64,000 bases of DNA, from contig JAHFTC010000003.1 in NCBI GenBank assembly GCA_023269585.1, positions 1 through 64,000 on the forward strand, in the 5' to 3' direction. Positions within the stretch are counted from its first letter, which is position 1; each line of letters opens with the position of its first letter. The stretch is from Opitutaceae bacterium. Lineage in GTDB: Bacteria; Verrucomicrobiota; Verrucomicrobiia; Opitutales; Opitutaceae. The position numbers and the translations under genes are program-made. Below the pieces are notes generated by a model, which worked only from the letters and a program-made list of their open reading frames with translations, ran no database searches and was not told the DNA's origin. Of the stretch, positions 1 to 64,000 are shown one piece after another.

Positions 1-456
1 CAGGCTGGCGACCTTGGTGAAGCGCCAGCGGCCATCGGTGCCGAAATCGACGCGGCCGATGCCGCTCTGCACGCTGGCGTAGAATTCCCCGGTGGGAGCG
101 ACGGCCAACGCGAGGGTGCTGTTGCGCCGGTCGGTCGCGGCCTGGTGGTAAACCTCCCAGCGCACACCGTCGCCGACGGCAATCTCGTTGCGGGCCACGA
201 CGAGCACGCGGCCGTCGGGGAGCTGGCGGAGGTCCGTGGGCGGGGTGCTCAACCCCATCGCTTCCGGACCGAGCACGACGAACGCGGGGATGCCGGCTTC
301 GGTGAGGCCGGGCGGGGCGGGATCGGCCAGGCGCGTTTGCGCGCCCAGCACTCCGGCGGCGCAACAGGCGAGGGCCAGGGCCAGCCGCAGGTGGGCAAGG
401 GAAGCCCGCCCGTCGCGTGGGAGGCCGGGTTGCGCACTGGATCGGCAAGAACTCAC
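1..456 (-). CDS. Two-component regulator propeller sensor kinase, N-terminal part (runs off the left edge)
   Basis: The first 152 codons of a gene that continues beyond the window. The GTG start at 456 is chosen because an AAGGAG box lies 5 bases upstream. The protein has a hydrophobic, signal-like stretch (about residues 22-42) and then beta-propeller sequence. VVLGPEA, RQLPDG and VGDGVRWEVY align closely with VVLGPEA, IRLPDG and IGDGSRWEVF of the complete propeller histidine kinase at 24576-27956, so the two are paralogs. The family is membrane-anchored, with a periplasmic propeller, a Y_Y_Y domain and a cytoplasmic kinase; only the start of the propeller is visible here. Assignment as a kinase rests on the paralog, since no kinase residues are in the window. 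Confidence 0.75.
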   Translation of the reverse strand, partial: MSSCRSSAQPGLPRDGRASLAHLRLALALACCAAGVLGAQTRLADPAPPGLTEAGIPAFVVLGPEAMGLSTPPTDLRQLPDGRVLVVARNEIAVGDGVRWEVYHQAATDRRNSTLALAVAPTGEFYASVQSGIGRVDFGTDGRWRFTKVASL

Positions 457-998
457 GTCGGCTCCTTATCGGTTGATCACCAGGAGGCTTGAGGCCCACG
501 GCGACCGGTCCGCCCGCCCGGAAAATGGAACGGCCGGCGCCCCGAAAGGTGCCGGCCGTCGATGTTGTTACCATCACTGGGAGCAGCTTTCCCGGGTGCC
601 CTACTCGCACGCCGGGGCCCACACTGCTTCCAGAATACGCGTCCGCCCGCTGGAAGGGCGGCACGGAAAAGAGGCGGGGGAAAGAACGGGTTTCGCTGCG
701 CGGCCGCGGTGGCATCCCGGGCGAACGGGGACGAAAGTGGCGCAACGGCGGGGCGGTGTCGCGCTCCCTTTGATCAACGGGCCGGTTCGGCGGTGGGCGG
801 TCGCGCCGGTCGCCCCAGCGGCGCGCGAAGGGCGGGCGGCGGGGTGCGCGGTTGTGTCCATTCGAAGGCGACGCCGCCGGCCGCGGACGGGGCCGGAGCG
901 CAGCCGGTGCATTCAGCGGCCGTGTCATCGGACGATGGGGCCTGTGGCGGCGGCTTCGCGGTTTGACCCCGGCGGGTCGTGGGCATCGGCTTCGCGGC
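457..998. other. Gene-free stretch with one inverted repeat
   Basis: No credible gene was found. It separates divergent genes and should hold both promoters, but no clear -35/-10 pair stands out in this GC-rich DNA. An imperfect GC-rich inverted repeat (531-541 with 548-558, one mismatch, 6-base loop) lies 75-100 bases upstream of the propeller kinase start. It could be a leader hairpin or a weak terminator. Confidence 0.4.
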
Positions 999-1799
999 AT
1001 GGCCACCCCTATCCTGCCCACCCCGACGCCCTCCTCCCGCCTGGTTGCGTTGTCCACCCTGTTCCTGCTCGCCGCGTTGCCGCTCGTGCGCGCCGCGGAT
1101 GTGCCGGTGCCGCCCGAGTGGGCGCTGCCCGGCACCGCCACCCACCAGCAGGTGCCGCCACCTGCCGGCTTCACCCGCGCCAGCACGATCATCACCGAGC
1201 CGATCGGCATCTTCGAAGGTCAGGCGGAGGTCGGCACTTCGCTCGTCCCGGGCAGCGCGAGCTTCGACCCCGCCACGGGCCGGTACACGATCGACTCCGC
1301 CGGCTACAACATCTGGTACTTCCGCGACGAGTTCCGCTTCCTCTGGAAGAAGCTGTCCGGCGATGTCTCGTTCGCGGCCGACATCACCTTTCCGAATCCA
1401 CAAGGCTACGACGACCGCAAGGTCGTGCTCATCGTGCGCCAGGACCTCGATGACGACGCGCAGGAGATCATGGCCGGCCTGCATGGCGCGGGGTTGATCC
1501 ACCTGGCGCAGCGCCCGACGAAGGGTGCCGATCTCGCGGAGGTGTGCCGCGACAAGGGCACGGGCCCGGTCGGCGCGACCAAGCCGGTCCGCCTCGGCCT
1601 CGAGAAACGCGGCGACACGTTCACGCTCTTCGTGGGCCAGCCCGATGGTTCGATGCAGGCGGTCGGCCAGCCGTTCACGCTGAAGTTCGACGCGCCGTTC
1701 TACGTGGGCCTCGGCTTCACCTCGCACCTGCCCGTGACCTCCGACACCGCCGTGGTGGGCAACGTCGTGCTCGAGAACGCCGCGGGCAAGGTGAAGTAG
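999..1799 (+). CDS. Secreted protein with a probable concanavalin-like beta-sandwich domain
   Basis: A 266-residue protein. The ATG at 999 is chosen over upstream codons because it begins directly before a signal peptide (residues about 14-30, hydrophobic, ending LVRAAD). The mature part alternates short beta strands (YNIWYFRDEFRFLWKKL, VSFAADITFP, RKVVLIVRQDLD, VRLGLEKRGDTFTLFVG, FYVGLGFTSH). This pattern resembles DUF1349/laminin-G-like lectin folds, in which a sugar or lipid surface is bound. No catalytic signature is seen. It stands alone between a divergent sensor kinase and a toxin-antitoxin pair. The fold is inferred from the strand pattern; the substrate is unknown. Confidence 0.7.
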   Translation: MATPILPTPTPSSRLVALSTLFLLAALPLVRAADVPVPPEWALPGTATHQQVPPPAGFTRASTIITEPIGIFEGQAEVGTSLVPGSASFDPATGRYTIDSAGYNIWYFRDEFRFLWKKLSGDVSFAADITFPNPQGYDDRKVVLIVRQDLDDDAQEIMAGLHGAGLIHLAQRPTKGADLAEVCRDKGTGPVGATKPVRLGLEKRGDTFTLFVGQPDGSMQAVGQPFTLKFDAPFYVGLGFTSHLPVTSDTAVVGNVVLENAAGKVK

Positions 1800-1994
1800 G
1801 CGCGCCGCGGAGGGCACACTACGCCGGTTCGAGGCACAGACATGAAGGCCAACGGGAGACCCTGACGCGTTTTCCCAGTTCCGCGGATACCTTCTCGAGC
1901 GAGACGGGAGAAGGGCGAGCAAACAACGGCCAGGCCTCTTTTCGCCCCCCGCGGCGCAGTTGCCAGACAATGAGAAAACCGCAAAGTCGCCGCC

Positions 1995-2204
1995 ATGAGC
2001 ACCGTCGCCGAAATCGAAGCCGCCTTGGAGAAGTTGCCCGTGGACGCGCAACGCGCGGTGGCCGCGTGGCTGGAAGCCAAGCTCTGGCCGGAGGCCTCTG
2101 CGATGACAGCGGCCATCGACGAGGCCGAGCGTTCCCTCGCCGATGAGGGAGGTGTGCCGGTGGCGGACGTGCGCCAGAACGTGCGCTCATGGATTACCGC
2201 GTAA
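1995..2204 (+). CDS. Antitoxin of a RelE/ParE-type toxin-antitoxin pair
   Basis: A 69-residue acidic, helical protein (begins MSTVAEIEAALEKLP). It ends in a segment, PVADVRQNVRSWI, typical of short antitoxins that wrap their C-terminal tail around the toxin. Its stop overlaps the downstream toxin start by 16 bases, the tight coupling usual for type II modules. Antitoxins of this class normally also repress their own promoter, but no palindromic operator was recognised in the 195 bases upstream. The identification rests mainly on the partner gene. Confidence 0.75.
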   Translation: MSTVAEIEAALEKLPVDAQRAVAAWLEAKLWPEASAMTAAIDEAERSLADEGGVPVADVRQNVRSWITA

Positions 2205-2488
2205 TCCTCTCGCGTCCGGCCTTGCGCGATTTGGGCGAGATCGCTCGCTACATCGCCCAGGACAACTTGGACGCTGCCGAACGCATCGCACTGGAGTTGG
2301 TTGCATTGGCCGAGTCGTTGGCGGTTCTGCCGCGGCGCGGCGGCCTGTTTCGGGCGCGCCCTGGGGTGCGGCGCCTGGTGAGCGATCCCTATCTTGTCAC
2401 CTATCGCATCGATGAGACCCAGCGCGTGGTGTATGTGCTGCGTTTTTGGCACGCCAAGCGTGGCCCGAGAAGTTGGTTACCAAGCTGA
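2189..2488 (+). CDS. RelE/ParE family toxin
   Basis: A 99-residue protein of the RelE/ParE fold. It opens with YRVILSRPALRDLGEIARYIA, the usual first strand and long helix. It closes with the strand pair RRLVSDPYLVTYRID and RVVYVLRFWHAKRG, whose YxVxYR/HxKR pattern is typical. Members either cut mRNA on the ribosome (RelE) or poison gyrase (ParE); the sequence alone does not separate the two. The start at 2189 lies inside the antitoxin gene, giving translational coupling. Length and motifs look intact, so the module is probably functional. Confidence 0.85.
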   Translation: MDYRVILSRPALRDLGEIARYIAQDNLDAAERIALELVALAESLAVLPRRGGLFRARPGVRRLVSDPYLVTYRIDETQRVVYVLRFWHAKRGPRSWLPS

Positions 2489-2553
2489 ACCCTGCGCTTC
2501 CGTTGTGCAGAACAAGCCGGAAGGGCGAGCCCGGCTCGGCCCGTTGGGCGTGG

Positions 2554-2948
2554 TGCTCGCAACTGGGTCGAGAACGTTGCCTGACGGGTCGCCCTGAAGG
2601 GACGACCTACGGGGCGGTGGGCACGAAGAGGAGTGTGGGAGCACCCAATGGCGGTGCGTGCGCCTGCGCGTGGGGCGGTGCTTCAGCCCGCCCCGGCCGG
2701 TGTGGTGCGCGCAACTGGGTCGAGAACGTTGCCTGACGGGTCGCCCTGAAGGGACGACCTACGGGGCGGAGCGCGAAGGGGAGTGTGGGAGTTGCCCAAT
2801 GGCGGTGCTGTGCGCCTGCGCGTGGGGCGGTGCTTCAGCCCGCCCCGTTGGGCGTGGTGCTTCAGCCCGCCCCGTTGGGCGTGGTGCTCGCAACTGGGTC
2901 GAGAACGTTGCCTGACGGGTCGCCCTGAAGGGACGACCTACGGGGCGG
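2554..2948. repeat. Tandem array of three 150-180 bp repeat units
   Basis: Three copies of a unit begin at about 2554, 2711 and 2888. Each carries the block gcaactgggtcgagaacg, followed by a hairpin block at 2588-2614, 2740-2766 and 2919-2945. The hairpin arms are GTCGCCCT and AGGGACGAC. Copy 3 overlaps the 3' end of the FG-GAP gene, supplying its stop codon at 2938. Copy 1 repeats the following 13 bases (gtgggcacgaaga), which are part of that gene's last codons. The array therefore arose by duplication that included the gene end. The rest of 2489-2937 holds no gene. Confidence 0.85.
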
Positions 2949-5900
2949 TGGGCACGAAGAGCTGAACCGGGCCGTTGCAGCGGGCGACGATGACGGCGGG
3001 GGTCTTGGATCCGGGGAGGGTGAGTGCGGCGGCGGCGCGGGCCTCGCCGTCGACGACGAGGCCGGAATCGCCGGGCAGGAGGGCGGTGAAGTTGCCTTGG
3101 CCGTCGCCCTGGAGGAAGACGCCGAGGCCGCCGTCGAAACGGCCGGTGGTGGGCTCGGGGCCGAAGTCGTTGCCGACACAGACGAGGTCGAGCCGGCCGT
3201 CGGCGTCGAAGTCGCGGGCGACGATGGCGTTGATCGGGGCGAGCTGGGCGGCGGGGGGTAGCTCGGCGAACGAGAAGGTTCCGTCGCCACGATTCAGGTA
3301 CACGCCGCTGGCGAGTTCGGTGGCGGCGAGGCGGCGCGTTTGCGCGAGGCGGTCGGCGCCGAAGATGTCCTCGACGGAGGCGCGGGAGAAGGCGGCGTAG
3401 GTGGGAAACTTGCGCGGGAGCCACGGGAACGCGTAGGCGAGCTTGCTGCGGCCGCGCACGGGCGCGGGGCGGCCGTCGACGTAGTGGGCCTTGACGAGGT
3501 GTTCGCGGCCGGAGTTGTCGAAGACTCCGGAATACAGGAGCGCGGGCTCGGCGGCGGAGGCGTGGTACTTGGTGTTGAGGCCGGTGTTGCCGACGACGAG
3601 ATCGGGGCGGCCGTCGCCATTGACATCAGCGACGGTGAGCGCGCTCCACCAACCGGTGCGGGCGGCGAGTCCGGCCTGCGCGGTGAGGTCCTCGAACCCG
3701 TGGCCGGTGTTGCGCCAGTAGCTGATCGGACCCCAGTCGAGGGCGAGGAGGAGATCGGGGCGGCCGTCGCCGTCGATGTCGGCCCAGGCCGCGGCGGTGA
3801 CCATGCCGACTTCGCGCAGTCCGGGCGCGAGCTGGTCGGTCACGTCGACGAGGTTTCCGCCTTCGTTGCGGTAGAGGAAGCTGCGGGGCGTGGCCGGGTA
3901 TTTGCCGGGCACCACGCGGCCGCCGAGGAAGAGATCGGTGGCGCCGTCGCCGTCGAAATCGGCGGCGGTGAGGGCGCCGAGGCTGGTGCCCGCGCCGGGC
4001 AGCGCGGCGGTGGGGGCGGCGGCGAAACGGCCGGCGCCGAGGTTGCGGAAGACCCGGGCGCCGAGCGCGGGGTCGCCGGCGTTACGTCGTATCCCGCCGG
4101 AGGCGACAACAAGCTCGGGGAGCCGGTCGCCGTCGAGATCGGCGAAGAGCGCAGCGGTGTCGTCGGAGGCGAGATCGGCCTCCCACGGCTGGTCGGGCGC
4201 GGCGACGAAAGTGCCGTCGGCGCGGGCGAGGAACAGCCGGCCCGGCCGTCCGTGTTGGCCGGCGACGAAGACGTCCTCGTGGCGGTCGCCATCGACATCG
4301 GCGACAGCGAGGGCGGGCGCGGTGCCGTTGAGCCGGCGCGGGAGCAGGCGCTGGCGGGAGAGTTCGTCGAAGGGTCGCAGCGCGGTCTCGAGTTGCAGGC
4401 CGTGGGCGGCGGCGGTTTCGGTGAGCAGCGCGGCGGGGTTCGCCGGGGTCTGGCGCACGGCGGGCGGCAGCGGGGCCGCGGGATCGAGTGGCGGCTCGGC
4501 GAGGGTGAGGAGCTGGTCGGCGGGGAGATTTTCGAGGACCTGCACCTGGCCGCGCGGCCAGTGCACCGTGAGCCGGCGCACGCGGGTGTCGGTTCCGAGG
4601 CCGAAGTGCGCGACGGGCGGCTCGCTGGCGACGATGCCGCGCTCGGGAAAGAGCTGGCGCACCTGCACGCCGGAGGCGGTTTCGAGGCGGAGCTCGGCGC
4701 CGATACCGTCGAGGTTGGGCGCGCGGCCGGCGAGTTTCACGGCGAGGCGGTGGCCGGTGGCGGTGTCGTTGCGGATGAGGCTCGGGGGCTCCTCGCAGTT
4801 GGCGTAGACGAGGTCGAGGTCGCCGTCGCCGTCGAGATCGGCGAGGGCGCAGCCGAAGGCGACGCTCGGCTGGTCGAGTCCCCAGGAGGCGGAGACATCG
4901 GCGAAGCGCAGGTCGCCGAGATTGCGGTACGCGAGCGTGGGCTCGCGGCGCGGCGGGGCGTTCTTCCAGACGGCGGCGCGGGCGGCGAGGGTGGGGGCGA
5001 CGTTCTGTTTGTCGACGAGGTCGGCGTCGAGGAAGTTGCGGATCATCCCCGAGGTGAAGAACACGTCGGTGTGGCCGTCGTTGTCGAGGTCGGCGAGGCG
5101 CGGGGCCCACGTCCAGCCGGTGGCCTCCATCCCGGCGAAGTGGGCCAGCTCGAGGTAGCGGTCGGTGCCGGTGTGCAGGTAGAGGGCGTTCCACATGTAC
5201 TGCGGAATCAGGTCGGTGACGCGCTCGGTCTCCCAGAGGCCGCGACCGACCTCCTCCATGCCGGTCATGAAACCGGCGTGGGTGCGCTCGCGCATGTCGG
5301 TGACGAGAAAGTCGGTACGACCGTCGTTGTTGAGGTCGCCGAAGTCGGCGCCCATCGAGAAGTAGGTGACGTGCGGGAGGCGCTGGTCGACGACGTCGGC
5401 GAAGGTGCCGTCGCCGCGGTTGAGGTAGAAGCGGTCGGGGGTCTCGAAGTCGTTGGCGACGTAGAGGTCGGGCCAGCGGTCGCCGTTGGCGTCGAACCAG
5501 ATCGCGGTGTGGCCCTGGGTGAGGCCCCAGATGCCGGCCTCCTTGGAGACGTCGGCGAACTTGCCCGCGTCGTTGCGCAGGAGGTAGTCGCGGCGGCCCT
5601 GCGGGCTCTTGGCGAAATCGAGGATGTTGGTGACGAGGTAGGCGTCGAGGTCGCCGTCGCGGTCGTAGTCGGCGAAGACGGCGTGCACGGAGGCGTCCTT
5701 GAGCGCGAGGCCGTACTCGGCGGCGCGTTCGGTGAACGTGCCGTCGCGGTTGTTCACGAAGAGGAGATTGGGGGCGTCGTAACGGCAAACATACAGGTCG
5801 GGCCAGCCGTCCTGGTTGAGGTCGACGGCGGTGACGCCGACCTTCGGCGCGGGCTCGGCGGCCTCGACGCCGGCCGCGGCGGCGCGGTTCTCGAACCGCC

Positions 5901-6243
5901 AGGGCGCGATCTGGAGGTAGAGCGCGCAGGGGCCGTTTTTCGAGACGGCGAAAAGATCGGGCCGGCCGTCGCGATCGAAGTCGGCGACGGCGACGCCGGT
6001 CTGGAGGGCGCCGAGGGTGAATTCGCGGAAGCGGTCGCCCCACATGCGCGGGTCGTTGTAGACGTTGGGCACGTCGACGCCGGTCGCGGCGGCCGGGAGG
6101 ACGGTGAACGGCTTGCCGCCGGCGGGCGCGACGCTGCGGGCTGCGAACGGGGTCGCGGTGTAGTCGGAGGCTGGAGCCGCCGCGAGCAGCGCGGCCGGGG
6201 CGAGGGTGGCGGCGAGAAGAGGGAGCAGAGCGGTGGCGCGCAT
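2938..6243 (-). CDS. Very large secreted FG-GAP/UnbV (CRTAC1-like) beta-propeller protein
   Basis: An 1101-residue exported protein with a signal peptide at residues 1-23. It has two sets of FG-GAP/VCBS repeats, with the calcium-binding pattern DxDxDGxxD many times over (DFDRDGRPD, DLNQDGWPD, DYDRDGDLD, DLNNDGRTD, DLDGDGDLD, DFDADGRLD). Between the sets, at about residues 489-580, lies an ASPIC/UnbV domain (GIGAELRLETASG, then LTVHWPRG). The family is extracellular; some members are cartilage acidic protein-like and their molecular role in bacteria is largely unknown. It lies just downstream of a haloperoxidase-like gene on the same strand, separated by 278 bp holding a repeat. Its stop codon lies inside a tandem repeat. 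Confidence 0.88.
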   Translation of the reverse strand: MRATALLPLLAATLAPAALLAAAPASDYTATPFAARSVAPAGGKPFTVLPAAATGVDVPNVYNDPRMWGDRFREFTLGALQTGVAVADFDRDGRPDLFAVSKNGPCALYLQIAPWRFENRAAAAGVEAAEPAPKVGVTAVDLNQDGWPDLYVCRYDAPNLLFVNNRDGTFTERAAEYGLALKDASVHAVFADYDRDGDLDAYLVTNILDFAKSPQGRRDYLLRNDAGKFADVSKEAGIWGLTQGHTAIWFDANGDRWPDLYVANDFETPDRFYLNRGDGTFADVVDQRLPHVTYFSMGADFGDLNNDGRTDFLVTDMRERTHAGFMTGMEEVGRGLWETERVTDLIPQYMWNALYLHTGTDRYLELAHFAGMEATGWTWAPRLADLDNDGHTDVFFTSGMIRNFLDADLVDKQNVAPTLAARAAVWKNAPPRREPTLAYRNLGDLRFADVSASWGLDQPSVAFGCALADLDGDGDLDLVYANCEEPPSLIRNDTATGHRLAVKLAGRAPNLDGIGAELRLETASGVQVRQLFPERGIVASEPPVAHFGLGTDTRVRRLTVHWPRGQVQVLENLPADQLLTLAEPPLDPAAPLPPAVRQTPANPAALLTETAAAHGLQLETALRPFDELSRQRLLPRRLNGTAPALAVADVDGDRHEDVFVAGQHGRPGRLFLARADGTFVAAPDQPWEADLASDDTAALFADLDGDRLPELVVASGGIRRNAGDPALGARVFRNLGAGRFAAAPTAALPGAGTSLGALTAADFDGDGATDLFLGGRVVPGKYPATPRSFLYRNEGGNLVDVTDQLAPGLREVGMVTAAAWADIDGDGRPDLLLALDWGPISYWRNTGHGFEDLTAQAGLAARTGWWSALTVADVNGDGRPDLVVGNTGLNTKYHASAAEPALLYSGVFDNSGREHLVKAHYVDGRPAPVRGRSKLAYAFPWLPRKFPTYAAFSRASVEDIFGADRLAQTRRLAATELASGVYLNRGDGTFSFAELPPAAQLAPINAIVARDFDADGRLDLVCVGNDFGPEPTTGRFDGGLGVFLQGDGQGNFTALLPGDSGLVVDGEARAAAALTLPGSKTPAVIVARCNGPVQLFVPTAP

Positions 6244-6365
6244 GGGAGTGGCGGAGTGGGCAGGGGGAGGACGGGGTTTGCTGGTAGGGCGATTGCGCTG
6301 AGACGGCTGTGGCGGGCATCAGCCGGTGTGAAGCTCGCACCGGGTCTGAGAGATTCACCCGCCAG

Positions 6366-6420
6366 GTCGCCCTGAAGGGACGACCTACGGGGAAGGGGCG
6401 CGTGCAAGCACGCGGACCTA
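6366..6420. repeat. Fourth copy of the GTCGCCCT hairpin block plus a second hairpin
   Basis: Bases 6366-6392 are identical to the 27-base hairpin block found three times in 2588-2945. They are followed by a second short hairpin, gcgtgcaagcacgc, and ggacctac. It lies in the 278-bp gap upstream of the FG-GAP gene, so that gene has copies of the same block at both ends. Confidence 0.85.
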
Positions 6421-6521
6421 CAGTTTCAGGATCGGTGCGAGCGGTGTCGTTGGTGGGCTTTCGGCAATTGCGTGATCACGGCCGCGGAGGTGAAGGCCGT
6501 TTCGGAGGCCCCCCGGATGGG

Positions 6522-7796
6522 TTAGTGTGCCGGCCGCGTGGCGACGGGTTGGAGCGCGGTGGCGAAGACGTAGTCGGCGAGTTTCAGGCCGCATTCCTGG
6601 CCGACGAGGTTGTCGGACATGAAATGGATGCCGCCCCAGACGCGGCTCATGCCGATCTCCTTGCGGGCGTCGGAGAGCTTTTTGAAGGTACGCACGGCGC
6701 CGGGCAGACCGTCGGAGGAGGTGGTGAACTCGATGTCGTCGGTGCCGAAGAAGCGTTCGACGATGCGGGAGGCGGCGGCGGAGAAGGTGCTGTGTCCGGA
6801 GGTGTACGACGGGAAGGCCGGCGAGGCCATGAGCGGGATGAAGTCCGGGTGCGCCTCGGCGTGCGGGTTGATCTCCGGGGTAACCTCGCGAATCGCGGTC
6901 TCGGGCCGCCACGTGGAGTAGTGGAATTTGCTGTCCCAACACGAGATGCCGGCGTCGGCGCAGGCGAGATTGAGCAGGGCGAAGAGGCGTGCGCACTCCG
7001 GCGTGGAGAGGCGGTGGCGGCGGGCGAGGTCCTGCGCGATCACGTTCCAGTGGCCGGGCGGGGTGGCGGAGCCGAGGTCGTCGGCCCAGAACGGGGCGGC
7101 GAGGGTCTCGTATTCGGTGCGCTCTGCGCCGTCGCGGGCGCCGACTTTGACGACGTAGGCGATCTCCTCGGCGTGTTCCTGGGAGTCCAGGGCGGGCGGC
7201 GGCGGGGCCCGGAACTGGTCGGGCGAGGTCATCACGAAGGGCGTGACCTTGGCGACGTGGGGCAGCACGGCGGGGCGGAAGCCGGGCGGGGTCTCGCGCC
7301 ATTTGCCGGGCTCGGTGCTGGCGAAGGGGCCGGGCAGGGGCTTGTCGAGGCCGGCGGTGGCGCGGGCGGCGAGGATGCGCGCGGCGACGGTTTTGCCCCA
7401 GGCGATGCCGGCGGTCTTCGCGGCGCCGTCCGGGATGGCGGCGAGGGCGGTGGCGTAGGCGGCGTTGATGTTCTCCGGATTGGCCGCCTGTCCCCAAAGA
7501 GCGAGGATGGTGGTGTGCGCGGCGGCGGCGATGGCGGCGTCGAGGTCGAGGCCGGCGGGGGCGGCTTCGCGCACCAGCCAGCCGGTGTGGGTGCGGGTGA
7601 CGCCGTTGACGGTGTCGAAGATCGCGGCGTGCAGCGACGCGAGATGCTGCGCGGCGATCGGCGGCGGCGTGCGCGCGAGGCGGATGGCGTTGAGGGCCTG
7701 GTCGTTCCAGTCGAGCACGGGAGCGGCGGCGCGGAGGGGCGGGCAGGCGAGGAGGACCGCGGCGAGCGCGGACACAAGAAGACGAGTGGGCTTCAT
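6522..7796 (-). CDS. Vanadium-dependent haloperoxidase-like PAP2 superfamily protein
   Basis: A 424-residue exported protein with a signal peptide at about residues 1-24 (ending LRAAAP). All three vanadate/phosphate-pocket motifs are present: K-x6-RP (KFHYSTWRP, about residue 290), PSYTSGHS (about 330) and SR-x5-H-x3-D (SRVWGGIHFMSD, about 385). Family members oxidise halides with H2O2 using vanadate, or hydrolyse phosphate esters on the same scaffold. The long N-terminal helical region favours the haloperoxidase branch. The adjacent FG-GAP/UnbV gene is on the same strand. Whether it is a true haloperoxidase or a phosphatase cannot be decided from the motifs. Confidence 0.85.
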   Translation of the reverse strand: MKPTRLLVSALAAVLLACPPLRAAAPVLDWNDQALNAIRLARTPPPIAAQHLASLHAAIFDTVNGVTRTHTGWLVREAAPAGLDLDAAIAAAAHTTILALWGQAANPENINAAYATALAAIPDGAAKTAGIAWGKTVAARILAARATAGLDKPLPGPFASTEPGKWRETPPGFRPAVLPHVAKVTPFVMTSPDQFRAPPPPALDSQEHAEEIAYVVKVGARDGAERTEYETLAAPFWADDLGSATPPGHWNVIAQDLARRHRLSTPECARLFALLNLACADAGISCWDSKFHYSTWRPETAIREVTPEINPHAEAHPDFIPLMASPAFPSYTSGHSTFSAAASRIVERFFGTDDIEFTTSSDGLPGAVRTFKKLSDARKEIGMSRVWGGIHFMSDNLVGQECGLKLADYVFATALQPVATRPAH

Positions 7797-8039
7797 GCGG
7801 GTACGTTAGGGTGTGAGCCGAGGCGGGGAGCGCGTCGGGGGTGCAGGGACGGCAGACCAGTTTACTAATAGGGACAATAAGAAATTGTTGCGGGGAAACG
7901 ACGGGGGGCGGAGGTGGCGGATCGTGGGCGGATGGGTGGCAAGGTGCGGCCGTGGTCCGGGAGAATTGGGTTGCCACTCCATTTTGCGGGGCGTTTCGTT
8001 CCGCTCTTTCGCAACTCCAACAACCTAATCTGCACTGCC

Positions 8040-9290
8040 ATGGCTGAACTCGTGGGCAATCTTCTCGTAGGGCAATCCGGTGGACCGACCGCGGTCATCA
8101 ACGCCAGCGTCGCCGGCGTCGTCAGCGAAGCCCTCAACCACTCCTGCATCGAGGAGATCTACGGCGGTCTCAACGGCGTGCTCGGCATCCTCAACGAGGA
8201 CTTCATCGACCTCGCCTCCGAGTCCCAGCAGACCATCCGCGGCCTGCGCTACACGCCCGGCGCCGCGCTGGGCACCTGCCGCTACAAGCTCAAGAAGCAG
8301 CAGGACTTCGAGCGCGTGATCGAGGTCTTCAAGGCGCACAACATCCGCTATTTCTTCTACGCGGGCGGCAACGACTCCCAGGACACGGCCGACAAGATCT
8401 CCAAGCTCGCCCAGCAGCAGGGCTGGGAGATGCGCGTGATCGGCGTGCCGAAGACGGTCGACAACGACCTCGTCTCCACGGACCACTGCCCGGGCTACGG
8501 CTCGGTCATCAAGTTCGTCTCCTCGATCATCCGCGAACTCGCCTGCGACCATGAGGCCATGGGCCAGGGCGACCTCGTCTCGATCGTCGAAGTCATGGGC
8601 CGCTCGGCCGGCTGGGTCGCCGCCGGCGCCTCGCTCGCCAAGCGCCGCGACCACCCGCACGATCCGCCGCACATCATCCTCCTGCCCGAGGTGCCGTTCG
8701 ACAACGACAAGTTCCTCGAGGACGTCCGCCGCGTGCTCAAGCGCGAGAAGTACTGCCTGGTCGTCGTGGGCGAAGGCCTCGTCGACAAGGACGGCAACTA
8801 CGTCTCGACCGCGACCGGCACCGACGCCTTTGGCCATGCCCAGCTCGGTGGCGCCGGCGACTTCCTCGCCAGTCTCGTCGACCAGGGCATCCCCGGCGTG
8901 AAGTCCCGCGTGGCCCGTTTCGGCCATGCCCAGCGCGCCGCCGCCCGTTCCGCCTCCAAGACGGACAGCGACGAGGCGTATTTGGCCGGCCAGGCCGCCG
9001 TGAAGGCCGCCGTCGCCGGCGAGACCGACAAGTGCGTGATCCTCGTCCGTGGCGACACCGACCAGTACTCCTGCGAGACGGCGCTCGTGCCGCTCTCCGA
9101 GATCGCCAACGGCGTGAAGCACCTCCCGAAGGAGTGGATCAACGAGGACGGCGTGAGCATGAACTTCCAGTTCGCCCGCTACGCGTTGCCGCTCATCCAG
9201 GGCGAGGTCGCGGTGCCGTTCGAGAACGGCCTGCCCGCCTTCGTCCGCCTTGAGAAGGTCGGCGTGGACAAGCTGCTCCCGGCCTACTAG
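8040..9290 (+). CDS. pfp: Pyrophosphate-type 6-phosphofructokinase (diphosphate-fructose-6-phosphate 1-phosphotransferase)
   Basis: A 416-residue cytoplasmic enzyme interconverting fructose 6-phosphate and fructose 1,6-bisphosphate. The nucleotide/phosphate loop reads GGNDS (about residues 109-113). The aspartate after N sits where ATP-dependent enzymes have a glycine and blocks ATP, a mark of PPi enzymes. PKTVDND (about 136-142) has the lysine typical of PPi use in place of the glycine of PGTIDND. MGRSAGWVA forms part of the sugar site. The N in GGNDS replaces the usual D and is seen in one PFP subgroup. The ATG at 8040 begins the conserved LLVGQSGGPT start. It is monocistronic, with a strong terminator at 9322. 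Reversible PPi-linked glycolysis suits a fermenter. Confidence 0.9.
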   Translation: MAELVGNLLVGQSGGPTAVINASVAGVVSEALNHSCIEEIYGGLNGVLGILNEDFIDLASESQQTIRGLRYTPGAALGTCRYKLKKQQDFERVIEVFKAHNIRYFFYAGGNDSQDTADKISKLAQQQGWEMRVIGVPKTVDNDLVSTDHCPGYGSVIKFVSSIIRELACDHEAMGQGDLVSIVEVMGRSAGWVAAGASLAKRRDHPHDPPHIILLPEVPFDNDKFLEDVRRVLKREKYCLVVVGEGLVDKDGNYVSTATGTDAFGHAQLGGAGDFLASLVDQGIPGVKSRVARFGHAQRAAARSASKTDSDEAYLAGQAAVKAAVAGETDKCVILVRGDTDQYSCETALVPLSEIANGVKHLPKEWINEDGVSMNFQFARYALPLIQGEVAVPFENGLPAFVRLEKVGVDKLLPAY

Positions 9291-9321
9291 ATCTGAGCGA
9301 AAGCCAACTCCGTTTTCTCCA

Positions 9322-9351
9322 GGCGCGGCCCGCAACGGCCGCGCCTTTTTC
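9322..9351 (+). terminator. Intrinsic terminator of pfp
   Basis: A perfect 10-bp GC-rich stem (aggcgcggcc with ggccgcgcct), a 6-base loop and a run of five T, starting 32 bases after the pfp stop. Confidence 0.9.
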
Positions 9352-9609
9352 GTGGGTGCGGCCGTTGCGGGCCGCGCCGTGATGAGGCAGCCCCCACCGC
9401 AAAACGCGTTTTGCCCCGGACGGGAAGAAGCAGATGCTGTTTCTTGAGCGACGAGCGACGAGGGACGAGCGCCCAACCGATTGGGAACGGGCGATAGCCT
9501 GAGGGCCTTCGCGATCCGCCGCCGGAAGTCCGGCACTCGACGTGCGTCCCTTGTTGCTCGACGGAGTGGCCATAGCGGAAGCCGGCGCCGCTGACGCCTA
9601 CGAGTGAAA

Positions 9610-9651
9610 CCGTACATTTTCGTGATGCGATCGTATCACGAAAATGTACGG
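9610..9651. repeat. Hairpin element, family H, copy 1
   Basis: Perfect 17-base arms (ccgtacattttcgtgat and its complement) flank the 8-base centre gcgatcgt. It closely resembles the element at 56733-56784 in arm sequence, geometry and centre, and more loosely the three at 54047-54242. It lies far from any stop codon and has no T run, so it is not a simple terminator. Confidence 0.8.
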
Positions 9652-9890
9652 CGCCGGAGGGGAGGTAGGGGCGCTGCGGCTGGGTCGCCGGGCGGGTGTG
9701 GCGCCGGCCTCCGGGCCGGCGGTCGGAGCTGGGGTGGCGCCGTGAACCGTGCGTCGTTCTGCGGTCCGGCAAAGCGCGCCCCGCGCGGGGTGGGTGCGCT
9801 TCGTAACCGCATTGTCAAAAACCCGTGAAGTCCGGCCGGCGACGTGGTCCGGGATGGGCGTCGGGGTTGGTTCACTGCAATTTTACGCCC

Positions 9891-11909
9891 ATGTCAGCCG
9901 CTTTCCCCACGCCGGTTGCCGCCACCCCCGTCTCCCCCGCCGCCCACCGCGTCGCGGCCGAAGGTCCGGCCTGCCCCGAACTGCTGCGCGCCCTGCGCGA
10001 GGCGCCCCGGCTTTCCCTCTACGCCGCGAACCCGGGGCGCGCCCTCGGCCTTTTCCCCGGGTTCGAGCCCGCTGTGCTGGTCGATCGGATGCAGGCGCTG
10101 CTCGACGCACCGCCCCCGGCGCTGTGGGCGTTCGCGCCGGAGCTGCCGCCGACCGCGGAGCAACTGCAGCGCGCCGGGCAGGCGGTCGACGATCCGGCCG
10201 ACCGGGCGGTCGCGGACCTGTTCTGGTTCTGGTCCATTTCGTACCCACAAAGCAAATCCGACCCGGCCCTCGCCGCGCTCGCCGCCGGCGATCCGGAGGC
10301 GGCCTACGGGCACTGGCGCGCGGCGGAGGGTTCCGCCGTGGCCGAGCACAACATGGCGGTTCTGTTCCACCAGGCGGCCCTGGCGCGCGAGCTGGAGGGT
10401 GGTGCGCTCGACGAGGAGGCGCGCGCCTGGTGGGGCGCCGCGGTCGAGCATTGGCTTGCCGCGCTGGCGCACGACGACTTCTGGCGGCGGTGCACCGGAC
10501 GGTGGGTCGCGCTCGGCCTCGGCGACGGGACCGGCTGCCCGGCGTTCGCGGGGCGCGTGGAGCTCGCCCGGAGCCTGGCCGCGGTCGCGTTGCTGGCCGC
10601 GCTTGAACGCGCCCATCGCGGCGAGTTCACCGAGGCGCGGTGGCTGCGCCTGCAGGCGGGCCGCCTCTGCCCCGACGCGGCGGCGCTCGAACGCGCCGCG
10701 GTCCCGGTGCTTGAAGACGAGCGGCGCCGCGCGGATGAGCTGGTGCTCGCCGCCGAGGAGAGGCTGACCGGCGACGACACGCCCTGCCTGCCGCACCTGG
10801 CGGATTTCTTCCGGCAACTGGCGCTACGTTGGCGGGTCATCGAGGCGGTGGCCGGACCGGAGGCGGCGTTGCTGCGGCGCATCGGCGACCGGGCGATCGA
10901 GGGGGGGCTGGCCGGGATGGCGGAGCACGTGCGCCGTGGCGGCAACGAGAGCGATACGCTCCCCTGGTTGCTGCACCTCGCCTCGTGGCCGGCGGGCGCC
11001 CAGCAACGGCGCCGGATCGCCGAGGCCGACCGGGCGGCGACCGAGCGGCTGGCGGCGGCGCTGGTTGCGGCGGGTGATGGACCTTTGAGTACGCATGAGG
11101 CGGTCCTGCGGCTTTGCACGGAGGTGCTGGTGCCGGCGATCGAGCAGTTTGCGTGGGATGCGCCGGTGCAGGCCGCCTACCGGCAGCGCGTGGTCCAGCG
11201 GCTGCGGGATCTGGCGCGCACGGCGTGGCGCGCGCTCGGCGAGTTCGAGGTGTCGGCCCAGGCGTGCGTGCTGGCCGCGGAACTCCTCGACGAGGAGTCG
11301 AGCACGCTCGTCGTGCGGGAGCGGCGCCAGATGTGGCAGCAGTTCCAGCGCGCGCAGAACGGAGCCCTTTCCCTGGAGTACGGCGGCACGAAGCTCGAGA
11401 TCGACTCGCGCCGGATCTGCTGCGACGGGCGCGAGTGGCCCGTGGCGGCGCTCAACGGCCTGCGCTTCGGCGTGAACGAAGGCCTGGGCGGGCAGGGACC
11501 GCAGGTCGCCTGGTACGCCGGCCGCGATGGGGTGGTGCTGGATGCGCTCCTGTGGTTCGATCCGGCGAACGACGGCTTGGAACGCTACCGCCAGATCGTC
11601 GAGGCGCTCGATGCGTGCGTCGTGCCCGAATTGGTGAACCGGATCGTGGAACGGGTGCGCGAGGGGCAATCGGTGGTCTTCGGGCCGTCCGCCCTGCGGC
11701 CGGACGGGTTCGTCTTCCAGCGGCGCCCCGGCCTGCCCGCCTCGGATCTCTCGGTCCCCTACGCGCAGGTGACCCAGCAGGTCGACGGCGGGGTGCTGAC
11801 GATCGGCCGCGCGGATGACCCGGCGACCGAGATGCGCTGCACGCTCGCGGGCACGTGGAACGCGGTCGCGATGCCCGAGGTCCTCGCGCGCCTCGCGGAG
11901 CAGGAATAG
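9891..11909 (+). CDS. Unrecognised 672-residue cytoplasmic protein
   Basis: No family recognised. The ATG at 9891 is preferred to an in-frame start at 9825 because the extra residues are low-quality, repeat-like sequence. There is no signal peptide or membrane segment. Residues 20-560 are Ala/Leu-rich helices with Trp-rich spots (VADLFWFWSISYP near residue 112) and look like a helical repeat scaffold. The phrase LFWFW also occurs in some J-domain-associated bacterial proteins. The last ~170 residues are beta-rich and appear as two similar small domains (LEYGGTKLEIDSRRICCDG; FVFQRRPGLPASDLSVPYA), possibly PH-like. It is expressed alone. A regulatory or assembly role is possible, but no function is claimed. 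Confidence 0.7.
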   Translation: MSAAFPTPVAATPVSPAAHRVAAEGPACPELLRALREAPRLSLYAANPGRALGLFPGFEPAVLVDRMQALLDAPPPALWAFAPELPPTAEQLQRAGQAVDDPADRAVADLFWFWSISYPQSKSDPALAALAAGDPEAAYGHWRAAEGSAVAEHNMAVLFHQAALARELEGGALDEEARAWWGAAVEHWLAALAHDDFWRRCTGRWVALGLGDGTGCPAFAGRVELARSLAAVALLAALERAHRGEFTEARWLRLQAGRLCPDAAALERAAVPVLEDERRRADELVLAAEERLTGDDTPCLPHLADFFRQLALRWRVIEAVAGPEAALLRRIGDRAIEGGLAGMAEHVRRGGNESDTLPWLLHLASWPAGAQQRRRIAEADRAATERLAAALVAAGDGPLSTHEAVLRLCTEVLVPAIEQFAWDAPVQAAYRQRVVQRLRDLARTAWRALGEFEVSAQACVLAAELLDEESSTLVVRERRQMWQQFQRAQNGALSLEYGGTKLEIDSRRICCDGREWPVAALNGLRFGVNEGLGGQGPQVAWYAGRDGVVLDALLWFDPANDGLERYRQIVEALDACVVPELVNRIVERVREGQSVVFGPSALRPDGFVFQRRPGLPASDLSVPYAQVTQQVDGGVLTIGRADDPATEMRCTLAGTWNAVAMPEVLARLAEQE

Positions 11910-11958
11910 GCCGGCGCGCACAGGTGCGCCTTGGGCTCCGGCGGCGCGGCGGGCGGAG

Positions 11959-11981
11959 CATGTCAACCAATAGTTGACATG
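11959..11981. promoter_or_regulatory. Candidate operator: inverted repeat catgtcaac-N5-gttgacatg
   Basis: A perfect 9-bp inverted repeat with a 5-base centre, 120 bases upstream of the OsmC gene and AT-richer than its surroundings. The right arm contains TTGACAT, which matches a -35 hexamer, so a dimeric repressor bound here could block transcription. No factor can be named. Confidence 0.45.
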
Positions 11982-12100
11982 ACTTCTCGGCATCGCGCGC
12001 GGGAAGAGGGCTCCTCCGGCGGTGTGCCGGCTGTGGCGTTCAGCGACGGGCAGCGCACTTCCGCGTTGCGGGGGCCGCGGCGGAGCGGTTCGCTGCCGGC

Positions 12101-12508
12101 ATGGTCAAGATCACCGCGGTTTATGAAGGCGATCTCCACACAGTGGCGACGCATGGCCCTTCGGGGCAGACGCTCGCGACCGACGCCCCGGTCGACAACC
12201 AGGGGCGCGGCGAGACGTTCTCGCCCACCGACCTCGTCGCCACGGCGCTCGGCTCCTGCATGCTCACGATCATGGGCATGGCGGCGCGCCGGCTCGGGCT
12301 TGAGCTGAAGGGCGCGCGCGTCGAAGTGACGAAGGACATGACGCCGCCGCCGCGGCGCATCGCCAAGCTCACCACCGAGATCTGGCTTCCGCTGCCGCGC
12401 AGCGCCGATCCGGAGGGCCAGCTCGAGCGCGCCGCGCTCACGTGCCCCGTGCACCGCAGCCTGCTCGCCGAGATCGAGAAGCCGGTGGTGTTCCACTGGC
12501 AGGAGTGA
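12101..12508 (+). CDS. OsmC/Ohr family peroxiredoxin-like protein
   Basis: A 135-residue protein of the OsmC fold, whose members reduce organic hydroperoxides with a pair of cysteines. Both are present: Cys53 in the helix LGSCMLT and Cys115 in TCPVHRS. The conserved opening (VYEGDLHTVATHGPSG, then FSPTDLVATALGSC) matches the OsmC subgroup; the glutamate/arginine pattern of Ohr is less clear. The ATG at 12101 begins directly at the first strand. It is probably transcribed alone or with the serine hydrolase 100 bp downstream. A candidate operator lies at 11959. Confidence 0.88.
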   Translation: MVKITAVYEGDLHTVATHGPSGQTLATDAPVDNQGRGETFSPTDLVATALGSCMLTIMGMAARRLGLELKGARVEVTKDMTPPPRRIAKLTTEIWLPLPRSADPEGQLERAALTCPVHRSLLAEIEKPVVFHWQE

Positions 12509-12608
12509 TCGCGCGCAGCGCGCGATGCTGACGCGGCCGAGGATTCGAGCGGGGCGGCGAGTTTTGGTTCATGCGAAACCTTGGCCGGGTTCGTGCGTTC
12601 AAGCGGGC

Positions 12609-13871
12609 ATGCGCTTGTTTCTGCTCGTTTGGCTCGGCTTGGTATCAGCGGTGGGCTCGCCCGCGCAGACTCCCGCCTACGACTTCTCGGCGGCGCGGGA
12701 CCAGCTCGCCGGCAACCTCGATCTCTACGGCCCCGGCGTCTGCGCGCTCGTCGAGCTGCGCGGCACACCGTTGTTCTCCTACCAGTCCGGGCTGATCGGG
12801 CCCGACACCAAGGTCGGCATCGCCTCATGCTCGAAATGGCTCTCGGGCGCGATCGTGCTCATCCTCGCCGAGCGCGGCACCTTCAACCTTGAGGACCCCA
12901 TCGGGCTTCATCTGCCGGAGTTCGAGGCGGCCGGGAAGGGGGCACCGACGATTCGTCAGTGCTTTGCGATGACGTCGGGCTTCTTTCTCGGCAATCCGGA
13001 CTACGAGATCGACCGCACGCTCACGTTGGCGGAGTCGGTCGACCGGATCGCCGCGAACACGCCGATCGTCTTCCCGCCCGGCACGCAGTTCGCTTACGAC
13101 GGCGACGGGATGCAGATCGTCGGGCGCATCTGCGAAGTGGTGACGGGCAAGTCGTGGGCCACCCTGGCGGACGAGCTGTTGTTCGGCCCGCTGGGCATGA
13201 CCTCGGCCAGCTATGATCTCTTCGATTCGAATCCCGCGATCGCGGGCGGCGTGCGTTGCACGGCGAATGATTACCTGAAGTTTCTCCGGATGCTGCTGCG
13301 CAACGGCATCGCGCCCGACGGCACCATCGTCATGAGCAGCCGCTCGGTGGAGGTCTTTTTCGCGAACCAGACCTGGGGCCTGCCCGAGTACGCGAGTCCG
13401 TGGCCGCCGAGCGCGTCCAACGTCTACGGTCATCGCGGCGACTACGGCCTGGGCGCGTGGATTCTCGCGCAGCCGAGTGCCGAGGCGCCCGTCGAGGAGG
13501 TGTGCAGCCCGGGCGCGTTCGGCAGTTTTCCGTGGGTGGACCGGAAGCGCGGCGTCTGCGGGATCGTGTTCACGTTGAAGCTCAACACCGCGCCCGGGTT
13601 CTCCGCCACGCAGGACAACAACCTCCACGTGCTGGCACTGCTGCGGGCGGAGCTCGATGCGAAGGGCCTGCCCGCGCCCGGTCCCGAGGGCGCGCTCACG
13701 CTCACGCCCGCGGCGAACGGTTATCTGCGGCTCGACTGGAGTGGTGGCGAGTTGTTGGAGACGTCGACCGACTTGGTGAACTGGCGCGCGTGGCCTTTCG
13801 TGAGTTCGCCCTTCGCCGAGAATCCCGCGCAGGGCGGCGCGGCGAGCGGTTTCTACCGGTTGCGGCGGTAG
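12609..13871 (+). CDS. Exported beta-lactamase/transpeptidase-fold serine hydrolase
   Basis: A 420-residue protein with a signal peptide (residues 1-20, ending VGSPAQ). The ATG at 12609 places that signal at the N-terminus. It has the class C/penicillin-binding fold: the nucleophile motif SCSK (Ser73, Lys76), a long helical middle part with PLGMTSA, and HRG in place of KTG (YGHRGDYGLG). The second motif, usually YSN, reads YDG (in FAYDGDGMQ), so the usual Asn is missing. The last ~50 residues (LRLDWSGGELLETSTDLVNW, ending FYRLRR) resemble a short C-terminal module common on verrucomicrobial exported proteins. Substrate unknown; esterase or D-aminopeptidase activity is as likely as beta-lactam hydrolysis. 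Confidence 0.82.
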   Translation: MRLFLLVWLGLVSAVGSPAQTPAYDFSAARDQLAGNLDLYGPGVCALVELRGTPLFSYQSGLIGPDTKVGIASCSKWLSGAIVLILAERGTFNLEDPIGLHLPEFEAAGKGAPTIRQCFAMTSGFFLGNPDYEIDRTLTLAESVDRIAANTPIVFPPGTQFAYDGDGMQIVGRICEVVTGKSWATLADELLFGPLGMTSASYDLFDSNPAIAGGVRCTANDYLKFLRMLLRNGIAPDGTIVMSSRSVEVFFANQTWGLPEYASPWPPSASNVYGHRGDYGLGAWILAQPSAEAPVEEVCSPGAFGSFPWVDRKRGVCGIVFTLKLNTAPGFSATQDNNLHVLALLRAELDAKGLPAPGPEGALTLTPAANGYLRLDWSGGELLETSTDLVNWRAWPFVSSPFAENPAQGGAASGFYRLRR

Positions 13872-14111
13872 GCGGGGGGACGGGCATCGTGCCTCGACCG
13901 GTATCGCGAAACCGGGACGGGCGGCCGGAACCCCTGGGCGCGTTGACGCGTGCATCGAGAGCCCGCCGGGCGCCCGCGACGGCACCGCCCCCGCGTTCGG
14001 TCCGCGGGCGAAGGGGGCGTGGCATCGAGGTTCCCGCCGGCGCGCCGCCGCCCGAAAGGCTCGCGCCCCACGGCACAACCTGCTCGGCTCGCGGTCTCCC
14101 TTCCGCTCGCG

Positions 14112-14975
14112 ATGAAACGTCTCCTTCCTCTTCTGCTCGCTCTCGTCGCCCTCCTCGCACCCGTCACCGGTTCCGCCGCCGGCGGCACCAGCGAGACGAT
14201 GTCGGAGCGCGAACTCAAACGCATCGTCCAGCGCGAGCGCACCATCCTCGCGGCTGCGCAGGCCGCCGGCGACCAGCTCGACCGCAGCAGCACCGAGATG
14301 CAGCTCAGCGAGATCGTGCGCGAGTACGAGGCGCTGCTCCGCCGGGATCCCCAGCTCGTCACCGCCTACATCGCGTACGGCCTCTTCCTCAACACCACCG
14401 GCCACCCGCGGCGCTCCTACGCGATCTTCAAGAAGGCCGCGGCCCTCGCCCCCGACCATCCCGTCATCCAGAACCAGATCGGCAACCACCACGCCGAGGA
14501 GGGTGAATACAAGGAGGCCGCGGCCTGCTACGAGGCGGCCGTCCGCCTCGCGCCCAAGGAACCACTTTACCACTACCAGCTCGGTTCGCTCCTCTACGAG
14601 TACCGCGACTTCTTCGTCGACAGCAAGGTCCACACCCGCGACGCCCTCCTGCGCCGCAGCGCCGACGCCTTCGCCCGGGCCGCCGAGCTCGCCCCCGACA
14701 ACATCGCCTACGCCTACCGCCACGCCGAGAGCTTCTACGATCTCCCCGAGCCCGACTGGGCCGCCGCCCTCGCGGTCTGGAAGTCCATCGCGCAGCGCGC
14801 CAAGGCCGGTGTCGAACTCCAGACCACCCAGCTCCACCAGGCCAACATCCTCATCCAGCTCGGCCGCGCCGACGAGGCCCGCGCCCTCCTCGAGCAGATC
14901 AGCGAGGCCCCGCTTCAGGCCAACAAGCAAAAGTTGGTTGATCAGCTCCCCGGAACTCCCGAGAAAGCGCCCTGA
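14112..14975 (+). CDS. Exported TPR protein
   Basis: A 287-residue protein with a signal peptide (residues 1-22, VALLAPVTGSAA) and tetratricopeptide repeats. The clearest are PQLVTAYIAYGLFLNTTGHP, HPVIQNQIGNHHAEEGEY and an Asn/Ala-rich pair further on, with a last repeat in ADEARALLEQIS. TPRs bind partner proteins, so this is probably a periplasmic scaffold. Its TGA shares one base with the ATG of the site-2 protease gene, so the two are translationally coupled and may act together, for example by presenting a substrate to the protease. That functional link is inference. Confidence 0.85.
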   Translation: MKRLLPLLLALVALLAPVTGSAAGGTSETMSERELKRIVQRERTILAAAQAAGDQLDRSSTEMQLSEIVREYEALLRRDPQLVTAYIAYGLFLNTTGHPRRSYAIFKKAAALAPDHPVIQNQIGNHHAEEGEYKEAAACYEAAVRLAPKEPLYHYQLGSLLYEYRDFFVDSKVHTRDALLRRSADAFARAAELAPDNIAYAYRHAESFYDLPEPDWAAALAVWKSIAQRAKAGVELQTTQLHQANILIQLGRADEARALLEQISEAPLQANKQKLVDQLPGTPEKAP

Positions 14976-15613
14976 TGGATCTCCGCGACGGCCTTCTCTT
15001 CTTCCTCGTCCTCGTCAGCAGCCTCTGCGTGCACGAGTGGGCGCACGCCTGGATGGCCGATAAGCTCGGCGACCCCACGCCGCACAACGAAGGCCGCCTG
15101 ACGCTCAATCCGGTCCCGCACATCGACCTCCTCGGCACGATCATCTTCCCGCTCCTGTGCATCTTCGCCTTCGGCGGCGGCTTCTTCCTCGGCTGGGCCA
15201 AACCGGTCTCCGTCAACCCCGGCTATTTCAAGCATCCGGTCCGTGACGACACGCTCGTGACCGCCGCCGGCCCGTTGGCCAATCTCGCGCTCACGCTGCT
15301 GTCCGCCCTCATCGGGGCGGTCACCGTCCGCTTCCTGCCGCAGACGGCCGAGCTCGTGCACCACGTGATCCTGATCAACGCCTGGCTCTTCGTCTTCAAC
15401 ATGCTGCCGGTGCCACCGCTCGACGGCGGGCGTATCCTCCGTCACATCGTGGGCATGTCCTGGGAGACGTTCGCCCGCATCTCGCAATGGAGCATGCTCG
15501 TGCTCATCGCCGCCTTCTACCTGGTGCCGCAGATCAATTACATCTTCGCGGTCGCGATCGGCATCACCGCGGCGCCGGCGGAGCTGTTGTTCCGGTTGCT
15601 CGGGGCGCGCTGA
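14975..15613 (+). CDS. Site-2 protease family (M50) intramembrane metallopeptidase
   Basis: A 212-residue polytopic membrane protein. The zinc site HEWAH (His20, Glu21, His24) lies in the first membrane segment, and the third ligand is in NMLPVPPLDGGRI (NPxPPLDGGR type). There are five or six hydrophobic segments and no PDZ domain, which places it in the short YwhC/Rip3-like subgroup. Members cut membrane-embedded regulators or are housekeeping proteases. The start overlaps the stop of the TPR gene by one base. All catalytic residues are present. Confidence 0.9.
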   Translation: MDLRDGLLFFLVLVSSLCVHEWAHAWMADKLGDPTPHNEGRLTLNPVPHIDLLGTIIFPLLCIFAFGGGFFLGWAKPVSVNPGYFKHPVRDDTLVTAAGPLANLALTLLSALIGAVTVRFLPQTAELVHHVILINAWLFVFNMLPVPPLDGGRILRHIVGMSWETFARISQWSMLVLIAAFYLVPQINYIFAVAIGITAAPAELLFRLLGAR

Positions 15614-15660
15614 GCGATTTGCCTTCCGCTGTAGCCGGGGGCGACGACCCCGGACAAGGG

Positions 15661-15686
15661 AGCCGGCCTCACCGCGGCCGGCTACA
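15661..15686. repeat. Short hairpin repeat agccggcct...ggccggctaca
   Basis: A 26-base block with GCCGG arms that recurs nearly identically at 36489-36514, downstream of hydA. Here it lies between the site-2 protease and nitroreductase genes. It is one of several small mobile-looking hairpins in the window. Confidence 0.6.
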
Positions 15687-15777
15687 CCTTCTCCGAGTCC
15701 ACTCGAGGCCGTACGCGGCGGTCGGGGTCTGCCGCTTGCGCCCGCGCCGTTCGCGGGCACGTTGCCGGCCCTCTGCG

Positions 15778-16428
15778 ATGAATACCATTACTACCGACCA
15801 GCTCCTCGCCTCGCTCAACTGGCGCTACGCCACCAAGGTCTTCGATCCCGCGCGCAAGATCTCCGCGGCCACCTGGGTCGCCCTCGAGGACGCCCTCGTG
15901 CTCGCCCCCTCGTCCTTCGGCCTCCAGCCCTACCGCTTCCTCGTCGTGCGCGACACCGCGCTGCGGGCCAAGCTCCGCCCGCACTCCTGGGACCAGTCGC
16001 AGGTGACCGACGCCTCGCACTTCGTCGTCTTCCTTGCGCGCACCGAGATCGTCGCCGGCGACATCGCGCACCTCATCGACCGCATCGCCGAGGTGCGCGG
16101 CCAGCCCGCCACCGCCCTCGCCGGCTACCGCCAGGTGATGGAAGGCAGCCTGCTCAACGAGGCGCGCAAGCCGCACCTCCACGACTGGGCCTCGCGCCAA
16201 GCCTACATCGCCATGGGCCAGCTCATGACCGCCGCGGCGGTGCTCGGGATCGACACCTGCCCGATGGAAGGCTTCGACCCGTCCAAGTACGACGAGCTCC
16301 TCGGCGTCCGGAAAGAAGGTTACGCCACGATCGCGGCCGTCGCGCTCGGCTACCGCGCGGAGAGCGACAAATACGCCTCGCTTCCGAAGGTCCGCTTCCC
16401 GAAGGCCGAGCTGATCAAGACGGTCTAG
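15778..16428 (+). CDS. Nitroreductase family NAD(P)H-dependent FMN oxidoreductase
   Basis: A 216-residue enzyme of the NfsB/Frm2-like nitroreductase fold. Supporting sequence includes LNWRYATKVFDP at the FMN phosphate site, APSSFGLQPYRFLVV, and the C-terminal GYRAESDKYASLPKVRFP, whose YASLPKVR is a signature of NfsB-type enzymes. Such enzymes reduce quinones, nitroaromatics or flavins with two electrons from NAD(P)H. The ATG at 15778 begins at the conserved first helix. It stands alone, with no operon partner on either side. Confidence 0.88.
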   Translation: MNTITTDQLLASLNWRYATKVFDPARKISAATWVALEDALVLAPSSFGLQPYRFLVVRDTALRAKLRPHSWDQSQVTDASHFVVFLARTEIVAGDIAHLIDRIAEVRGQPATALAGYRQVMEGSLLNEARKPHLHDWASRQAYIAMGQLMTAAAVLGIDTCPMEGFDPSKYDELLGVRKEGYATIAAVALGYRAESDKYASLPKVRFPKAELIKTV

Positions 16429-16539
16429 CCCGAACAATTCACACCTCCTCTGCCGGCAGGGCGCACGCGAGGCCCTGTTGAGCGCCGCGAATGGCACCCC
16501 GGGTGTTCGGGCTAGAAAGCAAAACTGCGGCGGTTTTGC
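16426..16539. repeat. Two nested inverted repeats after the nitroreductase gene
   Basis: tagcccgaaca (16426-16436, starting at the stop codon) pairs exactly with tgttcgggcta (16504-16514). A second hairpin, gcaaaac/gttttgc (16519-16539), follows. With no T run, a role as a bidirectional terminator between the converging genes is possible but unproven. Confidence 0.5.
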
Positions 16540-16655
16540 CCGAATTTGACCAAAGCAAACGGAGGAGCCCTCGACCGCTTGGGCCAATCGGGCCCACCCG
16601 CAAGCGTCAGGCGCTCATGCGAGGCTCGATCGTCGCACTCCGCAGTCCGCAGTTC

Positions 16656-17285
16656 TCACCCTTCCTCGAGCTCGACGTTCCAATACGCGACGTCGATGAA
16701 GTGTTTCCACGCCGGGTGATGCGGCTGCTTGTCGAGCATCGTCGAGATGATCGGCCGCCACTTCGGGCGCGCGGGTTTGCGGATGAGCCGCAGGTGCGCC
16801 TCGTGCGGGAGGCGGTTGGCCTTGTGGGAATTGCAGACGATGCACGAGCACACGATGTTCTCCCACGTCGTCTTGCCGCCGTAGTGACGCGGGATCACGT
16901 GGTCGAGGTTGAGCTCCTCGCGGAGAAAGGTCTTCCCGCAGTACTGGCAGCGGTTCTTGTCGCGCTCGAAGACGTTGTTGCGGGTGAGCTTGAGCTCCTT
17001 GCACGGCATCTTGTCGAAGGCCGTGAGCAGGATCACGCGCGGGAGGCGGATGTGCTGCCGCACCGTGTGCACGCCCTCGCACTCCTCCAGCGGCGGGTTG
17101 TGGCGCGAGAAATCCACCCAATCCAGCAGCGAGAACACCCGGAAATCGTCGATCGCCGCGTCGTGGTGGACCACCTGCGCATGCTCGCGGGCCAGCAGGA
17201 TGAAGGCGTGGCGCGCCGCGACGACGTTGACCGCCTGCCAGAGGCGGTTGAGCACGAGGACCGGTTGTGTGAGCACGGCGTCCAT
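16656..17285 (-). CDS. HNH endonuclease family protein
   Basis: A 209-residue protein with a zinc-ribbon HNH nuclease domain in its C-terminal half. CQYCG and CSCIVCN supply four zinc cysteines around the core [21 protein letters not shown], whose DH, GG and N are the HNH catalytic positions. The N-terminal half ([20 protein letters not shown]) is the helical extension typical of the widespread stand-alone HNH family found in many bacteria. The ATG at 17285 is preferred to an upstream in-frame start at 17432 because the conserved family start follows it. Its role may lie in DNA processing or repair; no restriction or phage context is visible. Confidence 0.85.
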
Positions 17286-17562
17286 CGGGGGCACGGAAGT
17301 AGCCGCCCCCCGCCGCCCTGTCAAGGGACCGGGCCGTGACGGGATGGTGACGGCGGGTGCGGGGCGCCGCTCAACGACGGCCGCCAACTCGGCTCGATCC
17401 GGGCCCATCCATCGGCAGTTCCGACCGCCCACCCCAGAGGAACTGACACCGCCGGGCCCGCCTCCATTTTAGAGCGACAACCAACCCGCCGGCACCGGCT
17501 CCGTAGCGGACCACTCTCGTCCTCCCACGGGGCCACGCCGTCGGTCAGTTGAAAATCTCCCT

Positions 17563-17997
17563 ATGAAGATACCATTCAAACAACTCACGTTCGTTGCCGC
17601 CGCCTTCATTGTCGCGGGGTGCAACTCCGCCTCGCATGTCGTCGTCGGAACCGCACGCCCGCCGCGCTCGCCGGACCAGGTGAAGATCTACCTGACGGCG
17701 CCAAAACGTTTTGAGGAAATCGCGCTGCTGGACGCCTCGAGCAAGTCGTCCTGGGCGGTCAGCGATCAGGGCAAGATGGACACCGCCATGCGGCGCCTGA
17801 GGGAAGAAGCCGCCAAGCTCGGCGCCAACGGCGTGTTGCTGCGCGGCACCGGGGAACAGCAGGCCGCAACCGTATCCACCGGCTCCGTCACCGGCACGAG
17901 CCGCCGCTCGAGCGCGACCGCCTTCGGGACCGGAGTTGCCGTGCCGATCAATGACAAGACCGCGACTGGCGTCGCGATCTTCGTCGTCGAAGAGTAG
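17563..17997 (+). CDS. Small lipoprotein
   Basis: A 144-residue protein with a lipobox (FIVAGC, cysteine at residue 20), so it is probably lipid-anchored. The core KIYLTAPKRFEEIALLDA, then the helix MRRLREEAAKLGANGVLLRG, and a Ser/Thr-rich loop resemble the small YbjQ/heavy-metal-binding-like fold used by several bacterial lipoproteins. Exact family and function are unknown. It converges with the response regulator gene; REP hairpins fill the gap. Confidence 0.72.
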   Translation: MKIPFKQLTFVAAAFIVAGCNSASHVVVGTARPPRSPDQVKIYLTAPKRFEEIALLDASSKSSWAVSDQGKMDTAMRRLREEAAKLGANGVLLRGTGEQQAATVSTGSVTGTSRRSSATAFGTGVAVPINDKTATGVAIFVVEE

Positions 17998-18048
17998 GTC
18001 TCGCACCCGGGGTTGCGCCTCGGCGTGCACTGCGGACGGAGCGGAATT

Positions 18049-18109
18049 ACGGGGGCTGAAGCACCCCGCCACTCAGGACGAAGCGTGGCCCGGTGCTTCA
18101 GCCCGGGCT
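18049..18109. repeat. REP pair (type B reversed, then type A)
   Basis: Two REP hairpins with a 12-base spacer: a type B unit on the minus strand (18049-18072) and a type A unit on the plus strand (18085-18109). Type B has the stem GCGGGG/CCCCGC and type A GCCCGG/CCGGGC; both have a GTG foot and a TTCA tip. The bases before it (about 18015-18048) match the tail of the full 168-bp element near the transposase. It sits between two converging genes, where it may also stop transcription. Confidence 0.8.
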
Positions 18110-18195
18110 GCTCGCCACCGCGGCGACTGCTCGTTCGAAATGCTGGGAGAGACCCGGGCTGGCAGCGCGGACGTTGCGGCGAAACGCCCGCACCT

Positions 18196-18897
18196 TCACC
18201 GCACGAACCGGTAGCCAATGCCGTGCACGGTCACCAGCACGCGCGGCGCCTCGGGGTCGACCTCCACCTTTTTGCGCAGTTGGGCGACGTGCTGGTCGAG
18301 CGTGCGGGTCGTGCCCAAATAATCGATGCCCCAGGCGGCGTTGAGCAGCTGGTCGCGCGTGAGCGCCTCGCCGGGTTTCGCGGCGAAGGCCTCCAGCAGC
18401 TTCATCTCGCGGGGCGTGAGCGGCGACTCCACGCCGCGCAGCTTCACCGTGAACGTTTTTCGGTTCACCACCGCTTCGCCGAACTTGAGCGTGTCGCCAA
18501 ACGTCGAGGGCTCCGGCTCCGTGGCCCCACGTTTCGCCCGCCGCAGCAGCGCACCGATCCGCGCCAGCAGCTCGCGCACGCTGAAGGGCTTGGTCACATA
18601 GTCGTCGGCGCCGAGCTCAAGCCCCACGACCTTGTCGATCTCCTCGCCCTTGGCGGTGAGGAAGAGCACCGGCGTGCGCAGGTCGCGGCGGCGCAGGTCG
18701 CGGCACACGTCGTACCCGTTCTTCCCCGGCATCATCACATCGAGCACGTAGAGATCGACCTTCTCCTGCGCGGCGAGCTTGAGCGCCTGGAGGCCGTCGG
18801 CCGCGGGGACCACGGCATAGCCCTCGCCCTCGAGCAGATCGCAAAGGCCCTGGCGGATGTCGTTGTCGTCTTCGGCGATGAGGATGCGGGCTTTCAT
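18196..18897 (-). CDS. OmpR/PhoB-type response regulator
   Basis: A 233-residue two-domain regulator. The receiver has the acidic pair at residues 10-11, phospho-acceptor Asp53 (YVLDVMMP), the Thr of LFLTAKG and Lys in DYVTKPFS. The winged-helix DNA-binding domain follows (LTPREMKLLEAFA, RTLDQHVAQLRKKVE, TVHGIGYRFV). It lies 39 bases downstream of its sensor kinase gene on the same strand and is almost certainly that kinase's partner. The promoter is presumably upstream of the von Willebrand gene at 22635. Targets unknown. Confidence 0.93.
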   Translation of the reverse strand: MKARILIAEDDNDIRQGLCDLLEGEGYAVVPAADGLQALKLAAQEKVDLYVLDVMMPGKNGYDVCRDLRRRDLRTPVLFLTAKGEEIDKVVGLELGADDYVTKPFSVRELLARIGALLRRAKRGATEPEPSTFGDTLKFGEAVVNRKTFTVKLRGVESPLTPREMKLLEAFAAKPGEALTRDQLLNAAWGIDYLGTTRTLDQHVAQLRKKVEVDPEAPRVLVTVHGIGYRFVR

Positions 18898-18936
18898 GGT
18901 GGCAGTAGCGAGCAGCGAGGAGCGGGTATCGAGTCG

Positions 18937-21222
18937 TTAAGTCTCGGCCGCCGCGGGCAACGTGAGCACGAAGGCGGCGCCACCGCCCTCGCGCGCGCGG
19001 CAGACGAGGTCGCCGCCCTGGTCGCGGGCGAGGCGGCGGGCAATCGTGAGGCCGAGGCCCGCGCCTTGGGTCTTCGCCGTGAGCGACTCGTCCACGCGAT
19101 GGAAACGCTCGAAGATCCGCTCGCGGTGCGCGGCCGGCACGCCGGGGCCGCGGTCGGCCACGGCCAGCGACCAACCGCTGCCCTGACGCTCGACCGCGAG
19201 CTCGAGCACGCCGCCAGCCGCGGCGTACTTCAGGGCGTTGTCGACGAGGTTCAGCGCCATCTGGTCGAGCGAGTCGGGATCGCAGCGGACCGTCGCCCCG
19301 GCGGGCAGGTCCGTCACCGAGATTCGGATGCCGGCCTCGGCCGCCCGCGGCGCGTGGGCCTCGACCAGCCGCGTCAGCCACGGGCCGAGCGGAATCGGCT
19401 CCGGCCGGTACTCCTTGCGGCCCGCCTCGAGCCGGCCGAAGTCGAGGGCGTTGTTGACGAGCCGGGTGAGCCGCGCCGTCTCGCGCCCGATCGTGGCGAA
19501 ATAGCGGGTACGTTTCGCGGGGTCGTCGACGCGCTCGTCGGCGAGCATCTCGGCGTACATGCGGATCGTCGTCAGCGGCGTCTTCATCTCGTGGGAGACG
19601 TTCGACACGAACGACGTCTTCAACGCCGCCTCGCGCGAGGCCGCGGCCGCCTGCCGGAAGAACATCGCGCCGCCGGCGAGGATCGCCGCCACGAACGCCA
19701 CCACCAGCAAGGCGGCGACGGCGAAGAAGCCGCCGTTGCTCTCGAGCGAGGCGAACTTCCGCATGGGCCCGCTCCACGCGACCAGCGTCCAGCCGGGCAG
19801 CGTCGTGTCGAGCGGGAGGCGGATGGCCGCGTCATCGAGCGGCTCGTCGGGACCGCGCAGGGCGAAGCGTCCGCCCTCGGGCGCGCCGGCCGGCACGAGC
19901 GCCTGCACGCGTTCGAGCACCGCCGGAAGGTTCAGCTCCACGCCCCGGACCGCGCCGCCGCCGGCCGGTTGCCACCACCCGAGAAACCAGATCGCGCCGC
20001 CGGCCGAGCGCCGCAGCCAGCCGCTCAGCGGCTCGCCCCACGGCACCCGCGGCACCTCCACCACGAGTTGCGGCGGGCTGCTCGCGGCGGGCGCCGAGCG
20101 TCCCAAGGTGTTGGCTACGGCAGCGGGGGCGGGTGGCGCGCCGGGCTGGTTCTCCGTCGGAGCCGCCGCCAGCGCGAGGCGTTCGGACTCGCGGCGGAGG
20201 CGTTCGCTCTCGGCCTCCATCGCGGCGGCGCGGCGCGTGGATTGGTCGGCGGCGAGCCGCGTCTCCCGCGCCCGCTCGGCGTAGGCCTGCTCGGCCTCGG
20301 CTTTTCGCTGCGCCTGCTCGAGCGCCTGCGCCTCCTCTGCGGCGCGGCGCTGCTCCGCCTCCTTTGCGGCCGCGGACGACTTGAAACTGAACTTCTTCTC
20401 CGCCCCCTCCTCCGCCTCGTCGCTCTTCGCCTTCGGGTAGGAACTGCTGCGCGCCCGCTCCGCCGACGCCTTCGTCTGCTGCTGCACGTCGCGGCGCAGT
20501 AACCGGTTTTGGGAGACCTCGGCGTTGTCCGCACTACCCCACAACCGCTGGTCGGTCTGGACCACAAAAGGCTCGGGAGCGCCCTGTTGGGCCGACGGCG
20601 CGGCCGGCGCCGGTTGCTTGGCGGGTTCGTCGTTGAAGAAATCCACGGCGTCCGCGCTTGTCTGCACCGCCAACTCGTTTGACGGCTCAGGCCTCACCGA
20701 CAGGGCTCCGGCCACGGCCGGCAACGGCGGTGGGGCCTCCTTCTTGTCGGCGAGAACGAGCGCGGCGTCCTGCCGCTCCTCCGGTTGCGACTGGGCGGCG
20801 AGCCCGGCCACGCCGCCGCGAAACAGCTCGGCGTGGCGCGCACGGAAGGCGACGTGTTCGGCGGAGTCCGCCGGCGGCCACGTGAGCCCGCCCGCCTCGG
20901 GGCGCCAGAGAAACGTCTGCGCCACGAACGGGTTGGTCCGCGGCCAGTTCGCCAACAACGCCTCGAGGTTCTCCGGCGGCGTCTCCGCCAGTTCGCGCAG
21001 GAGGCCGTCGCGGATCTCGGCCACCAGCAGCTCGATGTTGTCGGCTGCGACCTGCGTGCGGTCGCGCAGGGCCGCTACCGCGCGGGCGCTGGCTTCCGTC
21101 TCGGCTTCGTCGATGCGCCGCTGCTCCAGCCACAACAACCGCAGAGCCACCGCGCCGATCAGCAGCGCCGGCACGAGGAGGAGCAGCCAGGGCAGCCAGA
21201 TGTGGCGGCGGGCGGACTTCAT
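18937..21222 (-). CDS. Membrane sensor histidine kinase with a large extracytoplasmic coiled-coil region
   Basis: A 761-residue kinase. Transmembrane segments at about residues 8-30 and 500-522 enclose about 470 periplasmic residues, unusually long for this class. They include a strongly charged Ala/Glu/Arg coiled coil of roughly 90 residues (EAEQRRAAEEAQALEQAQ and onward) and Pro/Ala-rich linkers. There is no HAMP domain. The H-box is SHEMKTPLTTIRMYAEML (His near 542), followed by an N-box (ALNLVDNALKYA), a G1 box (VADRGPGVP) and a G2 box (GLGLTIARRLA). The ATG at 21222 starts the first membrane segment. It is flanked in the operon by a von Willebrand protein and a response regulator. The ligand is unknown. 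Confidence 0.9.
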   Translation of the reverse strand: MKSARRHIWLPWLLLLVPALLIGAVALRLLWLEQRRIDEAETEASARAVAALRDRTQVAADNIELLVAEIRDGLLRELAETPPENLEALLANWPRTNPFVAQTFLWRPEAGGLTWPPADSAEHVAFRARHAELFRGGVAGLAAQSQPEERQDAALVLADKKEAPPPLPAVAGALSVRPEPSNELAVQTSADAVDFFNDEPAKQPAPAAPSAQQGAPEPFVVQTDQRLWGSADNAEVSQNRLLRRDVQQQTKASAERARSSSYPKAKSDEAEEGAEKKFSFKSSAAAKEAEQRRAAEEAQALEQAQRKAEAEQAYAERARETRLAADQSTRRAAAMEAESERLRRESERLALAAAPTENQPGAPPAPAAVANTLGRSAPAASSPPQLVVEVPRVPWGEPLSGWLRRSAGGAIWFLGWWQPAGGGAVRGVELNLPAVLERVQALVPAGAPEGGRFALRGPDEPLDDAAIRLPLDTTLPGWTLVAWSGPMRKFASLESNGGFFAVAALLVVAFVAAILAGGAMFFRQAAAASREAALKTSFVSNVSHEMKTPLTTIRMYAEMLADERVDDPAKRTRYFATIGRETARLTRLVNNALDFGRLEAGRKEYRPEPIPLGPWLTRLVEAHAPRAAEAGIRISVTDLPAGATVRCDPDSLDQMALNLVDNALKYAAAGGVLELAVERQGSGWSLAVADRGPGVPAAHRERIFERFHRVDESLTAKTQGAGLGLTIARRLARDQGGDLVCRAREGGGAAFVLTLPAAAET

Positions 21223-21279
21223 CGGCGGAGGAGGATTACGGGCGGCGGACGGGAGGTCGAGGGCCGAGCGGCCGAGCAT

Positions 21280-22635
21280 TCACTTCTTCTGCTGGTTGGT
21301 GGTCTGGTAACTCCCGGCGCGCAGCTCCTTGCGTTTGCGGTTGTCGATGCCCTCGCGCTGCACCTCCTCGGCCTCCGCCTTCGCCGCCGTGGCGGACTGG
21401 CGCATCGTCGAGTTGTCGTAGTAGTCGGCGCTGGCGGAGAGAGCGGCGCTGTTGCGTGCGAGCACGGCCACGGCCTCGTCGTTGCGGCCGGCGTCGGCGA
21501 GCGCGATGGCCTGGCTGCGGGCCTCGGCGATCTCGTTGTCGGCGAATTCCGTCTGCACCTTCTGGTTGGCTTCGCGCTTCACAACTGCGACATCGCTGGT
21601 GTAGCGGACGTGCCCCTCGGCCCGAAGCTCGAGCGCGGAACCGCCGCTCGTAGTCGTGTAGCTGGCCCGGGCGCGGGCGAGCAAGCGCACCTCGTCGCTC
21701 CGCGCGGCCGGCACTTCGACCTCGACGAGGAGGTATTTTTCCTGCCCGCCATAGAGCTGGTTGAGCCCGAAGGAGACATTGCGCCCGTGGCATTCGGCCT
21801 CGCGCCCGATCGAGCGCAGTACCCGCACGCCCTCGGGAAATTCGATCGTCACCTCCACGCGCTGGGCCACGACATCGAGCACGTCGCCGAGCTCCTTGGC
21901 GAAGACCTGCGGCAGGTCGCCGCTCTCGGCCACGTAGTAGTGATTGCCGTCGCTGCGCTGGGCGAGCGCCGTCATGAGATCCTCGTTGAACCCGTCGCCG
22001 AGCCCGACCGTCGTCACCGCAATCCCCTCACGGCGGAGCGCCCCGCCGAGCCGGCCGAGGTCGTCGGGCGCACTGGGGCCAACATTGGCCAGCCCGTCCG
22101 AGAGCAGGAGCACGCGGTGCACGAAGCCGGCGCGCTCGAGGTTCTTGCGCAATTCGGCCGCGCCCTGCGACACGCCGGCGAACAGAGCGGTGTTGCCGCG
22201 CGCGGTGATGCCGCGGATCTGGCGCTCGAGCGAGCGCACATCCGTCGGCGCCTGGGGCGGGATCAGCGTCGCCACCTCGTGGTCGTAGATCACGACCGAG
22301 AGCAGGTCGCGCGCGTCGAGGCGGCGCAGCGCCTCCACGGCGGCTTCGCGGGCCTGGGCGAGCTTGTCGCCGCTCATCGAGCCCGAGCGGTCGAGCACGA
22401 TCACGAGGTTGACCGGGGCGCGCTCGAGCGGACGCGGCGGCCGGCAGCCGGTGAGCCCGATCTTCACGATGGCGCGCTGCACCTCGTCGGCCGGCAGCAC
22501 CGGCCGGTCGAATTCGATGCGCAGGTCGACCGGGGCGGCGGGAGCCGGGGGCTTGGCTCCGAAGGAAGGAAGGGCGAGCCCGGCCACGGCGAGCACCGCG
22601 GCGGCGAAAGCACGAAAGAAGGAAGGCGTTTTCAT
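21280..22635 (-). CDS. Exported von Willebrand factor type A protein
   Basis: A 451-residue protein with a signal peptide (residues 1-26, LALPSFGA). The VWA domain has a complete metal site: DRSGSMS, the Thr of ITARGNTALF and the Asp of LLLSDGLAN. Such domains bind partners through a divalent metal. A beta region and a helical tail rich in Ala/Glu follow, ending in QTTNQQKK. It is the first gene of an operon with the sensor kinase (57 bp downstream) and response regulator. It could be a periplasmic ligand-binding accessory of that kinase, which is inference. An ATG three codons upstream (22644) is an alternative start. Confidence 0.87.
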   Translation of the reverse strand: MKTPSFFRAFAAAVLAVAGLALPSFGAKPPAPAAPVDLRIEFDRPVLPADEVQRAIVKIGLTGCRPPRPLERAPVNLVIVLDRSGSMSGDKLAQAREAAVEALRRLDARDLLSVVIYDHEVATLIPPQAPTDVRSLERQIRGITARGNTALFAGVSQGAAELRKNLERAGFVHRVLLLSDGLANVGPSAPDDLGRLGGALRREGIAVTTVGLGDGFNEDLMTALAQRSDGNHYYVAESGDLPQVFAKELGDVLDVVAQRVEVTIEFPEGVRVLRSIGREAECHGRNVSFGLNQLYGGQEKYLLVEVEVPAARSDEVRLLARARASYTTTSGGSALELRAEGHVRYTSDVAVVKREANQKVQTEFADNEIAEARSQAIALADAGRNDEAVAVLARNSAALSASADYYDNSTMRQSATAAKAEAEEVQREGIDNRKRKELRAGSYQTTNQQKK

Positions 22636-22813
22636 CGGCCCCATGATCGCACGCCGGAGGCGGGAAGTCGTCAGGGCCGGGTCAGGGGTTTGTCAGGCGT
22701 TTGTCAGGGCGGGGCGGGTGCGTAGCGTGGCCCGCTGTTTCCCACCTCCCAGGGAACAAAGCCCGCGCCCCGTTGTGTCATAGGCAGCGAATTTCTACCA
22801 CAAGTCCCAAGTC

Positions 22814-24373
22814 ATGAAGACCACCCCTCGCTCACTCCTCCTCACCACTCTCGGCCTCGCCGCCGTCGCCGGCACGCTCGCGCTCGCTCCGCTCCGCGCC
22901 GACGACAAGGCCGCCAAGGACCGCGCCATGCCCGAGCTCAAGCTCGACCACACGCCCGCCAAACGCGACGGCGCCGCCCCCCGCAGCTACGCCCCGGTCG
23001 TGAAGAAGGCCGCGCCCAGCGTCGTCTACGTCTTCTCCACCAAGACCGTGAAGCATCCGCCGCTGCAGATGATGCCGTTCTTCAACGATCCCATGTTCCG
23101 CCGCTTCTTCGGCGACCAGCTGCCCGAGGAGGACGACAACAACCGTTCCGCCCCGCAGCAGCGCCGCTTCGGCCGCCAACGCCAGCCCGAGATGAAACAG
23201 CAGGGCCTCGGCTCCGGCGTCATCGTTTCCGCCGATGGCTACATCCTCACCAACAACCACGTCGTCGACGGCGCCGACGAGGTGAAGGTCGCCCTCGAGG
23301 CCGGCAAACGGGAGTTCGTCGCCGAGATCGTCGGCCGCGACCCGAAGACCGATCTCGCCGTGCTCAAGATCGACGCCAAGGACCTCACCGCCGTCGCCCT
23401 CGGCGACAGCGACGCCCTCGAGGTCGGCGACACCGTGCTGGCCATCGGCAATCCCTTCGGTATCGGCCAGACGGTCACGTCCGGCATCGTCAGCGCCACC
23501 GGCCGCGGCGGCCTCGGCATCGAGGAATACGAGGACTTCATCCAGACCGACGCCGCGATCAATCCCGGCAACTCCGGCGGCGCCCTCGTCGATTGCGAGG
23601 GCCGCCTCGTCGGCATCAACACCGCGATCTACAGCCGCACCGGCGGTTTCATGGGCCTCGGCTTCGCCATCCCCTCCAACCTCGCCCGCGCCGTGATGGA
23701 GCAGCTCATCACCAAGGGGAAGATCGAGCGCGGCTTCATCGGCGTCGGTATCCAGGACCTCACCCCCGAGCTGAAGAAGGAGTTCGGCGTCGAGGACGGC
23801 GTGATCGTCACCGGCCTCACCGACGGCAGCGCCGGCGAGAAGGCCGGGCTCAAGTCCGGCGACGTGATCGTGAAGCTCGACGGCCAGCCCGTCGCCGACG
23901 GCCGCCGCCTGCGCCTGATGGTCGGCCGCCACATCCCCGGCACCGAGGTGAAGCTCGACGTCATCCGCGACGGCAAGGAGAAGACCTTCACCCTCAAGCT
24001 CGGCGAGCAGCCGGCCGGCAACCGGAAGCTCGGCAGCGACGACGGCGAAACTGAGCGCTCCGACAACGACGAGGACACCCTCAACGGTGTCGCCGTCATG
24101 GACCTCACCCCGCAGCTCCGCGAACAGGGCAACCTGCCGCGCGACCTCAAGGGTGCGTTCATCACCGACGTCGATCCCGACAGCGCCGCCGCCAAGGCCG
24201 GCCTGCGCGAGGGCGATGTGATCCTCGAGATCAACAAGCAGGCCGTCGAGACCGCCAAGCAGGCCGTGGAGCTCACCACCAAGCCGAAGAGCAAGCGCAC
24301 GCTCCTGCTCCTCTGGCGCGACGGTGTCCGCCGCTACGTGATGGTCGACGAGACCAAGGTCGAGAAGAAGTAA
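22814..24373 (+). CDS. htrA: Do-family periplasmic serine protease (DegP/HtrA type)
   Basis: A 519-residue protease-chaperone with a signal peptide (residues 1-29, ending APLRAD). The catalytic triad is His149 (TNNHVV), Asp180 (KTDLAV) and Ser254 (GNSGGA). Two PDZ domains follow (RGFIGVGIQDLTPEL and GVAVMDLTPQLRE), separated by an acidic linker. The LA-loop (residues about 70-110, PFFNDPMFRRFFG) is of DegP/DegQ length. These enzymes degrade misfolded envelope proteins. It is divergent from the von Willebrand/kinase/regulator operon with only 178 bp between, so shared envelope-stress control is plausible. A strong terminator follows. Confidence 0.93.
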   Translation: MKTTPRSLLLTTLGLAAVAGTLALAPLRADDKAAKDRAMPELKLDHTPAKRDGAAPRSYAPVVKKAAPSVVYVFSTKTVKHPPLQMMPFFNDPMFRRFFGDQLPEEDDNNRSAPQQRRFGRQRQPEMKQQGLGSGVIVSADGYILTNNHVVDGADEVKVALEAGKREFVAEIVGRDPKTDLAVLKIDAKDLTAVALGDSDALEVGDTVLAIGNPFGIGQTVTSGIVSATGRGGLGIEEYEDFIQTDAAINPGNSGGALVDCEGRLVGINTAIYSRTGGFMGLGFAIPSNLARAVMEQLITKGKIERGFIGVGIQDLTPELKKEFGVEDGVIVTGLTDGSAGEKAGLKSGDVIVKLDGQPVADGRRLRLMVGRHIPGTEVKLDVIRDGKEKTFTLKLGEQPAGNRKLGSDDGETERSDNDEDTLNGVAVMDLTPQLREQGNLPRDLKGAFITDVDPDSAAAKAGLREGDVILEINKQAVETAKQAVELTTKPKSKRTLLLLWRDGVRRYVMVDETKVEKK

Positions 24374-24405
24374 CGACGTCGCCCCCTTTTGCTGGTTGTC
24401 TCGCT

Positions 24406-24437
24406 GCCGCCGGAGGCCCCGCCTCCGGCGGCTTTCG
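24406..24437 (+). terminator. Intrinsic terminator of the Do-family protease gene
   Basis: A perfect 12-bp stem (gccgccggaggc with gcctccggcggc), a 3-base loop, then ttt. It lies 33 bases after the stop. Confidence 0.85.
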
Positions 24438-24575
24438 TTTGCGGGCGCCGCGAGCGAATCAGTGGTTGAAGCGCGCCTACGGGCGGGCGCTCTGCCGCCG
24501 CCCGCTGCTCGCGCCTCCGGGGGGCAAGGCAGGCCGGGGGCACCGCCCCCAGCTACAACCTCGCTGCCCAGGCGC

Positions 24576-27500
24576 TTATTGGCCGCGGGGCACCACGGTG
24601 AGCGTGAAGTAGAACGTGGCGCCTTCGCCCGGCCGGCCCTCGGCCCAGACGCGGCCGCCGTGGCGGTCGATCACGCGCTTCACGTTGGCCAGGCCGATGC
24701 CCGTGCCCGCGAAATCCCGCGCGGAATGCAGCCGCTGGAACACCCCGAAGAGCTTCGCCGTGTACTTCGGGTCGAACCCCGCGCCGTTGTCGCGGACGAA
24801 GAACGTGGCCCGGCCCTCGGGTTGGCCATCGTCGGCACAGCCGATCTCGATGCGGGCCTGGGGCTGGCGGCTGGTGAACTTCACGGCGTTGCCCACGAGG
24901 TTGACGAGCGTCTGCCGGAGCAGGCCGCGGTCGCCCTGCACCAGGGGCAACGAGCCCACCACCCACTCGATCGGGCGGCTGCCGATTTCGGCGGCGAGTT
25001 CGGCCCGGCATTCGTCGACCAGCGTGGCGAGGTCGACCGTCTGGCGCTGCAACTCGACGCGGCTGATCCGGGCGAATTGGAGCAGGTCGTCGATGAGCAG
25101 GCTCATGCGGCGCGCCTCGACCACGACGATGCCGAGCTGGCGGTCGCACTCCGCGTCGACCTTGCCCTGGAGGCGGCGCAGCAGCAGTTCGATGAAGCCG
25201 CTGATGTTGCGCAACGGGGCGCGCAAGTCGTGGGAGACGGAATACGAGAACGACTCGAGCTCGTGGTTGGCGATGAGCAGGCGCGCGTTGGTCTCCTGCA
25301 GGCGCGCGGCGAAGCGTCCCAGCTCCCCCTGGCTCTGCTGGAGCGCCCGGTTGAGCCGCTCGGAGTCCACCACCTGCCGCTCCAATTCCTCGGTCCGCGC
25401 CAGCACCCGCGCCTCGAGCTCGGTGCTGAGGTGGCGGAACTGCTCCTCGCTGGCCTGCAAGGCGGCCGCCTTGCGGGTGGCCTCGTCTTTCTGTTCGGCC
25501 AGGTGGCGGTTGGCCGTCTGGAGGGCGGCCGTGCGTTCTTCAACGAGGCGGGCCAGGCGGCGTTTCTCCCGGTTCTGCAGATAGGCCCCCGCCGACGTGA
25601 GGAGACCGGCCAGCAACACCACGGCGACCCCGTAACTCACATAGGCGGCGGTGGTGCGCTGCCAGGGCGGCAGGACGGTGAAGGCCAGCCGATCTTCCTC
25701 GCCGAGGCGTTCGCCGTGGCGGGGGCGCACATGGAGCACGTAGTCGCCTTCCTTGAGACGCGGGAAGAAGGCGGTGCCGCCGCTGCCGGCCGGCACCCAC
25801 GCCTGGTTGCCGCCCTCCAACCGGGTCTCGAACTCGACGGGCGCGCCGAGCGGAGCGCCGGGGGCGACGAACTGGAACGCGAGTGAGTTCGAGGCGTAGC
25901 GGACCGGGTCGATGCGCCGGCCGACCGGGGTGAGGAAGAGGTGATCGGCCGTGAGCTGCACGCGGGTGATGAGCGCGCGCAACGGCGGCGGAGGTGGCGC
26001 GGGCATCGCCGGATCGTGGCGGACGAGGTAGTTGTTGCGGTGCATCCACATCACGCCGTCGGCCTGGGGGAAGTAGTAGTAGGGGCCGGGCCCGGACAGG
26101 TTGAGCGCCGGAAGCCGGCGCGGCGGTTCGACCGCGGGATCGAACCGGAAGATCGTATCCTTGGCGGTGATCCACAGCTGGCCGCCCGCATCGAGGTTGG
26201 GCCGCCCGCTGACTTCCGGCACCAGCCCCGGGAAACGGCGCTCGAAGTCGGTGTCGTAGACGAACCGCCCGGTGGCGGCGTCGTGGCGCATGAGCCGGCC
26301 CGCCACGACCACGCGGACCTCGTCGCCGAAGCGGGCGAGCTGGACCCAGCTGTTGTCGAGCCCCTGCTCCGTGCCCAGAAGTTGGAACTGCGGCACGGGG
26401 CCGGAGAGGTCCACCCGGCCGCATTTCCCGACGCCCATCTCGATCCACACCGTGCCGTCGGGCCCGCAGACCCCGCCGTAGGTCGTGCCGCATTCCGGCG
26501 CGGGATGGCGTTCCGCCACGAAGCGCCCGCCTTCGACGCGCAACCAGCCGATCTCGCCGTTGGCCGTGTAGAACCACCGTTGCTGCCCGGGGAAGGGGTT
26601 GAAGAGCCGCATGTATGCCGGATCGGGCAGGACCAGCTCCCACGCATCCGTCCGGTGCACGAACAGCCCGCCGCGCGTACCGGCGAACAGCAGGTCCTCG
26701 TGCGGATCGGCCAGCATGGAATGCACATTGAAGCCCGCCGGCGTGTCCGGCACGAAGCGGAGCAGCCGCCCGGTCGCGTCGTAGACCCCGCGCTGCGCCG
26801 TGCGATCCGTGCGCAGCCAGAGGCGGCCCCGATGCCGGAAGGGTTGGGCGAAGGAGAAACCCTTCGCGACCAGCGGCTCCAGCCGCGACACCGGCGAGGG
26901 AAATTCGATGCGCGCCACGCCGGCGCTGAGCACGGCCCAGACCTCGCCCTCGCTCGCCGGATACAGGCGGCGCACCCGGGCCAGCCGATGGTCGAGGTCG
27001 GCGCCGAGCGTCTGCACGATCCGGCCGGTGCGCTCGAAGAACACGACGCCGAAATCCTCGACCGCCACCGCGTAGTGGCCGCCGGGGAGCGCACAAAGGT
27101 CGGTGAGGTGCCAGCCCCCGTCCAGCGGGGCGGGCAGGGGGAGCGGCGTGAACGTCTCCCCGTCGAACGCCCTGAGGCCGCGGCCGTAGGTGGCGACCAG
27201 CAGCCGGTCTCCCTCGTACGGGGCCGTGCCGGTGATCGCATCGTCCGTATTGGTGTGGCCGGTGCCCACGCGGACCAGTTGGTCGCCCGTGATCGCAAAC
27301 AGGCGGCCGCTGGAGGCCTCGCTCACGAAGGCGCGCTCGCCGAGCGCGAAGATGGAGCTGATGGCGTTGACCGTGCCCACGGGGATGAGCCCGGCATCGC
27401 CGCGCCAGGCGGCGACCGTGCCGCTGTTGCCGTACCAATACCAGGTGCCCGCCGCGAAGACGGCCTGCGCGAAGCCGGGATGCTGGTTGGCCGGGGTGCT

Positions 27501-27956
27501 CACGAATGCGGCCACCTGCTGGCGCACCCAGCGGTTGTTGCCCTGCAAAACGAGTTCGCCCACGGCGTCGCCCATGCTCGCGAAAAGGCGACCTTCGCGG
27601 TCGACCATGAGGCTCTCAATGACGCCGGAGACGTCGCTCGCGTCCGGCTCGAACACTTCCCACCGCGAGCCGTCGCCGATGGCGATTTGACGCTGGGCGT
27701 AGGCGACATGCCGCCCGTCGGGCAGGCGGATCAGGCCGGCGGGCGCCGCGGCCAAGCCCAGCGCCTCCGGCCCGAGCACGACATAATTGGGCAAGCCGGC
27801 TTCGACCAACCCTGCCGCCGGCGCCGGCATGGCCTCGGACTGCGCCCGAGCGGCCAGGCCGAGCCAGAGCACGCTGAGCACGGCACCGCCGCCCCTGAGC
27901 AGCAACTGCCGCCAGGAGCCCGCGCGCCGGCACTCGTTGGTGCGGGACAAAGGCAT
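24576..27956 (-). CDS. Two-component regulator propeller sensor histidine kinase
   Basis: A 1126-residue sensor. After a signal/anchor (about residues 8-35) come two-component-regulator propeller blades (residues ~50-640; patterns like LRAFDGETFTPL and ARVRRLYPASEGEVWAV) and a Y_Y_Y domain (~690-790; GDYVLHVRPRHG). A transmembrane segment (~800-820) leads to a coiled coil (~825-920) and a kinase core with SYSVSHDLRAPLRNISGF, LVGNAVKFTSR, DNGAGFDPK and GTGIGLANVKRV. It has no C-terminal receiver or AraC domain, so it must signal to a separate regulator not visible next to it. The ATG at 27956 follows a GGAG box; the 27992 start is less likely. It is a paralog of the gene at the left edge. In Bacteroidetes such kinases often sense polysaccharide fragments. 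Confidence 0.9.
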   Translation of the reverse strand: MPLSRTNECRRAGSWRQLLLRGGGAVLSVLWLGLAARAQSEAMPAPAAGLVEAGLPNYVVLGPEALGLAAAPAGLIRLPDGRHVAYAQRQIAIGDGSRWEVFEPDASDVSGVIESLMVDREGRLFASMGDAVGELVLQGNNRWVRQQVAAFVSTPANQHPGFAQAVFAAGTWYWYGNSGTVAAWRGDAGLIPVGTVNAISSIFALGERAFVSEASSGRLFAITGDQLVRVGTGHTNTDDAITGTAPYEGDRLLVATYGRGLRAFDGETFTPLPLPAPLDGGWHLTDLCALPGGHYAVAVEDFGVVFFERTGRIVQTLGADLDHRLARVRRLYPASEGEVWAVLSAGVARIEFPSPVSRLEPLVAKGFSFAQPFRHRGRLWLRTDRTAQRGVYDATGRLLRFVPDTPAGFNVHSMLADPHEDLLFAGTRGGLFVHRTDAWELVLPDPAYMRLFNPFPGQQRWFYTANGEIGWLRVEGGRFVAERHPAPECGTTYGGVCGPDGTVWIEMGVGKCGRVDLSGPVPQFQLLGTEQGLDNSWVQLARFGDEVRVVVAGRLMRHDAATGRFVYDTDFERRFPGLVPEVSGRPNLDAGGQLWITAKDTIFRFDPAVEPPRRLPALNLSGPGPYYYFPQADGVMWMHRNNYLVRHDPAMPAPPPPPLRALITRVQLTADHLFLTPVGRRIDPVRYASNSLAFQFVAPGAPLGAPVEFETRLEGGNQAWVPAGSGGTAFFPRLKEGDYVLHVRPRHGERLGEEDRLAFTVLPPWQRTTAAYVSYGVAVVLLAGLLTSAGAYLQNREKRRLARLVEERTAALQTANRHLAEQKDEATRKAAALQASEEQFRHLSTELEARVLARTEELERQVVDSERLNRALQQSQGELGRFAARLQETNARLLIANHELESFSYSVSHDLRAPLRNISGFIELLLRRLQGKVDAECDRQLGIVVVEARRMSLLIDDLLQFARISRVELQRQTVDLATLVDECRAELAAEIGSRPIEWVVGSLPLVQGDRGLLRQTLVNLVGNAVKFTSRQPQARIEIGCADDGQPEGRATFFVRDNGAGFDPKYTAKLFGVFQRLHSARDFAGTGIGLANVKRVIDRHGGRVWAEGRPGEGATFYFTLTVVPRGQ

Positions 27957-28131
27957 CGGTGTCTCCTGCCTATCGGCTGCCCGTCCGTGCACTTGACCGC
28001 GGACCGCGCCGGCTGCGGCGCTCCCGCCGAGTGCGCGCGGTTGGAGACCGACCCTGCGTTGCCAGCGTGCCGGAACCGTCGATCCCGTCGCCGACTGGAC
28101 GTGGCCGACTTGGCTAGGCTCACCCGTACAC

Positions 28132-28172
28132 GAAAAAGAAAAAGCCGGCGGACCTCGCGGTGCCGCCGGCTT
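28132..28172 (-). terminator. Intrinsic terminator of the acetate transporter gene
   Basis: On the minus strand, a 10-bp stem (aagccggcgg with ccgccggctt) is followed by TTTTTCTTTTTCG, 44 bases after the stop codon. Confidence 0.88.
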
Positions 28173-28215
28173 GGGAAACGAAACGAGGGACGCTCGTCGC
28201 TCGACGGAAGGTCGC

Positions 28216-28806
28216 TCAGCCCTTGATCCAGGGCTTACCGGCGGGCAGCAGCTCGCGACCGGCGAGGTCGTTGAGGATGATGCGGGCCATCATGTACCAG
28301 GCGGCGAGCGCGCAAACCATCAGCTCGTAGCCGGCGATCTTCGTGATGGTCGGGGCCAGCTCGGGCGGGCAGAAGTGCGCGATATCGAGCAGGATGAAGC
28401 CGATCAGCAGCAGGGTGAAGGTCGTGGCCATCGCGCCGTGGATGCGCAGCGAGCCCAGCCAGAGGATCACCGTGAAGAGGGTCCAGCCCACGAGGAACCA
28501 GCCCACATCGTGGTGTGAGGCCTTGAAGATGCCGAAGTGGTTGCCCAGCAGCATCAGCGCGAGGCTGATCCAGAACGCGCCGTAGGAAGTGAAGGCGCAG
28601 TAGCCGAAGTTGTTGCCGGCGGATTTTTCCTGGAGGCCCGCGATCAGCTGCGCGGCGCCGCCGAAGACGAGACCGAGCCAGATCACCGGCCCGAGGCCGG
28701 CCCAGCCCACGTTGTGGAACTGAAGCATCAGCGTTGTGAGGCCGAAGCCGGCGAGGCCGACGACAGCGGGATTACCTTGTTTCATGGAGGAGGTGGCGTT
28801 GCTCAT
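28216..28806 (-). CDS. satP: Acetate/succinate uptake transporter (GPR1/FUN34/YaaH family)
   Basis: A 196-residue inner-membrane protein with six hydrophobic helices. It opens with the family signature NPAVVGLAGFG (usual form NPAPLGL), and has FGYCAFTSYGAFW, matching the FxxYGxFW motif. Family members form hexameric channels that take up acetate or succinate with protons. The ATG at 28806 is chosen because upstream codons in the frame lack family sequence. Monocistronic with its own terminator. It fits an organism whose fermentation releases or reuses acetate. Confidence 0.9.
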   Translation of the reverse strand: MSNATSSMKQGNPAVVGLAGFGLTTLMLQFHNVGWAGLGPVIWLGLVFGGAAQLIAGLQEKSAGNNFGYCAFTSYGAFWISLALMLLGNHFGIFKASHHDVGWFLVGWTLFTVILWLGSLRIHGAMATTFTLLLIGFILLDIAHFCPPELAPTITKIAGYELMVCALAAWYMMARIILNDLAGRELLPAGKPWIKG

Positions 28807-29292
28807 GGGAAGTCGGTTGGCGGACACAAAAAGCCCACGTTGGCGAAACCGATCCCGCCTTGTCCAGCAACTTGCTGGCCGATTGCGCTCAACCGCGACG
28901 GGACGCGACGGCACGCGAACGGGAGCGGATCCGAGCGGCTAGCCTGTCCCGCGCGCAGCTGACCGGTGCCATGCAGAACGAACCAGGCGCCTAGAACGCC
29001 AGCAGGTAACGAAGAGAAAAAGCGCGAAGGGGTTGGTTTCCCGATGGCTGGGCAACGGCCACACCCCGCCGGCGAAGCAAGATCGCCCTTCCGCCGCCAC
29101 CCCGAGCGCAATCCGCGGGCCTGCACGTTGTCCTGGGCCCGCGCCGTTCCGCTGCCCCGGGAGCTTGTAATCTATTGTATTACAACGTCGGGGTGCGCCG
29201 GGAGGATCATCCGCCGATGCGAAGGGGTTGGGTGTCCTCTCGCCGTGCCACGGTTTGCTGCGCGGCGCGGCGCGCGGCGGGCCCCGGCCCTC
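28807..29292. other. 486-bp stretch without a recognised gene
   Basis: It carries the promoter region of the acetate transporter (right to left) and the 3' flank of the EamA transporter. A small AT-rich inverted repeat, ttgtaat-N7-attacaa (29165-29185), stands out but has no nearby downstream gene start. Nothing else was recognised. Confidence 0.4.
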
Positions 29293-30339
29293 TCACTGCG
29301 CCCACCATGGCCAGAAGAGCGAGGCGGTGCCGGCGACGGCGAGCAACGCGCCGGCGAAATAGCGGGCGCGCGGCAGATCCTCGCCGAGCTTCCATGCCAG
29401 CGGCGCCGTGAGCAGCGGTGCGGCGGCGACGATGGATTGCGTCACGCCCGCCGGCAGCTGCGGCTGGCTCAGCGCCCACTGCAGGCACGTCACGCCGAGC
29501 ACCGGACCGGTGAGCGTGTTGAGCAGAAGCCAGGGCGCGGCATTGCGGAATGGGGATTGCGGAATGCGGATTATTGGAGCGGAGGAAACGGCATTTGGGA
29601 TTCTAGATTGCCGATTTTCGATTGGGTCTCCGTTCCCGCGGCCATCTGCAGCCCGATCCGAATCCCCGCCAGCCAGTCCGCAATCCGCAATCCGCAATCC
29701 GCATTTGGCGCGACTCTTCCGCCGCGCCAGTCGCACCACGGCCAGCGCCACGGTGGCCACGAGCAGGCCGGCGAGCACGCGCTCGAAGGTGACGGTGCCG
29801 GGATCGGCCTTCACGCCTTCGGCGCGCAGCACGGCGAACGCCTTCCGGCTCAGCACCTGGCCCACGCCCTGCCCCACCGCCGAGAGCGCCGCGAGTCCGG
29901 CGCCCAAGAGCAACACCCGCGGCGCGAACTGCGGAAAACTCCGCGGTGCCAGCCCGAGGATCACGCCGCCGAGGATCACCGCGCAGCACACCAGCCGGGC
30001 CCCGGTGACCGGCACCCCGAGCCACACCCACTCGACCGCGAGCGCCACCACCGCCGCACCGCACTGCACGGTGAGGGTGGCGAGATTCGCCCCCGCACGC
30101 GGCAGCGCCTGAAACATTAGCAGCCCACCCAGCCCGAAGCCCACGAGCCCGCTCACGAAGAACCAACCGAAAGCCGCTCCGAACCCGTGTCCGAAGAGCA
30201 ACGACCACACGCCGAGCAGCACCGCCGCCAGCGCCAGCCGCCAGAAGTTCGCCGCGGTCGCGCCCAGCGCCAGCGCCGCCCGCCGCGCGAACACCGCCGT
30301 CGCGGCGAAGAATCCGGTGGTGAGCAGCGCGGCGAGCAT
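29293..30339 (-). CDS. EamA/DMT-family transporter carrying an in-frame repeat insertion
   Basis: A 348-residue membrane protein with ten hydrophobic helices in two EamA halves (GLGGLLMFQALPRAGANLATL; WALSQPQLPAGVTQSIVAAAP). Members export or import metabolites such as amino acids; the substrate is unknown. Between the sixth and seventh helices, about 55-60 hydrophilic residues (from KCGLRIADCGL to RIPQSPFRNAA) are encoded by a repeat at 29541-29706. They do not resemble any transporter loop. The reading frame stays open through the insertion. The ATG at 30339 starts the first helix. Confidence 0.82.
   Translation of the reverse strand: MLAALLTTGFFAATAVFARRAALALGATAANFWRLALAAVLLGVWSLLFGHGFGAAFGWFFVSGLVGFGLGGLLMFQALPRAGANLATLTVQCGAAVVALAVEWVWLGVPVTGARLVCCAVILGGVILGLAPRSFPQFAPRVLLLGAGLAALSAVGQGVGQVLSRKAFAVLRAEGVKADPGTVTFERVLAGLLVATVALAVVRLARRKSRAKCGLRIADCGLAGGDSDRAADGRGNGDPIENRQSRIPNAVSSAPIIRIPQSPFRNAAPWLLLNTLTGPVLGVTCLQWALSQPQLPAGVTQSIVAAAPLLTAPLAWKLGEDLPRARYFAGALLAVAGTASLFWPWWAQ
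29541..29706. repeat. In-frame repeat insertion with gcggattgcggaat termini
   Basis: About 166 bases within the EamA gene. The left end repeats gcggaa/gcggat units (29541-29572) and the right end their complement, tccgcaatccgcaat (29677-29704), so the ends form an inverted repeat. A length near a multiple of three and the lack of stops keep the gene open. The AT-richer composition differs from the host gene. Confidence 0.75.
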
Positions 30340-30738
30340 GACGCCGCCGATACTGCACCAGTCCGTCGCGCAAAGAAAGTGCCGATGATGCGCCCAAGGC
30401 CTTGACAAACCGAATTTGCGTGGCCTCTTTACCCTCGATCCAATCATGAACCACCGCACCACAGTCCCGCGCCGCCAAGACGACCTGTTGCCCGTCGTCT
30501 TCCCGGGCGTGCCCGGTGCCGCGACCTGAGTCCCTTCGTCTGGATACACGACGGAGCGACCCCGGTCAACGGACCGGGCCGACCCTCGCTCCTCGCCACC
30601 GGCGGCCGCTGAAGCGGCGCCGTGTCCCGCCCCGGCGGATGCCCGCGATCCGCCTTCCCGCCCATCCAGCGCCCCGGCGCACCACCCCTCCGTTCCATCG
30701 GCACCGCCCCCGGGCGTTGCCGCCACGACCTCGCCGCC
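30340..30738. other. 399-bp divergent intergenic region
   Basis: The region between the divergent EamA gene and the aldo/keto reductase-fold cluster. It should contain both promoters. No consensus promoter, RNA or small gene was recognised. Confidence 0.4.
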
Positions 30739-31746
30739 ATGGATCACCGTCCCTTCGGTCGCACCGACCTCACCATCTCCCCGCTCGCGCTCGGCACCGC
30801 CCGTTTCGGTTGGCGCACCAGCGCGGCCGAAGCCGCCGCCATCCTCGACCTCTACCGTACGCAGGGCGGCAACCTCGTCGAAACCAGCGCCGTGTGGTGC
30901 CGCGATCCCGAGAACGCCGCGCTCTTCGCCGCGCCGGGCGAGCACCTCGTCGGCCGGTGGCTGGCGCAGGACCCCGAGCGACGGCGCGGGCTCGTCCTCG
31001 CCGGGCGGGTCTTCCTCGGCGCGCGCCTGTGCGCCGCCGCCGACTTCGCCGTGCGCGTCCGCGCGAACTGCGAGGCCTCGCTGCAGCGTCTGAATACCGA
31101 ATACTTCGACCTGCTCCAGATCGAGTGGCGCGAGGACTCCGGGCCGATCGAGCGTCTGCTCGAGGCGCTCCGGCCGCTAGTGCGCCAGAGCCGCGTCCTG
31201 CGTCTCGGCGCCGCCGGCTTCCCCGCCTGGCGGGTCGCCACCGCGAACTCCGTCGCCCAACAGGCCACACTCCCCGCCCTGCAGACGGTCCAGGCCGCCT
31301 TCTCCCTGCTCGACCCGCGTCCGTTCGAGCGCGAGTACGCGGAGCTGTGCACCGAGCACCGCCTCGCGTTCCTCGCCCGCGCGCCGCTCGCGGCCAGCAC
31401 GCTCGCGCACAGTGTCGATTCCCCGCATCGCGATCTGCGCTGGGCGGCGCTGCTGCCCTCCACCCATCAGCTCAGCGTCCGCGAGCGCCTCGCCTGGGTC
31501 GCCCAACGCCGCGGGGCCACGCTTGCCCAGACCGAGCTCGCCTGGGTCCTGAGCCACCCGGCCGTCGCCACCGCGGTGGTCCACGCCACCTCGCCGGGAC
31601 AACTCACGGAGTGGATGCAGGGTGCCGCCGGCCGCCTGTCCCACGAGGAGCAGGTGCTCCTGCGCCATCCCTGGACTCCGGCCCCGACCGGCGCCCCGCC
31701 CGTCGAGCCCGTCTCGGAGTTCGTGCTCGCCACCGCCCCCGGCTGA
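30739..31746 (+). CDS. Aldo/keto reductase-fold protein without the catalytic tetrad (1)
   Basis: A 335-residue TIM-barrel protein that starts FGRTDLTISPLALGTARFGW, the usual family opening. All four catalytic positions are changed: Asp to Glu48 (LVETS for FDTA), Tyr to Trp53, Lys to Arg90 (VLAGRV) and His to Glu129 (DLLQIEW for DLLQIHW). Reduction of carbonyls by NADPH is therefore unlikely. Barrel motifs such as LRLGAAGFPAW and the C-terminal helix remain. It is a paralog of the protein at 32628 and heads a four-gene cluster with a metallophosphoesterase and a Rnk-like protein. The ATG at 30739 gives the conserved start. It may be a regulatory or structural pseudoenzyme. Confidence 0.85.
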   Translation: MDHRPFGRTDLTISPLALGTARFGWRTSAAEAAAILDLYRTQGGNLVETSAVWCRDPENAALFAAPGEHLVGRWLAQDPERRRGLVLAGRVFLGARLCAAADFAVRVRANCEASLQRLNTEYFDLLQIEWREDSGPIERLLEALRPLVRQSRVLRLGAAGFPAWRVATANSVAQQATLPALQTVQAAFSLLDPRPFEREYAELCTEHRLAFLARAPLAASTLAHSVDSPHRDLRWAALLPSTHQLSVRERLAWVAQRRGATLAQTELAWVLSHPAVATAVVHATSPGQLTEWMQGAAGRLSHEEQVLLRHPWTPAPTGAPPVEPVSEFVLATAPG

Positions 31747-31896
31747 ACGGCTCCGCCGCCACGCCGGGCCGCGGAGCCGGCGACCACCGCTCCGCCCGCC
31801 CTCCGGGAGGCCATCGCGCCATCCCTTGCCCCGCCTGCCCGCCCACTTCGCGGCCGGCCCTCCCCGCGTCAGTAGAACACCCCGACACTGCCCGCC

Positions 31897-32613
31897 ATGA
31901 CCATTCTTCACGTCACCGATCTCCACTTCACCGAGCGCTGGTTCGCCTGGCTGCACGAGTCCGCGCCGCACCACGACCTGCTCTGCATCTCCGGCGACCT
32001 CCTCGACCAGAGCCGCGCGATCCCGTTCCACCGCCAGGCCGCGCTCATCGCCGAGTGGCTGACGCTGCATCCGCGCCCGGTGTGCGTGTGCAGCGGCAAC
32101 AGCGACCTCGAGTTCCTCCCTCCTGGTCAGCCCCGGCGGCCGGCCACCTGGCTGCGTGCACTCTCCCGTCCGCGCCTGCGCGTCGACGGCGACACCGCGT
32201 TCCTCCACGGCCGGTCGATCGAGGTCGCCGGCTACCACGAGGCGCCGCGCGGGACCGCCGACATCTGGCTCGTCCACCTGCCGCCGACCGACACCCCGGT
32301 CGCACGCAGCGAATACGGCATCGACCTCGGCGACAAGGGCCTCCCGGCCCTCGTCCGGGAGCACCGGCCACGGCTCGTGCTCTCCGGCCACGTCCATCAT
32401 CCCGAGGCGTGGTTCCACGAGGAGGACGGCACGATCTACCTCAACCCGGGTTGCTCCCGCGGCAGCCGCATCCCGCAGCACATCCTCATCGACCCGGACC
32501 GCTTCGCGGCCACCCGCGTGACCGAGGGACCGATCGGATCGTACTCCGAGACGGTCCTGTGGCCCGCCGCCCCGTCCATCACCGAGCACGAGCACCAGCA
32601 ACTCTCCGCCTGA
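31897..32613 (+). CDS. Calcineurin-like metallophosphoesterase with an altered GNH motif
   Basis: A 238-residue cytoplasmic phosphoesterase. The metal-site motifs DLH (Asp8, His10), GDLLD (33-37), LVHLPP and GHVHHP are all present. The third motif reads GNSD (67-70), so the catalytic His of GNHD is Ser69. In related enzymes that His protonates the leaving group, so its loss suggests altered or slow catalysis or a restricted substrate such as a phosphodiester. It lies 150 bp after the first aldo/keto reductase-fold gene and only 14 bp before the second. Confidence 0.87.
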   Translation: MTILHVTDLHFTERWFAWLHESAPHHDLLCISGDLLDQSRAIPFHRQAALIAEWLTLHPRPVCVCSGNSDLEFLPPGQPRRPATWLRALSRPRLRVDGDTAFLHGRSIEVAGYHEAPRGTADIWLVHLPPTDTPVARSEYGIDLGDKGLPALVREHRPRLVLSGHVHHPEAWFHEEDGTIYLNPGCSRGSRIPQHILIDPDRFAATRVTEGPIGSYSETVLWPAAPSITEHEHQQLSA

Positions 32614-32627
32614 ACCCAACCACCGCC

Positions 32628-33620
32628 ATGAAACAACGCAAACTTGGCCGGACCGACCTTCTCGTCTCCGAGTACTGTCTCGACGCCGCGGCGCTGGGTT
32701 GGCACCCCGCCGCAGCCGGCGCCGACACCGTGCTCGACGCCTTCCGCGAGGTAGGCGGCACCTTCATCCAGCTCCAGGCCGACAGCGGCGACGACGCGGG
32801 CGAGTCCGGAGTCGGCGCGCTCTCCGAGACGCTCGTCGGCCGATGGCTTCACAGCCGCCGGATTGCCCGCCCCGATGTGGTGCTCGCATACTGCGTCCAC
32901 CTTCCCTCCCTCTCGAGCTACTTCCGCCTCGCCGCGGAGATCCGCTTGAGGTGCGAGCGCGCCCTGCGCCGCCTCGGCACCACGTACCTCGACCTGCTGC
33001 TCATCCGCTGGACCGACGGGCTCCCGGTCGACGACACCCTCGTCGCCGTCGAGTACCTCCAGCGCAGTGGTATGTTCCGCCACCTCGGCGGCGGCGGGTT
33101 CCCCGCTTGGCGCGCGATGGAGTGGATCGGGCATGCCGACCGGCGACGCCTCTCGCGACTGGACACGCTCCAGACCGAGCTCGCGCCTCCCGCGGACACC
33201 GGTTCGTGGCAGGAGCTCCGCGATCTCGCCCGCCACCAGCGCCTCGGGCTCGTCGTGCGACCACCCTACACCGGCCCGACCGACGACGAACGCCCGCGCA
33301 GCGTCCTGCGTCCGTATCCGGTCCGCGATTCGGCCGGCTGTGCGATCGCGCAGATCGCGCGCGAGCGCGGCCTGCCGCCGCGCCATGTCGCCCTCGCGTG
33401 GACGCTCGCCGATCCGACGGTGAGCGCGGTCCTCGTCCCGGCCTCCACCCCGCCCGAGGTCGAGGACCTGCGCCGCGCCGCCCGGATCGAACTCGCGTTC
33501 CGCGAACTGCTCCAGGTCGGCCGCGCCGCCCCGCCGGTCGTCACACCCGGCTTCCACGAGCCGAACGGACACGAACTCCTCACCTCCCTCCAATCCACTC
33601 CAACCCACTCCGCATCATGA
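32628..33620 (+). CDS. Aldo/keto reductase-fold protein without the catalytic tetrad (2)
   Basis: A 330-residue paralog of the protein at 30739, opening LGRTDLLVSEYCL. The catalytic positions are again lost, with different replacements: Asp to Gln48, Tyr to Ser53, Lys to Cys89 (VLAYCV) and His to Arg127 (DLLLIRW). The cofactor-side region (LVVRPPYTGP, then a SxxNxxE-like tail) is also degenerate. Because both paralogs lost the same four positions in different ways, selection seems to keep the fold but not the chemistry. Its stop overlaps the Rnk-like start by four bases (ATGA), so the two are translationally coupled. Confidence 0.85.
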   Translation: MKQRKLGRTDLLVSEYCLDAAALGWHPAAAGADTVLDAFREVGGTFIQLQADSGDDAGESGVGALSETLVGRWLHSRRIARPDVVLAYCVHLPSLSSYFRLAAEIRLRCERALRRLGTTYLDLLLIRWTDGLPVDDTLVAVEYLQRSGMFRHLGGGGFPAWRAMEWIGHADRRRLSRLDTLQTELAPPADTGSWQELRDLARHQRLGLVVRPPYTGPTDDERPRSVLRPYPVRDSAGCAIAQIARERGLPPRHVALAWTLADPTVSAVLVPASTPPEVEDLRRAARIELAFRELLQVGRAAPPVVTPGFHEPNGHELLTSLQSTPTHSAS

Positions 33621-34063
33621 TCCACATCCGCAAAGACGATTACCTCCAACTCAGCCTCCTGCTCTCCCGCCACCCCGAGCCGGCGGGCCGCGCCTCGCTG
33701 CGCGACGAGCTGGCTGCCGCCACCGTGCTGCCGCGCGAGAACTTCCCCGCCGACATCGTCGCGATGAACTCGCGCGTCGGCTTCGTCGACCTCGATTCGG
33801 GCGAACACGAGGAGTACACGCTCACGCTCCCGCAGCACGCCGACGCCGAGGCGCGCCGCCTCTCCGTGCTCTCGCCCATCGGCACCGCCCTGCTCGGTTA
33901 CCGCGTGGGCGACGAGGTCTCGTGGCCGACTCCCGGCGGGGCCCGCCGGTTGCGCATCGTCGCCGTCACCCATGGCGAGGCCCCCACCGCCGGCGAGGCC
34001 GCCGATGCGTTCCTCGTCCGCCTGCTCGGAGGCAGCCCGACCGCGGCGGGGGCACGAGCCTAG
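33617..34063 (+). CDS. Rnk/GreA-C domain protein (nucleoside diphosphate kinase regulator-like)
   Basis: A 148-residue protein. The second half is the FKBP-like C-terminal domain of GreA/GreB/Rnk (VGFVDLDSGEHEEYTLTLP, then SVLSPIGTALLGYRVGDEV). The N-terminal ~45 residues form a short helical segment, as in Rnk, rather than the long coiled coil of GreA. Rnk binds RNA polymerase and alters nucleoside diphosphate kinase levels in gamma-proteobacteria. It is coupled to the preceding aldo/keto reductase-fold gene by a 4-base overlap. The C-terminal extension (GEAADAFLVRLLGG) is unusual. A role in transcription is inferred from the domain. Confidence 0.87.
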   Translation: MIHIRKDDYLQLSLLLSRHPEPAGRASLRDELAAATVLPRENFPADIVAMNSRVGFVDLDSGEHEEYTLTLPQHADAEARRLSVLSPIGTALLGYRVGDEVSWPTPGGARRLRIVAVTHGEAPTAGEAADAFLVRLLGGSPTAAGARA

Positions 34064-34080
34064 TCACCAACTCCGGCCCC

Positions 34081-34208
34081 GTGGCGGGGTGCTTCAGCCC
34101 CCGCAGGACACCGTCGCCCACCGCAAGCGCCCCTGCGCAACCCAAGGCTCCGTCAACACCGGCCCCGGCCGCACGTATCCGCCCGCCCGGGCTGAATCCC
34201 CGGGCCAC
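34081..34208. repeat. REP doublet (type B then reversed type A variant)
   Basis: A 128-bp element. A type B hairpin (34081-34103) on the plus strand and a type A variant (34185-34208) on the minus strand, with stem GCCCGG/CCGGGC and loop GGATTCAGC, face each other. It occupies nearly all of the gap between the converging Rnk-like and TonB-receptor genes, so it probably also ends their transcripts. Confidence 0.8.
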
Positions 34209-34214
34209 GTGGCG

Positions 34215-36296
34215 TCACCACCGCCACTCAAGCGTGGCGGTGACGGAGCGGGGGTTGCCGGGGAGGAAGAGCGCGGTGGTGGCGGGGGTGCGGGCGAGGT
34301 CGAGCACGCCGGCGGTCGAGGCGATGTACCGGCGGTTCAAAAGGTTGTTCACCTCGAGGCTGAGGGTCCAGTGATCATCGAGCCACGACAGGCCCGCGTG
34401 GGCGAGCGTGTGGCCGGAGTAGCCGAGCTTGTTCGCGTGATCGACGTAGGTGGTGCCCCAGCTCCATCTGGCGCCCAACCGCACCGCGAGCCCGCCTTTC
34501 TGCCCCCAGCTGAGCTGCGCGATGCCGACGTGCGGAGGCAACCCGGCAAGCCGACTGGTTCCGTACACGGGGTCGCGTGCGAAACGCGCCTCGCTCCAGG
34601 TATGCCCCAAAAGCAGATCCACCGGTGGCGTCCCGCCGACGAACGGCGATCCGCGGTAGATCCGCCACCGCAGCTGGCTCTCGATCCCGCGGTGCCGCGT
34701 GGGACCGGCGTTGACGGTGCCGCGCGGCGAACTGTCGGCGTCGGCCAGCCGGAGGAGCTCCTCGCGCCAGTCGGCGATGTAGGCTTTGACGTCGAACCAC
34801 AGCCGTTCCGGCTGGCAGAGCCGGTCGCCGAAGCTGCCGCGCACACCGACGGACAGCGTGTCCGCCGTCTGGGCACGCAGGGGAGTCCAGCCGAGCGCGA
34901 GGTTCGGCGCGGTGCCGCGCACGGCGAGCAGGTCGTCGAAGGTCGGCGCCTCCACGCCGCGCTCCGCGCGCACGAAGCCCTCGACCAAGCGTCGCCCGTA
35001 CTCCGACGGAGGCGACACCACGATCTCGCAGTGCGGCGCAAGCTGGTCGGCGCGCATGGTGCCCGTCGCCGTCGCTGTGCCGGAGGCTTCACGCCGCGCT
35101 GCCACCACCGAACAACCAGCCTTGAGCGAGACGTTGCGGGCTGGCTTCCAGCGCGCGTCGAGCCAGCCGGTCAGCGTGCTCGCCTGAAGGTCGAGGTCGG
35201 CGAATTGGGCGCCGCGCGCGCCGCCCCCGTTGGCAAAACGCTCCTGCGTGCGCGAACCGGCGACGCCGGTGAGACCGGCTGCGACCTGCACTGGTCCCAC
35301 CGTCCACGCATCGGCCAAGAGGGCGGAGAAATCGGCGCCGCGCGTGACCACAATCCCGTTGGCACGCAACTGGCGGAAATCGTCCTCGGCCGCCTGCACA
35401 CCGAACGCGACGGTGGGTCCGTCGTCCCAGGTGGCCCGATAGACCAACCGCGCGTAGTCGGTCGTGCGGCGCGGGAGACTGGCCGCGGCGCCGGCGGAGA
35501 TTGTGTCGGGTTCGCTCTCCGCCGCCGCGAGCGTGAGCGGGCCCGGAATGCGCAGAGCTGCGCGCACGGCGTAGACGGTCAGCGATTGCGTGGGCCCGCC
35601 GCGGCCCGGCCACTTGGCCTGCACCGCGGCAGCGAGCCGTTCCTGCTCGCTGTTCGGCCGCCAGCCCTCGCTGCGCGTGACGGCCAAGGCGGTTTGCCAC
35701 GGCGATGGCGTGTCCGCGCCGGCGCCATCACGGACCAGCGCACGCACGAGACCGTCGTTCCCAACCGAGACCGAGGCCGCGCCCGATACGTCGCCAGTTT
35801 TTCGCCACCAGAAGAGATCGAGCGCGCCACCCAACGCCTGTACTGCGGCGACGGAGTCGAGCGCCCCGGGCTGGAAGGAGAACGTGCCAAAGAACCCTGG
35901 CTCCAGCAGCGCGAGGTTGAAGGAACCGTCGGCCGCGTTGAGCGGCAGCGAGTCCAGGCGGAGCAGAAGCCCGCGACTGGTGGGCGCGCTCTGCAGGCCG
36001 GACCCGCGCACGGTGATGCGCGGCGGGTAGAAACCGTCGCCGCTCTCCTGCAGGATGAGACCGGGACTGGCCGGCAGCGCGGCGGTGAGCGATGCTGCGG
36101 CCGCCGGACTATCTTCATCATCGGTGATCGGGACGCGCTCCCACGGCTCCCGCACGCCCTCGACCGTCATGGACGGCAGGTGGATCAGTTCGGCGCCGAT
36201 CGCAGACGCCTCGTCGCGGGCCGCGAGCAAGCCCGCACCACCCCACAGCAGTGCAAGCAGGAGAGACCGGCGAAAGGGCGCGCGGAGGGATTGCAC
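34215..36296 (-). CDS. TonB-dependent outer-membrane receptor
   Basis: A 693-residue outer-membrane transporter. A signal peptide (residues ~8-28) precedes a plug domain with PGLILQESGDGFYPPRITVRG and, near residue 115, GLLLRLDSLPLN. A barrel of many alternating strands follows, ending in TATLEWRW. The aromatic C-terminal residue is the assembly signal for the Bam complex. Receptors of this type import chelated iron, vitamin B12 or sugars. The clear TonB box is replaced by MTVEG near residue 43. The GTG at 36296 is chosen over a TTG at 36332 because it gives a clean signal peptide. No siderophore genes are nearby, so the substrate is open. Confidence 0.88.
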   Translation of the reverse strand: MQSLRAPFRRSLLLALLWGGAGLLAARDEASAIGAELIHLPSMTVEGVREPWERVPITDDEDSPAAAASLTAALPASPGLILQESGDGFYPPRITVRGSGLQSAPTSRGLLLRLDSLPLNAADGSFNLALLEPGFFGTFSFQPGALDSVAAVQALGGALDLFWWRKTGDVSGAASVSVGNDGLVRALVRDGAGADTPSPWQTALAVTRSEGWRPNSEQERLAAAVQAKWPGRGGPTQSLTVYAVRAALRIPGPLTLAAAESEPDTISAGAAASLPRRTTDYARLVYRATWDDGPTVAFGVQAAEDDFRQLRANGIVVTRGADFSALLADAWTVGPVQVAAGLTGVAGSRTQERFANGGGARGAQFADLDLQASTLTGWLDARWKPARNVSLKAGCSVVAARREASGTATATGTMRADQLAPHCEIVVSPPSEYGRRLVEGFVRAERGVEAPTFDDLLAVRGTAPNLALGWTPLRAQTADTLSVGVRGSFGDRLCQPERLWFDVKAYIADWREELLRLADADSSPRGTVNAGPTRHRGIESQLRWRIYRGSPFVGGTPPVDLLLGHTWSEARFARDPVYGTSRLAGLPPHVGIAQLSWGQKGGLAVRLGARWSWGTTYVDHANKLGYSGHTLAHAGLSWLDDHWTLSLEVNNLLNRRYIASTAGVLDLARTPATTALFLPGNPRSVTATLEWRW

Positions 36297-36517
36297 GGGC
36301 AAGGTTATCTCGGGGTTGGCACCACGGCGCAAGACGGAGCGGTGCTCACGTGGCGGGGTGCTTCAGCCCCCGCAGTCCGGCTCCGCGCGCCGTGCGTGCG
36401 CCGCTTCGTAGCCCCTGGCTCCGCACAGCGTCGTGCGCCGGCGCCATCCGCCGACCCGGGCTGAAGCACCGGGCCAGGTGGAGCGGGAGACCGGCCTCGG
36501 CGCGGCCGGCTACAGCC
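36297..36517. repeat. REP doublet and short hairpin repeat between hydA and the TonB receptor gene
   Basis: A type B hairpin (36350-36373, plus) and a reversed type A hairpin (36455-36476) enclose about 80 bp that match the inverted tail of the 168-bp element near the transposase. A further hairpin, 36489-36514, repeats that at 15661-15686 and directly follows the hydA stop. No gene is present. Confidence 0.78.
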
Positions 36518-38287
36518 TCACCGCTTGTAGAGCGGGCGGGCGGTGTAGCGGGTGTGGAGGAGTTCGTGGGCCTTGGCGCCGTTGGGCTTGCCGAGGAAAT
36601 CCGCGTAGAGGCGGAGGACCTCGGGGTTCTCGTGCGAGCAGCGCACCGCCTTGTCGCGATCGTCCTGGTACAGACCGGCGGCGCGCAGGCGGCGGCGTTC
36701 GTTGTCGATCCCGTAGGGTTGGCCGCCGCCGCCGATGCAACCGCCGGGACACGCCATGACCTCGATGAAGTGGTACGGCGTCTCCTTGCCGGCGTTGCGG
36801 GCCTGGCGCACCTGCTCCAAGACGGCGGATACATGGCCGAGCCCGTGGGCGACGGCGACGCGCACCTTCGTGCCGGCGACGTCGACCTCGGCGGTCTTCA
36901 CGCCGTCGAGCCCGCGCACGGACTCGAAGTCGACCTTCCCCAGCTTCTGGCCGGTGGCGTAGTGGTAGGCGGTGCGGAGCGCGGCTTCCATGACGCCGCC
37001 GGTGGCGCCGAAGATCGTGCCGGCGCCGGTGTATTCGCCGAGGATCGAGTCGGGCGTGCCGTCGTCGAGGTTGAGGAAGTCGATGCCCGACTGCTTGAGC
37101 ATGCGGGCGAGCTCGCGGGTGGTGAGGCAGATATCGACGTCCTTGTGGCCGGAGGCGTACATCTCCTCGGTGCGCGACAGCTCATACTTCTTCGCCGTGC
37201 AGGGCATGATGGAGACGACGCACAGCTTGGCCGGATCCAGGCCGGCCTTCTCCGGGTAGTAGGTCTTGGCCAGCACGCCGAGCATCTGCTGCGGCGACTT
37301 GGCGGTGGAGAAGTTGTCGATGAAGTCCCAGTGGTTCTTCTCCATGAAGTCGGTCCACGCGGGGCAGCACGAGGTGATGAGCGGCAGCGGCCCGCGCTTG
37401 TGCACGAAGCGCTGGATGAACTCGGTGGCCTCCTCGACGATGGTGAGGTCGGCCGAGAAGTTGGTGTCGAACACGGCGTGGAAGCCGAGGCGGCGCAGCG
37501 CGGTGTAGAGCTTCTTGGTGAGGTTGGTGCCCGGCGGCAGGCCGAACGCCTCGCCGATGGTCACGCGCACCGAGGGCGCGATCTGCACGACGCAGACCTT
37601 CTCCTTGTCGTGGAGCGCCTCCCAGACGGCGGCGGTCTCGTCGTTCTCCACGATGGCGCCGGTGGGGCAGTGCGCGGAGCACTGCCCGCATTTCACACAG
37701 GGCGAGTCGGCGAGGGCGATGTCGCCGGCGGGAGCCATGCGGGTGTTGATGCCGCGCTCGAGGAAGGAGAGCGCCCACACGTCCTGCATTTCCTGGCACA
37801 CCTGGATGCAGCGGCCGCATTTGATGCACTTCTCGAACTCGAGGATGATCGAGCCGGTGGATTTGTCGGGCGGCACGTCCTTGACGTAGCGCTTGATGCC
37901 GTCCTGCCGGAGGTTGAAGTCGGCCGCGATGGCCTGGAGCTCGCACTCGCCGTTGCGGCCGCAGTTGAGGCAGTCGGCCGGGTGGTTGGAGAGGATGAGC
38001 TCGAGGGTGGAGCGGCGCACGTCGACGATCTCGTGGTCGTGGGTGACGATCTCCATGCCGGCCTCGAGCGGGGTGCAGCAGGCGCGCAGGAGGCGCGGGC
38101 CGCCCTTGTTGCGCACGACGCACAGGCCGCACGCGGCGGTGGCGAGCAGGTCCTTGTGCTTGCACAAGGTCGGGATCTTCACGGCGGCGCGGCGGGCGGC
38201 GTCGAGGATGCTCGTGCCGGCGGGGACCTCGACGGCGAGACCGTTGATGGTGGCTTTGACGGTGGGAAGAGTGGCGACGGCGCTCAT
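36518..38287 (-). CDS. hydA: [FeFe] hydrogenase catalytic subunit HydA (NADH-linked type)
   Basis: A 589-residue enzyme reducing protons to H2. In order: a [2Fe-2S] ferredoxin domain (about residues 10-85; CKHK, CGLC, ACC), a His-Cys3 [4Fe-4S] motif (HPADCLNCGRNGEC, about 100-113), two [4Fe-4S] sites (CIKCGRCIQVC and CVKCGQCSAHC), then the H-cluster. Its three motifs are complete: TSCCPAW (~306), MPCTAKKYE (~365) and MACPGGCIGGGGQP (~510). The C-terminal small-subunit-like tail is present. It is the last gene of hydCBA, 8 bp after hydB. No hydE, hydF or hydG maturase gene is in the window. Confidence 0.95.
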   Translation of the reverse strand: MSAVATLPTVKATINGLAVEVPAGTSILDAARRAAVKIPTLCKHKDLLATAACGLCVVRNKGGPRLLRACCTPLEAGMEIVTHDHEIVDVRRSTLELILSNHPADCLNCGRNGECELQAIAADFNLRQDGIKRYVKDVPPDKSTGSIILEFEKCIKCGRCIQVCQEMQDVWALSFLERGINTRMAPAGDIALADSPCVKCGQCSAHCPTGAIVENDETAAVWEALHDKEKVCVVQIAPSVRVTIGEAFGLPPGTNLTKKLYTALRRLGFHAVFDTNFSADLTIVEEATEFIQRFVHKRGPLPLITSCCPAWTDFMEKNHWDFIDNFSTAKSPQQMLGVLAKTYYPEKAGLDPAKLCVVSIMPCTAKKYELSRTEEMYASGHKDVDICLTTRELARMLKQSGIDFLNLDDGTPDSILGEYTGAGTIFGATGGVMEAALRTAYHYATGQKLGKVDFESVRGLDGVKTAEVDVAGTKVRVAVAHGLGHVSAVLEQVRQARNAGKETPYHFIEVMACPGGCIGGGGQPYGIDNERRRLRAAGLYQDDRDKAVRCSHENPEVLRLYADFLGKPNGAKAHELLHTRYTARPLYKR

Positions 38288-38295
38288 GGTCGGGG

Positions 38296-40281
38296 TCAGT
38301 CGGCGGTGGCGGTTGCGGGGGCGGCGGCACGGGCGGGTTCGGCGCCGCCGGCGGCGGCGCGGGCCATCTTGCGGGCGTAGCTGGGGCCGCCCTCGAGGTA
38401 GGCTTTGTACTCGTCGTCGAAGTAGCGGAGGGTCGAGAGCACGGGGTTGGGCGCGGTCTGGCCGAGGCCGCAGAGCGAGGCCTTCTGCATGGCCTGGCAG
38501 ATGCGGCGCAGGGCGGCGATGTCCTCGGCGTTGCCGCGGCCGCGGGAGATGCGGTCGAGCACCTGGAGCATCTGGTAACCACCGATTCGACACGGGGCGC
38601 ACTTGCCGCACGACTCGTCGACGCAGAACTTCAGGAAGAACTTCGCCACGTCGACCATCGAGTCGGTCGTATCCATGACGATCATGCCGCCCGAGCCCAT
38701 GATCGAGCCGAGCTGCTGGAGCGTCTCGTAGGCGATGGGGGTGTCGAGGTGCTTGTCGGGGATCACGCCGCCGCTCGGCCCGCCGGTCTGCACGGCCTTG
38801 ATGTCCTTGTCCTCCAGCACGCCGCCGCAGACGTCGAACACGATGGTGCGCAGGGTGGTGCCCATCGGCACCTCGACCAGCTGCGCGTATTTCACCTTGC
38901 CGGTGACGGCGAAGACCTTGGTGCCCTTGGAGGTTTCGGTGCCGTAGCCCGCGTACCAGGCGCCGCCGCGCTGCAGGATGGCGGGGATGTTGGCGAGGGT
39001 CTCGACGTTGTTGATCGCCGTCGGCTGGCCCCACAGGCCACGGACGGACGGATACGGCGGGCGGGGGCTGGGGCTGCCGCGTTTGCCCTCGATGGAGGCG
39101 ATGAGCGCCGTCTCCTCGCCGCACACGAAGGCGCCGGCGCCGAGGCGGATCTTGGCGTCGAAGGAGAAGCCGGTGCCGAGGATGTTCGTGCCGAGCAGGC
39201 CCGCCTCGCGCGCCTGGACGATGGCGCGCTCGACGCGTTCGACCGCCTTCGGGTACTCGGCGCGGATGTAGAAGTAGCCGACCGCGGCGCCGATGGCGTA
39301 GCCGCCGATCATGAGCCCCTCGAGCACGCTGTGCGGGTCGCTCTCGAGCACGCTGCGGTCCATGAACGCGCCGGGGTCGCCCTCGTCGCCGTTGCAGATG
39401 ATGTAGCGCGGCTCCGCTTTTTGGATGCGGGTGTTGTTCCATTTCAGCCAGGTCGGGAAACCGGCGCCGCCGCGGCCGCGCAGGCCGCTCGCCTTCATCT
39501 CCTCGATCACCTGCTCGGGCGTCTTCGCCAACGCCGCGCGCAGGCCCTGGTAGCCCTGGGCGCGGTGGAGGTAGTCCTGGAGTTCCTCGGGGTCGACCGT
39601 GCCGCAGTTGCGCAGGACGATCCGCACCTGCGGGTCGGCCTTCTTCCAGAGGAGATCGTCGAGCACCTGGCGGGCGCCGACCGACTGCTCGACGATGCGG
39701 GCCACGTCGGGCGCGAGCACGTTGGTGTAGGTGACGCCGCTGGGCAGCAGCGTGACCGCCACACCCTCGTCGTACACCCCGAGATCGAGCGCGCGCACGG
39801 TCTGCACCTGCTCGGCGAAGCCGCGGCGCTTGAGCTCCTCGGCGAACGAGAACTGGAAGAACTCCGTCTTCCCCTCGCCGGCGCCGGTGTCGCGCACCAG
39901 CAGATGCGTGACGGGCGCGTTGATCGCGGCGGCACCGCGGGCATCGGCGATCACGTGGTCGTCGATGAGCCGGCGCGACTGCAGATGGGCGGCGACGATC
40001 TGCGGCACCACCTCGGTCTTCACACTGCCGTAGAGGATCGGCGGCAGGCCGGCGGCGGAGATTTCGACCACCGGATCCGCCCAGGAACGGCCGTGGGAGC
40101 CCACGCGCTGCACCGGGATGGCGAGGTTGGCGGCGGCGAGGGCGTCGCGGAAGGCGGCCAGCGTCTCCTCGGCGCCCGCGGCGATGCCCCCGGTGTCGAG
40201 TTGGACGCGGATGAAGGCCGCCGCGGCCGGCGAGGGCTGCGCGGCGAGCACGGCGAGGTCCTGCAACGTGAGGGGCTTCAT
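38296..40281 (-). CDS. hydB: NADH-binding hydrogenase subunit HydB (NuoF-like) with a cysteine-free N-terminal domain
   Basis: A 661-residue flavoprotein that passes electrons between NADH and HydA. The NuoF core has GRGGAGFPTWLKW (NADH/FMN, ~262), CNGDEGDPGAFMDR, FVCGEETALIASIEG and a [4Fe-4S] motif ESCGKCAPC. Residues 1-115 still align with the thioredoxin-like [2Fe-2S] domain. But the four cysteines are gone: VQLDTGG for VCMGTCG and GSHGRSWADP for GCxGLCxxEP. The C-terminal double [4Fe-4S] domain of bifurcating HydB proteins is absent; the protein ends in an Ala/Pro tail. This points to simple NADH-dependent rather than bifurcating activity (inference). Its ATG overlaps the hydC stop by 4 bases. 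Confidence 0.93.
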   Translation of the reverse strand: MKPLTLQDLAVLAAQPSPAAAAFIRVQLDTGGIAAGAEETLAAFRDALAAANLAIPVQRVGSHGRSWADPVVEISAAGLPPILYGSVKTEVVPQIVAAHLQSRRLIDDHVIADARGAAAINAPVTHLLVRDTGAGEGKTEFFQFSFAEELKRRGFAEQVQTVRALDLGVYDEGVAVTLLPSGVTYTNVLAPDVARIVEQSVGARQVLDDLLWKKADPQVRIVLRNCGTVDPEELQDYLHRAQGYQGLRAALAKTPEQVIEEMKASGLRGRGGAGFPTWLKWNNTRIQKAEPRYIICNGDEGDPGAFMDRSVLESDPHSVLEGLMIGGYAIGAAVGYFYIRAEYPKAVERVERAIVQAREAGLLGTNILGTGFSFDAKIRLGAGAFVCGEETALIASIEGKRGSPSPRPPYPSVRGLWGQPTAINNVETLANIPAILQRGGAWYAGYGTETSKGTKVFAVTGKVKYAQLVEVPMGTTLRTIVFDVCGGVLEDKDIKAVQTGGPSGGVIPDKHLDTPIAYETLQQLGSIMGSGGMIVMDTTDSMVDVAKFFLKFCVDESCGKCAPCRIGGYQMLQVLDRISRGRGNAEDIAALRRICQAMQKASLCGLGQTAPNPVLSTLRYFDDEYKAYLEGGPSYARKMARAAAGGAEPARAAAPATATAD

Positions 40282-40964
40282 GATTTCACCTCCGTGGCCT
40301 TCGCCTGGGCGCGGATGCCCGCGAGGATCGGGGCGATGTCGGTGGGTTTCACGCGGCCGTGGGTCTTGCCGTCGCAGACGATCGCCGGCGACATGCCGCA
40401 ACAACCGATGCAGCGCACGACGTCGACGTGGAACTCGCGGTCGGGGGTGGTCTGGCCCTCGCCCACGCCAAGCTGGGCGCGGAGCTCGCCGAGCAGGCCG
40501 GCGGCGCCCTTGAGGTAGCAGGCGGTGCCGTTGCAGACGGTGACGTTGTGTTTCCCGGGCGGCTGCAGCTTGAAGTAGTGGTAGAAGGTGATGACCTCGT
40601 AGATACGGGCCAGCTTCACGCCGAGTTCGCGGGCCAGCTCCATCGCCACCTCGCGCGGCACGTGGCCGTACTGGTTCTGGATGGCGTGGAGGATCATGAT
40701 GAGGTTGCCCTCCTCGCCGCGCCACCGCGCCACGTGTTGCTGCACATCGCGCCGGATGCCGGTCTCGAGCTTGGCCTGGGCGCGCTTGAGGCGGTCCAGC
40801 TTCACCTCGAGCAGGCGCGAGATCTCGTCGCCGATCTGGTGTGGGATGTAGCCGTGCTTGCGCTCGATGTCCTCGAGCATGGACAGCAGGGCCGCTTCGT
40901 CGTTCTTCCAACTCTCGGGGGCCGGATCGGTTCCGGCGCCGGGGTGATGCGCGGACGGGTTCAT
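40278..40964 (-). CDS. hydC: NuoE-like hydrogenase subunit HydC with a duplicated helical domain
   Basis: A 228-residue [2Fe-2S] protein. The C-terminal thioredoxin-like domain carries the four cysteine ligands (VCNGTACYLKGA and RCIGCCGMSPAI). The N-terminal helical domain occurs twice: LLSMLEDIERKHGYIPHQI (about residues 26-44) repeats as LIMILHAIQNQYGHVPREV (about 88-106). Each copy is followed by a VKLxR helix. Normal NuoE/HydC proteins have one copy and about 160-170 residues. The first gene of the operon; hydB starts within its stop codon. No promoter consensus was seen upstream of 40964. Confidence 0.92.
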   Translation of the reverse strand: MNPSAHHPGAGTDPAPESWKNDEAALLSMLEDIERKHGYIPHQIGDEISRLLEVKLDRLKRAQAKLETGIRRDVQQHVARWRGEEGNLIMILHAIQNQYGHVPREVAMELARELGVKLARIYEVITFYHYFKLQPPGKHNVTVCNGTACYLKGAAGLLGELRAQLGVGEGQTTPDREFHVDVVRCIGCCGMSPAIVCDGKTHGRVKPTDIAPILAGIRAQAKATEVKS

Positions 40965-41366
40965 GGCAATTCTCGGGGTTCGGGCGCGCTGAGCCGCGCG
41001 GGGTTTTGAGGAAACGCGAGTCGAGGTGACCGTAGCGGGGGGGCCGTTGGCAGCAACGGCAGCGGAGGCCGGCGCGCGAATCAGTAGGCGAACGCAAACG
41101 CGGGTGTAGGGAAACTGTAGGCGGAGTTGCGCCGTGGCCCGGTGCTTCAGCCCGGGCTGGCCGGCGCGAGCCGGCTCACGATGCGAGGCGGAGCCGGGGG
41201 CTGTGTTCTGCCGTGTTCGACAAGCAATGCTGCGTAGGGGGCTGCGACGCGGCGCGCGCGGCGGGCGGAGCCGAACTGCGGGGGCTGAAGCACCCCGCCA
41301 CGGGCTGCGGCCGGAGGCAGAAACGGATACTTGCTGGGTCTGCGGATACACGTCAGCCTGTGGGCG
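40965..41366. repeat. REP doublet upstream of the transposase, and hyd promoter region
   Basis: A 168-bp element (41134-41301): type A hairpin at 41134-41158 (plus) and reversed type B at 41279-41301. The unit ends 65 bases before the transposase start at 41367. The stretch 40965-41133 should hold the hydC promoter; no FNR-like box or clear -35/-10 was recognised there. Confidence 0.82.
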
Positions 41367-41960
41367 ATGGCGGAAACCCGAGAGCGTTGGCGCGCACAAT
41401 TGCCCCATTGGGAGGTTCGCGGCCGCCCGCATTTCATCACGATCCGTTGCGCCGGGGCTCTGCCGGAGGAGGTGCGATTGCGGCTCGCCGAAATCCAACG
41501 CGCCTTGCAGGCCGTCGAGCCGCGGTCGCCAGAGTTCGCCCAGTGGCAACGCCGCTACTTCCTCACCTGCGAGAAGTACCTCGATACCAGCAAAGGCTTC
41601 GCTCCCTTTACTACGCCCGCTCTGGGCGGCTTGTGGCGTCAGACATTACAGACTTGTGCGCCCATCTGCGGCTGGTCGTTCCCTCATTGGGTGGCCATGC
41701 CCAACCATGTCCATCTCCTGATGGAGGCGACCTGCGCGGAACCCCTGCCCTTGCGAAAAGCCGTTGCTCAACTCAAGGGGCGATTCGCGAGAGAGGCCAA
41801 CCGCCACCTCCAAAGGACCGGCGAGTTTTGGCAGAGCGAATGGTTCGACCACTGGTGCCGCGACGACGACGAGACTACGCGGATCATCGCGTACATTCGC
41901 CAAAATCCCGTGAAGGCCGGACTTGCGACCACGTGGGAGGCGTACCCGTGGGCGCAGTGA
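41367..41960 (+). CDS. REP-associated tyrosine transposase (RAYT, Y1/HUH type)
   Basis: A 197-residue single-strand DNA transposase of the IS200/IS605 relatives that act on REP sequences. The HUH motif is MPNHVHLLM (His114, His116) and the catalytic tyrosine is Tyr176 in YIRQNPVKAGLA. FITIRCAGALP and LHRTGEFWQSEWFDHW-like sequence fit the RAYT family. The ATG at 41367 is preferred to a TTG at 41331. It is flanked by one REP doublet upstream and three in tandem downstream, and further copies occur near 18.1, 34.1 and 36.4 kb. These are its likely substrates. All catalytic residues are present, so it may be active. Confidence 0.92.
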   Translation: MAETRERWRAQLPHWEVRGRPHFITIRCAGALPEEVRLRLAEIQRALQAVEPRSPEFAQWQRRYFLTCEKYLDTSKGFAPFTTPALGGLWRQTLQTCAPICGWSFPHWVAMPNHVHLLMEATCAEPLPLRKAVAQLKGRFAREANRHLQRTGEFWQSEWFDHWCRDDDETTRIIAYIRQNPVKAGLATTWEAYPWAQ

Positions 41961-41980
41961 TGAAACGTCGTCATGTAGAC

Positions 41981-42555
41981 GTGGCCCGGTGCTTTAGCCC
42001 GGGCTGGCCGGCGCGAGCCGGCTCACGATGCGAGGCGGAGCCGGGGGCTGCGTGCTGCCGTGTTCGACAAGCAATGCTGCGCTGCGGGCTGCGATGCGGC
42101 GTGCGCGGCGGGCGGAGCCGAACCGCGGGGGTTGAAACACCCCGCCACGGGGAAGGCCCGGCGCAATGGGGCCGGGGTTGCGACGTGGCCCGGTGCTTCA
42201 GCCCGGGCTGGCCGGCGCGAGCCGGCTCACGATGCGAAGCGGAGCCGGGGGCTGCGTGCTGCCGTGTTCGATAAGCAATGCTGCGCTGCGGGCTGCGATG
42301 CGGCGTGCACGACGGGCGGAGCCGAACCGCGGGGGTTGAAACACCCCGCCACAAGGAAGGCCCGGCGCAATGGGGCCGGGGTTGCGACGTGGCCCGGTGC
42401 TTCAGCCCGGGCTGGCCGGCGCGAGCCGGCTCACGATGCGAGGCGGAGCCGGGGGCTGTGTGCTGCCGTGTTCGACAAGCAATGCTGCGCTGCGGGCTGC
42501 GACGCGGCGTGCACGGCGGGCGGAGCCGAACCGCGGGGGCTGAAGCACCCGCCAC
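41981..42555. repeat. Three tandem 204-bp REP-doublet units
   Basis: Units of 168 bp at 41981-42148, 42185-42352 and 42389-42555 are separated by a 36-bp spacer (ggaaggcccggcgcaatggg and onward), an exact 204-bp period. Each begins with a type A hairpin and ends with a reversed type B hairpin. In the first two, the type B pair next to the loop is T-A instead of C-G (gtgtttcaac), a compensatory change. The body contains cgagccggctcacgatgcga. It lies between the transposase and the 3' end of glgP. Confidence 0.92.
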
Positions 42556-42585
42556 GAAAAACGCCGCCCGGGGTCGGGCGGCGTT
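42556..42585 (-). terminator. Intrinsic terminator of glgP
   Basis: On the minus strand, an 11-bp stem (aacgccgcccg with cgggcggcgtt) with a 4-base loop is followed by TTTTTCG, 47 bases after the glgP stop. It directly abuts the last REP unit. Confidence 0.88.
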
Positions 42586-42632
42586 CGGGGAAGCTCAAGT
42601 CCGCTGCGACCGGGCGGAGGCCGGTCCTGTGT

Positions 42633-45158
<2,526 letters not shown>

Positions 45159-45251
45159 ACGGTTGGTCGTTGAGATCGCGCCAGTCCTATCGGCGCATTT
45201 CTTGCGCCATAAAGCAGAGAGCGGGCCGGAAGCGTGCGCCGAAGTGCTTTC

Positions 45252-47138
45252 CTAGCAACGGTCTTTTTGAAACCGCCGTGTCAATTCCCCGCGACTGAGC
45301 TCGATCAGCGTCGGTCGTCCGCCGGGCGTCAGCAACGGCTGGTCGCAGCCGAGCAACCGCGCCGCCAATTCCGGACCGGTGTCCGCCCGCGCACCACCGC
45401 GCACCGCCCGCGCCGCCGCGAGCCGCGCCAGCTCCTCGCGCGCCGGGTTCGGCCGCCGCGGGTCGAGCTGCCCCTCCCGCAACCGCGCGAGGATGTCGCG
45501 CAGAAACGGCTCCGCCTCCGCGGGATCAAGCCACGCCGGAGCCGACTCGATGCGGAAAAAGTTCCGCCCGAACGCACTCACCTCCAGCCCGTGCTGGGCC
45601 AGAAACGTCAGTTGGTCCGCGAGCAGCGCCGTCGCAATCGGATCGAGTTCCACCGGCACCGCGAAGAGCAGGCGCTGGCTGAGCGTCGTGCCCGCGCGGA
45701 ACTCGCGCTGCAGTTGCTCGAACAACACGCGCTCCAACGCCGCGCGCCGGTCGAGCAGCACCACGCCGGCCGGCGTCTCGAAAATCTCGCACTCGCCGCC
45801 GAGCGCCGCGCCGAGGTGCCGCCACCCCGCCAGCGCGCCGGACCGGCCCTCCCCGGGAATGGCATCCGGGATGGAAGTGACCTCCGACGCGCCCGGCGTC
45901 GCCGCGGCAGCGGCCGGGGTCGTCACCAGCACGGGCGCGATCGCCGGCGTGGGCCGGGCCAACGGTTGCGTCGCCAGTGGCGGCGACGCAATCGACGACG
46001 ACTGGGGCAGTACGATCGAAGGCAACGGCGCCTTGACCGGTACACCGTCGCCACTCGGCGAAGGAGTCGGCGGCCGCACCGCGCTGGGCAGCGGCTCCAG
46101 CGGCGTCACGCGTTGCGCCCCGGGCGGGAGCGCGGCGGCGAGATCGCCCGCGGCGTTGCGCAGCGCGTCGAGCAACGAGCGCACGACAAACGTCCGCACG
46201 CCGGGCTCATGCCGGAACCGCACCTCGCGCTTCGCGGGATGCACGTTCACGTCGACCGCCGCCGGCTCGATCTCCAGGAAGAGGAACGCCAGCGGGTACC
46301 GCCCCTTCGGCAGGTGCTGCTGGTAGCTCTCGATCAGCGCGTACGCTAACGTCTTCGTATCCACCGGACGCCGGTTCACGAACGTGATCATCTCGTGGCG
46401 CGTCGCGCGGCTCGCGCCGGGTTTGCCGATCAGGCCGGTGAGCCGCATCCCCTCGCCGCGCGCCTCCACCGGCAGCAGCGCCTCGGCGGTCTGGCGTCCG
46501 AAGATCGCGGCGACACGCTCGAGCAGCGAGCGGCACGGCGGCGACTGGAAGATCGTGCGCCCGTCCTCGATCAGCGTGAACGCCACCTCCGGGTGCGCCA
46601 GCGCGTAGAACCGCACGCACTGGATGATGTGCGCCGCCTCGGTCGAGTCGCTCTTGAGGAACTTCCGCCGCGCCGGCACCGGATGGAAGAGATTCGCCAC
46701 CGTGATGCGCGTGCCGGCCGGCATGCCGCAGTCGCGCACGTGCACGAACTTGCCGCCGTTGACGAGGATTTCCGTGCCCGTCTCCGCCGCGGCCGGACGC
46801 GTCTTCATCTCAAACCGGGAAACGCTGGCGATCGACGGCACCGCCTCGCCGCGGAAGCCGAAGGTGTGCAGCGAATCGAGATCGGTCGCCTCGGCGATCT
46901 TGCTCGTGGCGTGGCGTTCGAGGGCGAGCAGTGCGTCGTCGCGGTCCATGCCCTTGCCGTTGTCCTCGATGCCCATCAGCGACCGCCCGCCGTGCGCGAA
47001 CTCCACCGTCACGCGCGTGGCGCCGGCATCGAGGCTGTTCTCGACCAGCTCGCGCACGACCGCAGCCGGGCGCTCCACCACCTCGCCAGCGGCGATCTGG
47101 TTGGCCACGCGGTCGGGCAGGATGCGGATGGTCGGCAT
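45252..47138 (-). CDS. mutL: DNA mismatch repair protein MutL lacking the endonuclease site
   Basis: A 628-residue mismatch repair ATPase. The GHKL N-terminus is complete: ELVENSLDAGA, DNGKGM, HATSKI and TFGFRGEAVPSIASVS. A Pro/Thr-rich linker (~340-420) leads to the dimerisation domain. There the nuclease motif DQHA-x2-E-x4-E reads DRRAALERVLFE (~464). The ACxxAV(K/R)AG motif reads AAARAVRGG and CPHGRP reads TPGGRP (~606). Spacing is kept, but all metal-binding Cys/His residues are gone, so nicking activity is unlikely. No mutS or mutH is nearby. The ATG at 47138 begins the conserved IRILPDRVANQIAAGEVVER. Confidence 0.95.
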   Translation of the reverse strand: MPTIRILPDRVANQIAAGEVVERPAAVVRELVENSLDAGATRVTVEFAHGGRSLMGIEDNGKGMDRDDALLALERHATSKIAEATDLDSLHTFGFRGEAVPSIASVSRFEMKTRPAAAETGTEILVNGGKFVHVRDCGMPAGTRITVANLFHPVPARRKFLKSDSTEAAHIIQCVRFYALAHPEVAFTLIEDGRTIFQSPPCRSLLERVAAIFGRQTAEALLPVEARGEGMRLTGLIGKPGASRATRHEMITFVNRRPVDTKTLAYALIESYQQHLPKGRYPLAFLFLEIEPAAVDVNVHPAKREVRFRHEPGVRTFVVRSLLDALRNAAGDLAAALPPGAQRVTPLEPLPSAVRPPTPSPSGDGVPVKAPLPSIVLPQSSSIASPPLATQPLARPTPAIAPVLVTTPAAAAATPGASEVTSIPDAIPGEGRSGALAGWRHLGAALGGECEIFETPAGVVLLDRRAALERVLFEQLQREFRAGTTLSQRLLFAVPVELDPIATALLADQLTFLAQHGLEVSAFGRNFFRIESAPAWLDPAEAEPFLRDILARLREGQLDPRRPNPAREELARLAAARAVRGGARADTGPELAARLLGCDQPLLTPGGRPTLIELSRGELTRRFQKDRC

Positions 47139-47160
47139 GCGGGGACGGCGGAAGGATGAC

Positions 47161-47340
47161 GGAGGACGGATGACGGACGACAGAAGGAAACGAAGAGAAC
47201 GAAGGACCGAGACAGAGAGTCAGGAACTCAGGAAATCAGGAACCGGAAAGCGGGAGCAGAATTTCACCACAGAGGGCACAGAGGACACCGAGGTCGAGCC
47301 TCTTCCGGACTCTGTGCTCTCCGTGCTCTCTGTGGTGCAA
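47161..47340. repeat. Dispersed repeat, caccacagag family, copy 1
   Basis: Contains acagaaggaaacgaagag, ggaactcaggaaatcagga and a hairpin whose ends caccacagag (47265-47274) and ctctgtggtg (47328-47337) pair exactly. Copies 2 and 3 are at 48842-48953 and 49319-49411. Copies 1 and 2 flank the MFS gene. It lies in the 259-bp mutL/MFS spacer, which has no gene. Confidence 0.82.
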
Positions 47341-47397
47341 ATTCCGAGGCTCGAATGGCTGCCCACGGCCGCTCCGAACGCTACGCTCAACGCGCCG

Positions 47398-48795
47398 TTA
47401 CCGCCGCTTGCCTTCCTCGCGGGCGAGGGAGGTGTCGACCAGATTGATGAAGAAGCCGAAGGCGCGTTGCGGTTGCAGGAGCACGTTGCCGAGCTGGATC
47501 GTTTCCCGCGGCCCCGCCGGATACTCGAAACGGCGCAGCCGCAGCACCATGCCGCCCATGCTCACGAGCACGAAGCCGAAGAACACGAGGAACCAGCTCC
47601 GGTCCATGCCGGGCGTGGCGCCGCCGGTCTTGAGCACCAGCCCCCACAACACCGGCCCGAGTCCGCTGAAGAACGATGTCGACGCGCTGTAGACCGAGAG
47701 CACCAGCGGGCGGTTCTCGTCGGGCACGATTGAGGGCAGGTAGTTCGGATACGTCGCCGCCCACAGCGTGTAGCCCAGCCCGATCGCGAGGAACACGAAC
47801 GGCATGTATGCGTGGGCGTCGAACCGGAACGCCAGCAGCGCCAGCCAGAACAACGCCACCGCGCTGTACACGAGCGGCGCCGCGAAAAAGAACGGCCGCG
47901 GGCCGTGCCGGTCGAGTTCGCCGCGCACCAGCCACGCCATGAGCATCACGCCCGTGTACTGCATGGTCGTGAACAGCACCACGTCGCCCGGCGAGATGTG
48001 GGCCTCGACGCGCAGGAAGTAGATGCAGAACGGCGCGATCGCCGTCGTTGCGAATCCGTACCAGCACGACGCCCACAGGAACGCGCGGTACCGGCTCGGG
48101 CGGAAGAAGACCCCCGGCGCCGCGCGCACGATCTCCCGCAGGCTGATCGCCGCCGGTTTCTCGGTGTCGGGCATGCGCCGCAGCGCGAGGTAGCTCAACG
48201 CCGCGCCGACGAACGCCACCACATAGGCGACCATGAACGCCTCGAAACGGGGCAACGTCTTGAAGAGGATCGCGCACAGCACCAGCACCCCCACGCCCGC
48301 GATGCTCGACGTGAGCTGCTCCGACGCGAAGTAGTGCCCGCGGATCTTCTCCGGCAGCAGTTTGTAGAGCCACGGCAACCACGCGCAGCTCCCGAGCGAG
48401 CGGCAGAAGGTGAAGCCGAACACGCTGGCGATCATCACCCACACCATCCACGGCGCCGCGCGCCCGTCGCGCCCGAGGTACGCCAGCGCGATGCACGGCA
48501 GCAGGAACAGCGCGCGCAGCCCCCAGCCCGAGAGCATCATCCGCCGGAACCCGAACCGCGGCAGGAGCGAGGTCGAGAGCACCTGGATCGGCGTCATCAG
48601 GTACACGAACGCGAAGCACAGCCCGACCTGGAAGGCGTCGCCGCCGAGTCCCTCGACCAGCAGCACCATCGGCGTGCCCAGCGCGATCTGCCAATTCAGC
48701 GCGTTGAAGAACGAGAAGACCAGCGCCGGCCGATACGCCCGCTGGACCTCGGGCGGGATCGCGGGAACCGGGGACTGTGAGTTGGCGGACGGCAT
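47398..48795 (-). CDS. Major facilitator superfamily transporter
   Basis: A 465-residue inner-membrane protein with about 12 hydrophobic helices. Recognisable parts include FNALNWQIALGTPMVLLVEG near the start, RSLGSCAWLPWLYKLLPEKI (~125-145) and LSVYSASTSFFSGLGPVLWG (~365). The loop between helices 2 and 3 (LPRFGFRRMMLSG) is of the GxxxDRxGRR type but altered. It resembles uncharacterised MFS carriers of Verrucomicrobia and Planctomycetes; the substrate is unknown. It is flanked on both sides by copies of the caccacagag repeat. Confidence 0.85.
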   Translation of the reverse strand: MPSANSQSPVPAIPPEVQRAYRPALVFSFFNALNWQIALGTPMVLLVEGLGGDAFQVGLCFAFVYLMTPIQVLSTSLLPRFGFRRMMLSGWGLRALFLLPCIALAYLGRDGRAAPWMVWVMIASVFGFTFCRSLGSCAWLPWLYKLLPEKIRGHYFASEQLTSSIAGVGVLVLCAILFKTLPRFEAFMVAYVVAFVGAALSYLALRRMPDTEKPAAISLREIVRAAPGVFFRPSRYRAFLWASCWYGFATTAIAPFCIYFLRVEAHISPGDVVLFTTMQYTGVMLMAWLVRGELDRHGPRPFFFAAPLVYSAVALFWLALLAFRFDAHAYMPFVFLAIGLGYTLWAATYPNYLPSIVPDENRPLVLSVYSASTSFFSGLGPVLWGLVLKTGGATPGMDRSWFLVFFGFVLVSMGGMVLRLRRFEYPAGPRETIQLGNVLLQPQRAFGFFINLVDTSLAREEGKRR

Positions 48796-49540
<745 letters not shown>

Positions 49541-50683
49541 ATGAAATCCGCGAAAACCGCTCGCACATTGCGGCTGCCTACCGGCTACGCCGTCTGGATC
49601 ACTGCGTTGAAGGCGCGCGTCCGTTCCGCCCAGTTCGTCGCCGCCGCCCGCGTCAATCACGAGCTGCTGCGGCTCTACTGGGATATCGGCACAGCGCTGA
49701 TGGAGGCGCAGGCGCACGAAGGCTGGGGCGCCGCCATCATCCCGCGGCTTGCCCGCGATCGTCATGCGGAGTTTCCGGAGATGCAGGGATTCTCCGTGCG
49801 CAACTTGAAGTATATGTTGCGCTTTGCCCGCGAGAACGGAGCGCCGCCAAAAGTGCAGCAGGCTGCTGCACTTTTGGCCGGTAATAAGAATTCGGTGGCA
49901 ATTGTGCCACCGCCTGCGGCACAATTGCACGCCGTCGCCCCGTCGATTGTGCAGCAGCCTGCTGCACTTTTGCCATGGGGCCATCATCTCCTCCTCATGG
50001 ACAAGGTGAAGGACCGCGCCGCGCGGGCGTGGTACATGCGGGCCGCCGTCGACAACGGTTGGAGCCGCTCCGTGCTCGCCGTGCAGATCGAGCAGCGCGC
50101 CCACCGCCGGGCCGGCAAGGCGGTGACAAACTTCGCCGCCACACTCCCACCGCCGCAGTCCGACCTCGCGCAGCAGACGCTGCGCGATCCCTACATCTTC
50201 GACTTCCTCACACTCTCCACCGCGGCGCGCGAGCGCGAGCTGGAGCAGGGGTTGATCGACCACGTGCAGCAGTTCCTCGTCTCCCTCGGCGCGGGCTTCG
50301 CGTTCGTCGGCCGGCAGGTGCATCTGGAAGTCGGCGGCGAGGACTACTACCTCGATCTGCTCTTCTATCACCTGAAGCTGCGGTGCTTCGTCGTGATCGA
50401 CCTGAAGGCCCGCGAGTTCACGCCCGAGGCGGCGGGGAAAATGAACTTCTATCTCTCGGCCGTCGACGACCGGCTCCGCCACCGCGACGACCAGCCCAGC
50501 ATCGGCCTGCTGCTCTGCCGCGGGAAGAGCCGCCTCACCGTCGAGTACGCCCTGCGCGACGTGAAGAAACCCATCGGCGTCGCCGAGTGGCGCACCCGCC
50601 TCGTCGCCTCGCTGCCCAAGAACCTCCGCTCGAGCCTCCCCACCGTGGCGGAGATCGAGGCCGAACTGGCGAAGCAGCGATAA
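49541..50683 (+). CDS. YhcG-type DUF1016 protein with PDDEXK nuclease domain
   Basis: A 380-residue predicted nuclease. The N-terminal DUF1016 winged-helix part (AARVNHELLRLYWDIG, GFSVRNLKYMLRFA) is followed by VQQPAALLPWGHHLLLMDKV. The PDDEXK domain follows with GGEDYYLDLLFYHLKLRCFVVIDLK (Asp, Asp-Leu-Lys). Family members are stand-alone or found with restriction or toxin systems; none is adjacent. An extra segment (about residues 104-142, KVQQAAALLAGNKNSVAIV and onward) is encoded by three palindromes at 49847-49967. The ATG at 49541 follows a weak site and starts the conserved part. Confidence 0.87.
   Translation: MKSAKTARTLRLPTGYAVWITALKARVRSAQFVAAARVNHELLRLYWDIGTALMEAQAHEGWGAAIIPRLARDRHAEFPEMQGFSVRNLKYMLRFARENGAPPKVQQAAALLAGNKNSVAIVPPPAAQLHAVAPSIVQQPAALLPWGHHLLLMDKVKDRAARAWYMRAAVDNGWSRSVLAVQIEQRAHRRAGKAVTNFAATLPPPQSDLAQQTLRDPYIFDFLTLSTAARERELEQGLIDHVQQFLVSLGAGFAFVGRQVHLEVGGEDYYLDLLFYHLKLRCFVVIDLKAREFTPEAAGKMNFYLSAVDDRLRHRDDQPSIGLLLCRGKSRLTVEYALRDVKKPIGVAEWRTRLVASLPKNLRSSLPTVAEIEAELAKQR
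49847..49967. repeat. Three in-frame palindromes inside the YhcG-type gene
   Basis: Palindrome 1 (49847-49877) has perfect 14-base arms, ccaaaagtgcagca, and a 3-base loop. Palindrome 2 (49899-49927) has caattgtgcc/ggcacaattg. Palindrome 3 (49949-49967) has gtgcagcag/ctgctgcac. Palindromes 1 and 3 share gtgcagcag and both encode VQQ-x-AALL, so the segment seems to have grown by duplication of the normal VQQPAALLPW codons. Confidence 0.85.
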
Positions 50684-50983
50684 TCATTCCCGATGGTGCC
50701 CTGAAGAACGAGAGCTCCAACGCCGGCTGGGACAGGAGACCGGCAGGCGATCCGTTCTCCGCGCGCTCTGCGTCTCCGCGTGAGACAATGTTTCGGAGCG
50801 GTGGCACGCGGAGGCGCGGAGACCGCGGAGATGGGACCCGCCCATGCGCTTTACGCCCGCCCACAAATTGCCTCACGGCCTGCCGGACAACTCGTGCCCG
50901 CCAACTCCTCACCGCATTCCGCGGAATCGGAAGGCGACAGAAGGGAACGAAGGTCACGAAGGACGGAGGAGGTCCGTCGCGAT
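50684..50983. other. 300-bp stretch with repeat fragments
   Basis: Contains a gcgctctgcgtctccgcgtg...cacgcggaggcgcggagac inverted repeat (about 50761-50826) and an acagaagggaacgaaggtca block (50938-50957) like those at 47181 and 49209. No gene was recognised. Confidence 0.5.
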
Positions 50984-51415
50984 TCACTTCTCCATCTTTG
51001 CCAACACCAACGGGCCTCCGGGAATCGAAATCAGCGGAACCGTTTCACTCTGCAAAACGAGCCGTCCGCGAAGCCTGAGCACCCTCAATTTCGCGCAATA
51101 ATACGGAAGAAAGTTCGGTCCATCAGCGGCGCCATGGACAGTAGTCGCAAGCTCCACCAGTCCATTCTGGAAGGTCCAGGTTCCCTCATCTTTTCCGAAG
51201 ATGTCATGGTTCATCACCTGATGCGTGAGCGTGTAGGTGAAATCCGGGCGGAGATCGATCCCTACCAACTCATCATACCCTGTCGGTACGGGCACTGAGC
51301 CGTAGAAGCCCGGAATCTCGGAATGGAGTACGGGCTTCGTTGCACAGCTAGCGAACAACAGCACGGAGACCAAAAACGCGACGACTCGGCAAAACCACAT
51401 CGGACGGATCTTCAT
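50984..51415 (-). CDS. Small lipoprotein
   Basis: A 143-residue protein with a lipobox (LLFASC, Cys24). Beta-rich mature part (IPGFYGSVPVPTGYDELVGI; FTYTLTHQV; GTWTFQNGLVELATTVHG). The pattern resembles small periplasmic lipoproteins with a lipocalin-like or copper-resistance-like sheet, but no family can be named. It is 61 bp from the end of argH in the same direction and may be read through from it. The GC content is lower than in neighbouring genes, hinting at a different origin. Confidence 0.68.
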   Translation of the reverse strand: MKIRPMWFCRVVAFLVSVLLFASCATKPVLHSEIPGFYGSVPVPTGYDELVGIDLRPDFTYTLTHQVMNHDIFGKDEGTWTFQNGLVELATTVHGAADGPNFLPYYCAKLRVLRLRGRLVLQSETVPLISIPGGPLVLAKMEK

Positions 51416-51476
51416 GCTCTTCCTTCGTTCACTTTGTTACCTTCTGTCGCTTCCGATTCCGACCTTCACGCGCCCC

Positions 51477-52880
51477 TCACTCCGCCAGCGCTTTGCGCCA
51501 GCGGGAGAGTTGCTGCTTCACCTGCTTGGGCGAGGGCATGCCGGTGCCGCGGCGGGCGAGCATCGCGCGGCCGAGGTTGAACACCGTCGGCCAGTCCTTC
51601 GCGAATTCCTGGTGGATCTTCTGCGCCTCCTCCTGCGGCACCTCGGGCAGCGGCACGCCGAGGCCCTCGGCGCATTTCACGAGCGCGCCCACGGCGTGGT
51701 GCGCATCGCGGAACGGCACGCCGCGGTCGACGAGGTAGTCGGCGAGGTCGGTCGCGAGCAGGAGCGGATCAGCCACCGCGTCGGCGCAGGCGTCGGCGCG
51801 CACCTTCGCGCCGGCCAGCGTGCCGGCGAGCACCTCGGCGCAGATCACGAGCGTGTCGTGGCTGTCGAAGAGCGGCGGCTTGTCCTCCTGCAGGTCGCGG
51901 TTGTAGGTGAGCGGCAGGCCCTTCACGAGGACGAGCAACGTCTGGAGGTTGCCCACGAGGCGGCCGCTCTTGCCGCGGAGCAGCTCGGCGGCGTCGGGGT
52001 TCTTCTTCTGCGGCATCAGGCTGGAGCCCGTGCAGAAGGCGTCGGGCAGGTCGATGAAGCGGAATTCGGCCGAGCTCCAGAGGATGAGATCCTCGGCGAT
52101 GCGCGAGAAGTGCACACCGGCGATGGCGGCGGCGGACGCAAACTCGAGGAAGAGATCGCGGTCGGCGACTGTATCCATGCTGTTGGGCGTGACCTGCGGG
52201 CGGCCCTTGGCGTCGACGAAGCCGAGCTGTTTCGCCACGAACTCGCGGTCGATGGGCAGCGTGGTGCCGGCGATCGCGCCCGCGCCGAGCGGGCAGACGT
52301 TGGCGTGCTCCGCCACTTCCTCGAAGCGGCGCACATCGCGCCCGACCATCTCGACCCAGGCGAGCAGGTGGTGCGCGATCGAGACCGGCTGCGCGCGCTG
52401 GAGGTGCGTGTAACCGGGGATGTAGATGTCCTGGTGCAGGTGGCCGAGGTCGACGAGCACGCGTTGGAGCGCGCGCAGGCGCACGGCGATCTCGCGGCAG
52501 GCGTGCTTGAAATAGAGCCGCATGTCCGTCGCCACTTGGTCGTTACGGCTGCGGGCGGTGTGGAGCTTGGCGGCGGCGGGCACGCGCTGCTTGAGGGCGT
52601 GCTCGATGTTCATGTGCACGTCCTCGAGCTTCGTGTCCCACACGAACTTGCCCGTCTCGATTTCGGCGAGGACGGCGTCGAGGCCCTTGTGGATGGCGTC
52701 GCGCTCAGCCGGCGAGAGGATGCCGACGTGCGCCAGCATGGCCGAGTGGGCCTTGCTGCCCGCGATGTCGAACGGCGCGAGGCGCTGGTCGAACGACACG
52801 GACTCGCTGAAGCGGAGCATCAAGTCGGCGGGACCGCTGGAGAAGCGACCGCCCCAGGTGGCTTGGGAGGCTTTGGCCAT
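51477..52880 (-). CDS. argH: Argininosuccinate lyase
   Basis: A 467-residue enzyme splitting argininosuccinate to arginine and fumarate, the last step of arginine synthesis. The signature [12 protein letters not shown] is intact and contains the catalytic serine loop. Other landmarks are WGGRFSSGP at the start, [24 protein letters not shown] and [10 protein letters not shown]. Full length; the ATG at 52880 matches the family start. The epimerase gene lies 56 bp upstream in the same direction, so the two may be co-transcribed. No other arg gene is in the window. Confidence 0.96.
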
Positions 52881-52936
52881 GCGCGAGAAGCAACGCGCCG
52901 CCCTCCGGCGAGGCAACGGGAAAGGTGGCGGGGCGA

Positions 52937-53965
52937 CTACTGGGAGCCGGCGGGCTGGCGGCGCAGGAGGGCGATGTAATCCTCGAGCCCGGCGGCCATC
53001 GTGACGCGTGGCTCGTAGCCGAGGTCGCGGCGGGCGGCCTCGATCGAGAACCAGTGGTCGGTGGCGAGCTCCTTGGCGGCGAACCGTGTCATCGGCGGTT
53101 CGCCCTCGAGCGGGAACAGGGTCCAGAGCGCCTCGCACACCGCCCCGGCGGCGACGGCCGCACGGCGGGAGACGCGGCGATGGATCGGCATCGCGCCGAG
53201 GCGCAGGAGCAGGTCGTTGATCCACGGCCACAGGGCGACCGGTTCGCCGTTGGTGATGAAATACGCGCGACCGGCGGCGGGTGCCACGGGCGCGACCAGG
53301 GCGCGTTCGGCGAGCAGGTGGGCGTCGACGACGTTGTCGATGTGCGTGAGATCGACCCGGTTTTCGCCGGTGCCGACGATGCGCAGGCGCCCGGCGCGGG
53401 CGAGGGCGACGACGCGGGGCACGAGGTGATGGTCGCCCGGCCCCCAGACCAGGTGCGGGCGCAGCGCGACGGTGCGGAACCCGGGCGCGTTGGCGGCGGC
53501 GACGCGGCGCTCGGCCTCGGCCTTGGAGGTAGGATACGCGCAGGGCGCGACGGTGCAGAGCGGCGCGGCTTCGTCGGCTCCGCGCAGGTCGCCGCCGGAG
53601 TAGACGACGCTGGGCGAGCTCGTGTACACGAAGCGCGGGACGCCGGCGGCGCGGGCGGCGGCGAGGAGGTTGGCCGTGCCCACGACATTGACGGCGTGGA
53701 ACTCGCGCGCCGGCCCCCACACGCCGACGCGGGCGGCGACGTGGAAAACCGAATTCACTCCCGCGCAGGCGCGGGCGAGCGCGGCGCGGTCGGCGAGTTC
53801 GCCCAGGACGATCTCGACTCCGCGGGCCTCGAGAGCCGGCAACGGCCGCCGGCTGAAGGCGCGCACGCGGCGGCCGTCGGCGAGGAGGCGTTCGACGAGT
53901 TTGCCGCCGACAAAGCCGCTGGCGCCGGTGACGAGAACGGGGGAGGAGTCGCTGGAGGTCTGCAC
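52937..53965 (-). CDS. NAD-dependent epimerase/dehydratase (3-beta-hydroxysteroid dehydrogenase type)
   Basis: A 342-residue short-chain dehydrogenase of the extended class. The NAD-binding motif is [16 protein letters not shown] near the N-terminus, and the active site is Ser in TSSPSVVY and YPTSK (Tyr, Lys). The 3-beta-HSD-like C-terminus ([24 protein letters not shown]) suggests sterol, hopanoid or polyol substrates. No ATG fits; the GTG at 53965 sits 9 codons before the Rossmann motif. The longer frame upstream runs through hairpin repeats and is not coding. It may share a transcript with argH. Confidence 0.88.
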
Positions 53966-54046
53966 GCGGGGCGGAGGCTTGCGGGAGCCGGCGCGGGTTT
54001 CAAACCCGGAGCACGGCGCCCCATTTCGCGCGAACGGCGGGGCAAA

Positions 54047-54242
54047 GACGCAGAATCGTGTCCGACCGCGACAGAGATTTGCGTCCTCTGGCTCGCAGTC
54101 ACTCGACACCTGCCCGAGCGCAGGACGCAGAATTGTGTCCGACCGTGACAGGGATTTGCGTCTTTTGGGGCCGGGGTGGGCCTCGGTGCCGTGGGGCACA
54201 GCACGCATTTCTGTTCCGATCGGAACACGATTTTGTGCTGTG
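54047..54242. repeat. Hairpin elements, family H, three diverged copies
   Basis: Copies at 54047-54085 and 54124-54162 share gacgcagaat-N-gtgtccgacc and end in tttgcgtc; each folds with gacgca/tgcgtc arms. The third (54197-54242) has outer arms cacagcac/gtgctgtg and a perfect inner palindrome tgttccgatcggaaca. All have an AT-rich outer arm, a short inner arm and a centre close to CGATCG, the plan also seen at 9610 and 56733. Confidence 0.7.
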
Positions 54243-54518
54243 GCTGGGAGCCGAACTGGGGGCCGGAGCTCGGCCCTGTGGGGCGACCGGGCTGCTGGGG
54301 GGCGCACTGCCGGATGCGAGCGCGGTGCAGGACGGGGCGGTCTGAAGACGCGCCCTACGGGGTGCGGGCGCGCCGGCCTGCCGCGCTTCCGGCGGTTTTC
54401 CCGCAGCGAGTCGCAGGCTCGGCGGACGGGGTCTCGGCGCGACGCGGGGCGGAAGCGAGACGCTTCTGTCCGGGCGTTGCGCGGAGGGCCGCGGCTCCTG
54501 CCCGCCGCGCAACGCAGC

Positions 54519-54544
54519 AGGGCCGGTCGCGAACGACCGGCCCT
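54519..54544 (-). terminator. Terminator-like hairpin after nrfA
   Basis: A perfect 11-bp stem (agggccggtcg with cgaccggccct) and a 4-base loop, 48 bases after the nrfA stop on the minus strand. There is no T run, so it may need Rho or act as a barrier to mRNA decay. Confidence 0.5.
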
Positions 54545-54592
54545 GGGTGTAGCGCAGAACAGCAGGCGCGCTGGCCTGTCTTGGTGGGAGGG

Positions 54593-56023
54593 TTACGGTT
54601 GCGCCGGCACCGGCGCCGCCGCGGTGGGCTGAGCGGCCGGGGGCGGGAGCAGCGCGCGCACGGCCTTCTGGCCCTTGCGGCTGAAATCGATGGATTCGCC
54701 GAGGATGCGGGCGGCCTCGTCGGGCGCGTGGAAGCCGGTGGAGTTCTCGGCCTCGACGAAGTCGAAGTAGAACTGCGCCTTGCGCTGGAACTCGCGGCCA
54801 TCCTTGAGCTGCTCGTCGGAGGCGCCGGCGGCCTTCGCGGACTTGAGGTCGTCGATGAGGTCCATGAGGGCGTCCATGGCGACGTTGCGCAGGTTGTGGA
54901 AGCGGGTCTGGATCGTCTCGACGCGGTCCTTGAGCTCGGCCTCGGACCATTTGTGGCAGGTCTGGCAGGCGCGGTTGATGTCGAGCAGCGGGGAGCGCAC
55001 GTGGTGGCTGCTGATCTTGTGGGCGCCCTCGCGCTTATAGGGCATGTGGCAGTCGGCGCAGGCGACGCCGCTGCGGGCGTGGATGCCCTGGCTCCACAGT
55101 TCGAATTCGGGGTGCTGGGCCTTGAGGGCGGGGGCGCCGGTGTCCTTGTGTGTCCAGTCCTTGAATCCGACTTGGTCGTAGTAGGCGAGCATCTGCTCGA
55201 CCTTGGTGCCGTTGTGCCAAGGGTACGTCAGTTTCTTCTCGGCGCCCTTGAAATAGTATTCCACGTGGCACTGGCCGCAGACGAAGCTGCGCATCTCCTG
55301 GCGGGTGGCGTCGCGGTTGACGTCGTAGTCCTTCACGCCCTGGGCGGCCTTGAGGTTGCGCATGCCCTCCATGAAGGCCGGGCGGGTGATGCGCAGGGCC
55401 ATCGTCTGCGAGTCGTGGCAGTCGATGCAGGCGACGGGGTGTTCGACGTGCGTGGCGGCCTCGGCGTAGGGCATGGCGCTGATCTTCTCGAAGCCCTTCT
55501 GGAGGTCGCCGTCGCCGATTTTTTTGTACGCGGTGTACGTCGAGGCGTGGCAGTTGAGGCACGCGCCGGGCTGTTTCACGACCTTCTGGCGGTCGGTGAT
55601 GGTCTGGTCGCTGAGCATGTAGGCGTGGCCGCGTTCCTCGCGGAAATCGGCGGCGAAGGCGTAGCCGGCCCACATCTTCTTCAGGCGCGGGTCCTCCTCG
55701 ATCTTCGACTGGGCGACGGTGGCGCGGGGGTCATCGGCCGTCGGGGTGCGCGGGAGCGCCTCGCTGCCGCCGTAACGCGTGCGCTCCTGGTCGACGGTGC
55801 GCTTGTAGTCGTCGTACTGCAGCGGGAAGTTCTTACCCCAGACGGCGGGGTCGGTGGTGTCGTCGGTGAGTTCGACGACCTTGAAGAAGGGATTCTTCGC
55901 TTCCTGTTTGCGCTCGAAGATGTTGAGCAGCAGGGCGAGGGCGCCGACGGCGACGAGCGCGGCGGCGGTGGCGGCGAGGAGGAAGCGGGCGACGGAGCCG
56001 CGGCGGGGCGAGGAGGGGTTCAT
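54593..56023 (-). CDS. nrfA: Cytochrome c nitrite reductase NrfA, CXXCH variant
   Basis: A 476-residue pentaheme enzyme reducing nitrite to ammonium with six electrons. An N-terminal membrane anchor or signal lies at residues 12-34. The heme motifs are CLNCH (155-159), CIDCH (199-203), CGQCH (249-253), CADCH (322-326) and CQTCH (353-357). The first is the catalytic heme, which in E. coli-type enzymes is CXXCK; here its axial residue would be His. Active-site candidates remain: Tyr in CHVEYYF and His in GIHARSGVAC. The Ala/Pro-rich tail is unusual. It lies 122 bp after nrfH, its likely quinol-oxidising partner. Confidence 0.95.
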   Translation of the reverse strand: MNPSSPRRGSVARFLLAATAAALVAVGALALLLNIFERKQEAKNPFFKVVELTDDTTDPAVWGKNFPLQYDDYKRTVDQERTRYGGSEALPRTPTADDPRATVAQSKIEEDPRLKKMWAGYAFAADFREERGHAYMLSDQTITDRQKVVKQPGACLNCHASTYTAYKKIGDGDLQKGFEKISAMPYAEAATHVEHPVACIDCHDSQTMALRITRPAFMEGMRNLKAAQGVKDYDVNRDATRQEMRSFVCGQCHVEYYFKGAEKKLTYPWHNGTKVEQMLAYYDQVGFKDWTHKDTGAPALKAQHPEFELWSQGIHARSGVACADCHMPYKREGAHKISSHHVRSPLLDINRACQTCHKWSEAELKDRVETIQTRFHNLRNVAMDALMDLIDDLKSAKAAGASDEQLKDGREFQRKAQFYFDFVEAENSTGFHAPDEAARILGESIDFSRKGQKAVRALLPPPAAQPTAAAPVPAQP

Positions 56024-56145
56024 GGCAGTGGACGGTGAGCGGTGGACAGTGGTCGGTGGCCGAAGGCCGCGGAAGGCGAGTGGCGAGGAGCGAGGGCGGA
56101 GTCCGGGTAACCTGCTACTTGGTACGTGTTACTTGTTTCGTTGCT

Positions 56146-56598
56146 TCACTTCATGTGGCCGACGTGGCCATGGCAGTGGAGGCAGGAGAGTCCGGCGGCA
56201 TTGGCGTGCGGGGAGGCGAGGTCGGCGGCGAGGTCGGAGTGGCAGCGGCGGCAGGCGTTCTCGGTGATGCGGCGGCTGACTGCACGGGCCTGGATATTCT
56301 CCGGGTAGGTGCCGGTGGTGAAGTAGAAGGAGTGCCAGAAGCCGTTTTCGGCCTTGGTGGCGTACTTGCCGAGGAGGTTGTGCGGGGTGTGGCAGTCGTT
56401 GCAGGTCGCCACGGAATGGTGACTCGACTTGAGCCAACCGGAGTACTGGTTCTCCATCACGTGGCAGTTGGCGCACGCGCGCGGGTCGTTGGAGAGGTAG
56501 GAATAGCCCTTGGCGTAGACGAACGTGTACGCGCCGACCCCGAGGGCCAGACCGATGAGGCCCCCGAGCAACGTGCCGGAAATCACGTTCGCTTTCAT
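56146..56598 (-). CDS. nrfH: NrfH, tetraheme quinol-dehydrogenase subunit
   Basis: A 150-residue NapC/NirT-family protein that passes quinol electrons to NrfA. One membrane anchor (GTLLGGLIGLALGVGAYTFV) is followed by heme motifs CANCH (42-46), CNDCH (66-70), CRRCH (116-120) and CLHCH (139-143). The ATG at 56598 is chosen because the anchor directly follows; the longer frame contains no family sequence. It is the first gene of the nrfHA operon. A TTGAC-N4-ATCAA box sits 56-69 bases upstream. Confidence 0.95.
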   Translation of the reverse strand: MKANVISGTLLGGLIGLALGVGAYTFVYAKGYSYLSNDPRACANCHVMENQYSGWLKSSHHSVATCNDCHTPHNLLGKYATKAENGFWHSFYFTTGTYPENIQARAVSRRITENACRRCHSDLAADLASPHANAAGLSCLHCHGHVGHMK

Positions 56599-56653
56599 GG
56601 GAAGGAATCGTCGGCCGGGTGCGCTGGGGGGCAAGGGCGCGGGCCGCGGGAGA

Positions 56654-56667
56654 TTGATGTGGGTCAA
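56654..56667 (-). promoter_or_regulatory. FNR/DNR-type box upstream of nrfH
   Basis: On the minus strand it reads TTGACCCACATCAA, matching TTGAT-N4-ATCAA at 9 of 10 defined bases. Its near end is 56 bases from the nrfH start, suitable for activation. The adjacent Crp/Fnr protein has the E-x-x-S-R helix that reads this half-site in FNR. Regulation of nrfHA by that protein is inferred. Confidence 0.78.
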
Positions 56668-56732
56668 ACCAATGGTGGCTTTTCGCCGTTTAGCGAAGGC
56701 GAAAGCGCGCCGCGCCCAACGCCGGCGCCCGG

Positions 56733-56784
56733 GCGAAACGTACATTTCCGTGATACGGTCGCATCACGGAAATGTACGTTTCGC
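56733..56784. repeat. Hairpin element, family H, copy with 22-base arms
   Basis: Perfect 22-base arms (gcgaaacgtacatttccgtg and two more bases) flank the 8-base centre acggtcgc. The inner arm cgtacatttccgtgat differs from that at 9611 only by c for t, with the matching change in the other arm, so the hairpin is conserved by covariation. It lies between nrfH and the Crp/Fnr gene. Confidence 0.85.
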
Positions 56785-56869
56785 CTCGGCGGACCCGGGG
56801 GTGGCGGGTGGATGCGGGGTGCCGTTGGCGGGGCGGGATCGCGTCCGGCGGGGCGTGTGGACGGTGGCC

Positions 56870-57586
56870 CTACTCGCCGAGCAGGCTGGCGAAACGCGCC
56901 CGCAAGGCCGCGCAGTCGCGGACGTGCACGGCGCTGCGTTCGACGCGGATCAGGTTGGCGGTGCGCAGGCGGGCGAAGGTGCGCGAGAGTGTCTCGCTCG
57001 TCGTGCCGAGCTCGGCGGCCAGGGTGCGCTTGGTGCCGCGCAATTCAACCGCGACCTCGCCGCCGGCGGCGGGCGGACAGCGCTTGGCCAGCCAGTTGAG
57101 CAGGCGCGTCTCCACATCCTTGAGCGTGAGGTCGTCGAGCAGGCCGACGAGCACGCGCAGGTGCTGGCTCATCGCGCCGAGCATGCGCAGCGCGAGATCG
57201 GGTCGGCGGCCGAGCAGGGCGACCATCGGCGCACGCGGCACGAGCACGACGGCGCTCGCCTCGACGGCGCGGGCGTCGGCCGGATACCCGGTGCCGGTGG
57301 CGAGCGTGGCCTCGGCGAACGATTCGCCCGGACGAAAGACGTGGATGACCTGCTCCTTGCCCGCCGGGCTCACGCGATGGACGTTCACGGCCCCGCGCTG
57401 CACGACATAAAAACCCTCGCTCACCTCGCCCTCGCGGAACAGCAGCGCGCCTTTCGCAAGCGGCTTGAGCACGGCGAAGGCCGCGATCGCCTCGAGGTCG
57501 GCGGCGGGCAGGCCCGCGAACAGCTCGCACGCCTGCAGGGTGTGGGCGAGGGCGACGGTGCGCAGCTCGGCGGGCCGGTCGGACAT
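56870..57586 (-). CDS. Crp/Fnr-family transcription regulator without FNR cysteines
   Basis: A 238-residue regulator. The cyclic-nucleotide-binding-like beta roll spans residues ~20-130 (LLFREGEVSEGFYVVQRGAV; FRPGESFAEATLA). A dimerisation helix follows, then a winged helix-turn-helix with ETLSRTFARL (Glu198, Ser201, Arg202), the FNR-type code for TTGAT. FNR's N-terminal cysteine cluster is absent, so it does not sense O2 through [4Fe-4S] and is more like DNR/NnrR, which respond to NO. The ATG at 57586 is used; a GTG at 57604 is possible. It is 26 bp downstream of the DUF2249 gene, and next to nrfHA, its probable target. Confidence 0.9.
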   Translation of the reverse strand: MSDRPAELRTVALAHTLQACELFAGLPAADLEAIAAFAVLKPLAKGALLFREGEVSEGFYVVQRGAVNVHRVSPAGKEQVIHVFRPGESFAEATLATGTGYPADARAVEASAVVLVPRAPMVALLGRRPDLALRMLGAMSQHLRVLVGLLDDLTLKDVETRLLNWLAKRCPPAAGGEVAVELRGTKRTLAAELGTTSETLSRTFARLRTANLIRVERSAVHVRDCAALRARFASLLGE

Positions 57587-57612
57587 GCGGGCACGTTGGC
57601 GCACTTCGGCGT

Positions 57613-57846
57613 TCAGTCGCGTCGAAAATCAACCTGCCAGCCGCCGTCGCTGCTGCGTTCGACCCGGGCGGAGTAGCCCGCGGCCTTGCAGCGCTCGATC
57701 AGCGGCGAGGGCAGGAACGGCGCGACCACGGTGAGCCCCTGGCCGGGCTTGAGCGTGGCGAGGGCGGCGTCGACCGCGTCGCAGGGCTGTTCCCCACGCG
57801 CGAGCAGGGGGCGGACATCGAGGCGTTGGTTCTTCGGTGCGGCCAT
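57613..57846 (-). CDS. DUF2249 (TusA-like fold) protein
   Basis: A 77-residue protein with the DUF2249 pattern: LDVRPLLARGEQPCDAVDAAL, then LKPGQGLTVVAPFLPSPLIE and a C-terminal strand GWQVDF. The fold resembles TusA. Members are often beside nitrogen-oxide genes and Crp/Fnr regulators, as here. The conserved acidic and proline positions are present; the molecular role is unknown. The ATG at 57846 is preceded by degenerate ggtggacagt repeats. The 26-bp gap to the regulator suggests one transcript. Confidence 0.85.
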   Translation of the reverse strand: MAAPKNQRLDVRPLLARGEQPCDAVDAALATLKPGQGLTVVAPFLPSPLIERCKAAGYSARVERSSDGGWQVDFRRD

Positions 57847-57994
57847 GACGGTGGACGGTGGGCAGTGGACGGTGGGCAGTAGACTGTGGGCGGTGAATAG
57901 TGAACTTTTGAACACGAAACGCGGAACGCTGAAACCTGAAACTCGAGTTCGGCGCCCGAAAGGCGTCACTCGAAACCACGTCGAACGGTGCTGC

Positions 57995-58375
57995 TCATTC
58001 CATGCCGTCGCCGTTGGGGATGGGACCGGAGGAATCGGTTTCCCGCACGAGCGTGAGCAGCATCGAGAACGGCTCGGCGGCGCGCACAGCGTGGGGCAGG
58101 CCGGGCGGCATGTGGAGCAGTTCGCCGGCGGCGAGGGTGCGTTTCTCGCCGGCGAGCGTCCACTCGGCGCGGCCCGAGAGCATCTGCACGAGGGCGCGGG
58201 CGGGCGTCGCATGCTCGGTGAGCTCCTGTCCGGCGGCGAAACCGAAGAGCACCACGCGGGTGCGGCCGGCGGAGAGGATCGTGCGGCTCACGATGCCGCT
58301 GTCGGAGAATTGTGTCGACGCGGCCAACGGCAAAGTGCCGGCGCCGTCGGAGGGGAGGAGGGTGCGTGAACTCAT
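57995..58375 (-). CDS. Cupin-domain protein
   Basis: A 126-residue single-domain cupin. Strand motif 1 (AGQELTEHATPARALVQMLSG) and motif 2 (LLHMPPGLPHAVRA) are present, with the metal ligands His (EHATP) and His (PHAV). Small cupins next to Fnr-type regulators in many bacteria are thought to respond to nitrogen oxides or to bind a small effector. It is upstream of DUF2249 in the same direction; the 148-bp gap holds ggtggacagtgg-type repeats (57850-57890). Confidence 0.85.
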   Translation of the reverse strand: MSSRTLLPSDGAGTLPLAASTQFSDSGIVSRTILSAGRTRVVLFGFAAGQELTEHATPARALVQMLSGRAEWTLAGEKRTLAAGELLHMPPGLPHAVRAAEPFSMLLTLVRETDSSGPIPNGDGME

Positions 58376-58753
58376 GGGAAGAGGATAGGGGAGAGCGGCG
58401 CGGCGTCAGCTCAACCCGGCGGCGACGACGAGGCCGAGCGCGACCGGCTCGAGCGCCCGACTCCACGCCCCGTGCCCACGGGGGAGCAGGAGGTGGCGGA
58501 GGTTGGACGATCGAGCCGTGGCCATAGCGACACCATACCCCGGCCGGGCGCCCGCGGCTTTGATCCGGCTCAAGGTGGCGTGCGCGTGCCGGCAAATTCC
58601 TGCCGGAGGCGGGCTGGCGGTGCACGCGGACGGATTTCCTTGCGCGGTCGCCCGCGGAAAACGCTGGCGCGATGGACGGGCGTCACCGACAGTGCGCGAC
58701 GCCGGCGCCGTCCGGCTTTCCGACTTCCTTCCACCCGACCCCAGACTTCACCA
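58376..58753. other. 378-bp stretch with no recognised gene
   Basis: Separates the minus-strand cupin from the plus-strand secreted protein, so it should hold divergent promoters. No consensus promoter, repeat or RNA was recognised. Confidence 0.4.
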
Positions 58754-59266
58754 ATGACTTTGCTCCGCCTCTCCGCGTTTCTCCTTGTGATCTCCGCCTG
58801 GTGGGCGGCTCCCGCTGCGCTCGCGCAGGCCGAGGACGAGCCCGAGCTGCCGGCCGGCGTGAGCGAGGAGGCGGAGGACGACGGTCCGCCGTCGACGCTG
58901 TCGCTGGCGCAGTTCAGGGAGGCCGTGGCGAAGGTCCAGATGGAGGGTTTCCATCGCATGCCGGAGATGTCGCAGGACGGCGACCACGGGTTGATCCTGG
59001 TGAGTCCGCCGGAGCGCGCCTTCTATGTCATGGCCCAGCGGGCGAGCATCGGGGAGAAGTTCGAGAAGGGTGCGGCGGGGAAGCTGTCGCGCTTCACGCA
59101 CAACGGGCACGAGGCGTTCTTCGCGCAGTTGAAGGATGAGGAGGGCGAGGAGATGGCCTTCATCATCGTGAAATATCCCGAGCACCGCATGGGATTGTTC
59201 CTCTCGGCCAAGCCGGTGGTCCGCCGCGCCGAACTCATGAAGCTGCTCGCGCAGGTGGCGCTCTGA
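58754..59266 (+). CDS. Small exported protein of unknown function
   Basis: A 170-residue protein with a signal peptide (residues 1-24, PAALAQ). The acidic first 40 mature residues are followed by a mixed alpha/beta part (GLILVSPPERAFYVMAQRA; GHEAFFAQLKDEEGEEMAFI; KYPEHRMGLFLSAKPVV). No family was recognised. It converges with the J-domain gene, ending 14 bases from that gene's stop. Confidence 0.7.
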   Translation: MTLLRLSAFLLVISAWWAAPAALAQAEDEPELPAGVSEEAEDDGPPSTLSLAQFREAVAKVQMEGFHRMPEMSQDGDHGLILVSPPERAFYVMAQRASIGEKFEKGAAGKLSRFTHNGHEAFFAQLKDEEGEEMAFIIVKYPEHRMGLFLSAKPVVRRAELMKLLAQVAL

Positions 59267-59279
59267 GGCAGGGCGCACT

Positions 59280-60404
59280 TCAGAAGAGATCCACGTCCGG
59301 ATCTGCCATTGGATCCGGCTCGATCGTACGGCCGCGGCGGCGACGAGCGCGGCGGGGCTGCATCGCGCGTTCCCAGTCGGCGATGATCCCTTCAATATCC
59401 TCCAGGCCGAAGCGCAGGCGCTCGATCTCGCCGAGGAGCTCCTGCTCGAGGCGGCGGAGCAGCGCGGCACCGGGAGCGGGCAACAACGTGAAACGCCAGG
59501 CCGGCGTGCCGCGATAGGCGCGGACCCGGCGGTCGGAATCGCGGCGGGCGGCCTCAATCTCCTGCAACGCCTGGAGCAGGCGGCCCACCGGGCTGGCCGG
59601 GCCGAGCAGTTCGGTGGCGGCCTCCCATTCGACTTCGAGGCGGGAGAGCCAATCGAGATCGCGGGCAGTCCAGGCCTGCTGGACCTCGTGCCAGAGGCGG
59701 GCGCGGGCGGGCGTCCACTCGCCGCCGCGGTCGGGATGGAGGTGTTGCACGAGCCGACGGTAGATCTCGCGGGCGGGATCGTCGGGGGCCGACTGGGGTT
59801 TGGGCGCAGGAAAGCCGAGGAAGCCGCCGATGCTCTCGCGGAAGCCGGCCGCGGCCGGGTCGTCGGGCGAGATGCCGTTTTCGGCGAAGAACTCCTCCAT
59901 GAGTCTTTCGTATTCAGCCGAACCAAACGGATCCTGCGCGCCCGCGTCCGAAGCTGCGGCGGGGCCGAAGGGGTCGTCCCACGGATCACCGGCGGCGGTG
60001 CGCTCGGGTGGCGGCGTGACGCCGGGGGACGGAGGCTTCTGGCGGGCGCGCCAAACCCGTTCGGGGCGGCGGCCAGTGGCGAAGGCTTCGTTCTCGACGG
60101 AGCTGACGAGCCGAGCTTTCTCCGCGTATTGGGCGGCGAGTTCGCGCAGCTCGGTGAGGAGTTCGGGGTGCGCGCGGGCGGACCAGGAGAGGAAGGCCGG
60201 CTCGTCCACGTTTTCGTGACGGTGGAGATCGGCGGTGGCCTTCGTGAGGCGCTTGCGAGCGGCGAGCAGTTGGGTCCACGCGGCGCGTTGAAGCGGCCGG
60301 TTGTCGACCACGAGCAGGGCGCGACTGCCGGCACTGGGGCGGCGGTCGGTGGCCTTGGCCGCCTGGGCGGCGGCGAAGGCGGAGCGTGGCGAACGGCGGG
60401 ACAC
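59280..60404 (-). CDS. J-domain-like protein with an internal HPD motif
   Basis: About 374 residues. Near the middle is a DnaJ-like helix pair with EIYRRLVQHLHPDRGGEWT (HPD motif), which stimulates Hsp70 ATPase in true J-proteins. Flanking parts are helical and charged, with coiled-coil character near the C-terminus (LRRLEQELLGEIERLRFGL) and a basic RRARRRRGR patch at the end. There is no signal peptide. The start is uncertain: GTG at 60404 is used, and a TTG at 60440 is in frame; neither has a clear ribosome site. An unusual central J-domain is seen in other verrucomicrobial proteins. Role unknown. Confidence 0.72.
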   Translation of the reverse strand: MSRRSPRSAFAAAQAAKATDRRPSAGSRALLVVDNRPLQRAAWTQLLAARKRLTKATADLHRHENVDEPAFLSWSARAHPELLTELRELAAQYAEKARLVSSVENEAFATGRRPERVWRARQKPPSPGVTPPPERTAAGDPWDDPFGPAAASDAGAQDPFGSAEYERLMEEFFAENGISPDDPAAAGFRESIGGFLGFPAPKPQSAPDDPAREIYRRLVQHLHPDRGGEWTPARARLWHEVQQAWTARDLDWLSRLEVEWEAATELLGPASPVGRLLQALQEIEAARRDSDRRVRAYRGTPAWRFTLLPAPGAALLRRLEQELLGEIERLRFGLEDIEGIIADWERAMQPRRARRRRGRTIEPDPMADPDVDLF

Positions 60405-60690
60405 GGAAGCGGACGCTGGAAGCCGCCGGCCGCGGAGCAAGGCGGGAGTGCGCGCGGCGTTGCCCAGTCGAACGGCAGAATGCTGGCGCCCCGGGAGGTT
60501 GCGGAGTCAGGAGACGCAGGCAGTGACACCTGTTTCGAGGCGGTAGGCTGCGGCTGGAGGTTTGGGTGCCGGCGGAGCGCGCGACCCGCGTGGGGCAAGC
60601 GGCTCCACCGACGGAGCTTTGGCGCGGCCGGAGGCCCGCGCCTCCCGGCTTGCGGTGGGCCGCCGCGGCGCGGCAATATCGGCGCTTCCC

Positions 60691-62085
60691 ATGGATGTCC
60701 TTCTGCTCTCGCGCCTCCAGTTCGCGCTCACCATCTCGTTCCACTATCTCTTCCCGCCGCTGAGTATCGGGCTGGGGCTGCTGCTGGTGATCAACGAGTC
60801 GATGTGGCTGTGGACGAAGAAGCCGCTCTACCACCAGATGGCGCGCTTCTGGACGAAGGTCTTCGCGCTGACCTTCGCACTCGGCGTGGCCACGGGCATC
60901 GTGATGGAGTTCGAGTTCGGCACCAACTGGGCCACGTATTCACGCTATGTGGGCGACGTCTTCGGCAGCGCGCTGGCGGCGGAGGGCATCTTCGCGTTCT
61001 TCCTCGAATCGGGCTTTCTCGCGATCCTGCTCTTCGGCTGGGACAAGGTCGGGCCCAGGCTGCACTTCTTCGCCACCTGCATGGTGGCCTTCGGCGCGCA
61101 TTTTTCCGCGGTCTGGATCATTGTGGCCAACTCCTGGATGCAAACGCCCGCCGGCTACCACATCGTGGGCGAGGGGCTGAAGGCGCGCGCGGAGATCACC
61201 GATTTCTGGGCGATGGTCTTCAACCCCTCGTCGATGGACCGCCTCTCGCATACCCTCATGGGCTGCTGGCAGGCGGGCGCCTGGCTGATGGTCAGCGTGG
61301 GCGCGTGGTACCTGCTCAAGAAACGCCACCGCGACTTCGGCCTGGCCTCCGTGAAGCTCGGGCTCGCTGTGGCCGCCGGCTCGGCCCTGCTCTCGCTCGC
61401 CACCGGTCACAAGAGCGCCGCCGGGGTGGCGCAGCACCAGCCGGCCAAACTCGCGGCCTTCGAAGGCCAGTTTGAGACGACCGCGCAGGCCCCGCTCTAC
61501 CTCTTCGGCTGGGTCGATGAGAAGAACGAGAAGACCCACGGCCTCGCCATCCCCGGCATGCTCAGTTGGCTGATCGGCGGCGATACGCAGACGGTCGTGA
61601 AGGGCCTCAACGACCCCGCCGTGCTCCCCGACGGCCGCCCACCGGTGAACTTCACCTTCCAGCTCTATCACTTCATGGTCGCCGTGGGCTTTGCGTTGAT
61701 CGGGCTCGCCGCGTGGGCGGGCTGGGCGCTGTGGCGGGGAAAACTGGAGACATCGCCTCTGTTGCTCGGCGCGCTCACGCTCTCGGTGCTCGGGCCCCAG
61801 ATCGCCAATCAGGCCGGCTGGTGGGCCGCCGAGGTCGGGCGCCAACCGTGGATCGTCTACCGCCTGCTCAAGACCTCCGAGGGGCTCTCGAAAGTCGTCT
61901 CCGCCAACCACGTCGTCGCGTCGATGGTGATGTTCGGTGTCGTCTACCTGCTGCTCTTCGCGGTGTTCGTTTTCCTGCTCAACGAGAAGATCAAACACGG
62001 CCCCGACGAGGCCGATCTGCAACCCACCGGCAAGCTCGCGCTGGGCTTCGGCGGCGGCAAAACCAAGGCGAACTCCGAACAGTGA
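60691..62085 (+). CDS. cydA: Cytochrome bd ubiquinol oxidase subunit I
   Basis: A 464-residue membrane subunit reducing O2 with quinol. His18 ([12 protein letters not shown]) and His187 (LSHTLMGCW) ligate hemes, and [20 protein letters not shown] is the conserved quinol/heme region. [18 protein letters not shown] precedes the short Q-loop, as in cyanide-insensitive (CioA) forms. The ATG at 60691 starts at the conserved first helix. cydB follows after 253 bp. No FNR-like box was found upstream. Its presence suggests tolerance of, or defence against, low O2. Confidence 0.94.
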
Positions 62086-62338
62086 ACACCGAACTTCCAA
62101 CGCGGATGAATCCGACAGAAGCTGGGAACCCGCAGACCGGGGGGCACCAGGCAAGAAACCCTTCGTGTTTCTTGAGAGGCAACGAAGGGAACGATGGGCG
62201 GACGCGGGCTGGAGCGGCACGCACGCGCCGGGTCCGCACGACCTCCTGGGTGCGCAGCTCCCGTTCGGACTCCGGACCGTTGTTTTCTTCGTTCTCTTCT
62301 GGCGTCCGTTGCGTTGTTCCGACGAAAGGGCTTTCCGC

Positions 62339-63373
62339 ATGAACTTCGGTACTCTCGATCTCAACACGACGTGGTTCCTCCTCGTGGGCGTGCTGTTCAC
62401 GGGGTATGTGATCCTCGACGGCTTCGACCTCGGCGTGGGCGTGATCCATCTTTTCGCCGTCAAGAAGGACGAGGACCGCCGCGTCTTCCTCAACGCCATC
62501 GGGCCGGTCTGGGACGGCAACGAGGTGTGGCTGGTCACCGGCGGCGGCGCGCTCTTTGCGGCGTTTCCGATGGTGTACGCCACGGTGTTCTCCGGCTTCT
62601 ACCTCGCGTTCATGGCGCTGCTGTGTGCGTTGATCTTCCGCGCGGTGGCGATCGAGTTCCGCAGCAAGCACCCCTCGCCGCGCTGGCGGGCGTGCTGGGA
62701 TGTTGGGTTCGCGGCCGGCAGCACCGGCTCGGCGCTGCTCATCGGCGTGGCGATGGGCAACATCGCCTGGGGCGTGCCCCTCGACGCCGAGGGCGAGTTC
62801 GCCGGCACCTTCCTGGGCATGTTGCACCCGTACGCGCTGGCAATGGGCGTGACGACCGTCGCGCTCTTCGCGATGCACGGGACGATCTACCTTGTGCTCA
62901 AGACCGAGGGCGAACTGCAGGAGCGCGTGCGCCGCTGGGTCAACCCGCTGATCATCGCCTTCATCCTCTGCTACACGATCGTGACGCTCGCCACGCTGCT
63001 CTACATCCCGCACATCACCGAGGCGTTTCGCCGCGAGCCGTGGTTCTTCGGCATCGTGGTGCTGGTGGTGCTGGCGATCGCGAACATCCCGCGCGAGGTC
63101 AGCCGCGGGAAGGAGTTCTTCGCCTTCCTCTCCTCCTGCGCGGCGATGGCCGGCCTGATGGCGATCTTCGGCGTGGGCTCGTATCCGAACCTTGTTTTCA
63201 GCAATCCGTTCCCCGAGCACAGCCTCACCGCCTTCAACGCCGCCTCCTCGCAGAAGACCCTCGGCATCATGCTCACCATGGCGATCCTCGGCGTACCCGT
63301 GGTGCTGGCCTACACGGCGAGCATCTACTGGATCTTCCGCGGCAAGGTGAAGCTGGACAAGACGAGCTACTGA
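62339..63373 (+). CDS. cydB: Cytochrome bd ubiquinol oxidase subunit II
   Basis: A 344-residue polytopic partner of CydA. It has FTGYVILDGFDLGVGV, NAIGPVWDGNEVWLVTGGG, and FGSYPNLVFSNP-type (GVGSYPNLVFSNP) motifs. Full length; the ATG at 62339 begins the first helix. The 253-bp gap after cydA is long for an operon pair and carries repeat fragments, including cagaagctgggaacc and a small hairpin, caagaaac/gtttcttg (62152-62174). No cydX or cydCD gene is recognised nearby. Confidence 0.94.
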   Translation: MNFGTLDLNTTWFLLVGVLFTGYVILDGFDLGVGVIHLFAVKKDEDRRVFLNAIGPVWDGNEVWLVTGGGALFAAFPMVYATVFSGFYLAFMALLCALIFRAVAIEFRSKHPSPRWRACWDVGFAAGSTGSALLIGVAMGNIAWGVPLDAEGEFAGTFLGMLHPYALAMGVTTVALFAMHGTIYLVLKTEGELQERVRRWVNPLIIAFILCYTIVTLATLLYIPHITEAFRREPWFFGIVVLVVLAIANIPREVSRGKEFFAFLSSCAAMAGLMAIFGVGSYPNLVFSNPFPEHSLTAFNAASSQKTLGIMLTMAILGVPVVLAYTASIYWIFRGKVKLDKTSY

Positions 63374-63382
63374 AATGCGGGT

Positions 63383-63472
63383 AGGGACGCCGCTCCGTCG
63401 GCGTCTGTCATTGCAGGCCACCGCCGCCGGTCGAGCGTCGCGCGCACTGGACGCCGACGGAGCGGCGTCCCT
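63383..63472. repeat. Inverted repeat after cydB
   Basis: Perfect 23-base arms (63383-63405 and 63450-63472), starting agggacgccgctccgtcggc, flank a 44-base loop. It starts 9 bases after the cydB stop and could act as a terminator or as a small mobile hairpin; no T run follows. Confidence 0.75.
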
Positions 63473-63665
63473 GCCACCGAAAGCCCGACGCCATTCCCGC
63501 CAGCGGTGCCCGGCCCAGAAAAGGTTTGCCCGCCCGCCCTCGCCGGCGCGAAGGTCGGAGAGCGAAGAATACCGCCCGCCGGAGCCGGATTCTCGCCGTT
63601 GCGGCAGGCTGCCGGAACGACGTGGACTCGGGACCGGACGGGCTCAGCACCCCCTGCCCATCGTC

Positions 63666-64000
63666 ATGAACCTGCGTTTCTCCCTGTTCTCCCTCCTCCT
63701 CGGCGCGCTCGTCACGGTCCTGCCGGCGAACGCCCAGAAAAAGGAATACCTCTTCGAACTGAACTCGGCGATCGTCGAGTACCAGACGACCACCACCGGC
63801 AAAGGGGTCAACGCCACCGGCACCGAGACGTTCTGGGTCGGCGACTCCGGCCGCAAATCCGCGCGGCTCCAGAAGACGTCCAACACGACGAAATTCCTCG
63901 GGCGCGCGAAGACCGAGCAGACTGAGACCATGAGCTGGCTGCTCAAGGGGTGGATCTACACGGCCGACCTCCAGAAGAAGACCGGCATGAAGATGAGCCT
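63666..64000 (+). CDS. Exported protein, N-terminal part (runs off the right edge)
   Basis: 111 codons are visible. The signal peptide (residues 1-23, LPANAQ) is followed by YLFELNSAIVEYQTTTTGK, a beta pattern ending KKTGMKMSL at the window edge. Family not recognised from this part. The ATG at 63666 is the only good start. Spacing to cydB is 292 bp, so it is a separate transcript. Confidence 0.75.
   Translation, partial: MNLRFSLFSLLLGALVTVLPANAQKKEYLFELNSAIVEYQTTTTGKGVNATGTETFWVGDSGRKSARLQKTSNTTKFLGRAKTEQTETMSWLLKGWIYTADLQKKTGMKMS

Follow-up and report, generated by a model that had tools for sequence, protein, structure and literature searches.

Aldo/keto reductases without a catalytic tetrad form one clade in Opitutaceae and lie in a conserved gene module with a shared leader

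In a 64,000-nucleotide stretch of an Opitutaceae genome (contig JAHFTC010000003.1; the window), two proteins with the fold of aldo/keto reductases (AKRs), both devoid of the catalytic residues of this family, are encoded in a cluster with a metallophosphoesterase (MPE) and a Rnk-like protein. The locus raises the question of why such dead AKRs are kept, and why in this company.

Four genes and their products

All four genes lie on the forward strand, namely AKR1 at 30739..31746, MPE at 31897..32613, AKR2 at 32628..33620 and the Rnk-like gene at 33617..34063. The positions and spacing given in an earlier note on this DNA hold, including the 14-bp gap between MPE and AKR2 and the ATGA overlap of AKR2 with the Rnk-like gene, and an ATGA overlap of an AKR and a Rnk gene recurs in genome G006 (L042 7823-7826). 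Given that a genome of the same genus, G001, has the entire cluster at approximately 95% identity and with low dN/dS, a chance arrangement is excluded.

Both AKR proteins matched Aldo_ket_red (PF00248) above the cut-off (4.7e-34 for AKR1, 1.2e-18 for AKR2), and the AlphaFold2 model of AKR1 (pLDDT 81.9) is an (alpha/beta)8 AKR barrel with a TM of ~0.78 to 7utf/AKRtyl. Alignment to DepB (PDB 8hwn, D48/Y53/K81/H122) yielded E48/W53/R90/E129 for AKR1 and Q48/S53/C89/R127 for AKR2, the same residues that the earlier note had named. Both proteins lack the Asp-Tyr-Lys-His tetrad, and in the structure-referenced alignment no intact catalytic residue stood at a displaced position in either protein. The NADP(H) site, with the Ser of the SN motif, the stacking aromatic and the Lys/Arg near the 2'-phosphate, also appears to be lost in the 32 dead AKRs compared: at the positions commonly assigned to the cofactor site, S152 is retained in 9/32, K217 in 1/32 and R220 in none of the 32, and W/Y206 is replaced by Arg in 28/32. 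The cofactor-site Q and the SPLAGG loop are retained in most members. The nearest solved relatives by sequence and structure, of the AKRtyl (AKR12D)/DepB/Tas type (8jwn, 8hwn, 7utf, 1lqa), share the barrel fold and the N-terminal motif, but the group to which the window proteins belong differs from them by the missing tetrad, an Arg for the stacking aromatic and a new Gln/Arg/Glu/Trp set. Kv-beta (AKR6), an AKR fold serving as a regulatory subunit, is similar in sequence and fold as well; however, it retains the catalytic residues and NADPH, which the window AKRs do not match in catalytic residues, and the four-gene cluster has no channel gene.

The phosphoesterase (Metallophos, 5.3e-13) is calcineurin-like with the motifs DLH/GD/GNSD/H127/GHVH. 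All di-metal ligands (D-x-H, GD, GN, H, GHxH) are present as D8, H10, D34, N68, H127, H165 and H167, and only the catalytic His of motif III is altered, to Ser. The changed GNH motif reported earlier was thus found at that place: it reads GNS in the window and in G001 and GNHD in most relatives, which is a local change of the window's genus within a mostly GNHD family. The search by sequence for a solved relative of the MPE gave none that was convincing; by structure comparison the fold is close to aq_1956, LpxH, MPPED2 and Rv0805, which does not fix the substrate. VPS29 and MPPED2 are degenerate metallophosphoesterases noted for altered motifs and share the calcineurin-like fold, but the window MPE has all metal ligands and its identity to them is low, at ~15%.

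The Rnk-like protein (148 aa) has the GreA/GreB C-terminal domain (PF01272, 1.1e-22) and a short N-terminal part, and matched PDB 3bmb at 1.5e-16. E. coli Rnk binds RNA polymerase, its function being unknown (PMC4598747). While the domain and the short N-terminus are shared with E. coli Rnk and the GreA-family secondary-channel proteins, the window protein scored 100.6 bits, below the Rnk NCBIfam equivalog cut-off of 109, and its family differs in having AKR, MPE, ribosome-hibernation factor (HPF) and homospermidine synthase genes as neighbours.

One clade of dead AKRs and its gene neighbourhood

In the AKR tree the dead proteins form one Opitutaceae clade of 32 rows (UFBoot/SH-aLRT 100/100), which intact paralogs adjoin, and the loss of the tetrad is one change on the tree. 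The proposal of an independent loss in two paralogs is thereby overturned: AKR1 and AKR2 both lie inside the single dead clade and diverged later. The catalytic residues were lost once, in the common ancestor of this clade. Its members share a Gln-x-Arg-Glu pattern (QxRE), with Q for D48 in 27/32, R for K81 in 27/32 and E for H122 in 23/32, and further clade-specific residues are W123 (31/32), R158 (30/32) and the above-mentioned Arg at 206. AKR2 of the window is without R81 and E122, and therefore the new pocket is not retained everywhere.

Among 200 genomes of the family, 27 of the 28 dead-AKR matches below ~1e-110 adjoin Rnk, MPE or HPF, and the 28th adjoins homospermidine synthase, compared to 0/11 of the intact-AKR loci beside Rnk, MPE or HPF; gene calls in these relatives were heuristic and most of the genomes are MAGs. 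Rnk is nearby in about 20 of the 21 strong MPE matches. Gene content and order vary, with AKR beside HPF only, AKR beside Rnk only or MPE beside Rnk only, and the wider gene set in relatives includes the hibernation factor and homospermidine synthase. Of the earlier note's reading, the absence of decay, the tight linkage in a conserved unit and the regulatory connection are supported, and neither of the outcomes that it named as refuting (intact residues displaced in the alignment; a cluster that is not conserved and has dN/dS near 1) occurred; it had overlooked the leader 5' of AKR1 and the additional genes. Since the dead AKRs persist next to slow-growth genes, in operons that usually open with a shared leader, they give the impression of conserved, co-regulated proteins and not of decaying ones.

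The leader upstream of AKR1

A -35-like box, TTGACA (30402..30407, forward strand; CTTGACA with the preceding C), is assigned to the predicted operon promoter, based on the motif in related leaders: TTGAC(A/T) stands 89-112 nt 5' of a conserved core in 27 of 29 non-redundant leader elements, and CTTGAC(A/T) occurs in 2/143 control upstream regions. A generic sigma-70 scan gave no promoter at the leader of the window. CTCTTT, 17 nt after the box (30425..30430, forward strand), is a possible -10 region, placed by spacing only in a set with a weak -10 consensus. Downstream, on the same strand, follows a putative small ORF of 27 aa (30446..30529; MNHRTTVPRRQDDLLPVVFPGVPGAAT, then a stop). The conserved element (30483..30585, forward strand; covariance model R2, E 5.5e-11) comprises the core GTCTTCCCGG at 30497 and then a long hairpin, folded at 30509..30580 on that strand, the 5' arm of which contains the final codons and the stop of the small ORF.

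In the frame of the small ORF, an in-frame ATG is found in 24/29 elements and a stop 12-48 nt past the core in 29/29, whereas the other two frames have a stop in 10-11/29, an ATG in 3-6/29 and both together in 2 and 1; controls gave 5-11/104. In leaders of the phosphoesterase/Rnk type the ORF has a fixed length of 34 codons, against 27 in the window, and the start codon (NTG) lies 35-38 nt past the start of the -35 hexamer. The ORF begins at, or close to, the point where transcription is predicted to start. Directly before the core the Leu codons TTG, CTG and CTA interchange, and within the core AUCUNCC the middle position of the second codon varies (Phe/Cys/Ser/Tyr). The window hairpin has a z of -3.8 for an 80-nt stretch and -1.76 for a 115-nt fold, and the leader hairpins reach -3.2 vs -0.5 in controls. 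RNAalifold on plain MAFFT alignments returned only 7 pairs with little covariation, because hairpin lengths vary, and the covariation claim rests on the arm-permutation test, in which pairing between the hairpins' own arms surpassed that in all 20,000 permutations. From 30395 to 30620, 223/226 leader positions match G001 (98.7%), while divergence at synonymous sites in the genes is 8-17%. The frame, start and stop statistics together with the hairpin point to a small ORF that is conserved and overlaps a structured RNA, as in leader peptides.

The leader motif was present in 32/96 target upstream regions vs 0/359 others, training sequences included. R2, built from 10 training sequences with the window among them, gave 20 significant matches in the 200 genomes, all upstream of module genes and 10 outside the training set; the window leader was the only one in its genome. 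Every significant match of model R1 was one of its own training sequences, so R1 adds no independent evidence. Its matches near E 1e-3 (L199-L202, L204), none adjoining target genes, are noise, as are two 29-bit matches in the window genome (L121, L143), where the proper element is absent. The window genome contained the composite pattern a single time. Of its 8 occurrences across 57 genomes, seven lay upstream of module genes and one in a different family of the same order; a dispersed repeat is thereby rejected.

At the gathering threshold, neither the window nor 10 loci matched any Rfam family, the rnk and greA leaders included, and a permissive search gave nothing below E 0.2; on this basis a known RNA family was rejected. 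With a ribosome on the small-ORF stop, the predicted accessibility of the gene start was unchanged (0.547 to 0.549, p 0.61), leaving simple sequestration of the start site unsupported, and the scan of the leader for an intrinsic terminator found none; therefore, the two simplest attenuation schemes are unsupported. The rnk and greA leaders of Proteobacteria and Firmicutes are cis leaders upstream of rnk-family genes, proposed as attenuators of the terminator/antiterminator type (PMC2965389). The Opitutaceae leader is likewise in cis and 5' of a rnk-family gene, but differs in having neither an Rfam match nor a detected terminator and in the small ORF that overlaps one hairpin. TnaC, SpeFL and ErmBL are short leader ORFs that precede a structured region and lie 5' of metabolic or resistance genes. 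The Opitutaceae leader may be analogous in this layout, but its ORF differs in sequence, begins at or close to the predicted start of transcription and has no known inducer. In the incomplete body of literature that we searched, neither a clade of AKR pseudoenzymes nor a leader element of this kind in Opitutaceae came up, and the leader peptide with its hairpin is apparently undescribed.

Proposed module and competing readings

What was observed is the single clade, its gene linkage, the purifying selection and the leader in common. Beyond these, we lean slightly towards a leader-peptide-controlled slow-growth module, the AKRs of which would bind a ligand instead of reducing one. AKR1-MPE-AKR2-Rnk would be the local form of this conserved Opitutaceae module, probably transcribed as one unit from the promoter at ~30402-30430, in the order of leader ORF overlapping the long hairpin, a further ~200 nt of leader, then the four genes. 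Ribosomes on the leader ORF, sensing some translational or metabolic state, would set operon expression, and the dead AKR, the phosphoesterase, the RNA-polymerase-binding Rnk and, elsewhere, HPF and homospermidine synthase would be co-produced at slowed growth. The AKRs would no longer reduce anything: in the ancestor, a conserved Gln/Arg/Glu/Trp/Arg set appears to have taken the place of both the tetrad and the aromatic that stacks on nicotinamide, which is why the barrel most likely holds a (probably anionic) ligand and may serve as a sensor or scaffold subunit that acts on partners. More tentatively, with a little less than even confidence, we propose that a new family of leader peptides, coupled to the long hairpin, exerts joint cis control over a slow-growth regulon in Opitutaceae, in which ribosome hibernation (HPF), modulation of RNA polymerase (Rnk) and polyamine synthesis (homospermidine synthase) come together with a phosphoesterase and the clade of ligand-sensing AKR pseudoenzymes.

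It is improbable that the QxRE clade instead comprises active enzymes performing new chemistry via Gln/Arg/Glu in the old barrel, with a nucleotide cofactor or none. The replacements at the catalytic positions and the barrel mouth are conserved and not random, and the Q and SPLAGG loop of the cofactor site persist, but the Tyr position (Y53) varies freely, with 13 residues across 32 members, the stacking aromatic has mostly become Arg, several members, AKR2 among them, have drifted away from the new set, and no homologue with known activity was found. Similarly, we doubt that the leader is a structured RNA only, serving stability, processing or as a protein-binding site, with the small ORF a by-product of fixed geometry. 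The strong hairpin and the nucleotide-like rather than protein-like variation of AUCUNCC agree with this, whereas the start and stop counts in one frame, the constant spacing between the -35 box and the NTG start codon in leaders of the phosphoesterase/Rnk type and the Leu codon swaps just 5' of the core weigh against it.

Rather unlikely, too, is that the four products would form one physical complex, with a two-dead-AKR scaffold, the phosphoesterase and an RNA-polymerase-binding subunit; tight linkage, translational coupling by the ATGA overlap (also in G006) and the conserved Trp/Arg positions favour it, but the varying gene order and content do not. Relaxed decay, with duplicated AKRs heading for loss, is very improbable. 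The dN/dS of 0.355 for AKR1, the long branches leading to the window's genus (1.54 and 1.32) and genome G103, whose homologous stretch begins within the phosphoesterase and which has neither AKR1 nor the leader on that contig, could be read in its favour. However, dN/dS between the window and G001 stays well below 1 in all four genes (MPE 0.157, AKR2 0.153, Rnk 0.195) and the cluster is kept, clade-specific residues are retained family-wide, and the leader is more conserved than synonymous sites, all of which contradicts decay.

The preferred module would make the dead AKRs a clear example of a fold whose catalysis was lost once and which was retained with new conserved residues in a co-regulated module, so that the role of pseudoenzymes could be tested in Opitutaceae that grow in culture. 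For Rnk, which binds RNA polymerase, the module provides a genomic setting that is conserved, and the apparently undescribed leader would tie transcription, ribosome hibernation and polyamine genes together in Verrucomicrobiota. The homospermidine synthase gene lies directly 3' of Rnk in G001 and G103. In the alignment across this junction the match stops at window position 34056 (L039 7335) and restarts at 34215 (L039 9494); ~2 kb are missing from the window at 34057..34214, and ~160 bp with a REP-like repeat stand there instead.

Common origin of the catalytically dead reductases

The four forward-strand reading frames and protein families that the earlier note described at 30739-34063 were recovered, with Pfam agreeing on the families: the aldo/keto reductases AKR1 (30739-31746) and AKR2 (32628-33620), a metallophosphoesterase between them (MPE, 31897-32613) and a Rnk-like gene (33617-34063). 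The 14-bp gap between MPE and AKR2 and the ATGA overlap of AKR2 with Rnk are likewise present, and the AKR/Rnk overlap recurs in genome G006 (locus L042). Alignment to the solved enzyme DepB (D48, Y53, K81, H122) reproduced the tetrad losses exactly as noted before, with E48/W53/R90/E129 in AKR1 and Q48/S53/C89/R127 in AKR2. The AlphaFold2 model of AKR1 adopts the AKR barrel (pLDDT 81.9, pTM 0.82; some loops are low-confidence), with TM scores of ~0.78 to 7utf and AKRtyl and 0.74-0.76 to DepB.

The proposed independent loss in two paralogs did not hold. In a tree of 43 AKR sequences, all 32 rows without the tetrad lie on one side of a single branch (support 100/100), and intact DYKH paralogs of the same bacterial family adjoin them (100/97); the dead AKRs thus share a common ancestry and a single loss. 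Because the two AKRs of G030, which belongs to a related genus, split between AKR1 (88/98) and AKR2 (100/97), the AKR1/AKR2 pair appears to be older than the genus.

The dead clade most often shows Gln-x-Arg-Glu (Asp to Gln in 27/32, Lys to Arg in 27/32, His to Glu in 23/32), with free variation at the Tyr position across the 32 rows. Residues conserved specifically in this clade include a Trp following the old His (31/32) and two Arg (30/32 and 27/32), and the aromatic residue at DepB W206, the nicotinamide-stacking position of AKRs, is Arg in 28 of the 32. AKR1 and AKR2 have diverged beyond most members, AKR2 furthest (R81 to Cys, E122 to Arg). Judged from these residues, ligand binding without reduction is the most likely role. 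The dN/dS ratios, which the earlier note had proposed as a check, were 0.355 for AKR1, 0.157 for MPE, 0.153 for AKR2 and 0.195 for Rnk between the window and its congener G001, indicating clear purifying selection on all four genes.

A conserved gene neighbourhood

The tight linkage seen in the window extends to its relatives. We searched 200 genomes, of the family Opitutaceae going by named records; most relatives are MAGs, and gene calls in the loci are heuristic. Among 28 AKR matches below ~1e-110, 27 adjoin Rnk, MPE or a ribosome-hibernation factor and the 28th adjoins homospermidine synthase, whereas none of 11 intact AKR loci has Rnk, MPE or the hibernation factor beside it. Rnk also lies within a few kilobases of ~20 of 21 strong MPE matches. 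The linkage of the dead-AKR module is therefore conserved. The hibernation factor is HPF/RaiA-like (PF02482, in 12 loci), and homospermidine synthase, present in 8 loci, was recognised at E 1e-95 against PDB 2ph5; the remaining neighbours encode a small cupin, an MscS-like protein and an 82-aa protein that belongs to no family. The loci used for this clustering were partly picked for co-localisation, so that the count over the 28 matches is less subject to bias.

The changed GNH motif of MPE was also borne out, being GNSD in the window and G001 with all metal ligands kept. As most family members carry GNHD and the MPEs of G152 and G182 have lost several motifs, degeneration of MPE is sporadic, unlike that of the AKR clade. 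Phosphoesterases at L065 (8251-8940) and L067 (7986-8675) lack several metal motifs (DLR, GN, GFHD, GRVP) and are likely a second pseudoenzyme line within the same neighbourhood. On contig C154 of G103, which is without AKR1 and leader, homology to the window begins within the phosphoesterase gene (L059, ~2983-3690), whose first 16 codons, including metal motif I, differ from the window's. The module is doubled in G030 (L040 on contig C81, 5631-10199; AKR-MPE-Rnk-MPE-AKR-Rnk), the first MPE having GDHD and GRVH. L068, L069 and L070 carry a second set of Rnk-MPE pairs near ClpB and a gene that by eye resembles phosphatidylserine decarboxylase; these pairs lack a dead AKR, and no leader was detected at them. 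The 82-aa protein (cluster c8; L067 6925-7176 and orthologs, SNNNLRRMQGWAR...) is conserved and matches neither Pfam nor NCBIfam; it, too, has the leader in G134, and a weaker version of it in G062.

Shared leader: conserved ORF and hairpin

Counting dyads in upstream regions singled out ATCT-N12-CCGG, present in 13 target regions but in only 1 of the 312 non-target ones. Of 96 target upstream regions, 32 (15 of them training sequences) scored 6 bits or more with a 42-nt profile, compared with 0 of 359 others. Most elements carry a long hairpin 3' of the core, AUCUNCC (mean z -3.2, 23/30 below -2; mean -0.5 in 80 control regions). Its arms vary in sequence, yet as a group the 5' arms pair better with the downstream region of their own element (summed score -848.5 vs -672 permuted, SD 18; 0 of 20,000 permutations as low). 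RNAalifold recovered only 7 pairs from plain alignments because hairpin lengths vary, and no Rfam family matches the leader. Covariance model R2, built from 10 leaders, gave 20 significant sites in the 200 genomes, 10 of them outside the training set and each preceding a gene for Rnk, MPE, AKR or the 82-aa protein; 30483-30585 is the sole significant site in the window's genome. Compared with G001, the window has 3 changes in 226 leader positions, against 8-17% divergence at synonymous sites of the four genes.

In the frame reading the core as ATC, a stop follows 12-48 nt past the core in 29/29 elements, mostly at exactly 24 or 30, and an in-frame ATG is present in 24/29; both occur together in 2/29 and 1/29 in the other two frames and in 5-11 of 104 controls. 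Peptides end, for example, in VVFPGVPGAAT*, YICPERPGAAS* or VIFPALPAL*. Of the 29 elements, 27 have a TTGAC(A/T) box 89-112 nt ahead of the core (CTTGAC(A/T) in 2/143 control regions), and box, core and CCGG combined occur eight times in 57 genomes, seven times upstream of module genes and once in a different family of the order. Eight elements of the phosphoesterase/Rnk type have a start codon (ATG, GTG or TTG) 35-38 nt after the box start, placing the ORF start at the predicted transcription start; in a residue-by-residue count, seven such ORFs (L060, L062, L063, L064, L065, L083, L084) have 34 codons each. The window's ORF (30446-30529, 27 aa) starts 44 nt after the box start.

We infer that the operon is controlled by way of translating the leader ORF. 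Neither of the two simplest schemes was supported: a ribosome on the ORF stop left predicted gene-start accessibility unchanged (p 0.61), and no intrinsic terminator was found. The ORF may instead act by arresting ribosomes, by Rho-dependent termination or through mRNA stability. In other phyla, rnk is also preceded by attenuating leaders (PMC2965389), whose anatomy differs from that of the leader described here. Rnk of E. coli is an RNA polymerase binder of unknown function (PMC4598747); the product set of hibernation factor, Rnk and polyamine synthesis would point to slow growth or stress.

The junction behind Rnk

Homospermidine synthase stands directly behind Rnk in G001 (L039, 7339-8787) and G103 and is absent there in the window. 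The match between the window and G001 ends at 34056 and restarts at 34215, skipping ~2 kb of G001; in its place are ~160 bp (34057-34214) containing a REP-like repeat, which suggests that the synthase was lost by a repeat-associated deletion. The repeat, GGGTGCTTCAGCCCCC, has 10 copies in the window vs 0.12 expected, five exact (18051, 34087, 36356, 41280 and 42535) and five more with 2 mismatches.
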